This document shows, piece after piece, positions 1 through 41,268 of a stretch of 41,268 bases of DNA (positions within the stretch are counted from its first letter, which is position 1; each line of letters starts with the position of its first letter). Position numbers and translations under genes: made by a program. The DNA is from a bacterium (GTDB lineage: Bacteria > ARS69). A model generated the notes under the pieces. The model saw only the letters and a list, made by a program, of their open reading frames with translations. It was not told where the DNA came from and ran no database searches. Where the stretch lies: the NCBI GenBank assembly GCA_025774805.1, contig JALGZR010000040.1, positions 1-41,268 of the forward strand. The letters run 5' to 3'.

Positions 1-438
1 CTCCGCGTATCCGTCGGTGCCGAGCTCGCGGACGCCGGCTCCCAGGCGGGCCGGGGAGAGCCGGACGGCGATCGCGCCCTGAAACTCCCGCAGCTCCCGG
101 ATCCCGAACGGGCGGGCGCCCCAGACCTGGGCGTGGAGCGGGTGGGAGGTCGTGGCCGGCGGCGGGCGGCCGGAAGGCGGCGCGCCTCGCTCGGTGGGCG
201 GCGATGCGGGACCGGCCGCCGGGGGGTCGGGGATCGGAGGCAGCGTTGACGCCGGGTTGCCGAACACCGGATCCGTCGAGACGGCCACCACACCCCCGAG
301 GGCCGCGGAGGCCGGATCGAGGCTCGGTCGCTCGAAGGCCGCCCACGAGGGGGCGATGGGTCGGGAGAGGAGAAGCAGCGTCGCCGCCCCCTGCGCCCGG
401 ACCCGGAGGCGGCACCCGCTCGGCGGGCGCCCGCTCAC
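1..438 (-). CDS. PorV-like outer-membrane protein, N-terminal part (runs off window)
   Basis: A GTG start at 438 overlaps the TGA stop of the upstream lamin-tail gene (GTGA), so the two genes look translationally coupled. The frame stays open to base 1. The product begins with a basic stretch and a hydrophobic segment (AATLLLLSRPIAPSWA) typical of a signal peptide. Next comes the pattern ALGGVVAVSTDPVFGNPAS, which resembles the start of PorV/PorQ and FadL-like beta-barrels (glycine-rich turn, then N-P-A). A Pro/Ala-rich insert of about 45 residues follows, then WGARPFGIRELREF and GTDGYAE. Family knowledge: such barrels sit in the outer membrane and often accompany FlgD-tailed secreted proteins. 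The barrel itself lies outside the window, so the family call is tentative. Confidence 0.6.
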   Translation of the reverse strand, partial: MSGRPPSGCRLRVRAQGAATLLLLSRPIAPSWAAFERPSLDPASAALGGVVAVSTDPVFGNPASTLPPIPDPPAAGPASPPTERGAPPSGRPPPATTSHPLHAQVWGARPFGIRELREFQGAIAVRLSPARLGAGVRELGTDGYAE

Positions 439-2093
439 CGGACCACCACGAGCGGGGCCCGCGCCGTCGGCGTCCCCGGCGCGCGCGCGCAGATCAGGTA
501 GAGCCCGAGGGCGGCCGGCTCGCCGGACGCGTGGCGGCCGTCCCAGAGCGCCCGGTGCTCGTCGCGCGAGACGGCCCAGGGTTCGAGCTCGGCGATCACC
601 GTCCCGAACGTGTCGTAGATCGCGATGCGGCAGGACGGGATCGGTCTTCCGGGCCGGAGGGCGATCAGGACCGCTCCGTCGACGGCGGGCCGGAAGGGAG
701 AGGGCCGGATCGCGAGCGCCCCGGGGCGGGCCGGGGGAATCTCGCGGTCCCCGTCCCGGCTGTTCGGGCGGCCCGGGGTCGCCCCGGACCGGTCAAGCGA
801 AGCCGCCCAGGTCGCCAGGCTCTCGCCGTCCTGCCGCCGGGAGATCCGCTCCCAGGAGATTCCCTCGGCCGCGCCACCGGGAACCGCCGCTGCAGCCGCT
901 TCGGCTTCCCCGGCCGTGAGACGGATCCGCTCGGCGGCCTCGGAGCCCGGCCCGGTGTGATTGAGAGAGGGCCAGGGAGCTCCCGGGACGAGCGCCACTC
1001 CGCCGGGGAGGGCCCAGCGCGTCCGCACCGCCGTCGTGTCGGAGGCCGCGACGACGAAGCCGCCGGGCGGAAGAGTTCCCCGGAGGGATGCGACGGTCCC
1101 GGCCGCATCCTCCAAGCGGAGGGCGGCGAGATCGACCGGGGAAGCGCCGGTCGAGACGATCTCGACCCACTCGCTGCCTCCGGGCGCGGGGCGCGACAGG
1201 ACCTCGTTCACCAGAAGATCGGGGGCGCCGCCGGGCCAGGCGGGAAGCGCGGCGCCGAGCGGGGCCGGGTCGGAGACCGGCAGGTGGACGCCGGGAGGCG
1301 GACTCGCCCGGGCCCCGAGGCGCGCGACGACCCCCGGGGGGACCGCGTCCTCGTCCGCGGTCGCGCGGGCCAGGACCTCGTCGGGATGCACTCGACAGAG
1401 GAGGCGCACTTCTCCGGTCCAGGGAGTGCGGCCGACGTTTCGGACGACCCACTCGATCCGCGCGGCCGCTCCGGGATCGGGACCCTCCGGGTCGAGGCGA
1501 AGCGAGTCGACGGCCACGGCGAACGCGGGTGCGTTGAACTCCCCGGGCGTGGGAGGTCGCGCCCGGAAGTCGGCGGCGTTGTGATCGGTGTCGACCCCGT
1601 CGGGAAGGCGCGCCAGCGCGAGCCCGGAGGCCACGTCCTCCGCGGGCGCCGTCTCCAGGAGCGAGACGTCGAGCGGATCGCCCCAGCCGAGCCGGTCGAT
1701 CCGTCCGCCGGGTCCGCGCAGCCGACAGCCGTCCGGCCCGTTCTGCAGATCGAGGTCACAGGCCGCGTCCGGCGCGGGCTCCACCCCGCTCTCTCCGATC
1801 AGGAAGAGGCCCCCGATCAGCCGGTCGCCGGTGCGGCCGATCCACGCCACCGTCCATTCGCCCGGGCGGGCCCCGTTGCCCGTCTCGAGCACCCACCCCT
1901 CCAGGGAGGTGGCGGGATCAACTCCCCCCCGGGCGGCGAGCTCGACGAACTCGAGGCCCCCGTCCGCTCCTTCGGGATCGTACAGGACCTCGTTCAGGAG
2001 AACCGGCGGGGACAGGGTGTCGGCCGGGACCCGGCCGGCCGGAGTGGCCGCCGCGGACGGCGCCGCGAGGCAGAGAACGATCGGACCGAGCAT
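435..2093 (-). CDS. Secreted lamin-tail domain protein with FlgD-like C-terminus
   Basis: 552 aa. A short signal peptide (MLGPIVLCLAAPSAAA) is followed by two lamin-tail (LTD) domains. Each starts with the typical NEVL motif: LLNEVLYDPEG near residue 31 and LLVNEVLSRPAPGGSEWVEI near residue 295. Both contain the LEGWVLE/LAALRLED core. Between them lies a CARDB-like stretch with WVVRNVGRTPWTG. The last 90 residues (PSPFRP... IYDTFGTVIAEL ... LYLICARA) match the FlgD-like Ig fold found at the C-terminus of many secreted proteins in FCB-type bacteria. Family knowledge: such proteins are exported and surface-bound or released. The upstream frame has no better ATG/GTG. It precedes the PorV-like gene with a 4-base overlap, which suggests one surface-protein operon. 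Confidence 0.75.
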   Translation of the reverse strand: MLGPIVLCLAAPSAAATPAGRVPADTLSPPVLLNEVLYDPEGADGGLEFVELAARGGVDPATSLEGWVLETGNGARPGEWTVAWIGRTGDRLIGGLFLIGESGVEPAPDAACDLDLQNGPDGCRLRGPGGRIDRLGWGDPLDVSLLETAPAEDVASGLALARLPDGVDTDHNAADFRARPPTPGEFNAPAFAVAVDSLRLDPEGPDPGAAARIEWVVRNVGRTPWTGEVRLLCRVHPDEVLARATADEDAVPPGVVARLGARASPPPGVHLPVSDPAPLGAALPAWPGGAPDLLVNEVLSRPAPGGSEWVEIVSTGASPVDLAALRLEDAAGTVASLRGTLPPGGFVVAASDTTAVRTRWALPGGVALVPGAPWPSLNHTGPGSEAAERIRLTAGEAEAAAAAVPGGAAEGISWERISRRQDGESLATWAASLDRSGATPGRPNSRDGDREIPPARPGALAIRPSPFRPAVDGAVLIALRPGRPIPSCRIAIYDTFGTVIAELEPWAVSRDEHRALWDGRHASGEPAALGLYLICARAPGTPTARAPLVVVR

Positions 2094-2290
2094 CGCGGGT
2101 TCCTCGTCGATGAGCTCGGCCCCGGGTCCGCGGGGACGCCAAGGTGTCGGGACCTCGCCGACGCGTCAAGGGGGGTGTTGCGCCCGCGCCCCCCTCGGCG
2201 CGGAGGCCCGCGGCCGATTCCCCCCTCGGAGGGCGCCCGCGTCCGCACTCCTCCGTTTCCGGCCCCCTCTCTCCGTCGTACTCTTGCCGC

Positions 2291-3013
2291 ATGTTCGTAC
2301 GCCCGGTCATCGCGCTGACGTCCGACGTGCGCCCCGCCCCGCGGCCGATCGGTTTTGTCTTCGAGTCGTACGTGACGCGCGTCGAGGAGGCGGGGGGGCT
2401 CCCGATGGTCATCCCGCCGCTCACGGACAAGACGGCGATTCCGACGGTTCTCGAGCACGTCGACGGAGTCGTCATCGTCGGCGGGGAGGACCTCGACCCG
2501 GCCCTCTACGGCGAGGAGCCGCTCGAGTCGCACGACCCGATTCCCGAGGTCCGCGCGGACTTCGATCTGGAGCTCGGAAGGGCCCTCCTCGAATCGGATC
2601 ACCCGGTTCTCGGAGTCTGCTACGGGTGCCAGCTTCTCACCGTGGTCTCCGGCGGGGCGCTCTGGCAGGACCTCCCGACCCAGGTCGGGGAAACCGTGCG
2701 CCACATGGGCCGGTGGCCCGATCTTCCTCTCCACCCGATCGAGGTCCGCCCCGGGACGCGGCTCCGCGAGCTGCTCGGGGCCGACCGCCTCGAGGTCAAC
2801 TCCGCCCACCACCAGGCTCCGAAGCGGCTCGGAGACGGGCTCGTCGTCAGCGCCACCGCGGCCGACGGGACCATCGAGGCGTTCGAGACCCCCGGGGAGC
2901 GCTTTCTTCTCGGGGTCGAGTGGCACCCCGACCTCATGGGGGAGCGGCCCGAGCAGCGCCGACTCTTCGAGGCGCTCGTGGAGGCGGGACGGCGGAGGCG
3001 CCGATCCCGGTAG
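2291..3013 (+). CDS. Class I glutamine amidotransferase, peptidase C26 (gamma-glutamyl-GABA hydrolase-like)
   Basis: 240 aa from the ATG at 2291 (MFVRPVIALTSDVRP). The open frame extends further upstream, but that part is Arg/Pro-rich with no family resemblance. Family features: IALTSD at the N-terminus, VIVGGEDLDPALYGE (the oxyanion-loop region), nucleophile elbow GVCYGCQ with Cys110, and VEWHPD with His212. The residue two after the histidine is Asp214 where the family usually has Glu. The C26 family hydrolyses gamma-glutamyl bonds, for example gamma-glutamyl-GABA in putrescine breakdown. No other polyamine genes are nearby, so the substrate cannot be inferred. Divergent from the lamin-tail gene, with about 200 bases between them. 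Confidence 0.85.
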   Translation: MFVRPVIALTSDVRPAPRPIGFVFESYVTRVEEAGGLPMVIPPLTDKTAIPTVLEHVDGVVIVGGEDLDPALYGEEPLESHDPIPEVRADFDLELGRALLESDHPVLGVCYGCQLLTVVSGGALWQDLPTQVGETVRHMGRWPDLPLHPIEVRPGTRLRELLGADRLEVNSAHHQAPKRLGDGLVVSATAADGTIEAFETPGERFLLGVEWHPDLMGERPEQRRLFEALVEAGRRRRRSR

Positions 3014-3266
3014 CCGGTGGATCGCACCGGTCCGTGCCGCCCGGGCGGCCAAGCGGCGTTCTCGCGACGCGGCGGGTGGGACGCTTGATCTGCGGGCTGG
3101 ACTGACATCGGGCCAGCGGATACCCTTGACCGCACTTTTCCGGCGCGATCCCGGGCCACCCCCGAGCACGGCGCGCCATCCCCGAGTTTCGGAACGTCGA
3201 CGGTCTGCTCCCGGCCAGCGCCCGGGTCTCCGTCGCGTCTCCGGATCCAAGGAGTCGGAGCCCCCC

Positions 3267-4448
3267 ATGATCATCGGAGTCCCTGCGGAGACGTTTCCGG
3301 GCGAGAAACGGGTCGCCCTGGTTCCGGCCTCCGTGCCCGCCCTCCTCAAGGCGGACGCTCAGGTCGTCATCGAGACGGGCGCCGGGGTTGCCGCCGGCCA
3401 CCTCGATCAGGAGTACGAGGAACAGGGGGCGAAGATCGCGCCCTCGCGGGCCGACGTCTTCCGATCCTCCGACATCGTCCTCCAGGTGCGGACCTACGGG
3501 GCCAATCCGGAGGCGGGCCGGGCCGACCTCGACCTCTACCGGCCGGATCAGGCCATCGTCGGTCACGCCGATCCGCTGTCCAACCCGCAGCGGATGGCCG
3601 AGATCGCCGGGAAGGGCGTGCGGCTCTTCTCCCTGGAGCTGATCCCCCGGATCACCCGGGCCCAGAGCATGGACGTCCTCTCGTCGATGGCCACGATCGC
3701 CGGCTACAAGGCCGTACTGATGGGCGCCGGCCTTCTCCCCAAGATGTTCCCGCTCATGATGACCGCGGCCGGCACGCTCCGCGCGGCGCACGTGTTCGTG
3801 ATCGGGGCCGGAGTCGCCGGTCTCCAGGCGATCGGCACGTCGCGCAAGCTCGGCGCCATCGTCGAAGCGTACGACGTCCGACCCGCCGTCAAGGAGCAGG
3901 TCGAGAGCCTCGGCGCGAAGTTCGTCGAGATGGATCTCGACACGGGCGAGTCCGAGGACAAGGGCGGCTACGCGAAGGAGCTCGGCGAGGACTTCTACCG
4001 GAAGCAGCGCGAGCTCATGATGAGCGTCGTCTCCCGGAGCGACGTGGTCATCACGACCGCCGCGATCCCGGGCAAGAAGTCACCGGTCCTGATCACGGCC
4101 GACATGGTGAAGGCGATGCGGCCCGGATCGGTCATCATCGATCTGGCGGCGGAACGGGGCGGCAACTGCGAGCTGACCAAGGCCGACGAAGACGTCGTAG
4201 AGCAGGGCGTCACGATTCTGGGTCCGACGAACCTCCCCGCGACGATTCCGGCTCACGCCAGCCAGATGTACGCGAAGAACGTCGTGACCTTCCTTCAGAA
4301 CATGGTGAAGGAAGGCAAGCTGGAGATGAACATGGAGGACGAGATTGTCCGCGATACGCTGGTCACCCGCGACGGCAGCGTGGTCCTGCCGCGGATCCGC
4401 GAGATGCTCGGACTCGAAGCGCCGAACGCCGGCGAAGGGGAAGCCTGA
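3267..4448 (+). CDS. pntAA: NAD(P) transhydrogenase subunit alpha part 1 (NAD-binding)
   Basis: 393 aa from ATG 3267, which has AAGGAG/GGAG Shine-Dalgarno candidates just upstream; the longer open frame to 3126 is not family-like. This is domain I of proton-translocating transhydrogenase, which binds NAD(H). Visible features are the alanine dehydrogenase-like N-terminus (IGVPAETFPGEKRVALVP), the Rossmann motif VIGAGVAGLQAIGTSRKLGA near residue 175, AYDVRP, and the mobile-loop region with GGYAKEL. The C-terminus ends before any membrane helix, so this is the three-gene form in which the alpha subunit is split. The TGA stop shares one base with the ATG of the next gene (TGATG), implying coupled translation. 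Together the three genes couple NADH to NADP+ hydride transfer with proton movement. Confidence 0.95.
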   Translation: MIIGVPAETFPGEKRVALVPASVPALLKADAQVVIETGAGVAAGHLDQEYEEQGAKIAPSRADVFRSSDIVLQVRTYGANPEAGRADLDLYRPDQAIVGHADPLSNPQRMAEIAGKGVRLFSLELIPRITRAQSMDVLSSMATIAGYKAVLMGAGLLPKMFPLMMTAAGTLRAAHVFVIGAGVAGLQAIGTSRKLGAIVEAYDVRPAVKEQVESLGAKFVEMDLDTGESEDKGGYAKELGEDFYRKQRELMMSVVSRSDVVITTAAIPGKKSPVLITADMVKAMRPGSVIIDLAAERGGNCELTKADEDVVEQGVTILGPTNLPATIPAHASQMYAKNVVTFLQNMVKEGKLEMNMEDEIVRDTLVTRDGSVVLPRIREMLGLEAPNAGEGEA

Positions 4449-4729
4449 TGGAGAGCCTCATCCTCCTGCTCACGATTCTGGCGCTGGCGATCTTCGTCGG
4501 CTTCGAGATCATCACGAAGGTGCCTCCCACCCTGCACACGCCGCTCATGTCCGGGTCGAACGCGATCTCGGGAATCACGATCACGGGGGCGATCCTCGCG
4601 GTCCAGTCGACGAACTCCGCGGTCATCACCTGGGTGGGGTTCGCGGCCATCGTTCTCGCGACCATCAACGTCGTCGGAGGCTTTCTCGTCACGAACCGGA
4701 TGCTCGCGATGTTCAAGAGGAAGGACTAG
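4448..4729 (+). CDS. pntAB: NAD(P) transhydrogenase subunit alpha part 2 (membrane)
   Basis: 93 aa, almost entirely hydrophobic with three predicted transmembrane helices (about residues 3-20, 37-53 and 60-83). It carries the conserved HTPLMSGSNAISGI loop seen in the alpha-2 subunit, where it lines the proton channel. It starts inside the stop codon of pntAA and ends 3 bases before pntB, so all three subunits are probably made from one message. The length is normal for a separate alpha-2 subunit. Confidence 0.95.
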   Translation: MESLILLLTILALAIFVGFEIITKVPPTLHTPLMSGSNAISGITITGAILAVQSTNSAVITWVGFAAIVLATINVVGGFLVTNRMLAMFKRKD

Positions 4730-4732
4730 GCG

Positions 4733-6127
4733 GTGGATACCCAGTTCTTCGTCTCGCGGGGATGGATCAACCTCCTCTATCTCATCGCCTCGATTCTCTT
4801 CATCTTCGGGATCAAGGGGCTGACCCACCCCCGAACCGCCGTCCGCGGGAACATGCTCGGCGCCACGGGAATGCTCCTCGCCATCGTGGCCACGTTTCTC
4901 GCGAAGGGTCTTGCCTTTCCCTACGTCTTCGCGGCCCTCGTCCTCGGAAGCCTGATCGGCGCGATCGCCGCCCTCCGCGTCCCGATGACCGCGATGCCGG
5001 AGATGGTCGCGATCTTCAACGGATTCGGCGGCGCGGCGTCGACCCTCGTGGCGGGCGCGGTCTTCCTGAAGTTCGGGGCGAGTCTCGCGATGCAACCGAT
5101 CGTCGCGACCGCCGCCTCCGGCCTCATCGGAACCGTCACTCTGACCGGGAGCCTCATCGCGTACGGCAAGCTGGCGGAGAAGATCGGCAGCGGCGCCGTC
5201 CACTTCCCCGCGCAGCAGGTGCTGAACGTGATCATCGCGATCCTCGCCTTCGCCTGCGCCGTCTGGGTCGTGACGGCCCCGGACAACCCGAACGCCTACT
5301 ACGCGCTGTGCGCCGCGGCGGCCGTGCTCGGCGTGCTCCTCACGATCCCGATCGGCGGGGCGGACATGCCGGTCGTGATCGCGCTGCTCAATTCCTACTC
5401 GGGACTCGCCGCCGCCGCGACCGGGTTCGTGCTCGACAACAACGTCCTCATCATCGCCGGCTCTCTGGTCGGGGCCTCGGGGCTCATCCTCACGAGCATC
5501 ATGTGCAAGGCGATGAACCGCTCGCTCGCCCACGTGCTGTTCGGAAAGCTCGGCCCGACCGCCGACACCGCCTCCGCCGACGAGGTCTACGCCGGCAAGG
5601 TCAAGGCGACGAGCGCGGAAGAGGTCGCGCTGCTGTTCGACGGAGCCCGCCGGGCGGTCTTCGTGCCGGGCTACGGGATGGCGGTCGCGCAGGCGCAGCA
5701 CGTCGTGCGGGACCTGGGAAACGTTCTGGAGAGCCGTGGCTGTCAGGTGGAGTACGCGGTCCATCCGGTGGCGGGGCGCATGCCCGGACACATGAACGTA
5801 CTGCTCGCCGAGGCCGACGTCCCCTACGATCAACTCGTCGAGATGGACGCGATCAACCCGACGATGGCGACCGTGGACGTCTGCATGGTCATCGGCGCGA
5901 ACGACGTGGTGAACCCGGACGCCCGCGAGGATCCGAACAGCCCGATCGCGGGCATGCCGATCATCGACGTGGACAAGGCGCGCACCGTCGTCGTCGTGAA
6001 GCGCAGCCTCTCGCCCGGATTCGCCGGAATCCCGAACCCTCTCTTCGCGATGGACAACACCCTCATGCTCTTCGGCGACGGCAAGAAGGCGATCCAGGAG
6101 CTCGTCGCAGAGCTCAAGGAGGCATGA
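4733..6127 (+). CDS. pntB: NAD(P) transhydrogenase subunit beta
   Basis: 464 aa from a GTG start, with a purine-rich stretch (GAGGAAGGA) upstream. The first 280 or so residues form about nine transmembrane helices, with the family motif MPEMVAIFNGFGGAAS near residue 85 and GADMPVVIALLNSYSGLAAAA near residue 205. The C-terminal part is domain III, which binds NADP(H): VPGYGMAVAQAQH, HPVAGRMPGHMNVLLAEA, CMVIGANDVVNP and VVVKRSLSPGFAGI are all present. Normal length. Last gene of the pnt operon, and the source of NADPH-linked redox and proton coupling in the cytoplasmic membrane. Confidence 0.97.
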   Translation: MDTQFFVSRGWINLLYLIASILFIFGIKGLTHPRTAVRGNMLGATGMLLAIVATFLAKGLAFPYVFAALVLGSLIGAIAALRVPMTAMPEMVAIFNGFGGAASTLVAGAVFLKFGASLAMQPIVATAASGLIGTVTLTGSLIAYGKLAEKIGSGAVHFPAQQVLNVIIAILAFACAVWVVTAPDNPNAYYALCAAAAVLGVLLTIPIGGADMPVVIALLNSYSGLAAAATGFVLDNNVLIIAGSLVGASGLILTSIMCKAMNRSLAHVLFGKLGPTADTASADEVYAGKVKATSAEEVALLFDGARRAVFVPGYGMAVAQAQHVVRDLGNVLESRGCQVEYAVHPVAGRMPGHMNVLLAEADVPYDQLVEMDAINPTMATVDVCMVIGANDVVNPDAREDPNSPIAGMPIIDVDKARTVVVVKRSLSPGFAGIPNPLFAMDNTLMLFGDGKKAIQELVAELKEA

Positions 6128-6140
6128 GGGGGTCCTCGTC

Positions 6141-6803
6141 ATGCCCGATCCCTCCGAGCCCCTCGAGCCCGGGGACTCCCACCGCTCGATCGGAGACGGC
6201 GAGGAGGTCGAGATCCGGGAGAAGGGATCCCGGTTTCTCGGCCAGGCCTTCCGGGCCGACGACGAAGAGACGGTGACCACCCGCCTCGCATCCGTGCGGC
6301 GAGAGCACCCTGGGGCGACGCACCACTGCTGCGCGTGCCGCGTGGGCCCCGACGGTTCGTCGATCGAGCGGACGGACGACGACGGTGAGCCCCGCGGCAC
6401 CGCGGGGGCGCCGATCCTCTCGGTTCTCAGGGGAGCGGAGATCTCCGACGCCCTTCTCGTAGTCACCCGCTGGTTCGGGGGCACGAAGCTCGGGCGGGGC
6501 GGGCTCGTCCGCGCGTACTCCAGAGCTGCCCGGGCCGCCCTGGAAGCCGCTCCCGAGCGCATCGTCTGGCACGAGTCGATCGTCACCGTCGAGTGCGGTT
6601 ACGAGGACGTCGGGGAGGTCGAAGCCGTTCTCGCGCGGGAGGGCTCCCGCATCCGCGGGTGCGACCGCGATTTCGCGCGGGGGCCGAAGTTCCGGGCGCG
6701 GGTGCTCGTGAGCCAGGCGGAGCGGCTGCGCGCCGCGCTCGTGGAGGCGACCGCCGGGCGGGCGAGAATCGCCGTCGCGGCGAAGGGGGCGGGGCGGGAA
6801 TAG
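6141..6803 (+). CDS. yigZ: YigZ/IMPACT family protein
   Basis: 220 aa, 13 bases downstream of pntB and probably cotranscribed. The N-terminal UPF0029/IMPACT domain is clear: KGSRFLGQAF, a histidine/cysteine stretch near HHCCACRVG, DDDGEPRGTAGAPIL, and VVTRWFGGTKLGRGGLVRAY, which is the family signature. The C-terminal third (VTVECGYEDVGEVEAVL) matches the ferredoxin-like DUF1949 domain. Family knowledge: YigZ-type proteins are conserved and bind nucleic acid or translation components, and eukaryotic IMPACT regulates GCN2. The bacterial function is not settled, and the link to pntB is positional only. Confidence 0.9.
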   Translation: MPDPSEPLEPGDSHRSIGDGEEVEIREKGSRFLGQAFRADDEETVTTRLASVRREHPGATHHCCACRVGPDGSSIERTDDDGEPRGTAGAPILSVLRGAEISDALLVVTRWFGGTKLGRGGLVRAYSRAARAALEAAPERIVWHESIVTVECGYEDVGEVEAVLAREGSRIRGCDRDFARGPKFRARVLVSQAERLRAALVEATAGRARIAVAAKGAGRE

Positions 6804-6864
6804 CGGTCGCGGCGCGGCGGAAATACCGTACCGGACATAGGCGTACTGACGAGGGGAGGTCGAG

Positions 6865-7938
6865 ATGATCCCGAGTCGAAGCAGGACCGCAGGGACGGGC
6901 GCGGGGGCGGGGATCTCCGGGGGGACCGTCGCGGCGATCCTCGCCGTCGCGATCGGGGTCGTTCCCGCCGGTGCGGGCGACGGGAACGCCGGCGATGTTC
7001 CCGGGGAGTCCGAACCCCTTCCTCCCGGAGTCGTGCAGATCATTCCCCGGGGACGGTTGGCCGCCGTCTTCGAGCCGGAGTTCGTCCCGGCCGAAGAGGC
7101 CGGTCTTCCCGACTCCGCGTACGTCCTGGGCGTCGAGATGGACGGCGAGGCCCACGCCTACAGCCTCAATCTCCTGAATCACCACGAGGTCGTGAACGAC
7201 CGGATCGGAGAGACGCCGTTCGCGGCGGTCTGGTGACCGCTGGCCAACACGGGCGTGGTCTATGCCCGCGATCACGTCGAGAACGTCTTGAGCTTCGAGG
7301 CCTCCGGCGCGCTGAAGGACGCCTCCCTGATCATGCGGGATCGGGAGACGGACAGCTGGTGGTCGATCATGGCCGGCGAGGCGATCGGCGGCGCCCTGGA
7401 GGGAACGGCCCTGCGGGAGCTGCCGATCGGACAGAAGACGACGTGGGGTGATTGGCAGGCGCGCCACGCGGACACGCGCGTGCTCTCCATCGACGGGAAG
7501 ACCCATGTCGAGGAGAACGTCTACGCGGGCTACTTCGCCACCCCGAAGACCTATCTCGACCTGACGCCCGAGGACGATCGCCTTTCACCCAAGACCCCGA
7601 TCTTCGCGTTCCGCTGGCGGGGCCGGCCCCATGCCGTCCCGTACACGGCGATCACGGGAGGAGGCCTCTTCGCGCTCGGGGAGGACGAGGGCTGCGTCTA
7701 CCTGGAGCGGCCGGCCGGGGCCCGGCTGCTCGAGTCGACCCGTGCCGTTCACGTCGCGCCGTCTCTCCTCGGTGCTCCCTCCCAGTGCGACGCGGATACT
7801 AAGGCCCGCGTTCGGGCGGCCCTCCGGGACGAAGAGGCGGGAGGCGGTGAGGAGACGGGGCTCGCACGCCTGACCGGTTTTGACACCTACTGGTACGTCT
7901 GGGCTCCCCAGAACGAGGGGACGCGAATCCTGGAGTGA
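6865..7938 (+). CDS. DUF3179 protein with in-frame TGA: probable selenoprotein
   Basis: 357 codons if the TGA at 7234-7236 is read through as residue 124. Start ATG 6865 is preceded by GAGGGGAGG with 5-base spacing. A signal peptide (hydrophobic residues 20-38, VAAILAVAIGVVPAGAG) implies export. Both sides of the TGA are one DUF3179 domain in the same frame: AYSLNLLNHHEVVND before it, PLANTGVVYARD, TTWGDWQARHADTRVLS and FDTYWYVWAP after it. In the family this point normally reads Y-C-P-L-C-G-T-G. Here it is W-stop-P-L-A-N-T-G, so TGA sits exactly on the first conserved Cys, and the second Cys is Ala. A SECIS-like hairpin follows. No other stop or frameshift is present. The alternative is a nonsense-mutated pseudogene or a sequencing error. 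Redox function is inferred, not known. Confidence 0.72.
7250..7268 (+). promoter_or_regulatory. SECIS-like hairpin after the in-frame TGA
   Basis: Seven-pair stem CGGGCGT/ATGCCCG (one G-U pair) closing a GGTCT loop. The loop begins 21 bases after the TGA. Bacterial SECIS elements lie inside the coding region just after the UGA and present G/U in an apical loop to SelB; the E. coli fdhF element, as I recall it, has an AGGUCU loop at nearly the same distance. The stem is encoded within conserved codons, so covariation in homologues is needed to separate selection on RNA from selection on protein. Confidence 0.55.
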
Positions 7939-8053
7939 GAGCGGGCCGGAAGCCGGGGAACCCCGTCCGCTTCCATCTCCGCCCGAAATGTCTCATGTCA
8001 GGTGCTCCGGGGGCCGATGCGAAAGCGACGCCACCTCCCCCGGTCTTGCATCC

Positions 8054-8962
8054 ATGGCAACATCCTCCTGGATTCGTTGCGGCCATTGTCTCACGAAGAT
8101 CCAGACGGACCGCGCTCGCGAGGTCGGCCTCGACCTGCTCTGCGAGACCTGTGCCCGGCTTGCCGGGGCGCCGCCGGCGCCCTCTCTGCCGTCCGCGGAC
8201 ATTCTGGACGACGCCATCCCGAGCGCGCGGCGTGAATCCTCCGAACAGATCGTGGAGAAGATCTGGCGGGTTACCGGTCGGCCTCCCGGAACGCGGGAGG
8301 ACCCCCGAGGCGACCGTCAGATCTTCAACGGACCCGTGGACGAGGCGTTCGAGGTCCATCGGCTCCCGAACGTCGTCATTCGGAAGGCGGACGACCGGCC
8401 CATCGTTCGGCGGGTTCTGGACGACGTGGACGGGTGGACGCGCGGCCGGTGGTGGTTCGTCCGGCTGCCGATTCTCCTCTTCCTGGCGTACGTCTGGATC
8501 CGGGTAGTCGCGGATCCATCCTATCAGAGCATCTTCAAGGGTCTGAATCTCGGCATCCACGAGCTCGGACACTATGTGTTCGCTCCCTTTGGAGAACTGA
8601 TGGCCGCCTGGGGAGGGTCGCTCTTCCAGTGCCTCGTGCCGCTCGCGGCGATCCCGATGTTCGTGAAGCAGCGCGACTACTTCGCCATCTTCTTCGCTTT
8701 CGGCTGGTTGGCGACGAACTTCTTCGACGTCGCCTTCTACGCCGAGGACGCGGTCGCGATGGCGCTCCCTCTGGTCACCCCGGGAGGGGGACATCCCGTT
8801 CACGACTGGAACTACATCCTGGGCGCGAAGGGCTGGCTCCGTCACACCGAGTCCATCGCGGGTCTCCACTGGTTCCTCGGGCATCTGTCGATGGTCGTCG
8901 CGATCGGCGGGGGCGCCTGGGTCACCGGGAGGATGCTCGTCCACTCGCTGCGCGGCGACTGA
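8054..8962 (+). CDS. Zinc-ribbon, HELGH-motif membrane protein (M50-like peptidase?)
   Basis: 302 aa from ATG 8054 (MATSSWIRCGHC); the frame is open upstream but that part has no domain character. The N-terminus carries a four-cysteine zinc ribbon, CGHC at residues 9-12 and CETC at 30-33. After a polar linker come about five hydrophobic segments. Between the first and second is GIHELGHYVFAPFG, an HExxH metal-binding motif (His169, Glu170, His173) at a membrane edge, as in site-2 protease (M50) folds. Later GGHPVHDWNYILG could supply the third ligand. It may be an intramembrane metalloprotease, but substrate and pathway are unknown. It lies 115 bases after the DUF3179 gene, on the same strand. 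Confidence 0.7.
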   Translation: MATSSWIRCGHCLTKIQTDRAREVGLDLLCETCARLAGAPPAPSLPSADILDDAIPSARRESSEQIVEKIWRVTGRPPGTREDPRGDRQIFNGPVDEAFEVHRLPNVVIRKADDRPIVRRVLDDVDGWTRGRWWFVRLPILLFLAYVWIRVVADPSYQSIFKGLNLGIHELGHYVFAPFGELMAAWGGSLFQCLVPLAAIPMFVKQRDYFAIFFAFGWLATNFFDVAFYAEDAVAMALPLVTPGGGHPVHDWNYILGAKGWLRHTESIAGLHWFLGHLSMVVAIGGGAWVTGRMLVHSLRGD

Positions 8963-9044
8963 TCGCCCGAGAATCGGGCTGGATTGCGCCCTCTCCCGTC
9001 CGGCGGGTAGACTGGCACCGTCTCCCCGGCTCCGATGCGCTCCG

Positions 9045-9219
9045 GCCTGCGTTTCTCACCAGGCTCGTCGCGAGGCTGTGGATCGTCGTGTCTGGCGAGG
9101 AGATGGGGTGCTTTCACCCGAGGCGGGGCTGGAGCCCCGTCGCAGGGTGGAAGCGCGCCGGCGACGAAGCCAGGCGCGGCGAGCCGCTGCCGCAGCAGAC
9201 GCTGGTGAGAAACGCAGGC
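9045..9219. repeat. Dispersed inverted-repeat element bounded by 18-bp perfect arms
   Basis: The 18 bases at 9045-9062 (gcctgcgtttctcaccag) are the exact reverse complement of 9202-9219. The 139 bases between them contain no gene and further short palindromes. The right half (9183-9222) recurs 4 kb away at 13211-13250 with 36 of 40 identical bases. Together this looks like a REP/MITE-type intergenic element. It fills most of the 276-base gap before the SGNH hydrolase, whose start lies 20 bases past it. Confidence 0.65.
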
Positions 9220-9238
9220 TAGTCCTCGGCTCGGAATC

Positions 9239-10249
9239 ATGTGGAAGAATCTCTCACTCGTTATCTTCGCTCTCCTCCTTGCGCTCGGGATCGGCGAAGT
9301 CCTGGTCGCGGTCACCGGCGTCGCTCCCGAAGTCGCCGTGATCTCCGTGGGCCGGTATCGCTTCTCGGCCAATCCGTCCATCGGCTACGAGCCGGTTCCC
9401 CACTACGAGGGCTCGGGACGGACGACGTGGTTCATGACGTTCAACGATCGAAGCAACAATCTCGGCTTCCGCGATCGCGATCATGATGTGAGACGTATTG
9501 AAGATACGCGGAGGATCCTGATTCTCGGGGACAGTGTCACCATGGGGATCGGGATCAAGAGCCCGGAGGAGATCTACTCCTCCGTTCTGGAGAGAGAGCT
9601 CCGAGCCGCGGGGAAGAACGTCGAGGTTCTCAACTTCGGGGTCGCGGGCTACAACACCCAGCAGGAAGTCGCGATGCTGATCGAGAAGGGTCTCGTCTTC
9701 GATCCGGACATCGTGGTCCTGCAGTACTGCCTCAACGATCGCGAGGAAGTGAACGGCGGTGTCCTCCGGAAGTTGCGTCGAACGGAGAAGCACGCCACCG
9801 GTACCGAGAGCAACCTCCTCGTCCCGGTGCTGAATCGAAGCGCTCTCTACCGCTTCCTGCATCACCACGTCCTCGCCGAGGCGTCGCGGCTTCGGCGAGA
9901 CGAATCCCTCGAGCGCCTGGGGGAGGACACGGTCGAGGAGAGCTTCGCGCTTCTGGCCCGGACCGCGCGGAAGGAGGACATCGAGGTCCTCGTGGTCGTG
10001 TTTCCGTTCTTCATGCGGGGAGGGGAAGTGAAGCCGGAGGCGGCGGACGCCGAAGAACATCGCACGATCGCCGGGTACTCGGCGGCGAACGGCCTGCGGC
10101 ACCTCGATCTCGCGTCGGTCTTCCGGGAGTGCGCCGCCGCGGCGCCGGGCGAGCCCGTCGCCTCCGACCGCATCCATCCCACCCCGCGCGGTCACGCCTG
10201 TGCCGCAACCGCGATCGCCGAATGTCTGCTGAAGGACGGACTGCTCTAG
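9239..10249 (+). CDS. SGNH/GDSL-type hydrolase, membrane-anchored or secreted
   Basis: 336 aa. An N-terminal hydrophobic helix (residues 5-24) suggests a signal anchor. The SGNH blocks are visible in order: ILGDSVTMG with nucleophile Ser99 (block I), FGVAGYNT with Gly137 (block II), YCLNDREE with Asn166 (block III), and SDRIHPTPRGH near residue 312 with the catalytic Asp-x-x-His (block V). Family members deacylate sugars, lipids or cell-surface polysaccharides. The N-terminal region FMTFNDRSNNLGFRDRD resembles that of SGNH proteins near polysaccharide genes. No such cluster is adjacent here, so the substrate is unknown. Ends convergently with the next minus-strand gene. Confidence 0.85.
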   Translation: MWKNLSLVIFALLLALGIGEVLVAVTGVAPEVAVISVGRYRFSANPSIGYEPVPHYEGSGRTTWFMTFNDRSNNLGFRDRDHDVRRIEDTRRILILGDSVTMGIGIKSPEEIYSSVLERELRAAGKNVEVLNFGVAGYNTQQEVAMLIEKGLVFDPDIVVLQYCLNDREEVNGGVLRKLRRTEKHATGTESNLLVPVLNRSALYRFLHHHVLAEASRLRRDESLERLGEDTVEESFALLARTARKEDIEVLVVVFPFFMRGGEVKPEAADAEEHRTIAGYSAANGLRHLDLASVFRECAAAAPGEPVASDRIHPTPRGHACAATAIAECLLKDGLL

Positions 10250-10274
10250 CCGAGGATCTTCTGCAAACGAAAGA

Positions 10275-10323
10275 CGCCCCGCCGGATCGACCGGTCCTCA
10301 CGCTCCGGTCGTCCGACGGGGCG
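10275..10323. terminator. Long GC-rich hairpin between convergent genes
   Basis: An imperfect 49-base palindrome: CGCCCCG pairs with CGGGGCG at the ends and GACCGG with CCGGTC inside, around a 10-base loop. It sits between the ends of the SGNH hydrolase (10249) and the transglutaminase-like gene (10400). There is no T-run, so it may act as a bidirectional roadblock or a 3' stabiliser rather than a classical intrinsic terminator. Confidence 0.55.
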
Positions 10324-10399
10324 AGGTGCTTGCGTGCCAGGGCGCGCAAGCGGAGTGCCTCCGTGCCACGTCACACGCGTCGCGGGCCGCGGTGGCCCG

Positions 10400-12324
10400 C
10401 TACCGCGTTCCCATCGAGCGCTTCGTCGCCCGGGCGACGACCAGCTCCGCGGTGTCCGCCGCGACGAGGTCGTCGTAGAAGCCGCGCAGCGCCGCGTACT
10501 CCCGCTCGGACATCTTCTGCTGGCCCAGCTTGAACTTCCGGGTGGTCCGGAGCTCGTCGCCGGCCTGAACGTGGACCGTCGTGAACGCGATCTCTCCGGT
10601 CTTCGATGCCGCCTGCTTCGGGACCCGGGCGACGTTCATCCCGTCCTCGAACGTCATTCGGACCTCTTCCTTCGAGGAGACCCGGTACGCGAAGTCGAGG
10701 GGGAAGTGCCGTTCCTCGTCCGGCAGCGGGTTCTCCTCCATCGCGAGCAGGAAGGGCGGAAGGCACGTCATGCGGTCCTTGGGACCGCGGGCGTAGTCCT
10801 TCACGCGGTAGGCGATCTCGAGCGTCAGCGGGGCCTCTTCGTTCTCCAGATTGGCGATCTCCACCGTCTCGAGGCTGGCCCCCGGGAAGCGTCCCTTCAG
10901 CATCTCCTGGACGAACGCTCGCTCCCCGGCCAGCCCGACGGAGGTCCGGGCGTCGAGCGCGGGGTAGCCGGTGAGGCGCAGCTTGGACTGGGCGACGAGG
11001 GTACCCTCCCCGTCGAGCTTCGCCGTCGTCTTCACACCGCGCGTCGACGGGACGCTCGGGGCGGAGATCGAAATCAGGGTTCCGGAACCGTCGCCCACGA
11101 GCAGCCCCTGCTCCACGTGATCCATGAGGGGAAGCTGACCGAAGGGCACGAAGGGATAGGCCGCATCGAGCAGGACGCTGCCTCCGTCCAGCTCGGCGCG
11201 CACGACGGCATGGTTCAGCTGGCGCAGGCAGCGGTAACGGGGGTAGAAGACGCCCCGATCGCGGGTCCGGATGCGAATCACGTCCGCCGGGATTCCCTGC
11301 TTCTGCAGGAGCGAGGCCAGGAGGACGTTCTTGCTCGGCGCGGGACCGCGGCCGGTGGCGAGCATCTCCTCCGCCGTCATGGCGTCGATGCGCGTATCGG
11401 CCGTCGGAGCGATGTCGTCCCGCACGAGGCGGAAGAGCGCCTGCGCTTTCTCCCCGGGCGTCGTGGCTCCGGAGATTGCGGCGGCCGCCCAGGCTTCCAC
11501 GCCCTCGTCGCCCTCCAGGAACGCGGACTGTTGCCGTCGGGCATCGTCCGCGATCCGGTTCCAGGAATGCGCGAGGGGACGGGTCTCGGCCGGCGTCTCA
11601 TAGCTCTCGAGCTGAACGTAGAGCGTCGCCCGCGCGTCTTCCGCGCTCGCCAGGAACGGCTTTTCCCTCAGGGCGGGCTGATTGTGTAGCTCCCACCGCG
11701 AGCGGTTGAGAATGCGCCTCGGGGACTCCGGATCGTTGATCCGTCTCTCGTCCGGGTCCTGGGGAGTTCCCGGAAGCCCGCCGAAGAAGGCCATGTACGC
11801 GAGCCCGTCCGGCAGCTGGAGCTCGAAGCGGCTGACCCGCGTGAAGTCGTCGTTTTGAAACATCCACGGAGGGATCTGTGACAGATCATCGCTGGCCAGC
11901 TCGTAGGAGCATTCCAGGATGACACCGGGGGCGACCTCGGGAAACGAGACGATCTTGACCGGCCCTTCGAGAGTCATCTCGTCGCGCACGTGCTTGCCGT
12001 TGACTTTGACCCGCCGATCGGGGGGGACGATCGTAGCTCCCTGATCTCCTGTCCCTCACAGTAGGGGATCCGGTACTCCGCCTGGCTCAGACCGGCCTCG
12101 TCGAAGATTTTTACCCGGCGGTGGCGCTGAAGGCGGAGGCGGAGCCTGGCGTCGACCCGGACGATCCCCTCGTCGAGAAGGACGACGGCCGGGGCTTCGG
12201 GAGCCTCAGGGAAGTAGGTCGCGAAGAGCTCTTCGCGCGTGAATTCACCCCAGTTTTCGGCCGCGGCGGGAGGGGAGAGAAGAAGCGCCGCAAGCCCCAG
12301 GGACAGGATCGGCATCCTTCGCAT
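10400..12324 (-). pseudogene. DUF3857/transglutaminase-like protein, frameshifted at a G7 tract
   Basis: Two frames together encode one DUF3857 plus transglutaminase-like protein of about 641 aa. The first starts at ATG 12324 with a signal peptide (ILSLGLAALLLSPPAAAE) and runs to YCEGQEIRELR. The second continues with PPDRRVKVNGKHVRDEM down to the stop at 10400. The switch is at a run of seven G on the plus strand (12020-12026); one extra base there restores a single frame. That fits a real indel, slippage-based phase variation, or an assembly error. The transglutaminase-like core (APSKNVLLASLLQKQGI, then LNHAVVRAELDGGSVLLDA) keeps His and Asp, but Ala/Pro stand where the family has the GDC catalytic Cys, so it is probably a non-enzymatic periplasmic protein. 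Confidence 0.8.
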
Positions 12325-12518
12325 GGCGTCCCTCACGGGGAAAGGGTGATCCGGGAACAGGCGCCGGGCGAAGGGAGGGTGGGCGACGGCGCACGGCGTC
12401 CGACAGGACGCCGAGTCCGGACGGTCCGGGACAACACGTTCCAGTGTGTGAGACGGAGCCCCCGGTGGAAGTGTTTCCCGAAAAGTGAGGGGGGACCGTA
12501 AAAGGACGGGGAGGAGGA

Positions 12519-13241
12519 CTATCCTGTCTTGCCGGCAGCTACGAGCACCTGACGGCAGGCTCGGCAGATGTACTCCCGGATTCCCCTCCGGATACGCCGA
12601 TGGGTTTGCAGCGTGAGGAGATGGGGCGTCTCGCAGCCGCAGCGGTAGGGAACGGTGCGGACCCGCCGAGCCGGCTCGGTCTCGAACCCGTGGGTGGCTC
12701 GCGCGGGGGCTCCGAAGAGGTCCATCACCTCCCGCCATTCCGGCCCGTGGGGCCGCACGCGCCGTCGGATGCGGGACGAGACGACGTGATGGGCCACCTC
12801 GTGCGGGACGATCTCCCGGAGGAACGCCTCACCGTTGCGCTCCAGAAGAGCGAGGTTGTAATTCGTGGTGCCCGTCTCGGCGCACGCCTCCCCGGCCGAA
12901 CGGCCGCGAAGACGGAATTCGATTCGCGGTTCGGGAATCCGCGCTCTCGGCCACCGGGCGCGGGCCTTCGCGATGAGGTCCCGGGTGATGTCGTGAACGC
13001 GGGCGCGGAGTTCCTCGCCGCTCGCGGGCGGAGCGTCGCGGAGCGGTGCGGGTTGCGCCTCGCGGAGCGACGCGGGTTCCGTCTCCCGTGGCGGCGCATC
13101 GCGGGTCGGCGCGAGTTGCGTCTCGCGGGCCGGTGCAAACGACGTGTCGCGAGGCTGCGCAAAAGGGAAGGGAAGCTCGAGCTGAAGAGGGTTCGGCCCG
13201 GCGCGGCGTTGCCGCTGCCGCAGCAGAGACTGGTGAGACAT
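12519..13241 (-). CDS. SprT-like zinc metalloprotease domain protein
   Basis: 240 aa. The C-terminal 165 residues form a SprT-like domain: NYNLALLERNGEAFLREIVPHEVAHHVV with the HExxH motif (H-E-V-A-H), HGPEWREVM carrying the third ligand region, and a zinc ribbon made of YRCGC and CRAC. The family includes SprT and the SPRTN/Wss1 proteases that clear DNA-protein crosslinks; this short bacterial form has no proven role. The first 75 residues are low-complexity (Arg/Pro/Ala/Thr) and come from a 24-base tandem repeat. The start codon lies in a dispersed repeat (13211-13250). The true start may therefore be further in. Lies between two minus-strand genes, with 194 bases of no visible feature downstream of it before the DUF3857 gene. 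Confidence 0.8.
   Translation of the reverse strand: MSHQSLLRQRQRRAGPNPLQLELPFPFAQPRDTSFAPARETQLAPTRDAPPRETEPASLREAQPAPLRDAPPASGEELRARVHDITRDLIAKARARWPRARIPEPRIEFRLRGRSAGEACAETGTTNYNLALLERNGEAFLREIVPHEVAHHVVSSRIRRRVRPHGPEWREVMDLFGAPARATHGFETEPARRVRTVPYRCGCETPHLLTLQTHRRIRRGIREYICRACRQVLVAAGKTG
13033..13155. repeat. Degenerate 24-base tandem repeat inside the SprT-like gene
   Basis: About five units resembling GCCTCGCGGAGCGACGCGGG plus GTTCC, the first two (13033-13056 and 13057-13080) differing at few positions and later ones shortened or diverged. They encode the Arg/Pro/Ala-rich N-terminal linker of the SprT-like protein. Repeat number may vary between strains. Confidence 0.5.
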
Positions 13242-13250
13242 GCAGGCTAG
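13211..13250. repeat. Second copy of the dispersed repeat (36/40 identical to 9183-9222)
   Basis: The 40 bases match 9183-9222 except at four positions. Read on the minus strand it supplies the start codon and first codons of the SprT-like gene (MSHQSLLRQRQRR); the equivalent reading at the other copy gives VSHQRLLRQRLAA. Only one half of the larger inverted-repeat element is present here. Confidence 0.6.
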
Positions 13251-13879
13251 CCCCTCATCCGCTCCGTCGTGGCCCCGAGTCGCTCCAGTAGCTCACGATA
13301 CCACCTGCCCGCCCGGTCCGTCCGATCCCCGAGCGACTCGACGCCCCAGATCAGGGAGAGGGTGCGGGTCGTCTCGCCCCGGGTCTTCGTGCGCTGCGAG
13401 TCCTTGACCGCGTTCGCACAGGGCCCGTCCGCGTCGTGCAGACAGAGGAGGCCCCCGACGCGGATCTCCTGTCCCGACGGATTGAACACGAAGCTCGCGC
13501 CCTCGCCGGCGATTCCGACGCGGAGCGGCTCCGTCACCCGGTCGAGGTCGACCACGCTGATCGGCAGACCGCTGTGCAGGGAGACGACGTTGCACGCGTC
13601 GACCGCGGGATTGATCGAGCGGAGCTTTCCCTCGGACGCGGAGCGCACGAGATACTCCGAGGCGGGCTTTCCGCGACCGGTCGGCTTGTAGCCGCCCTGC
13701 CGCAGCATGTCCCGCACGACGGCGCGGGTCGACTCCTCGCGGGAAAGCGGCGCCGCGGCGTCTGCGAGCAGGAGGGCGGTGAGCCAGTCGGGGGACTCGA
13801 TCGTGCCCAGCGGAGAGGGAAACGTCGTCGTGAAGGCGTAGAGCGCGAGCGCGGGATGGGAGTCGACCGCGAGGCTCAT
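13247..13879 (-). CDS. B3/B4 tRNA-binding domain protein
   Basis: 210 aa from ATG 13879, which overlaps the stop of the upstream transporter gene (ATGA). The body matches the B3/B4 domain of phenylalanyl-tRNA synthetase beta chain found as a stand-alone protein: GRGKPASEYLVR, LRSINPAVDACNVVSLHSGLPISVVDLD, EIRVGGLLCLHDADGPCANAVKDSQRTKT and the final IWGVESLGDRT. In the synthetase this module edits mischarged tRNA; stand-alone versions are common but poorly characterised. No anticodon or catalytic synthetase domain is present. Last gene of an overlapping four-gene operon. Confidence 0.85.
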   Translation of the reverse strand: MSLAVDSHPALALYAFTTTFPSPLGTIESPDWLTALLLADAAAPLSREESTRAVVRDMLRQGGYKPTGRGKPASEYLVRSASEGKLRSINPAVDACNVVSLHSGLPISVVDLDRVTEPLRVGIAGEGASFVFNPSGQEIRVGGLLCLHDADGPCANAVKDSQRTKTRGETTRTLSLIWGVESLGDRTDRAGRWYRELLERLGATTERMRG

Positions 13880-16593
13880 GGTTCTTCCTCGGGGGGAACT
13901 TCTTCGGACGAGGCCGCGCCGTCGGGGGACGCTTCGGGGGAGGATTCGTCGGCGGCGGCGCCGTCCGCGAGGCCGCCGAGACGGCGCAGCCTCGCCAGCC
14001 GTTCCGGCTCCGCCTCGACGAGCCAGGCGTCGCGGGAGAGGATCTCCCAGGCGCGAGCGAACCACGGCCGAGCCACATCTTCCTCCCCGCGGATCCAGTG
14101 CAGCTCCCCGAGCTCCTCGCAGACGTACCCGTCTTCACTGCCGCTCGCCTCGTGCTCCGCCCTCAATTCCTTTTGGATCGCGAGCGCCTCGTCGATTCGA
14201 TGGAGCGACCGCAGCCCCCGGGCCACGCACCAGCGGGCGATCCGGATGAGCTCCTCGTTCCCGTCTTCCTCGCGACAGCGCCGGGCCTCCTCGAAGTACT
14301 CCAGGGCCTTCTCGTACCGTCCGTCTTCGTGATAGGTCCATCCGAGGTTGTTGTAGAGGGAGCCGCGCCAGCGGCGGGCCCGCTCGTCGGAGGAGGACGC
14401 CGCCAGCTCGAGGGCTTTCTCGGTCCACTCGACCGACTCGGCGCCGGACTCCACGATCCCCATCATGTGCGCGGCGTCGACCGCGAAGCCGTCCTCGCCC
14501 GCGGCTCGGGCCGCGTCCCACGCGTCCACGAATGCCGCCCGGGCCTCTTCCTTCTTCCCGGCGCTGTTGAACGTGCGCCCCCGTTCGAGGTGATGCCGCA
14601 CGCGGACGACGGGGGGTGCGGTCGGGAGCTCGGCCTCCACGCCGTCGAGGATCCGGTGCGCCTCGTCGAACTTCCGCTGGAGGGATTGCGTGCGCGCGAT
14701 CTGCGTGAGGAGCTGCAATCTCAGGGACGGGTCATCCGACCCCTCGACCCGGGGAAGAAGGGCACGGAAGCGCTCCTCCGTACCGGCGGGATCATCGTAG
14801 TCCCAGTGTCGATCGAACTCGGAGAGGGGAATGTCGGGTTCCATGGCTTCGGCGTTCCTATCTTCGGGGGGCTTTTCTTCGGTGGAGGCGGGGGCGGCTT
14901 CGGCGGTCATCGTCATGGGGAGCGGCGCGTCTGCGCTTTTCTTGCCGGCGGTCGTCGCGGCGGCGGCGGGATCGACTCCGAGCAGCGGAAGCGCAACCAG
15001 ATATGCGAGCCCGGTGATGAGGACGATCCCGATCAGGTTGAGCCAGACGCCCGCCCGGCACATCTGGGGGATCGTGACGTGGCCCGATCCGAAGACGATG
15101 GCGTTCGGAGGAGTGGCCACGGGGAGCATGAAGGCACCGCTCGCGGCAATCGTCGCGGGAACGATCAGCAAGAAGGGCGAGACTCCAAGCCCCGGAGCGA
15201 GGGCGGCGAGGATCGGCACGAGGGTCGCGGTCGAGGCCGTGTTGCTCGTGAGCTCGGTGAGGTGGATCATCAGCGCGGTCACGACGAGGACGAGGACGAT
15301 GGGGGGCAGTCCGGCGAAACCCTCGACCCGGTGGCCGAGGAGCTCCCCGACTCCGGTGGTCCGTACCGCCGCGGCCAGGCTGAGCCCTCCCCCGAACAAC
15401 ACGAGCAGACCCCACGGCAACCGGACCGCCGTCTCCCAGTCCATCACGAAGATCCGCCGCCTCGGCTCGACGGGGATCACGAAGAGCGAGAGGGCGGCCA
15501 GGATCGCGATGCCGGGGTCGGTGAGCCCCCCGAAGGGATGAAACGTCCCCCAGGCGATTTTCGCGAGGAGGGGACGGAAGATCCAGAGCGCGGCCGTCAC
15601 GAGGAAGACGATCAACGTGATCCACTCCCCCCGCTTCATCGGACCGAGCCGTTCCACCGCGTCGCGAATCGGCGTGCCGGCGGCGAGCTCGACTCCCCGG
15701 AAGGGATAGAGCACGCGCGAGAGCAGGAGCCAGGCGATCGGAAGAAAGACGACGACGAGCGGCAAACCGATGCCCATCCACCGGACGAAGCTGATCTCGA
15801 CGCCGAACTCGCTCTCGACGAACGAGGCGAGGAAGAGATTCGGCGGCGTTCCGATGAGTGTGCCGATTCCTCCGATCGACGCGCCGTAGGCGACCCCGAG
15901 AAGCAGGCAGAGGGCGAAGTTGCGACGGTTCCGCGCGGAGACCGGATCGACGGTAGCGCCGGAGGCGGACGTGCCGGCAGAGAGGCCGCCGTTCGTCACG
16001 AGATCGATCACGCTCGTGGCGATGGGGAGCATCATGATCGTGGTCGCCGTGTTGGACACCCACATGCTGAGTCCGGCGGCGACCCCCATGAAACCCGCCA
16101 CCATCGGTCCCGGGCGCTTTCCGATCACGCGCAGCGCGCGGAAGGCGATGCGCCGGTGAAGCCCCCAGCGCTGCATGGCGAGTGCGAGGATGAACCCCCC
16201 CATGAAAAGAAAGATGAGCTCGTGACCGTACGGCGCCGCGGCCGCCCGGATCCTCACGGCGCCGGTCGCGGGGAGGATCGCCAACGGCAGAAGCGCCGTC
16301 GCGTAGATCGGGATCGCCTCGGTCATCCACCAGACCGCCATCCAGACGCCGGCGGCCGACGTGGCCTTGCCGGCGTGACCGAAGGGGACGAGCCCGCCGC
16401 TCCCGTCGGCGTAGGCGTCGGGAAGTCCGTGGTACGTGAGGGCGGCGAGGAGCGGGCCCGCGAAGAGGCCCATCCACTGGACGAACGTGCGCGCGGTCGG
16501 ACGCGGGGGAGAGGAGGCGGAAGGGGGAGAGGGGGCAGGTGTGCGAGAGGATGCCGGGCCGCCCGTGGACTCCGGGCGGAGGGTGTCGGTCAT
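13876..16593 (-). CDS. SLC13/DASS sodium-dicarboxylate symporter fused to a TPR domain
   Basis: 905 aa. Residues about 35-555 are a complete DASS (SLC13) transporter with roughly a dozen membrane helices and both signature sodium-binding repeats, SNTATTIMMLPIA and SNTASTATLVPIL, plus IGTPPNLFLASF and VATPPNAIVFGSG. Family members import di- and tricarboxylates or sulfate with Na+. After an Ala/Glu/Pro-rich linker (about 555-600) comes a cytoplasmic-looking tail of about 300 residues with tetratricopeptide repeats, for example LYNNLGWTYHEDGRYEKALEYF. An internal ATG at 14844 (MEPDIPLSEF) could start the TPR part as a separate protein, with only weak ribosome-binding sequence ahead. Start and stop both overlap neighbours by 4 bases. 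Confidence 0.85.
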   Translation of the reverse strand: MTDTLRPESTGGPASSRTPAPSPPSASSPPRPTARTFVQWMGLFAGPLLAALTYHGLPDAYADGSGGLVPFGHAGKATSAAGVWMAVWWMTEAIPIYATALLPLAILPATGAVRIRAAAAPYGHELIFLFMGGFILALAMQRWGLHRRIAFRALRVIGKRPGPMVAGFMGVAAGLSMWVSNTATTIMMLPIATSVIDLVTNGGLSAGTSASGATVDPVSARNRRNFALCLLLGVAYGASIGGIGTLIGTPPNLFLASFVESEFGVEISFVRWMGIGLPLVVVFLPIAWLLLSRVLYPFRGVELAAGTPIRDAVERLGPMKRGEWITLIVFLVTAALWIFRPLLAKIAWGTFHPFGGLTDPGIAILAALSLFVIPVEPRRRIFVMDWETAVRLPWGLLVLFGGGLSLAAAVRTTGVGELLGHRVEGFAGLPPIVLVLVVTALMIHLTELTSNTASTATLVPILAALAPGLGVSPFLLIVPATIAASGAFMLPVATPPNAIVFGSGHVTIPQMCRAGVWLNLIGIVLITGLAYLVALPLLGVDPAAAATTAGKKSADAPLPMTMTAEAAPASTEEKPPEDRNAEAMEPDIPLSEFDRHWDYDDPAGTEERFRALLPRVEGSDDPSLRLQLLTQIARTQSLQRKFDEAHRILDGVEAELPTAPPVVRVRHHLERGRTFNSAGKKEEARAAFVDAWDAARAAGEDGFAVDAAHMMGIVESGAESVEWTEKALELAASSSDERARRWRGSLYNNLGWTYHEDGRYEKALEYFEEARRCREEDGNEELIRIARWCVARGLRSLHRIDEALAIQKELRAEHEASGSEDGYVCEELGELHWIRGEEDVARPWFARAWEILSRDAWLVEAEPERLARLRRLGGLADGAAADESSPEASPDGAASSEEVPPEEEP

Positions 16594-17312
16594 CGGGGAG
16601 TCGGGCCGGAGGGAGGCTCGGGGCCGGTCGGATCGTGGCGGGTCGGGCCGCCGCTCGGACTGCCGGTGCCGTTGCCACCCCGTGCGCCGGCACCGTGGCC
16701 GCCCCGATCACCGCCGGCGGAGACGCGGTCTTCGATCGGTCGGCCCAGTTCGACGAACGTCTCGGCGTACCCCTGGCTCCGGCAGAGCGCTCTCATGCCG
16801 GCGTTCGTCCAGGCGACGAAGGTGCGGATTCGCCGGGCACCGCGCTCGCTTCCCCACCTCCGGGCGTGCTCCATGAGAATCCGGCCGAGACCGGTTCCCC
16901 GATGCGACTCCTCGATGTGGATCGCGTCGACGGAGCACTCGCGCTTCCCATCGAGCGGCGAGTCCCGGACGTGACAGAGGAGCATCCCGACCGAGCCGGT
17001 TCGGCAGTCGTCGGTGATCGCGACGACGACGTTCCAGTTCTCGTCGAGGATCTGGGCGCGGATGAACTTTTCCGCCTCCTCCAGCCCCTCCTTGGTGACG
17101 GCGTATCCGGGGATCGAGGCCGCGCCGATCTCCTCGTACCGGCGCGCGATCCAGCGGATCTCCTGGTCGGATGAGGGCTCCTGAAGGCGGGGCGGCGTCT
17201 TCTCGGCGGATTCCGACACGGTGATGACGGTCCTTCCGGGCGGTTTCCCCTCCCCGGGCGCCGGACGGACGGTCGGGCGGGGCCGCGGTGGGTTCGCGCG
17301 CAGGCCTCTCAT
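16590..17312 (-). CDS. GNAT-family N-acetyltransferase
   Basis: 240 aa. The acetyl-CoA binding core is clear: VDAIHIEESHRGTGLGRILM (motif A with R/Q-x-x-G-x-G/A), then HARRWGSERGARRIRTFVAW and NAGMRALCRSQGYAET. The first 40 residues and the Gly/Pro-rich last 40 residues are low-complexity and may be disordered; the first could be over-extended, as no clear alternative ATG exists. Substrate unknown. Overlaps both neighbours by 4 bases (ATGA), so it is translated as part of the hydrolase-GNAT-transporter-B3/B4 operon. Confidence 0.8.
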   Translation of the reverse strand: MRGLRANPPRPRPTVRPAPGEGKPPGRTVITVSESAEKTPPRLQEPSSDQEIRWIARRYEEIGAASIPGYAVTKEGLEEAEKFIRAQILDENWNVVVAITDDCRTGSVGMLLCHVRDSPLDGKRECSVDAIHIEESHRGTGLGRILMEHARRWGSERGARRIRTFVAWTNAGMRALCRSQGYAETFVELGRPIEDRVSAGGDRGGHGAGARGGNGTGSPSGGPTRHDPTGPEPPSGPTPR

Positions 17313-18142
17313 GGTACCTCCGCGGTACCGGCGTTGCCAGCCCTCTCCCCCTCCAGAAATGCCGCGACCTCATTCCACCATCCGAGCGATGGGTCGGCGT
17401 CCCACGAGTTGTGTCCCGCCCCCTCGAACGTCCAACGGCGCTTCGTCCCGCGGATCGACGCGTAGAGATCGTGGGAGAGCCGCCCCGGAATCACCTCGTC
17501 GCGGCCGGCGATGACCACGGCCACCGGGTCGGCGTAGTCGCGAAGGTTTGCCACGTTGTCGAAGCGGTCCCGCACGAGCCATCGCGCAGGGAGCCAGGGA
17601 TAGACGTGCTGCGCGAGCGCGGGAAGGTCGCTCCACGGAGTCAGGAGCACGAGGCCGCGGGCGTCCGACCCGACCCGCCGGGCGATCCCGGTGACGACGC
17701 CGCACCCGAGCGACTCCCCCCACAGGTACACCGGCGGGCCGAACTCCTGCAGCGCGCGTCGGAAGGTCTCCATGCCGTCTTCGACGAGGGACCTTTCGTT
17801 GGTAGAGCCCGGACGCCCGCCGTATCCCGGGTACTCGGCGAGAATCACGCGAAAGCCCCGGCGCTCCAGAGCGAGAGCGTAGTACGCCCGGTCGCCGGCG
17901 GAGCCGGCATTCCCGTGGAAGACGAGGATGGTGCCGCGGTTTCCCGACGGGCCCGCGTTTCCCAGGAGCCCTCGGAGCTCGGGCCCGGAGGCGGGCCAGG
18001 GTCGAAGCCCGAAGCGCGCCGCCTGCCGCTCGATCGCGGTGCGGTCCGTCCCGCCGGGAAAGTAGAGAAGGCGACTCTGCCCCAGGTAGGCGGCCAGGCA
18101 GATCACGCCGTAGGAGATCAGCAGAACGAGAAGGATGCGCAA
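17309..18142 (-). CDS. Alpha/beta hydrolase, BEM46-like, membrane-anchored
   Basis: 277 aa. One N-terminal hydrophobic helix (ILLVLLISYGVICLAAYLG) acts as a signal anchor. The hydrolase core shows the oxyanion region VFHGNAGSAGDRA, the nucleophile elbow WGESLGCG, acidic residue in VIAGRDEVIPG and catalytic His in EGAGHNSW, in the usual order and spacing. This is the YfhR/BEM46 group, whose substrates are mostly unknown esters. First gene of the four-gene overlapping operon; 60 bases separate it from the Mth938-like gene upstream. Confidence 0.85.
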   Translation of the reverse strand: MRILLVLLISYGVICLAAYLGQSRLLYFPGGTDRTAIERQAARFGLRPWPASGPELRGLLGNAGPSGNRGTILVFHGNAGSAGDRAYYALALERRGFRVILAEYPGYGGRPGSTNERSLVEDGMETFRRALQEFGPPVYLWGESLGCGVVTGIARRVGSDARGLVLLTPWSDLPALAQHVYPWLPARWLVRDRFDNVANLRDYADPVAVVIAGRDEVIPGRLSHDLYASIRGTKRRWTFEGAGHNSWDADPSLGWWNEVAAFLEGERAGNAGTAEVP

Positions 18143-18202
18143 GTCGCTCCTCGGGAATGCGGGGTGACGCCGGATCCGAAACGTCCGCCGGGTGCGTCGC
18201 GA

Positions 18203-18574
18203 TCAGCAGGTCGAGTGAAAGAGTCCCCCCACGGAAGCCGTTTCCCGAAGCTCGTTGTAAAGGCGGACGGCATCCGGGGTCGGCAGCACGTGAGCGGTGA
18301 CCCCGCTCTTCTCCAGGAGTCGCGTCGTCTCCGGACGGACACGAAGCCGCTCGAGCATTCCGTTCGAGAGAACGACCACGGTCGCCCCGTGGTCGAGCAG
18401 CTCCTGGACGTCCTCCGGCTGGATGCCCGGATCGTGAGAAGTCCCCGTCTCGGCCCAGTCCCATCGACGGCCGCCGCCGGGGTACAGCTTCGCGTCCTTC
18501 AACGTTCCGAGCCCCTCGACCTCCAGTCGCCCCCACTCGAGGGAGCGAATTCGCGGGGATCGGATCGAGCTCAT
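18203..18574 (-). CDS. Mth938-like (AAMDC) domain protein
   Basis: 123 aa from ATG 18574 (MSSIRSPRIRSLEWG), preceded by GAGGAG nine bases upstream; a longer start at 18601 would skip that site. The fold is recognisable by WGRLEVEGLGTLKDAKLYPGG, the WDW stretch, GIQPEDVQELLDHGATVVVLS and the ending PTPDAVRLYNEL. Small proteins of this family occur alone or next to respiratory-chain assembly genes (NDUFAF3-like); biochemical activity is unknown. It heads the stretch leading into the alpha/beta hydrolase operon. Confidence 0.8.
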   Translation of the reverse strand: MSSIRSPRIRSLEWGRLEVEGLGTLKDAKLYPGGGRRWDWAETGTSHDPGIQPEDVQELLDHGATVVVLSNGMLERLRVRPETTRLLEKSGVTAHVLPTPDAVRLYNELRETASVGGLFHSTC

Positions 18575-18586
18575 CGGTCGTGTCTC

Positions 18587-18657
18587 CTCGGGGCGCCGCA
18601 ATGGTCTCGCTCGGCGCGGGATGACTCCGCGACGGCGCCGGGTGGGGGCGCCCCGAG
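18587..18657 (-). promoter_or_regulatory. 11-bp perfect inverted repeat covering the Mth938 ribosome-binding site
   Basis: CTCGGGGCGCC at 18587-18597 pairs perfectly with 18647-18657, with 49 bases between. In the minus-strand transcript the 3' arm overlaps the GAGGAG site of the Mth938-like gene (18584-18589). If the leader is transcribed, this stem could hide the site. It might equally be a terminator-like remnant; no partner signal was found. Confidence 0.3.
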
Positions 18658-18792
18658 AGGACTATAGGCCGATCGACCCGGCCGTGTCCCCCCGGCAACG
18701 GCGGTAGAGGATGCCGGCGGCGATGCGCGCGACCGGCCGGTGGGTGGGCGGGCGTGTCTTGATGGCGGGGCAGGCGGATTCCGGGAAGGCCG

Positions 18793-21036
18793 CTACCGTC
18801 CCGAGAGACTCTCCCGGTAGGGCCGGCCGCTTTCGTAGAGCGAGACCCGCGAGGCGATCTCGCGCGCCCGGAGGGAGTCCAGGGTGGTCCGGGCCGCCTG
18901 ACGGGCGACTCGAGCCGCGTCCTCGTACCGGCCCGCCTCGGCGTAGGCGGCGGCGAGGGCGTCGAGACGCTCCGCGACCGGACCCCCGACGGCCACGGCT
19001 CTCTCCGCGAGACGCACGGCCTGGGCTCCGTCGCGCAGATCCTCCTCCGGAGCGGTCGCCCGGAGCCAGGCGAGCCCGGAGAGCAGTCGGACCTCGTCCG
19101 ACTCGATCGCGAGCGCCTTCTCGAGCGTGGAGACCGCGTCGGCCCGATGTCCGGTCCGCCGGAAAGCCTCCGCGAGCTTCACCCACGGTCCCACTCCGTC
19201 CGGCGTGATCGCGACGAGCCTTCGGTAGACCGGCACCGCTTCCTCGTATCGCTCGAGTTCGAGCAACGCGTTGCCCAATCCGCGGAGCGCGGGACGATCG
19301 CTCTTCCGATGATCGAGCACGGCGCGGTATTCCTCGACCGCCTCCTCGAAGAGCCCGTTCTCCTCGAGAAGCGCGGCGAACAAACCTCTCGTCCGCAGAT
19401 CCTCCGGCGTGCGGGAGACGTACTCCCGGAGATGCGGAATCGCCTCCTCGGGTCGCCCGTCCTCCAGCAGGAGGCTCGCCATGTCCCGATGAATCCGGGG
19501 GTAGTCCGGATTGAGACGGGCGGCGTCGGCGTAATGGGCGAGCGATCGCTCCACGTCGGCGGGTTGCCGGTCGGGGAGCTCCCGGAAGTGGACCGCGAGG
19601 TTGCGGTGTCCCTCGCTGTCCGCCTCGTCTCGGAACTCGGCTCGAGGGTGGGGTGGATTCGTGGCGATGACGACCGCGACCCCGACGAGAGCTGCGGCAT
19701 ATCCGGCGAGGGCGCGGAGCTGCCGGGCGCGCACGAGACCCGGCAGCTCCGTGAGTCCGGCCGCCGCCAGGACGATCAGCACCGGGACGGCGGGGAGTCG
19801 ATAGCGCGCGGGGCAGAAGAACGCCACCACGGTGACCATCGTGATTCCGAGGTAGATCAGCGGAAGACCCCACCGTCGCCGGCGGACCGCCGGCAGCGCG
19901 AGCGCCGCCAGGCCGAGGGTCGCGACGCAAGGGAATCCGATCCGGTACAGCACCGAGATCTCGGACATGCGGGCATAGAACAGGATGGGCTGGTTGTTCG
20001 GGATCTCGACCGGACTCCAGAACATCCGGAGCTTCCGGAACGTCAGCGCGAGCCACGCCCGCGGCTCGCCGCGGATCCAGCGGACCGCCTCGTCGAACCA
20101 GTAGCGCGACACCTCTCCCTCGGTCGGTTTCCTTCCCAGGGTGCGCTCGACGATCCGGTGGGTGTCCTCGTATCCGCCCCACCAGTCGGGACGCGTGCCG
20201 GGCACGACTGCGGTGTATCCGTTCGAGTGGGGATTGTTGCCGATGTAGAAGTTCACCCCCCCCTGCGACGAGATCAGGACGGGCTCGCCGCCCACGACGA
20301 GATTGCGCACGGTCACCGGCAGGATGACGAGCGCGGCGCCGAGGCAGGGCAGCGCGGCCGTCCCCAGCCGCCGGCGGAGGGAGCTCTGCCGCTCGACCCC
20401 ATAGGCAATCCAGGCGAGCATGCCCGGAGCGAGCGCCAGCACGGTGGGACGCGTGATCGCGGAGAGACCCCACAAGACGCCGGCGGCGAGAAACAGCGCG
20501 GGGCGGCGGCGCCGTCCCGCCTCGAGGAGCGCGAGCAGCATCGCGAGGTTCAGGAAGACCTCGAGGACGACGGTCAACGGCTCGGCGTCGAACCAGAGGA
20601 AGGGCCAGTAGATCGCGGCCAGGAATCCGGCCAGGATCGCGGTGCGCCGTCCGGCGATGACCTCACCGAGGCGGGCGATCAGCAGGCAGGACGCCGATCC
20701 GATCAAGCACCCCGCGAGGCGGCCCAGCGGCAGGTTCGGCCCGAAGATCTTGTAGAGAGCTCCGAGCAGGTGGTAGTAGAGCGGCGCCCGGAAGAACGGG
20801 ATCGACCCCAGCCCCTCGCCCGACGCGATCTGCTGCGCCCACTGATGGTGAAGGCTCGCGTCCATGATAGGAGCGGCGAACAGGGGATTGTGTCGCGCCT
20901 GCCCCCAGAGGTGGGCGAGACGGAACGCGAGGGCCGCGGCGAAGATCGCTGCGTAAGCGATTCGACGGCCGGGTGTCGGCGCGGGGGTTGTCAGAGGACC
21001 GGTTAGAGAACCGGGCGAGGAATCGTGCATGGACAC
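18793..21036 (-). CDS. GT39-type membrane glycosyltransferase with C-terminal TPR domain
   Basis: 747 aa. It starts at GTG 21036, or at ATG 21030 two codons in. Residues 25-460 are a multi-helix membrane protein of the dolichyl-phosphate-mannose transferase/ArnT type (GT39, PF13231-like): the first periplasmic loop has PIMDASLHHQWAQQIASGEG with the conserved acidic residue, then FFRAPLYYHLLGALYKIFG. From about residue 480 to the end there are at least five tetratricopeptide repeats (for example ALRGLGNALLELERYEEAVPVY). Such enzymes transfer sugars from lipid-phosphate carriers to proteins or lipids on the outer face of the membrane. It starts 1-7 bases after the stop of the small membrane protein upstream. 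Confidence 0.85.
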   Translation of the reverse strand: MSMHDSSPGSLTGPLTTPAPTPGRRIAYAAIFAAALAFRLAHLWGQARHNPLFAAPIMDASLHHQWAQQIASGEGLGSIPFFRAPLYYHLLGALYKIFGPNLPLGRLAGCLIGSASCLLIARLGEVIAGRRTAILAGFLAAIYWPFLWFDAEPLTVVLEVFLNLAMLLALLEAGRRRRPALFLAAGVLWGLSAITRPTVLALAPGMLAWIAYGVERQSSLRRRLGTAALPCLGAALVILPVTVRNLVVGGEPVLISSQGGVNFYIGNNPHSNGYTAVVPGTRPDWWGGYEDTHRIVERTLGRKPTEGEVSRYWFDEAVRWIRGEPRAWLALTFRKLRMFWSPVEIPNNQPILFYARMSEISVLYRIGFPCVATLGLAALALPAVRRRRWGLPLIYLGITMVTVVAFFCPARYRLPAVPVLIVLAAAGLTELPGLVRARQLRALAGYAAALVGVAVVIATNPPHPRAEFRDEADSEGHRNLAVHFRELPDRQPADVERSLAHYADAARLNPDYPRIHRDMASLLLEDGRPEEAIPHLREYVSRTPEDLRTRGLFAALLEENGLFEEAVEEYRAVLDHRKSDRPALRGLGNALLELERYEEAVPVYRRLVAITPDGVGPWVKLAEAFRRTGHRADAVSTLEKALAIESDEVRLLSGLAWLRATAPEEDLRDGAQAVRLAERAVAVGGPVAERLDALAAAYAEAGRYEDAARVARQAARTTLDSLRAREIASRVSLYESGRPYRESLSGR

Positions 21037-21037
21037 A

Positions 21038-21490
21038 TCATCGCACGATCTCGAGACTTGCGGGGACGACGAACAGGTTCACCGCGAGCTGGAACAGGGC
21101 GAGCATACCGATGTTGGACACGGCGCTGACGTACCCGGTGGTGATCCAGTGCGCCGGAAGGAAGAGGAGGGCGGACCACAGCACAGCCGAAAGGTAGATC
21201 CAGATCCCGTCCCGGCGTCGCTCGAGCGCGAGGCGGCTGCAGTCGCCGGGTTCGCGGGAAGTCCGATGGGTGACCGCGATCCAGATCGAGAACCCGACGA
21301 GGCTGATCCCGGCAGCGATGGGGACCTGGACGGCAAGCTGATTGTTCGGATTCAGCAGGTGGTAGGCGGCGAACCCCACCGCGAGGCCGGCGAGGTTCGC
21401 GAGCGCGAGAGCGAGCGAGTGGAGACCGATCCGGAGCCAGCGGGGACGCGGGCAGGGGGGGTCGGTGTCGTGGAGGTCGGGGGGGCTCAC
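21038..21490 (-). CDS. Small four-helix membrane protein, unknown
   Basis: 150 aa from a GTG start at 21490 that overlaps the stop of the amidotransferase gene (GTGA). After a Pro-rich N-terminus there are four hydrophobic segments: ALALANLAGLAVGFAAYHLL, VPIAAGISLVGFSIWIAV, IYLSAVLWSALLFL and VSNIGMLALFQLAVNLFVV. No catalytic motif or known domain was recognised. Its place between the amidotransferase and the GT39 gene, with near-zero spacing on both sides, supports it being real and cotranscribed. Confidence 0.65.
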   Translation of the reverse strand: MSPPDLHDTDPPCPRPRWLRIGLHSLALALANLAGLAVGFAAYHLLNPNNQLAVQVPIAAGISLVGFSIWIAVTHRTSREPGDCSRLALERRRDGIWIYLSAVLWSALLFLPAHWITTGYVSAVSNIGMLALFQLAVNLFVVPASLEIVR

Positions 21491-22236
21491 GACGGGCTCT
21501 TCTCATTCCTCGCGCGGCGGCGGTTCAGCCCGACCTGAGCCGCGAACCGAATCAGCACCTCGCTCGCCGGGGAGGGGCGCACGGACTCCAGGAGCCGATC
21601 GGCGTCCGTCCCATCCCGGGCCAGTTGCGAACGGTACCACTCGAGATACGCGCGCATCACCGTCTCGGAGAACTCGGGGTGGAACTGCACTCCCCAGACG
21701 TTCCCCTTCACGCGAAACGCGTGGCAGGGTTCGACCTCCGTATGGGCAAGAACGACCGCCCCCGGGGGGAGCTTCCGGACGGATTGTGCGTGGCTGACTT
21801 GCGCGGGGAACACCTCGGGTAGACCGCTCAGCAGAGGATCTTCGCGCGCGGCGGGAAAGGTCGTCACATCGACCGTGCCGATCTCCCGGCCGTCGGGGTG
21901 CCACCCGACCTCCCCTCCGAGAAGCTCTCCCAAAAGCTGGTGTCCGAAGCAGATCCCGAGTACGGGGACGTCCCGCTCGAGGACGCTTCTCAACCAGGAC
22001 TTGGCGAACGGTACCCAGGGAGGCGGTTCGGTGACCATGTCGTGGGATCCGGTGATGACGACGGCGGCGGTCGCTCCGGGGTCGGGGAGCGGCTGCGAAG
22101 ATCGCACGTCGGCCACGAGGACGGAGCCGGCCGGAAGCCGGAGCCCCGCGCGGATCCAGTCCTCGAAGTCGCCCTCCTGACGGGCCAGGGTCTCGAACGT
22201 CGAGCCCGTCTTGAGGATGACAATGCGTCGGTTCAT
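21487..22236 (-). CDS. Class I glutamine amidotransferase (GMP synthase-like)
   Basis: 249 aa from ATG 22236, with AAGGG seven bases upstream; the frame is open to 22353 but that extension lacks family character. The triad is intact: GICFGHQLLGELLGG with Cys96, and WGVQFHPEFSE with His186 and Glu188. VITGSHDMVTE provides the oxyanion-loop region. Proteins of this group (GuaA-like amidotransferase without a synthetase domain) usually hydrolyse glutamine or gamma-glutamyl compounds; the acceptor is unknown. First gene of the operon with the small membrane protein and GT39-TPR. Divergent from the HEAT-repeat gene with 115 bases between. Confidence 0.88.
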   Translation of the reverse strand: MNRRIVILKTGSTFETLARQEGDFEDWIRAGLRLPAGSVLVADVRSSQPLPDPGATAAVVITGSHDMVTEPPPWVPFAKSWLRSVLERDVPVLGICFGHQLLGELLGGEVGWHPDGREIGTVDVTTFPAAREDPLLSGLPEVFPAQVSHAQSVRKLPPGAVVLAHTEVEPCHAFRVKGNVWGVQFHPEFSETVMRAYLEWYRSQLARDGTDADRLLESVRPSPASEVLIRFAAQVGLNRRRARNEKSPS

Positions 22237-22351
22237 GCCGTGGCCCTTCGGAGTGTCCGATGCGGACTTCTGTTTCGCTTCACGGAAGAGCCGGACGATT
22301 TCGCCGGCCGAGGTATAATGACCGCCTCCGCGTCCCGATGTCGAGGTTCCC

Positions 22352-23581
22352 ATGCCCGAGCTCGACTATCCCCCGGTTCTTCATGACGTACTCGAGGAGC
22401 ACTTCGAAGAGCTCGACTTCCTCTGGGAGTTGCGCGAAGGCGTGCTCTTCGCGCCCGACTGGACTCTGGAGGATCTGGCCGAAATCGAGGAGCGTGCGGA
22501 AACCCATCTGGACGCACTGCGTCTGGCGGGCGGCCACGCGGTGGATCTCACGCGACCGGCGCTGGCCGGCGAGGAGGTCTTTGCCGCCACGGCCGCGACC
22601 CTGGTGTTCATGGAGACGGGGAGGTCGGATCTGACCAGGGAGGTTCTGGAGGCGTTCCGGAAGCCGGCCGCGCCCGAGCCCCGGGACGGCATCCGGATCG
22701 GACTCCGGCACTCGACGATTGACGCGATTCGCAAAGAACTGCTGAAGCTGGCCGCGGACAGGGATGCGGCACTTGCCGCCGCCGCGGCGGACGTGCTCGC
22801 GTTTCATCGGGTGCCGGTTCCCGACGTCGATCGCCTGCGGACGGCCGAGGATCCGACCGTGCGAGTGCTGGCCTACGGGGCGGCGGGCAAATTGCGGGGG
22901 ATGAAAGCGCCGGACGATCTGCGACCCGCACTCGGTGACCAGGACTCCGAGGTTCGATGGGCGGCCCTCCGGGCGGCGGCGCTGTCGGGGATGCCGGGGT
23001 TGGAGGATCTCTGTCGGCGGGCGGCGATGGACCGCAGTGCCCCGAATCCGGAAGCGCTCGGCTTCCTGGGCGTCCTCGGCAATCCGGTGGATCTCCCTCT
23101 GCTGCGGGATGCCGTCCGAAGACCCGAAACGACGGCGGTGGCCCTGGCCGCGCTGGGCGCTCTCGGGAAGATCGAAGCCGTCGAGTTGCTTCTGGACACG
23201 ATGGCGGACAAGGAGCACGGCCCGGAGGCGGCCGCCGCGTTCCGGCGCATCACGGGCGCGGAGGACATCGATGCCGAGAGACCACCTCCCTCGTTGGTCG
23301 GCGGGCCGGATCCCGACTCCGGCGTCGACGAGGAATTCGAGGACGATGCGCCTCCGCCCGATCCTCAGAGGGCCCGGGAATGGTGGGAGGCGACCCGCGG
23401 GCAATTCTCCGAGGACGGGCGCTGGCAGGCGGGGATCGAGTGGACCGGTGCGGTCGCCATGCTCGACCGCCTGCCCCTGCAGGCGAGGCGGGACGTCTAC
23501 CTCGCCGCGTGCTCGCGCGGAGGATTCGAGCAGACCGATCTCGAGCTCGAGGGAAAGGCGTGGAGTAGCGGGTCGAGGTGA
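22352..23581 (+). CDS. TIGR02270-type HEAT-repeat protein (T6SS-associated family)
   Basis: 409 aa. N-terminus HDVLEEHFEELDFLWELRE, then ETHLDALRLAGGHAVDL matches the TIGR02270 family of conserved proteins found beside type VI secretion genes. The middle is built of HEAT-like helical repeats with alternating Leu/Ala (AALAAAAADVLAFHR, PTVRVLAYGAAGKLRGM, SEVRWAALRAAALSG). The C-terminal part after a Pro/Asp-rich linker has REWWEATRGQFSEDGRWQAG. Function unknown; probably a cytoplasmic scaffold. The T6SS locus starts 5 kb away with an accessory island in between, so the association may have been split by insertion. Confidence 0.75.
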   Translation: MPELDYPPVLHDVLEEHFEELDFLWELREGVLFAPDWTLEDLAEIEERAETHLDALRLAGGHAVDLTRPALAGEEVFAATAATLVFMETGRSDLTREVLEAFRKPAAPEPRDGIRIGLRHSTIDAIRKELLKLAADRDAALAAAAADVLAFHRVPVPDVDRLRTAEDPTVRVLAYGAAGKLRGMKAPDDLRPALGDQDSEVRWAALRAAALSGMPGLEDLCRRAAMDRSAPNPEALGFLGVLGNPVDLPLLRDAVRRPETTAVALAALGALGKIEAVELLLDTMADKEHGPEAAAAFRRITGAEDIDAERPPPSLVGGPDPDSGVDEEFEDDAPPPDPQRAREWWEATRGQFSEDGRWQAGIEWTGAVAMLDRLPLQARRDVYLAACSRGGFEQTDLELEGKAWSSGSR

Positions 23582-23600
23582 CGGTCCGGCCGTTGCCTCT

Positions 23601-23634
23601 CCTGATCCGCCTCATCAGGGACTCTGACGTCCCT
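23601..23634. other. Two mutually exclusive hairpins between the HEAT gene and pfk
   Basis: CCTGAT (23601-23606) pairs with ATCAGG (23614-23619), and AGGGAC (23617-23622) pairs with GTCCCT (23629-23634). The two stems share AGG at 23617-23619, so only one can form. The element is 20 bases past the HEAT-repeat stop and 83 bases before pfk. It could be a 3' end signal, a leader switch or a REP-type repeat. Confidence 0.35.
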
Positions 23635-23716
23635 ACCGATCCGAACTAAAGCCCTGCACTCCGCGAGCCGTTCGTTCCAAGAAACACCCTCTTCCCGATG
23701 CGGCGGCGGAGATCCC

Positions 23717-25105
23717 ATGAGCGTTCAACCCCCATTTGCCCAAGAGAACATCGACACCCGGATCGAGTCGCTGGGCGCGTGCACGATCGACTCCCCGCTC
23801 ACCCACGGGCGGTTCGTGTCGGACGACGATCGCATTGCGTACGATTTGGACGCCCGCCGGATCGAGAACCGGGTCCGTGCCGAGGAACCGCTCGCCGGTT
23901 TCGAGGAGGCCGGCCCGCGGCAGAAGCTGTTTTTCGACCCACAGAACGTGAAGGCCGCGATCGTGACCTGTGGCGGCCTGTGTCCCGGGCTGAATGACGT
24001 TATCCGCTCCGTTCACAACACGCTGACGCGAGGTTACGGCGTCCGTGTCGTGAAGGGGGTCCAGTTCGGATTCGAGGGACTCAATCCGAAGTCCGGACTG
24101 CCGCTCATCGACCTCGGGTCTCGTGAAGTTCGCGGGATCCACGAGGACGGGGGCACGAGTCTCGGATCGTCGCGGGGTCCGCAGTCGCCGGAGGTCATGG
24201 TCGACACGCTGCACCGCGAGGACATCCGGATCCTCTTCGCCGTTGGCGGCGACGGCACTCTTCGGGGCGCCGTTTCGATCCGGGACGAGATCCGCCGGCG
24301 CGGTCTTCGCATCGCGGTCGTGGGGATTCCCAAGACGATCGACAATGACATCAGCATGGTGGCCCGGACGTTCGGCTTCGACTCGGCGGTCAGTGCCGCC
24401 CAGCAGAGTCTCAAGGCCGCGCACGTCGAGGCGATGAGCTTCCGCAACGGAGTCGGCATCGTAAAGCTGATGGGCCGCTACTCCGGTTTCGTGGCCGCCA
24501 ACGCCGCGCTGGCCTGCGCGGACGCGAACTTCGTCCTCGTGCCCGAGGTGCCGTTCGATCTCGACGGGTCGAACGGGCTGGTCGCCCATCTGGAGGCCCG
24601 GCTTCGGCGGGACGACCACGCATTGGTGGTCGTCGCCGAGGGAGCGGGTCAGGAACTCTTCGAAGACCCGATCGGGACCGACCGGTCGGGAAACCGGAAG
24701 CTCGGCGACATCGGCACGCTGCTCCGAGCGCGGTTCCACGAGATCCTGGCCGAGCGCGGCGTGGATCACACGATCAAGTATATCGATCCGAGCTACATGA
24801 TCCGTTCCGTGCCCGCGGTCTCGAACGACAGCATCTTCTGCTCGTTCCTGGGCCAGCACGCAGCCCATGCGGGCATGGCGGGCAAGACCGGCGTCCTCAT
24901 CGGTTCGTGGAGCAACCTCTTCGTCCATGTGCCGATCGAGCTCGCGATCCAACGCCGCAAACGGATCGACCCGACCGGGATTCTCTGGACGAGCGTGCTG
25001 GAGGCCACGGGGCAACCGAGCTCGATGCGGAATGAGGTGAAGGGGACGGCCGTGGGCGAGACCGCGGTTGGCGAGGAGGGGCGGCCACTGTCAGAGGTTC
25101 GCTGA
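23717..25105 (+). CDS. pfk: 6-phosphofructokinase, ATP-type long form
   Basis: 462 aa. Typical motifs in order: VTCGGLCPGLNDVIRS (phosphate-binding start), FAVGGDGTLRGA, VGIPKTIDNDI and VKLMGRYSGFVA. GGDGT, with Gly after the Asp, points to ATP as donor rather than pyrophosphate, which would show GGDD. PKTIDND is the form seen in the plant/trypanosome-like group. The N-terminal extension of about 75 residues before the catalytic core is normal for that group. Catalyses phosphorylation of fructose-6-phosphate in glycolysis. Last core-genome gene before the lower-GC island. Confidence 0.93.
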   Translation: MSVQPPFAQENIDTRIESLGACTIDSPLTHGRFVSDDDRIAYDLDARRIENRVRAEEPLAGFEEAGPRQKLFFDPQNVKAAIVTCGGLCPGLNDVIRSVHNTLTRGYGVRVVKGVQFGFEGLNPKSGLPLIDLGSREVRGIHEDGGTSLGSSRGPQSPEVMVDTLHREDIRILFAVGGDGTLRGAVSIRDEIRRRGLRIAVVGIPKTIDNDISMVARTFGFDSAVSAAQQSLKAAHVEAMSFRNGVGIVKLMGRYSGFVAANAALACADANFVLVPEVPFDLDGSNGLVAHLEARLRRDDHALVVVAEGAGQELFEDPIGTDRSGNRKLGDIGTLLRARFHEILAERGVDHTIKYIDPSYMIRSVPAVSNDSIFCSFLGQHAAHAGMAGKTGVLIGSWSNLFVHVPIELAIQRRKRIDPTGILWTSVLEATGQPSSMRNEVKGTAVGETAVGEEGRPLSEVR

Positions 25106-25168
25106 CGGCTGAGCAAGGCGCAGTCTCTCGGCCTCAGATCGGCCCAGGAATCGTGCCAATGTCTTCGC

Positions 25169-25615
25169 CTATCTCAGCACCACGAGTCTCGAGAGAATCA
25201 GGAATGACCAAATCAATGCCAGCGCGTTTCCAATCAGGAACCTGTTGAAAGGGCATCTCCGTTCTTTCCACGCTCGCCACTGGCCGGCCGTCTTGAGCAC
25301 AAGCCATGCCCCAATGAACGTCCACGAACCGGTCACCATGAGAATCGGATACACGGCAAGCTCGAGAAAGCCCAATACAAATGAATGCCAGTAGTCACCG
25401 TCCTCTCGGTCGAGCTTCTGTCCCTTGAACACCACCCAAAACCTTTGCCGAAACGTGGAATCACTCTCCCCATACGCATCGATACCTTTCAGGGACGAAA
25501 TGGCCAACCTGAGCATGAAAGCCCCTGTGGCTACCAGAACGGGATAAAGCCACAAGGAAGTGATGCGCCAGCCATAGAGAAGCAGGCTGGCTGACTCCGG
25601 CTCGCTTTCTGGCAT
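25169..25615 (-). CDS. Small membrane protein of the accessory island, unknown
   Basis: 148 aa from ATG 25615, which has GGGGA six bases upstream; an ATG at 25630 is also in frame. Four hydrophobic stretches: SLWLYPVLVATGAFMLRLAI, FVLGFLELAVYPILMV, FIGAWLVLKTAG and GNALALIWSFLILSRLVV. Between the first two is a polar loop (DAYGESDSTFRQRFWVVFKGQ). No known domain was recognised. Base composition is clearly lower in GC than the flanking core genes. Starts a few bases after an attC-like core (GTTGAGC), so it could be a separate gene cassette. Confidence 0.6.
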   Translation of the reverse strand: MPESEPESASLLLYGWRITSLWLYPVLVATGAFMLRLAISSLKGIDAYGESDSTFRQRFWVVFKGQKLDREDGDYWHSFVLGFLELAVYPILMVTGSWTFIGAWLVLKTAGQWRAWKERRCPFNRFLIGNALALIWSFLILSRLVVLR

Positions 25616-25631
25616 GGTGTGTCCCCACATT

Positions 25632-25699
25632 GCTCAACGCCCTAAGTGTAAGCGGCGGCGCGAATCGCCCTCCGCGTCACGCGCGTGACAGGCGAATCA
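25632..25699 (-). repeat. attC-like half site plus hairpin after the TIR-like gene
   Basis: On the minus strand the sequence ends GCCGCTTACACTTAGGGC-GTTGAGC. The last seven bases fit the integron core GTTRRRY and the rest resembles the right half of many attC sites. No matching left half was found, so it may be decayed. Beside it, GAATCGCC and GGCGAATC flank a perfect palindrome GTCACGCGCGTGAC and cover the stop of the TIR-like gene, a possible terminator. Confidence 0.35.
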
Positions 25700-26977
25700 C
25701 AAACCGAGAGCCGCCTTGAGAGCAGCCGTAGCGACTCCAACGCCCACCTTTGATGCATTGTCGAGGGCCCATTTCCCGGCCTTCGCCAGCCATGCCAGAG
25801 CGCCGGGCCCATCGCCCGCCTGAGCTGCAATCTCGGCATTTGCGACCGCGCCGATCGCGGCATCGTGCTCGGGATCACTCGCTTTCCCACGAAGATGCTT
25901 ACGGAGGCTGGTGAGTTCACTGGCCAGGGTGCCAAGATCGATGCTGTCCTGCGACTGGGCCCATATTTGATAGAAGGTCATGTCATGGGCATGCGCGCCG
26001 GGACCTTGAGCGCCGACTTGACCTGCAGAGTATTTGTCTCCCATTGTGATCTCCTGGACGATGGTTGCGCGCACCGAATCCGAGTACTGACCCACAGGCG
26101 ACGACGCGAGGCTGAGTTGGTGCGCATAGCTCTCGGCCTTGCCTTCCCTGTCGAGCTCAATGAAGTCCTCTTCGAACCTCTCGATCTGATCCTCTAGCAT
26201 TGCCACAGCGGACGCGGTATCCCCTGCTTCGATGATGCGTCGCTGGTAAACTTCAGGGATCTCTGCCGCCAGCGGGCTATTAGGATCGGTGGATAGAGTT
26301 ATTGTCGGTACAAGACCGCTGCGAGCCATGCCGAGGTAGTACATTGACGCTGCCGTGGAATCGTCGAGTATGCTGACCGTGAGGCTGGCAGTCCGTACGA
26401 TCGCGTGCTGATGCCCCGGTAAGGGCAACTGAACCGGGCCAGAGGGTGCTTCAACGACGCTGTAGCCTCGCCCCTCCGCAAGTGCGCGAAACGCGGCGGC
26501 CATCTCAGCAGAAACCGCCGGCAGCCCAATGAAGAAGCAGGAACGCTGTTCACTCGACGGTTGATATCTCGGCGTGTGCTCCTGACCGATATATGTACAC
26601 AGGATCTCCAGGGCGTGAGCATGTTCGCGTGTCTCGCGTACGTACGATCGTGCGGAAAACCTCCTGTGAAGAATGTGCTTTGGAACGATCTCACCTGGCA
26701 GGCTGTCCTCGAGAAACACCAGGAGAGGATTGCCGGCTCGCAAGCACATCGAGATCTCGAACAGGATATGTGGCGAAGGGCCCGATTCACGGGTCGAAAC
26801 GACTGCAACGAGGCCCTTGGTGTAGCTAAGGTGTCGCTCCAGTTTGGCCGCGTTCACATCATCAGACGGAGGATCGAGGCTGGGCAAAAGGCCTGCTTGC
26901 CGACAGAGCGACCCGAAGTACGCGGCGAATGGTGCCTCGCGCTCTCGGTAGCCGTGAGCGAAATAGACCGGTTGCAC
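25697..26977 (-). CDS. TIR/deoxyribosyltransferase-like protein with C-terminal adaptor-like domain
   Basis: 426 aa from a GTG start with AGAGGG upstream. Three parts are visible. Residues 1-130 form a TIR- or nucleoside-deoxyribosyltransferase-like fold: VYFAHGYREREAPFAAYF, then SPHILFEISMCLRAGNPLLVF, where Glu74 sits where these NAD/nucleotide-cleaving folds keep their catalytic Glu. Residues 145-240 repeat the fold (CFFIGLPAVSAEM ... DDSTAASMYYLGMARSGLVP) but lack that Glu, so probably a sensor. Residues 311-426 start with MGDKYSAGQVGAQGPGAHAH and continue as helices ending KVGVGVATAALKAALGL, like adaptor or effector-associated domains in bacterial conflict proteins. An internal ATG at this third part could yield it separately. 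Function is inferred. Confidence 0.65.
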   Translation of the reverse strand: MQPVYFAHGYREREAPFAAYFGSLCRQAGLLPSLDPPSDDVNAAKLERHLSYTKGLVAVVSTRESGPSPHILFEISMCLRAGNPLLVFLEDSLPGEIVPKHILHRRFSARSYVRETREHAHALEILCTYIGQEHTPRYQPSSEQRSCFFIGLPAVSAEMAAAFRALAEGRGYSVVEAPSGPVQLPLPGHQHAIVRTASLTVSILDDSTAASMYYLGMARSGLVPTITLSTDPNSPLAAEIPEVYQRRIIEAGDTASAVAMLEDQIERFEEDFIELDREGKAESYAHQLSLASSPVGQYSDSVRATIVQEITMGDKYSAGQVGAQGPGAHAHDMTFYQIWAQSQDSIDLGTLASELTSLRKHLRGKASDPEHDAAIGAVANAEIAAQAGDGPGALAWLAKAGKWALDNASKVGVGVATAALKAALGL

Positions 26978-26980
26978 CGC

Positions 26981-27073
26981 TTATCCCTCTTGTCCGCCCG
27001 ACGGCTTGCGCTTCAGCCGCCTCCGTTTGCGGCGGTCGGCTGCAGCGGCTTGGGCATCAACGTCGCTACTCAT
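26981..27073 (-). CDS. 30-residue basic ORF between channel-like and TIR-like genes
   Basis: The ATG at 27073 overlaps the end of the channel-like gene (ATGAGTAG) and the TAA lies 3 bases before the GTG of the TIR-like gene. The product, MSSDVDAQAAAADRRKRRRL continuing KRKPSGGQEG, has an acidic/Ala start and a strongly basic centre. Its last codons contain the ribosome-binding sequence of the next gene, so translation of it could control the TIR-like gene. It may be only a leader or spacer rather than a functional protein. Confidence 0.4.
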   Translation of the reverse strand: MSSDVDAQAAAADRRKRRRLKRKPSGGQEG

Positions 27074-27656
27074 TGTAGTGTTCCTTGTCGACATCTGCTC
27101 CGGGCATGCGTCCATCAGCCATGTCTCGAAGTCGAAGGTGCTTGTTCACCAATATCGAGATAAACATGCTCCAGAACATCAACCCGCAGATTGTCGTGAT
27201 GACCGTAAGGAACTGGCTGGCCCCGGTCGCTCGGATGTTTGATACGGAAATGCCGAGGAAGTTGGCCAGGACCCAATACAGGTCCACTTCGACGAATCGC
27301 GAGATGAAACTGCTTGGCAAGCCGCCGTCTCCGGCTAGCCCGGCCACATCGAAGGACAGGGCCAGGAGCACGACGACGATGAGTGCATTGGTCAGAAGCC
27401 GAAGTGGCAATCGCCCATCGCCAGTTAGCAAATCATACACGGCCCAGAAGAAGGGGCGGCGCGAATGGCGTGTTCGAGTCGAGACAACCACGATCGCGAT
27501 TTGAAGCAGAACCGCTACGCCAACGACGGCGAACTTGACTGGTGTCGAGTCGCGTCCGAGCTTGTCTGAGAAGTACCAGGCTACAAGAGTGATTGGAACC
27601 AGTGAGGCGATGAGATTGCGAATCGGAAAGTAGACTTCGGGAGCCTTGCGTGCCAT
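27066..27656 (-). CDS. Channel-like membrane protein with degenerate selectivity filter
   Basis: 196 aa from ATG 27656, with GAGG seven bases upstream; a GTG four codons earlier (27668) is possible. Four hydrophobic helices: about residues 16-31 and 41-60, then LLTNALIVVVLLALSF and the C-terminal FLTVITTICGLMFWSMFISILVNK. The last helix, with the preceding pore-helix-like LYWVLANFLGISVSNIRATG, has the layout of a two-helix ion channel (pore helix, filter, T-G, then inner helix ending in a basic residue). The place of the TVGYGD filter is taken by ISVSNI. A membrane effector for the TIR-like partner is an attractive idea but is inference. Confidence 0.55.
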   Translation of the reverse strand: MARKAPEVYFPIRNLIASLVPITLVAWYFSDKLGRDSTPVKFAVVGVAVLLQIAIVVVSTRTRHSRRPFFWAVYDLLTGDGRLPLRLLTNALIVVVLLALSFDVAGLAGDGGLPSSFISRFVEVDLYWVLANFLGISVSNIRATGASQFLTVITTICGLMFWSMFISILVNKHLRLRDMADGRMPGADVDKEHYNE

Positions 27657-27696
27657 CTCTTGCCTCACACGAATGGGACGATAGCGAAACCCTTAT

Positions 27697-27822
27697 GCCC
27701 AACGATAGGGATTGTATCCGGAGTGCCCGAGCAGGCGAGGTCATTGACGGATCGCGCGTGGGAAGGACGGGCGGAGCGTCGTGACCGGCACCTCAGGCAT
27801 TCCGGATACGATCTCGTTGGAC
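27697..27822. repeat. 126-base attC-like imperfect palindrome
   Basis: It starts with GCCCAAC (fits RYYYAAC) and ends with GTTGGAC (fits GTTRRRY). Inside these, GGGATTGTATCCGGAGTGCC (27708-27727) pairs with 27796-27815 at 17 of 20 positions. Deeper still, GGTCA..GACG pairs with CGTC.GTGACC. Size, end motifs, unequal spacers and bulges all fit an integron attC site. The channel-like gene starts 41 bases after it, as a cassette gene would. An IS91-family end or MITE is the main alternative. Confidence 0.4.
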
Positions 27823-28028
27823 TAAGTCGCGTCTATGGGATTGTTTCAGGTAGGAATCGTTTGCGCAAGGGCGAGGTGCCCGGGAGGGGCGGCGGTAGGT
27901 ACCCTGGCGACCGGCCGCGGAGACCGCGATTGGCGTGCCCGTAGGCGCGAAGACGAGATCAGGATGTTCCTCCCCATAGACTTGCGAGGGGCAATAGGGT
28001 TCGGTGTAAACGGGACTCGAGTGTGGCC
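27823..28028. other. Non-coding stretch, probably the 3' end of the IS91 remnant
   Basis: 206 bases between the palindrome and the transposase stop. Together with 27657-27822 this makes a 372-base gap without a supported gene. No ORF of coding character was found on either strand. IS91-family elements carry their replication origin downstream of the transposase, so this stretch probably belongs to the element, but no terminal hairpin plus target motif could be assigned. Confidence 0.35.
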
Positions 28029-28700
28029 CTACGACGCATCGAGGATCGGGACGAGCTCTGGAGCTCCGACGAGCCTCAGGAACCCGAGCCGGCAGATCGG
28101 ACAGAGCCACCTGACGGGCCAGGGGATCGTTCTTGTTCTGGGGTGGGACTTCTTGGGTCGCTCGCCCTCTTGCCCGCTGAGAAGTTCTCGGCACAGGAGC
28201 GGCTTTTCGGCTCGGACGCGGTTCGCGAGGAATCCGTAGCGACGGATTATCTGAAATCCGTGGGGTAGAACATGCAGAAGAAAGCGCCGGATGAAGATGA
28301 ACTCGAGCGCATCGAGACTCATGGTACGTGGGCTCGAGGCCTGTCCGTAATCCCTCCATCGAAGGCCGACGCGTCCGTTCTCCATCCATAGGAGTCGCTG
28401 ATTGGAGATGGCGACGCGATGGGTGTAGCCGGCGAGGTACTTGAGGACCTGCCGGGGTCCCTCGAAGGGGGGCTTGGCATGGACCACCCACTCCCGCTCG
28501 GCGAGAGAGTTCATGAAATCGGACCAACGATCCTCTCGAACGAGTTCGAGGAGCTGGCCGTGGAATGAGAGCCGGCCTTGCTCGTAGGCACGGCGGAGAT
28601 GTCGCAGGAAGCGGCGGCGGAAGAACCGGCTCAGGACTCGCACAGGAAGGAAGAAGCTCTTGTAGATAGCATACCCTCGGTCCTCCCCTACCACCGTCAC
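28029..28700 (-). mobile_element. IS91-family transposase, 5'-truncated remnant
   Basis: The 223-residue frame matches the C-terminal half of IS91-type (Y2, rolling-circle) transposases: FLPVRVLSRFFRRRFL, RLSFHGQLLEL, WVVHAKPPFEGPRQVLKYL, AGYTHRVAISNQRLL, RRFLLHVLPHGFQIIRRYGF and a CPIC zinc pair at the end. The N-terminal zinc-binding and HUH region, about 150-180 residues, is missing: homology stops near 28670 and 12 bases past the frame the Imm49-like gene ends. The element is therefore dead and marks a recombination junction between the T6SS effector module and the lower-GC island. Confidence 0.85.
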
Positions 28701-28712
28701 CTCTCGTCCCCC

Positions 28713-29510
28713 TCACCCCCTCACCGAAACCCCCGACCTCCAGGCCTCCTCGTCCAGCCGGTGCGTGCCCATTGGCACTTTCGCCAGCGACGGGGCAAGC
28801 CGATACTCATCGCGCGTACTAATCCCCCGCAGCCCGGCCACCTGCAGCACGGCAACGCCTTCCACGAAGACCTTCCCCTCGGTCGCGAAGAGAGATGCGT
28901 CGAAGCTCGGCGACTCCTGGTAGATCTCGAACTGCCGTTCTCGGTGCTCGATCAGGGAAGTGAACGCGGCGTCGAACTCCTTCTCGTCGCCCAACAGACC
29001 CTTACACGCATCGAGATAGCCCGATCCCTGCCCCTCGAGAACCTCTTCCCAGCGGCCGGCGAGCGCGGCCAGGCCGGCGTCGCTCTCGCCGGTGAGGCAT
29101 CGGTGAAGAAAGTGATAGAAGAGGAAGTCGTCCTCGTACTCGACGCCGGGAAAGTGGACCTGGGGAGAGCGCTCGGCGATGGCGGTGGCAGTCTCGCGGT
29201 CGCCCGCGGCGAGCGCCGCCACGGACGCGATGCTCTTGCTCGTGCAGAGGAACGGCTCGGAGTACTTTTCCCCCCCTCCTGCCCGCCGCAGGAAGTGCAG
29301 CCGGGCCTGGCCCGACTTGATCAGGCACTCCGCGTAGTACGGTACGTCGGCCTCGAGAAGGAGGGCGCACAGTCCCAGCACCCGGTAGTCGAACGAGATG
29401 TTGAAGAGGGCCCTGGCCTCCTCGTCTCCCTCTGCCGGCAGCTTCCCGAGCTGCCGGTCGAGATCGTGGGAGAAGTTCGTCCGAGCCAGATCGAGCGCTG
29501 AATCCAACAT
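28713..29510 (-). CDS. Imm49-family immunity protein
   Basis: 265 aa. The sequence follows the Imm49 pattern: DYRVLGLCALLLEADVPYYA, a long all-alpha body with FHFPGVEYEDD-like VHFPGVEYEDDFLFYHFLHR, RWEEVLEG, and a C-terminal FVEGVAVLQVAG with TRDEYRLAPSLAKVP. Imm49 proteins protect against polymorphic toxins. Its ATG shares one base with the TGA of the DUF1629 gene upstream (TGATG), so both immunity proteins are made together downstream of the AHH nuclease. It may guard against a second toxin not present here. It ends next to the truncated IS91 gene, where a toxin gene could have been lost. Confidence 0.75.
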   Translation of the reverse strand: MLDSALDLARTNFSHDLDRQLGKLPAEGDEEARALFNISFDYRVLGLCALLLEADVPYYAECLIKSGQARLHFLRRAGGGEKYSEPFLCTSKSIASVAALAAGDRETATAIAERSPQVHFPGVEYEDDFLFYHFLHRCLTGESDAGLAALAGRWEEVLEGQGSGYLDACKGLLGDEKEFDAAFTSLIEHRERQFEIYQESPSFDASLFATEGKVFVEGVAVLQVAGLRGISTRDEYRLAPSLAKVPMGTHRLDEEAWRSGVSVRG

Positions 29511-30091
29511 CAGATTCTGACCTCGGCTCCCATGGGGAAGAACTCCGCTCCGGTGATCTCCGCCTCCTCGAGGGCCGCCTTCAGATCCTCCCGAACGACG
29601 ATGACCGCGGGCATCGGAGCGATCCGGAAGATGTTCCGCTCCGGATCGATCGCGTCCTCGCGCAGGTATAGCTTCGTCAGGCGCTCGAAGCGCGGCCCCT
29701 TCCGGGTCTCTCCGACCGTGCCCTCACTGCGCTCCATGTCCACGCAGTCGACGCTGCCCAGCACGTTCCCGAGATAGCAGTCGTCGCTCGCGACCCGCCC
29801 CTTGTGATCGAGGAGATGGAACGCCAGGAACTCGATCTCGGCCGTCGCGTGCTCCTCGAGAAGAGACTTCGTCCGTCCCGAGATCATCAGGTACCGCACG
29901 GCGTTCCGGATGACGTCGGGCACGAGGATCCCCGGGATCTCGGGAGCCATCTGGAACCGCTGGGGCCCCTCGTACCGGTCCCCCGCCCGGATCCCCTTCG
30001 CGGGCGGAGACTTGACCGCCATCTCGGGCGGTCGCTGGAGGACCCCGCAGTACCGGTCGTCCTTCGAGTGATAGAGAATGAAGTGATCCAA
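29510..30091 (-). CDS. DUF1629 (Imm11, MXAN_0049-type) immunity protein
   Basis: 193 aa. The pattern MDHFILYHSKDDRYCGVLQRP, then GIRAGDRYEGPQRFQM, then FLAFHLLDHKGRVASDDCYLGNVLGSVDCVD is that of the DUF1629 family, first described from Myxococcus, and widespread as immunity proteins next to secreted nucleases. The late stretch FRIAPMPAVIVVREDLKAALEEA is also typical. It lies 55 bases downstream of the AHH nuclease gene, so it is the most likely cognate antitoxin. Cytoplasmic; no signal peptide. Confidence 0.8.
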   Translation of the reverse strand: MDHFILYHSKDDRYCGVLQRPPEMAVKSPPAKGIRAGDRYEGPQRFQMAPEIPGILVPDVIRNAVRYLMISGRTKSLLEEHATAEIEFLAFHLLDHKGRVASDDCYLGNVLGSVDCVDMERSEGTVGETRKGPRFERLTKLYLREDAIDPERNIFRIAPMPAVIVVREDLKAALEEAEITGAEFFPMGAEVRI

Positions 30092-30146
30092 TCGCGACCT
30101 CCTCAGGCTGGCGATCCCCGGCTTCTTTCTTCCTCCCGAATCATCG

Positions 30147-30890
30147 TCATCGCGCCGCCATCGGGGCCGAGTTCACCCGGTTCGAGTCGCCGCACCCGAC
30201 CATCTGCGCGCCGTACTCGACGAGGACCCAGAACTCGTCCTCCGACCACCTCTCCAGGCGGTGCTTCAGCTCTTCCCCGTCGTCGTCGTAGTACTCGTGT
30301 TCCAGCTCCTCGATGTCGTCCTGGATGTCGCTCACGAGCTTCGCGACGTCCTCGTTGTAGTCCGGATGCCCACCGGGATGATCCGGCAGTTTCATCGCAT
30401 CCGCAATCTGCCAGTGGCACGGAAGATTGATCGTGTTGACCCCGTCGTTCAGATTGTAGCCCGCCTGCATGAGAAACCGAAGCTGCGTGAGCGTCAACCC
30501 CGCCTCCGAGATGAGCGACGTCATCGGCAGGATGTGGTGCGTGTTGTGCTTGTACGGGCGCTGGGCGGTGTTGTCGAAGTTGTCGAACTCTCCGATAAAC
30601 CAGGCCTTCTTGCTCCGCCGAGGATCCCGCTTGACCTTCAGGGTCTTCAGCGTGGAGGCCGAGGGAAGTCGCTGCCGGTGCGTCGCCGCCTCGAAGTTGA
30701 TGTTGTAGATCTTCTTCTTGTTCTTCCCGAAGCGTGGACTCAGCGTCTCCTCGTAGCACTTCTTCCGATAGGACCCGTGTCCCCCGGTCCAGGAGCTTCC
30801 GATGCACTTCGTGATGCACCCCTGGCCGTCCCCATCCCCGTGGGCTTCCAGGGCCTCCAGCCGCTTCTGGTGACCGCTCTTCTTCGCCAC
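30147..30890 (-). CDS. AHH-domain nuclease toxin, probable T6SS effector
   Basis: 247 aa from a GTG at 30890 that overlaps the TAG stop of the ketosynthase-like gene (TAGTG); the longer open frame to 31142 lies inside that gene and is not used. Residues 24-46 have a Cys/His cluster (CITKCIGSSW...GHGSYRKKC). The nuclease core is KHNTHHILP with His118-His119, LNDGVNTINLP and HPGGHPDYN with His171 and His175, the layout of AHH/HNH-type metal-dependent nucleases. The C-terminus is acidic (EHEYYDDDGEEL). No signal peptide, as expected for T6SS cargo. Position after PAAR-like DUF4150 and before two immunity genes supports an antibacterial DNase or RNase. Confidence 0.82.
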   Translation of the reverse strand: MAKKSGHQKRLEALEAHGDGDGQGCITKCIGSSWTGGHGSYRKKCYEETLSPRFGKNKKKIYNINFEAATHRQRLPSASTLKTLKVKRDPRRSKKAWFIGEFDNFDNTAQRPYKHNTHHILPMTSLISEAGLTLTQLRFLMQAGYNLNDGVNTINLPCHWQIADAMKLPDHPGGHPDYNEDVAKLVSDIQDDIEELEHEYYDDDGEELKHRLERWSEDEFWVLVEYGAQMVGCGDSNRVNSAPMAAR

Positions 30891-32068
30891 TACGAGACCC
30901 CCGCGCCTCCCGGTGCGCGCACGTGGAGGGCGCCGGACGGCCCGGCATAGGCCGACGCCGACACGAGCACCCCCTCCGCATTCGCGTACCCTCGCTGGAA
31001 CGCCCTCAACGCCATGCAGATCGCGACCGGAACCGTCGCGGCGCCGATCTCCCCAAAGGACTCCCCGGTGTACCAGTGGGGCACGTCGACGAGCTCCCGG
31101 GGCAGGACTGTGAGCGTGTGGCCCCACCGGCGCGCCTTCCATTCATCTCCGTTGAGGTCGGTGATCAGAAGACCGGTCGCCTTCCCCTGGTCGGGCAACC
31201 GGCCCTGGCAGCGCCGGACCGCGTCCGCGCAGGCCGATCCCGTGACGGGATCCTCCGCGAAGCGGTGGACGGGATCCTCCGTCGTCACGGGAGCCTCCAG
31301 GGTTCCCAGCGCGGCGCCGTTGGTCGTCTCGGCCGAGGCCCGCTCGAGAAGCACGAAGGCCGCGGCCTCCCCGGGCAGGAACCGCGCCGGAGACTCCGGG
31401 GTCTTGAGCATTCCCAGGAGCAGAAGCGGCTCGATCAGGGCGGGATCACAGAGAGTGTCGACCCCACCCACGATGCAGCGATCGAGCTTCCCGCTCCGGA
31501 GATTCTCCGCGGCCTCGCGGACCGCCGACATCGCTCCGGTCTGATCCTCGAAGTAGAGCCGCGTCACCAGAAGCCTCAGGCCGCTCCGCTTCGCCAGGAG
31601 CGGAACGAGCTGCTCTAGAAGAGCTCTCCGGCCGTCTCCCAGCGCGGCCTCGACGTACTCGTCGAGCGACAGCGGTTCGTAGTCCTCCGGTTGCGCCTGC
31701 GCCCGCAGGAAGGAGCTCTCGAAGTAACCGCTCGGCAGAGCCAGGAAAAGGCCCGTTCGGGCCGACCCCGACCGGTCCCACTCCGGACCGGTGCAGAGGT
31801 CCTGTAGGGCCGCGTCGGCCAGGCGCGCCATCCTCCCCAGTCCGGTGAAGCCGAGCGTCAGCTCGCGGACCTGGTGACCGAAGACCGGGACCATCTCTCC
31901 CGACTCGGGCTCGTACGTCAGGAACTCGTCCAGAGGAGTTGCGCGGAGAACGCCCGCCCGCGCGGCGGCACAGCTCGAGACCGCGTTCGGTCCCAGAGAC
32001 GAGACCATTCCGAGTCCCGTGACGGCCGTCGCCCCCGCCGATGCCGCGTGGCGATCAGTAGTTCTCAT
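30890..32068 (-). CDS. Beta-ketoacyl-synthase-like protein lacking the catalytic triad
   Basis: 392 aa with a ketosynthase/thiolase fold: AVTGLGMVSSLGPN at the start, the helix SAVREAAENLRSGKLDRCIVGGVD and GEIGAATVPVAICMALRAF near the end. The residue aligned by eye with the nucleophile Cys is Gln176 (YFEDQTGAM). The first His region reads TDLNGDEW and the second GESFGEIG, so none of the Cys-His-His residues is kept. Such proteins occur between DUF4150 tips and toxins in T6SS loci. A chaperone or adaptor role, or an inactive substrate-binding role, is inference. Overlaps the DUF4150 gene by 14 bases and the toxin gene by 1. Confidence 0.78.
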   Translation of the reverse strand: MRTTDRHAASAGATAVTGLGMVSSLGPNAVSSCAAARAGVLRATPLDEFLTYEPESGEMVPVFGHQVRELTLGFTGLGRMARLADAALQDLCTGPEWDRSGSARTGLFLALPSGYFESSFLRAQAQPEDYEPLSLDEYVEAALGDGRRALLEQLVPLLAKRSGLRLLVTRLYFEDQTGAMSAVREAAENLRSGKLDRCIVGGVDTLCDPALIEPLLLLGMLKTPESPARFLPGEAAAFVLLERASAETTNGAALGTLEAPVTTEDPVHRFAEDPVTGSACADAVRRCQGRLPDQGKATGLLITDLNGDEWKARRWGHTLTVLPRELVDVPHWYTGESFGEIGAATVPVAICMALRAFQRGYANAEGVLVSASAYAGPSGALHVRAPGGAGVS

Positions 32069-32516
32069 CGCAGACGACGCAGGTCAGTGAATCGTCGCCC
32101 GGAATCACGATGATGGGTCCCTGGAGCACCGGGAACGGCGGCGTGTTCTTGTCGTTGTGCAGCATCAGGTCGAAGGCGCGCGGAACGTTCTTCCCCTCGA
32201 ACTTCACGTCGAAGGAGAAGTTCACGAACTCCGCCTTGCCCTTGATCTTGCTGGAAACGACGCCTCCCCCCGCGCTCCCGGCCTCGTCCCCCGTGCTCAG
32301 GCTGAAGTTCGAGTCCTTCACGCAGACGGGGTTGCCGTCGATCTTGACCTTCTTCGTGCCCTTCGCGGTGTCGCTCGACTTCGCGATGTTGGGATAGGGA
32401 ATGGGGATCGGTCCGGCGGGAGTCGGGGTCTTGCAGGGGTCCGGGAAGGCGATCGTCACGCCGCTGCTCGACTTGTGAATGACGCTCAAGTTGTTCACGC
32501 CGATCGTGACACCCAC
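32055..32516 (-). CDS. DUF4150 PAAR-like spike-tip protein
   Basis: 153 aa from GTG 32516 (MGVTIGVNNLSVIHKSSSG), with AAGGA upstream; the frame is open further but that part is not family-like. Features: N-terminal V-N-N-L-S-V-I-H-K, ...TIAFPDPCKTPTP and PIPIPYPNIAKSS, which are diagnostic for DUF4150, and a KVKIDGNPVCVKDSNFSLSTGDEAGSAGGGV stretch that fits the PAAR cone. C-terminus has a CVVC pair. In T6SS these proteins cap VgrG and bring effectors to the spike. Located upstream of the toxin in the same operon. Confidence 0.85.
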   Translation of the reverse strand: MGVTIGVNNLSVIHKSSSGVTIAFPDPCKTPTPAGPIPIPYPNIAKSSDTAKGTKKVKIDGNPVCVKDSNFSLSTGDEAGSAGGGVVSSKIKGKAEFVNFSFDVKFEGKNVPRAFDLMLHNDKNTPPFPVLQGPIIVIPGDDSLTCVVCDENY

Positions 32517-32634
32517 GCCTCGTCCTTCCTTGGCCGAAGGGACCGGATTCGCAGGATCGCCGCGACCACGCCGCTCACCGCGCAGCGCGTTCCCTCGCGC
32601 GACCTTCGCCGCCCGACCGCCCCGACCCACCCTC

Positions 32635-33144
32635 TCAGTTCAGGTTGATGCTTCCGCCCTTGATGCGGTTCGGACCGCTGGCCCGGCTCACGAGGTGCGT
32701 TCCCCGGATCAGCACCTTGCCGTCGCGCCGAAGAAGGACGGTGCTCTTGCCACACCGCAGAAGGACCTCCCGCTTCGCGTCGAAGACGAGGCGCTCTCCG
32801 TCGACGAGCACGTCGCGATTCTCGTCCAGGTCGAGTCGCACCTCCGGCCGGACGGGAGCGGGGCGGAGCTCGTCCCGGATGATTCCCACGATGATGGGGC
32901 GGTGGGGATCTCCGTTCTCGAAGAGGAGCAGAACGGGAGCGCCCACGAGGGACTCCGGCGCCTCGCCGGCTCTCGCGGGAGCGTCGACGACGGATCGCGC
33001 GGGGACGGGAACGCCGTGACTTCCGGCGAACGTCACGTGGGCGCGTCCTTCCTCGTCGATCGCCGCGATCTCGCCCACCTCGTGGTTCGAGAGATCGATT
33101 TCCGGGGCGCGCATCGCCCGGACTTTGGCCTTCTTTCCGCTCAC
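32635..33144 (-). CDS. DUF6484-type T6SS-associated protein
   Basis: 169 aa from GTG 33144, preceded by GGGGGG. The N-terminal part VGEIAAIDEEGRAHVTFAG...VPARSVVDAP and APVLLLFENGDPHRPIIVGII has the small OB/SH3-like barrel pattern seen in DUF6484 and in spike-like gp5 proteins. The C-terminal part is made of short beta repeats (DVLVDGERLVFDAKREVLLRCGKSTVLLRRDGKVLIRG), like the beta-helix stems of VgrG and phage spikes. Probably a spike or adaptor component. First gene of the minus-strand effector operon, 118 bases before DUF4150. Confidence 0.7.
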   Translation of the reverse strand: MSGKKAKVRAMRAPEIDLSNHEVGEIAAIDEEGRAHVTFAGSHGVPVPARSVVDAPARAGEAPESLVGAPVLLLFENGDPHRPIIVGIIRDELRPAPVRPEVRLDLDENRDVLVDGERLVFDAKREVLLRCGKSTVLLRRDGKVLIRGTHLVSRASGPNRIKGGSINLN

Positions 33145-33176
33145 GTATTTCCCCCCGGTGCAGGCTCGGCGACCGA

Positions 33177-33206
33177 AGTCTACACGGCCCCGCGGGAAGG
33201 GGGCAA
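33177..33206 (-). promoter_or_regulatory. Possible sigma-70 promoter of the effector arm
   Basis: On the minus strand TTGCCC (33206-33201), 18 bases, TAGACT (33182-33177). Four of six matches in each box. It would give a leader of about 30 bases before the DUF6484 GTG at 33144. Weak in such GC-rich sequence. Confidence 0.3.
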
Positions 33207-33361
33207 TCGGGCGGCCCGGTCGCCGGAGAGGGGCGAAGGGTCCGGGCGGCGCCGACGCTGCCGCGGGCGGCTTCCGTCGGGCGGCCGGCCGCCGGCCCGG
33301 CCGGAAGACCCCCCCAGACCCCCCAACCTCAACGAGGACAAGGTCCTCGGGGTTGCCCGGC

Positions 33362-33391
33362 TTGACTCGATTGCGAGCCCAGGGGTAGGAT
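33362..33391 (+). promoter_or_regulatory. Probable sigma-70 promoter of the tssA operon
   Basis: TTGACT at 33362-33367 (five of six), 18-base spacer, TAGGAT at 33386-33391 (four of six). Transcription would start near 33398, leaving a leader of about 53 bases with a 6-bp hairpin before tssA. It is the best promoter-like match in the divergent region. Confidence 0.45.
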
Positions 33392-33450
33392 CCGAGCGCC
33401 TGGAGCGCGCACGCTCCGGAGCGGGAAGAATAGGCGCGTCCAACCCAAGC

Positions 33451-34542
33451 ATGGGTACGATGATCGACCTCAGGAAGCTGCTGGAACCGATCGGCCAAGA
33501 GGTTCCCGCGGGTCCCGATCTCCGCCTGGTCACCGGCGACACCACGATTTCCGACATCGAGGAGGCCCGGCGCGAGGAGGACCCCGCGGTCGACGTCTCG
33601 GGCCAGGGCAAGGACGCCGACTGGCCGACGGTCGTCCGGTCGTGCGAGACCGCCCTCGCGGGGCAGTCGAAGGACCTCCAGCTGGCCGCTCACCTCACCG
33701 AGGGGCTCGCCTGGACGGAGGGATTCCCCGGGGTCCTCGAGGGAATCCGTCTGATGTCGGGGCTCCTCGATCAGTACTGGGACGGGGTTCACCCCGGGGT
33801 CGAGGACGGCGAGATCATCCCGCCGGTCCGGGCCAAGTGGATCTCCTGGCTGGGGACCTCGCGCGACTTCCTCACCGCGTTCCAGTCGATCCCGCTCACT
33901 TCGGGACCGGGCGTCCCCGGGCGGAGCTGGCTCGACTACCAGAACTCCCTGCGAGTGGACGAAGCGGGCCTGCGCGCGGACCAGGGCGGTTTCCGGGAGA
34001 TGATCGAGCGCGGGATGATCCCGGGCGCCGAGTGGCAAGCGGCCATGGCGTCGACCCCGATGGAGCGCCTCGCCGAGATCGTCGAGAACCTCAAGGCCAT
34101 CCAGTCCGAGACGCGCGCCCTCGATACGATCTGTACCGAGAAGTTCGAGAGCCCGCCCGATCTGACCGGGCTCTCGGGCTGCGTGGCCGACTGCCTCGAG
34201 TACCTGGAGGACCGGGTGCAGGCATCGTCACCGGGCCCGTCCGCCGCAGCGGCGTCGCCGCAGGCCGCCCCGCCGACGGAGGCGTCGGCAGGCGCCCCGG
34301 CCGCCGCGACCGACGGAGGGGGACCGATCTCCTCCCGCGACGAGGCGTATCGCCGGCTCCGGGAGGCGGCCGACTACCTTCGCCGCACCGAGCCCCACAG
34401 CCCGGTCCCGTATCTGGTCGAGCGGGCCTGTTCCTGGGGCCAGATGCCGTTTCAGGATCTGCTGCAGGACGTGCTCAAGGACGCCAAGGCCCGGGCGAGC
34501 GTTCTGGAGACCCTCGGGATGAGGGACCTTCCGAGCGAGTAG
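33451..34542 (+). CDS. tssA: Type VI secretion protein TssA
   Basis: 363 aa from ATG 33451 (a second ATG at 33460 is possible). Residues 5-130 are the ImpA N-terminal domain: LLEPIGQEVPAGPDLR, ARREEDPAVDVSG, DADWPTVVRSCETAL, LAAHLTEGLAWTEGFPGVLEG and LLDQYWDGVHPGVEDGE. An Ala/Pro-rich linker (about 245-285) leads to the C-terminal segment AADYLRRTEPHSPVPYLVERA, typical of TssA. TssA caps the baseplate and coordinates sheath growth. First gene of the structural arm. Confidence 0.92.
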   Translation: MGTMIDLRKLLEPIGQEVPAGPDLRLVTGDTTISDIEEARREEDPAVDVSGQGKDADWPTVVRSCETALAGQSKDLQLAAHLTEGLAWTEGFPGVLEGIRLMSGLLDQYWDGVHPGVEDGEIIPPVRAKWISWLGTSRDFLTAFQSIPLTSGPGVPGRSWLDYQNSLRVDEAGLRADQGGFREMIERGMIPGAEWQAAMASTPMERLAEIVENLKAIQSETRALDTICTEKFESPPDLTGLSGCVADCLEYLEDRVQASSPGPSAAAASPQAAPPTEASAGAPAAATDGGGPISSRDEAYRRLREAADYLRRTEPHSPVPYLVERACSWGQMPFQDLLQDVLKDAKARASVLETLGMRDLPSE

Positions 34543-34614
34543 TCGGGCCGAAGGACACGAGTATCGGGTTTCCACGCGGTACTCCTGCGGGAGCCGCTCA
34601 CGACGGAGATTGTC

Positions 34615-35208
34615 ATGCCAGGTGAAAGCGTTCACAAAAAGAAGGAGCGGATTCGTCCGCCCCGGGTTCACATCTCCTACGAGGTCGAGCTCCACGGCGC
34701 CCAGGTGATGAAGGAGCTGCCCTTCGTCGTGGGCGTGATGTCCGACCTCAGCGGCAATCCGAAGGAGGCCCCGCCCAGGCTCAAGGGTCGGAAGTTCGTC
34801 GAGATCGATCGGGACAACTTCGACGATGTCCTGAAGAGCATGAAGCCGCGGCTCGCCTTCAAGGTGGACAACAGGCTCCAGGACGACGACACCGAGCTCT
34901 CCGTCGAGCTCGACTTCCAGAAGATGGAGGACTTCAAGCCGGAGAACGTCGCCCGGCAGGTGAAGCCCCTGGCGGATCTCATGGACGTGCGGGACCGGCT
35001 CAAGGATCTGCTCGGGCGGACCGAGGGCAACGACCGGCTCGAGGAGATGCTCGGAGCCATCCTCCAGAACGAGGAGACGCGGAAGAAGCTGAAGGACACG
35101 CTCGGGGTCGAAGCCCCCGGCGGCGGTGGCGAAGCTGCCGGCGGGGAGGCCTCCGGCGGTGGCGGTGAGGAGGCCGGCGGCGCGGAGTCCGGCGGAGGGG
35201 AGGGCTAG
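34615..35208 (+). CDS. tssB: Type VI secretion sheath small subunit TssB (VipA)
   Basis: 197 aa. Core family features: RIRPPRVHISYEVE, KELPFVVGVMSDLSG, LKGRKFVEIDRDNFDDVL and LAFKVDNRL. After residue 165 there is an unusual Gly/Glu/Ala-rich tail (GGGGEAAGGEASGGGGEEAG and similar) not needed in the usual 160-170 residue form. TssB pairs with TssC to form the contractile sheath. 2 bases separate its stop from the ATG of tssC, as usual for this co-assembled pair. Confidence 0.95.
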   Translation: MPGESVHKKKERIRPPRVHISYEVELHGAQVMKELPFVVGVMSDLSGNPKEAPPRLKGRKFVEIDRDNFDDVLKSMKPRLAFKVDNRLQDDDTELSVELDFQKMEDFKPENVARQVKPLADLMDVRDRLKDLLGRTEGNDRLEEMLGAILQNEETRKKLKDTLGVEAPGGGGEAAGGEASGGGGEEAGGAESGGGEG

Positions 35209-35210
35209 TC

Positions 35211-36704
35211 ATGGCACAGAAGAAGGGCGCCAAGGCCACTCCGATCAAGGAGCTCATCGAGCAGGACGGCGCGACGATTCTCGAGGACATGCTCACGACC
35301 GGCATCAAGCCCCGCGACGACGCGGCGAAGGAGCGGGGGCAGTCCCTCATCAAGAACCTCGTCGAGCAGCTCCTCGATCCGGGCATGAAGGTCCAGAAGA
35401 ACGTCACGCGGACGATCAACGCGCGTATCGCCGCGATCGACGAGCTTCTCTCGGCGCAGCTCGACGAGATCCTGCATCACGACGACTTCCAGAAACTCGA
35501 GGGAGCCTGGCGCGGACTGAACCAGTTCGTCATGAGCACCGAGACGGGGGAGACGCTCAAGATCCGGGTTCTCAACGCGACCAAGAAGGAGCTCCTGCGG
35601 GACTTCCAGTCGGCGGCCGAGTTCACCGAGAGCGGCCTCTGGAAGAGCATCTACGAGTACGAGTTCGGGCTCTACGGCGGGGATCCCTACGGATGCCTGG
35701 TCGGGGACTACGACTTCGACAAGGGAGCCCAGGACATCGCGCTGCTCGAGAACATCGGCCAGGTCGCGGCCGCCGCGCACGCTCCGTTCATCAGCGCGGC
35801 CGCTCCCTCGATGTTCGCCATGGAGAGCTTCACGCAGATGCCCGATCCCCGGGATCTCGCGAAGATCTTCGACAAGACGAATCCGGAGAACACGAAGTGG
35901 CTTTCCTTCCGCGACACCGAGGACTCCCGCTTCGTCACGCTGACCCTTCCCCGGGTGCTCGGGCGCCTTCCCTACGGGAAAGACAACCCCGTCGAGGACT
36001 TCAACTACCAGGAGAGCGTCGACGGAACCGAGCACGACAAGTACCTGTGGACGAACGCCGCCTACTCGTTTGCGGGGCGTCTGACGGCGGCCTTCGCCAA
36101 GCATCACTGGTGTGTCGCGATTCGCGGTCCCGAGGGCGGCGGCCTCGTCGAGGGTCTGCCGATCCACGTCTTCAAGTCGCGCGAAGGGGACATCGGGTCG
36201 AAGTGCCCGACCGAGGTTCTCATTCCGGACACGCGGGAGAAGGAGCTGTCCGATCTCGGGTTCGTCCCGCTCCTGCACTGCAAGAACACGGACTACGCCG
36301 CGTTCTTCGGGGCCAACTCGGTGCAGCGGCCGAAGAAGTACGACGACCCGGCGGCGACCGCGAACGCCAAGCTCTCCACCCAGACGCAGTACCTGATGGC
36401 GACCTCACGCATCGCGCACTACCTGAAGGCGATCTGTCGCGACAAGGTCGGATCCTTCCAGTCGAGGTCCGAGTGCCAGCAGTTCCTGAACAAGTGGATC
36501 GGAAACTACGTGCTGGCGCAGGACGAGGCCTCGCAGGAGCTCAAGGCGAGACGACCGCTCCGCGAGGCGCGGATCGACGTGACGGACAGCAAGGCGAACC
36601 CCGGCTGCTACCGGGCGATCGCGTATCTCAGACCACACTTCCAGCTGGAGGAGCTCAACGTATCCCTGAGACTGGTGGCCGACCTCCCGGGAGCGGCCCA
36701 GTAG
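35211..36704 (+). CDS. tssC: Type VI secretion sheath large subunit TssC (VipB)
   Basis: 497 aa, normal length. Recognisable stretches: AIDELLSAQLDEILHHDDFQ, LEGAWRGLNQFVMSTETGET, YGGDPYGCLVGDYDF, HAPFISAAAPSMFAMESFTQ, LTLPRVLGRLPYG, YLWTNAAYSFAGRLTAAFAK, and the C-terminal PLREARIDVTDSKANPGCYR with YLRPHFQLEELNVSLRLVA. Forms the outer layer of the contractile sheath with TssB. Followed after 50 bases by hcp. Confidence 0.97.
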   Translation: MAQKKGAKATPIKELIEQDGATILEDMLTTGIKPRDDAAKERGQSLIKNLVEQLLDPGMKVQKNVTRTINARIAAIDELLSAQLDEILHHDDFQKLEGAWRGLNQFVMSTETGETLKIRVLNATKKELLRDFQSAAEFTESGLWKSIYEYEFGLYGGDPYGCLVGDYDFDKGAQDIALLENIGQVAAAAHAPFISAAAPSMFAMESFTQMPDPRDLAKIFDKTNPENTKWLSFRDTEDSRFVTLTLPRVLGRLPYGKDNPVEDFNYQESVDGTEHDKYLWTNAAYSFAGRLTAAFAKHHWCVAIRGPEGGGLVEGLPIHVFKSREGDIGSKCPTEVLIPDTREKELSDLGFVPLLHCKNTDYAAFFGANSVQRPKKYDDPAATANAKLSTQTQYLMATSRIAHYLKAICRDKVGSFQSRSECQQFLNKWIGNYVLAQDEASQELKARRPLREARIDVTDSKANPGCYRAIAYLRPHFQLEELNVSLRLVADLPGAAQ

Positions 36705-36754
36705 GCTCGAGTCATCGGATCGACCCGCAACCATAGATCAGAGGAGAAGGCCTC

Positions 36755-37249
36755 ATGCCTCTTTATTTGGAGATCGACGGTCTGGAAGGTCCCGTCGCCG
36801 AGGTTCCCGGAATCGGGCTCGCCGACGTCTTCACCATCGAGGGGTTCTCGCACGGCTTGAACCAGTCCTACGGGCCGGAAGGCGCGTTCGCGAGGACAAC
36901 GGGCTCCGCGAACGTCCAGCTTCTCAACGTCCAGAAGAAGGTCGACGGCTCGACTCCCCTCTTGATGCAGACTCTTTGCCAGAACGACCACTACGAAGAG
37001 GTCAACATCTACGACGCAATTGCGCTGACGGGCGGCGAGCTGCACCAGTTCATGAAGATCACGATGCGGCACGTGTCCGTCGCGGACATCCAGTACAGTG
37101 GATTCACCGAAGGGGAGGCCCAGGAGACGGTCTCGTTCCGCTTCAGCGAGATCGTCTGGGATATCGACCCGCTCGACAAGGAGACGGGCGAGGCGCTCGG
37201 AGTGAGAAGCTTCGAGTGGTCCGCCGAGGCGAGCGGTACGCGCACCTGA
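36755..37249 (+). CDS. hcp: Type VI secretion tube protein Hcp (TssD)
   Basis: 164 aa, typical length. Pattern MPLYLEIDGLEGPVA, GPEGAFARTTGSANVQLL, STPLLMQTLCQNDHYEEVNI, HQFMKITMRHVSVADIQYSG and QETVSFRFSEIVWDI is that of Hcp. Hexameric rings stack to form the tube pushed out by the sheath. A strong ribosome-binding site (GAGGAGAAGG) fits the high expression usual for hcp. A gap of 151 bases with no visible feature follows before tagJ. Confidence 0.96.
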   Translation: MPLYLEIDGLEGPVAEVPGIGLADVFTIEGFSHGLNQSYGPEGAFARTTGSANVQLLNVQKKVDGSTPLLMQTLCQNDHYEEVNIYDAIALTGGELHQFMKITMRHVSVADIQYSGFTEGEAQETVSFRFSEIVWDIDPLDKETGEALGVRSFEWSAEASGTRT

Positions 37250-37400
37250 TATTCCGAATCCCGATCGCGGGTCGAATCGCGCTCCGGGAGGTCGTGCCGA
37301 GAAGCTCAGAGCCCCTTCCGCTCCTCGGTGACGACTTCTCGGAGTCGATCGAACCGGGCTTCTCTTCCTCTTCGATCGCTCCTCCCACGCCGGACTCGCC

Positions 37401-38234
37401 ATGATCGCGCACGACCTCTGGAAGGAAGGGCGTCTCGACGACGCCATCGAGGCCCAGACCGCCGAGGTCAAGTCGAACCCGACCGATTCCGAGCGCCGCT
37501 ACTTCCTGTTCGCCCTCCTCTGCTTCACGGGAGACCTCGAACGTGCGGCCCGGCAGCTCGATGCCGTCGGCATTCAGGACGAGAAGCTCCAGGCGGGAGC
37601 CCTCATCTACCGCAACCTGCTCGCATCGGAGGCGGAGCGGCGCCGGGTCTACTCGGGAGCCACCGATCCACTTCTGCCCGGAAATCCCCCGGAGTCCCTC
37701 ACGCTCCGGGTCGAGGCGATCCAGGCCGCCGGTCTGTCGGACTGGGAATGGGCTGGGCGAACGCTGCATCGGGCGGCGGAGAAGGTGTCCCTCGTCTCGG
37801 GGACCTGTGACGGCGAGAAGTTCGACCGCCTCGAGGACACCGACGAGTTTCTCGGTCCGGTCTTCGAGATCTTCGCCGGGGGCCGCTTTCTCCTGATGCC
37901 GTTCGAGAGGATCCGGACCCTCGAGATCTCCGAGCCGAAGCACGTCCTCGACCTTCTCTGGGTGCCCGCCCACCTGGAGGACACGGAGGGGAACGTCGCC
38001 GACGTCCACCTTCCGGTCCTCTACCAGGGCTCGAACGAGGACGAGCGCGACTCCATTCGTCTCGGCCGGGAGACGGAGTGGTTCGACAGCGGGGCCGGCG
38101 TGCGAGGACGGGGACAGAAGGTCCTGTCTCTGATGACCGGCGGTGAGGGCGGGCAGGAGGACGACCGCGCGCTCCTCTCCGTGCGGTCCCTGGAGCTCGC
38201 ATCCGGAGGCGATGCCGGCCGGGCCGGAGGGTAG
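37401..38234 (+). CDS. tagJ: Type VI secretion accessory protein TagJ (ImpE)
   Basis: 277 aa. N-terminal TPR-like ImpE domain: KEGRLDDAIEAQTAEVKSNP, SERRYFLFALLCFTGDLERA and LDAVGIQDEKL. C-terminal part has DEFLGPVFEIFAGGRFLLMPFERI, EPKHVLDLLWVPA and VLYQGSNEDERDSIRLGRET, typical of ImpE. TagJ binds TssB in some systems and modulates sheath recycling by ClpV. 6 bases before tssE. Confidence 0.92.
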   Translation: MIAHDLWKEGRLDDAIEAQTAEVKSNPTDSERRYFLFALLCFTGDLERAARQLDAVGIQDEKLQAGALIYRNLLASEAERRRVYSGATDPLLPGNPPESLTLRVEAIQAAGLSDWEWAGRTLHRAAEKVSLVSGTCDGEKFDRLEDTDEFLGPVFEIFAGGRFLLMPFERIRTLEISEPKHVLDLLWVPAHLEDTEGNVADVHLPVLYQGSNEDERDSIRLGRETEWFDSGAGVRGRGQKVLSLMTGGEGGQEDDRALLSVRSLELASGGDAGRAGG

Positions 38235-38240
38235 GCGGGC

Positions 38241-38729
38241 ATGGCAGGGCCACGACGGTCGGAGATTCTCCGTCATTCCGTCATCGATCGTCTCGCGGGC
38301 GGCCGCGGCGACTCGCCTCGGGGCGGCGACCTCCGCATCGGCGTCGAGGACCTCCGCCAGGTCGTCCGCCGCGACCTGGAATGGTTGCTGAACACGCGCC
38401 TCGTGGCGCAGGAGGTCCTGCGTTATCCGGAGGCCAAGAAGTCGATTCTCGCGTACGGTCTGCCCGATCTGAGCACGTTTTCCGTCGGGGGGGCGCTCAG
38501 CATCCGGGAGATCTGCGAACTGATCGCGAACGCCGTGAAGACGTTCGAGCCGCGCCTCCAGAAGCGGAGCATCAAGGTGGAGTTCATTCCCTCGAAAGAC
38601 ATCAGTGACTTCACGATGCGCTTCCGGATCTCCGGCGTCATCCAGGTCGAGCCCATCCGCGAACCGGTGACGTTCGACACGAGCCTGGATCCGAGCAGCG
38701 GCGTCGTCACGGTCGAGGAAACGTACTAG
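38241..38729 (+). CDS. tssE: Type VI secretion baseplate protein TssE
   Basis: 162 aa with the gp25-like domain: VRRDLEWLLNTR, SILAYGLPDLSTF, REICELIANAVKTFEPRL and MRFRISGVIQVEPIREPVTF. The catalytic Glu of phage lysozyme-type relatives is not needed, as TssE is structural in the wedge of the baseplate. The stop TAG shares a base with the GTG of tssF (TAGTG). Confidence 0.94.
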   Translation: MAGPRRSEILRHSVIDRLAGGRGDSPRGGDLRIGVEDLRQVVRRDLEWLLNTRLVAQEVLRYPEAKKSILAYGLPDLSTFSVGGALSIREICELIANAVKTFEPRLQKRSIKVEFIPSKDISDFTMRFRISGVIQVEPIREPVTFDTSLDPSSGVVTVEETY

Positions 38730-40618
38730 TGCGTGACGAACTGCTTCCGTACTACGAGCGCGAGCTGCGCTACATCCGGCGACTCGCCGCCGGTTTCGCG
38801 GAGCGCTATCCAGGGGTTGCGGGACAGCTCCTTCTGGAGCCGGAGAAGTGCGAGGATCCGCACGTCGAGCGGTTGATCGAGGCCTTCGCCCTGCTGACGG
38901 CGCGTATCCGCCTCCGGATCGACGACGAGTTCTCGGAAATCTCCGACTCGATGCTCGACATCGTCTATCCCCACCTCGTCGCTCCGGTTCCCTCGCTCAC
39001 GATCGTCCAGTTCGATCTCGATCCGGATTGGGCGAAGGAGGGCGAGGGCCTGACCGTCGATCGGGGAACACGGCTGTACACGCCTCCCGTGGGCGGGGTT
39101 CGGTGCCAGTTCCGAACCTGCCATCCGGTGACGCTCTGGCCCATCCGCGTCGAGTCGGTGGAAGCCATTCCGTTGGGGGAGAACGAGCCGGGGTGCCCGG
39201 CCGGCGCTCGCGGGGCGATCCGCATTCGACTGAAGACCTTCGGCGGGCGGCCTTTCACGAAGGTGGGAGTGGACACGCTCCGCTTCTTCCTCGATCGCGA
39301 TCCCGTCGTCGTCCACCGCCTCTACGAGCTCTTCTTCCGCGACCCGCGTGGCATCCTCCTCCGCGAACCTTCGCCCGCTCCGGGGACCGGCATCGAACCC
39401 GTGCTCCTTCCGGCCTCGGTCCTCACCCCGGGCGGGTTCGACCCGGACGAAGCGGTCCTTCCCTACCCGGGCGGGTCCTCGGCCGGATATCGCCTGCTGC
39501 AGGAGTACTTCGCCTTTCCCGACAAGTTCCACGGCGCGCGGCTGGCCGGGCTCGCGCCGGCGGCGTCGCGGGTCGAGTCCGACAGTCTGGACATCCTGGT
39601 GCTCTTGGAGGAGTTCCCGATCGACCTGCAGGGCAAGGTCTCGCCCGACAACCTCAAGCTCGGGTGCGCGCCCGCGGTGAACCTGTTCGCCCACGAGGCG
39701 GACCCGGTCAAGATGAACGAGACCGACGTCGAGTACCCGATCGTTCCCGACGTGCACTCCCCCGAAGCCTTCGAGGTGCACTCGATCGAGGAGGTCACGA
39801 GCCTCGCGCCCCGGACGGGGAAGGTGCGGAAGTTCCGTCCGTTCTACGCGCTTCACCACGGCAGCGAGGACCTCTCCGACGCCGCGTTCTGGCACGCGAG
39901 CCGCCGGGCGTCGGGCCGGGAGGGAGATCGCGGAACCGAGGTGTCCCTCACCCTCGTGGACAATCAATTCCGCGCCCGCCCGCGTGAGGCCGGCGAGGTG
40001 CTCAACGTCCGCGCGCTCTGTACGAACCGCGATCTTCCCTCACGACTTCCGCTGGGCCGCGAATCGGGAGACGACTTCCGGATCGAGGGGAAACCGGGCA
40101 TCGTCCGGGTTCGTTCCCTGCGGAAGCCGACGCTCACGGTCCGCCCCTCCCTCGGCAAGGAGGGGCGGTGGAGGATCATCTCGCACCTGAGCCTGAACTT
40201 CCTGTCGATCGTGGACCATCGAGGCGACGGCGAGGCCCGCTCGGACATCTCCGGCGTCTCCAGCGGTTCTCCCGCGCTCGACGCCTTCCGGGAGATCCTG
40301 AAGCTCTACGACTTCGAGGACTCGGCGACGACGCGACACCGGATCCTCGGGCTCGTCGGGGTGGCCTCGCGGTCCGTGCTGCGGAGAATCCGGAGCCAGG
40401 GAATCTCCGTGCACGCGCGCGGTCTGGAGATCCGCCTCCGGTTCGACGAGGACCACTTCGCGGGAAGCGGCGTCTTCCTGTTCGCTTCTCTTCTGGAGCG
40501 GTTTCTCGCCCACTACGCGTCGATCAACTCCTTCGTTCAGACCGTCGCGGAAGTCCGCCAACGAGAGGGCGTGCTGAAGAAATGGCCACCGAGATCGGGA
40601 GCTCGGCAGATCCTCTGA
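38729..40618 (+). CDS. tssF: Type VI secretion baseplate protein TssF
   Basis: 629 aa from a GTG that overlaps the tssE stop. N-terminus ELLPYYERELRYIRRLAAGF with AERYPGVAGQLLLEPEKCED and PHVERLIEAFALLTARIRLR is highly typical. Further on, YPHLVAPVPSLTIVQFDLDP, LQEYFAFPDKFHGARLAGL, NLFAHEADPVKMN and the C-terminal HSRGLEIRLRF-like VHARGLEIRLRFDEDHFAGSG. Wedge component with TssE and TssG. Overlaps tssG by 37 bases. Confidence 0.96.
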   Translation: MRDELLPYYERELRYIRRLAAGFAERYPGVAGQLLLEPEKCEDPHVERLIEAFALLTARIRLRIDDEFSEISDSMLDIVYPHLVAPVPSLTIVQFDLDPDWAKEGEGLTVDRGTRLYTPPVGGVRCQFRTCHPVTLWPIRVESVEAIPLGENEPGCPAGARGAIRIRLKTFGGRPFTKVGVDTLRFFLDRDPVVVHRLYELFFRDPRGILLREPSPAPGTGIEPVLLPASVLTPGGFDPDEAVLPYPGGSSAGYRLLQEYFAFPDKFHGARLAGLAPAASRVESDSLDILVLLEEFPIDLQGKVSPDNLKLGCAPAVNLFAHEADPVKMNETDVEYPIVPDVHSPEAFEVHSIEEVTSLAPRTGKVRKFRPFYALHHGSEDLSDAAFWHASRRASGREGDRGTEVSLTLVDNQFRARPREAGEVLNVRALCTNRDLPSRLPLGRESGDDFRIEGKPGIVRVRSLRKPTLTVRPSLGKEGRWRIISHLSLNFLSIVDHRGDGEARSDISGVSSGSPALDAFREILKLYDFEDSATTRHRILGLVGVASRSVLRRIRSQGISVHARGLEIRLRFDEDHFAGSGVFLFASLLERFLAHYASINSFVQTVAEVRQREGVLKKWPPRSGARQIL

Positions 40619-41268
40619 TTCGAGATCTTTTCGAGCGAGGCTACGAGTTCGACTTCTTCCAGGCGGTGCGCCTGCTTCACCGGATCGCCTCCGATCGGGA
40701 TCCGGTGGGAGGGGACGGCGATCCCGAGCGGGAGCCCGTCCGGTTCTCCTCGAGCATCAACTTCGCGTTCTCGCCGAGCGACGTCCGCGAGATCCGGCGG
40801 GGCCCGGAGGAGGGGGATCCGGCCGAGCTCGACGTTCCGTTCTTCGGGGTGGCGAGCCCGGCCAGCCACGGCTCCCTCCCGCTCTGCTACACGGAGCTCG
40901 TCGCCGCCCGATCCCGCGACCACGACCACGCGCTGCAGAACTTCCTGGACCTCTTCAATCACCGTCTGATCTCGCTCTTCTATCGGGCGTGGGAGAAGCA
41001 CCACTTCCCTCTGGTGTACGAGAGGTCCGACGTCCATACCGGCGGCCTGTTCGAGCACGCGCTCTTCTCTCTGATCGGGCTCAACACGCCCGGACTGCGC
41101 GGCCGCCTCTCGTTCGAGGATCTGGCGCTCCTGCGCTGGACCGGGATGCTCTCGCGCGTCCCCGCGTCGACCGGAGAGCTCGAGGATCTCGTGGCGGGCG
41201 TCTTCGGCGTTCCCGTCGAGGTGGAGCCGCTGATTTCCGGGTGGTACGGCATCGACCGCGAGGAGCTC
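40582..41268 (+). CDS. tssG: Type VI secretion baseplate protein TssG, partial
   Basis: The ATG at 40582 lies inside the end of tssF, and the frame is open to the window end (229 residues, about two thirds of a usual TssG). Typical stretches: FERGYEFDFFQAVRLLHRIA, PVRFSSSINFAFSPSDVREI, FFGVASPASHGSLPLCYTEL, LQNFLDLFNHRLISLFYRAW and LEDLVAGVFGVPVEVEP. Wedge partner of TssF and TssE. The rest of the cluster presumably continues beyond the window. Confidence 0.94.
   Translation, partial: MATEIGSSADPLIRDLFERGYEFDFFQAVRLLHRIASDRDPVGGDGDPEREPVRFSSSINFAFSPSDVREIRRGPEEGDPAELDVPFFGVASPASHGSLPLCYTELVAARSRDHDHALQNFLDLFNHRLISLFYRAWEKHHFPLVYERSDVHTGGLFEHALFSLIGLNTPGLRGRLSFEDLALLRWTGMLSRVPASTGELEDLVAGVFGVPVEVEPLISGWYGIDREEL

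Follow-up and report, generated by a model that had tools for sequence, protein, structure and literature searches.

A DUF3179 gene with an in-frame UGA probably decoded as selenocysteine, and a UPLA branch with a predicted Rieske-like domain

Sequence comparison indicates that a bacterial DUF3179 gene very probably encodes a selenoprotein, in which selenocysteine (Sec) would be inserted at an in-frame UGA (positions 7234-7236, codon 124; probability approximately 0.96). The gene was found on the forward strand at positions 6865-7938 of the window, i.e., the whole stretch of 41,268 nucleotides analysed here, and it has 357 codons when the internal TGA is counted as Sec. This TGA is the sole internal stop in the frame, which ends with a second TGA at 7936-7938. 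The read-through product matched PF11376 over residues 67-347 (E=1.6e-54, 185.7 bits), far more than the 27 bits that the curated cut-off requires for membership, and because this single match spans the TGA, both halves of the gene belong to one domain family. The single TGA in an otherwise continuous DUF3179 domain, as described in an earlier note on this DNA, is therefore real, and the motif given there, W-U-P-L-A-N-T-G with Sec at residue 124, is correct. Furthermore, a search of the whole genome recovered one DUF3179 match, and TGA 7234-7236 was the only stop inside it. Judged by eye, residues ~1-38 of the protein form a signal-like N-terminal segment. Upstream neighbours of the gene encode the beta subunit of an NAD(P) transhydrogenase and a UPF0029 protein, and downstream lie a gene without a Pfam match and then a GDSL lipase gene. 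Elsewhere in the window (33500-41200), the translations of several open reading frames (e.g., 35211-36704, 36755-37249, and 38729-40618) resemble a type VI secretion cluster by eye.

TGA and Cys at codon 124, and the machinery for Sec

An exchange between Cys and TGA at residue 124, one of the checks proposed in the earlier note, was found among relatives of the gene. To avoid bias, contigs were scanned with an alignment that starts after the tested codon. The scan returned 80 loci, and the codon just before the start of the match was TGA in 77 of them, TGT in 2, and TGC in 1; the scan patterns favour PL[AC][NF]TG, and the ratio of TGA to Cys is thus no unbiased census. When loci from whole-genome searches were added, the collection comprised 82 distinct TGA sites and 27 distinct Cys sites. 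The sister genome (G004) has an identical WUPLANTG motif, also with TGA. Sec124, His107, and Glu108 are among the most conserved residues of the protein, and UPL-x-x-T is conserved too. No DUF3179 relatives were found in the viral contigs searched.

These comparisons bear on two other accounts of the TGA. The first holds that the gene is decaying and that the TGA arose by nonsense mutation or by sequencing error; in its favour, the source is a single draft genome (5.1 Mb in 284 contigs, 96% complete, 5% contamination). However, the sister genome also has TGA at the homologous codon, as do 77 of 80 loci that were fetched independently and represent many phyla. Such conservation excludes chance or decay and bears out the argument against decay made in the earlier note. 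The half of the gene downstream of the TGA is also conserved as protein, and the hairpin described below is restricted to TGA genes, so that this account retains a negligible probability. The second account, a code change by which the lineage assigns TGA to Trp, Gly, or some other standard amino acid, would equally explain an in-frame TGA within an otherwise open gene. Nevertheless, the homologous residue is Cys in the non-TGA relatives found, the gene itself terminates with TGA 7936-7938 where homologous proteins end, and the genome encodes machinery for Sec; we regard a code change as every bit as improbable as decay.

The machinery that supports insertion of Sec comprises one strong tRNA-Sec match (72 bits, with anticodon TCA according to ARAGORN), SelA (E=1e-135), and SelB. 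In this respect the genome search proposed in the earlier note succeeded for tRNA-Sec, selA, and selB and failed for selD, of which a search of the draft genome itself gave only a weak match below the cut-off, though selD is present in all four of the other genomes of the phylum examined. We infer that its absence reflects an assembly gap. The selD matches in G004, G003, G002, and G001 (L027-L030) each contain one TGA, and SelD itself is probably a selenoprotein in these genomes.

Two kinds of gene arrangement were also observed around DUF3179 genes. In several Chloroflexota loci the DUF3179 selenoprotein gene is immediately preceded by a DUF1684 gene (L088:206-715 and L063:5006-5506), an adjacency that may point to a functional link. 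In other loci DUF3179 occurs in tandem, with a second copy directly upstream of the first (L100:4478-5599, L111:4441-5574, and L079:4253-5596). Separately, an apparently decaying DUF3179 copy occurs at locus L021 (G049:C169), a remnant whose motif reads UPLE and which carries additional TGA, TAG, and TAA stops.

A SECIS-like hairpin downstream of the UGA

Fold energy and comparison both point to a SECIS-like hairpin at 7250-7268 on the forward strand, with a 7-bp stem (CGGGCGU / AUGCCCG) and an apical loop GGUCU (7257-7261). The hairpin starts 13 nt past the UGA, its loop lies 20 nt past the UGA, and its energy is -11.4 kcal/mol. All bSECIS criteria quoted in PMC13188914 hold for it. It resembles bSECIS elements in its 5-nt loop with G at positions 1-2, its 7-bp stem, its spacing of 20 nt, and an energy below -7.5 kcal/mol, and it departs from them in that the lower stem is bulged or shorter in several UPLA relatives. 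ViennaRNA closes an additional pair within the GGUCU loop. In a 45-nt context of the window sequence, the minimum-energy fold is a competing hairpin rather than the SECIS-like one, and energy alone is therefore weak evidence. A search of Rfam at and around the hairpin gave no credible match.

The comparative evidence for the putative SECIS element, on the other hand, is strong. At least six of the seven stem pairs can form in 75/82 TGA genes versus 0/27 Cys genes (all distinct sites), the three inner pairs in 80/82 versus 1/27, and at least six pairs with one 3' bulge permitted in 80/82 versus 4/27; these are raw counts that ignore the kinship of the genes. The second stem pair, between base 1 of an Ile/Val codon and base 3 of a Tyr codon, shows compensating changes: among 78 TGA genes it is A-U in 63, G-C in 14, and G-U in 1, with no mismatch. 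In all 63 TGA genes whose pairing base is A, Tyr is encoded by TAT; codon usage elsewhere in these genes predicts 40.5 TAC. The three Cys genes among the 80 loci have an A-C mismatch at this pair. Cys/TGA exchange, tRNA-Sec, SelA, SelB, and the hairpin are all favourable to the selenocysteine interpretation proposed in the earlier note. On this comparative basis, the downstream hairpin would direct SelB and tRNA-Sec to decode UGA 7234-7236 as Sec.

The UPLA branch among DUF3179 selenoproteins

Whether selenoprotein forms of DUF3179 had already been described, a question the earlier note could not settle, is answered by the literature. Both PMC9312934 and PMC13188914 include DUF3179 among the selenoprotein families, with the motif UxxC/T. 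DUF3179 selenoproteins are attributed to the study of the Olavius algarvensis symbiont by Zhang and Gladyshev (2007), as that work is cited in PMC9312934. Given these reviews, the core of the present finding is already known. The protein encoded in the window belongs to the same Pfam family as the listed selenoproteins and likewise has Sec in a C/U-P-L-x motif. It differs from them in having UxxA instead of UxxC/T, and in belonging to a separate, well supported branch that lacks the second Cys. This UPLA branch, which extends over multiple phyla, and the Rieske-like predicted domain described below appear to be the new parts.

Position +3 from Sec is Ala in the window protein and throughout the UPLA branch, in place of the Cys or Thr of the listed motif. 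Across the 82 TGA sites this position is Cys in 66, Ala in 13, and Thr, Ser, and Glu in 1 each, and across the 27 Cys sites it is Cys in 22 and Thr in 5, with no Ala. The UPLA clade has nine members with support of 100/100, labelled Acidobacteriota, Krumholzibacteriota, Calditrichota, KSB1, and unclassified; a separate Acidobacteria pair that is also UPLA joins it at 88/88. Two further Cys residues occur in the window protein, both of them unconserved. In three members (L034, L037, and L048) Sec is the only Cys/Sec residue of the predicted protein, and an internal resolving thiol is therefore no general requirement in this branch. A comparison of gene neighbourhoods in the UPLA branch revealed no gene common to more than two loci, and thus no conserved neighbour that would hint at a substrate.

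Predicted fold and possible function

The whole-protein AlphaFold2 model is confident (pLDDT 88.6), and the first DUF3179 domain (residues 50-212; 7012-7500, forward strand; pLDDT 94.5) is predicted to adopt a Rieske/NirD-like fold without the cluster ligands. With this domain as the query of VIA-align, all 50 matches listed were Rieske proteins or NirD, the best with a Z of 7.8 over 92 residues at 2.9 A; with the whole model, the best 16 rows were likewise Rieske proteins or NirD. A structural Z below 8 can reflect a common arrangement. Foldseek gave no significant match for the full model, and its best hit for the first domain was not significant either (E 0.18). Aligned by hhalign with a 15-sequence Rieske profile, the domain alignment reached only E ~0.2 over 18-19 columns, which is not significant. 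Since Z is below 8, the Foldseek result is not significant, and no profile relation was detected, we term the domain Rieske-like rather than a member of the Rieske family. The likeness to Rieske [2Fe-2S] ferredoxins and NirD lies in the predicted fold of residues 93-197, and the DUF3179 protein is unlike them in that its sequence has no CxH or CxxH ligand motifs and no significant profile match. Of 47 members searched, none had a Pfam Rieske match. Furthermore, a sequence search for solved structures found none, and no paper on a Rieske-like selenoprotein came up in a literature search. We also considered that UPLC might correspond to the second Rieske ligand motif, and dropped the idea because the structural matches extend across the entire domain and, judging from their aligned ranges only, Sec would sit on the strand preceding the first cluster loop.

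In the model, strands 109-114 and 117-124 are joined by a two-residue turn (115-116) and form a beta hairpin. The conserved motif AYSLNLLNHHEVVNDR (residues 98-113; 7156-7203, forward strand) includes His107-Glu108, which are predicted to lie next to Sec124 in this hairpin, and from the secondary structure His107 would be opposite Sec124. Judging from strand order and aligned ranges, Sec would differ from the Rieske arrangement in occupying a beta hairpin outside the would-be cluster loops. As a tentative proposal, to which we give slightly less than even odds, DUF3179 may be a cluster-less Rieske-fold scaffold with a Sec/Cys-His-Glu active site in a beta hairpin remote from the cluster loops, and the UPLA proteins a Sec-only enzyme class from several phyla that dispenses with a resolving thiol.

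Regarding function, we lean towards a role as an envelope redox enzyme with a lone selenol. The protein would be exported, as its signal-like N terminus suggests, and the Sec124 selenol may be activated by the adjacent His107 and Glu108 for redox catalysis. Since UPLA proteins have Ala in place of the Cys at +3 and several of them contain no further Cys, reduction of the oxidised selenium would fall to an outside thiol or reductant instead of an internal resolving Cys. The selenol could instead be a ligand of a metal such as copper or mercury, in a metal-binding or detoxification protein. The lack of a partner thiol in the UPLA branch and the predicted adjacency of His107 and Glu108 to Sec would suit such a role, but in most of the family the residue belongs to a UxxC or CxxC pair, as is typical of thiol redox chemistry, and the UPLA branch has no conserved neighbours and hence none for metal handling. 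We consider a metal-ligand role unlikely.

The UPLA branch, which has kept Sec and dropped the second Cys, offers a natural test of whether selenium functions in the absence of a resolving thiol. With 77 TGA loci across many phyla, Sec forms of DUF3179 are widespread, and the family is easily mis-annotated, as standard gene callers split such a selenoprotein gene in two. A Rieske-like fold would offer a structural handle on DUF3179, a family of unknown function.
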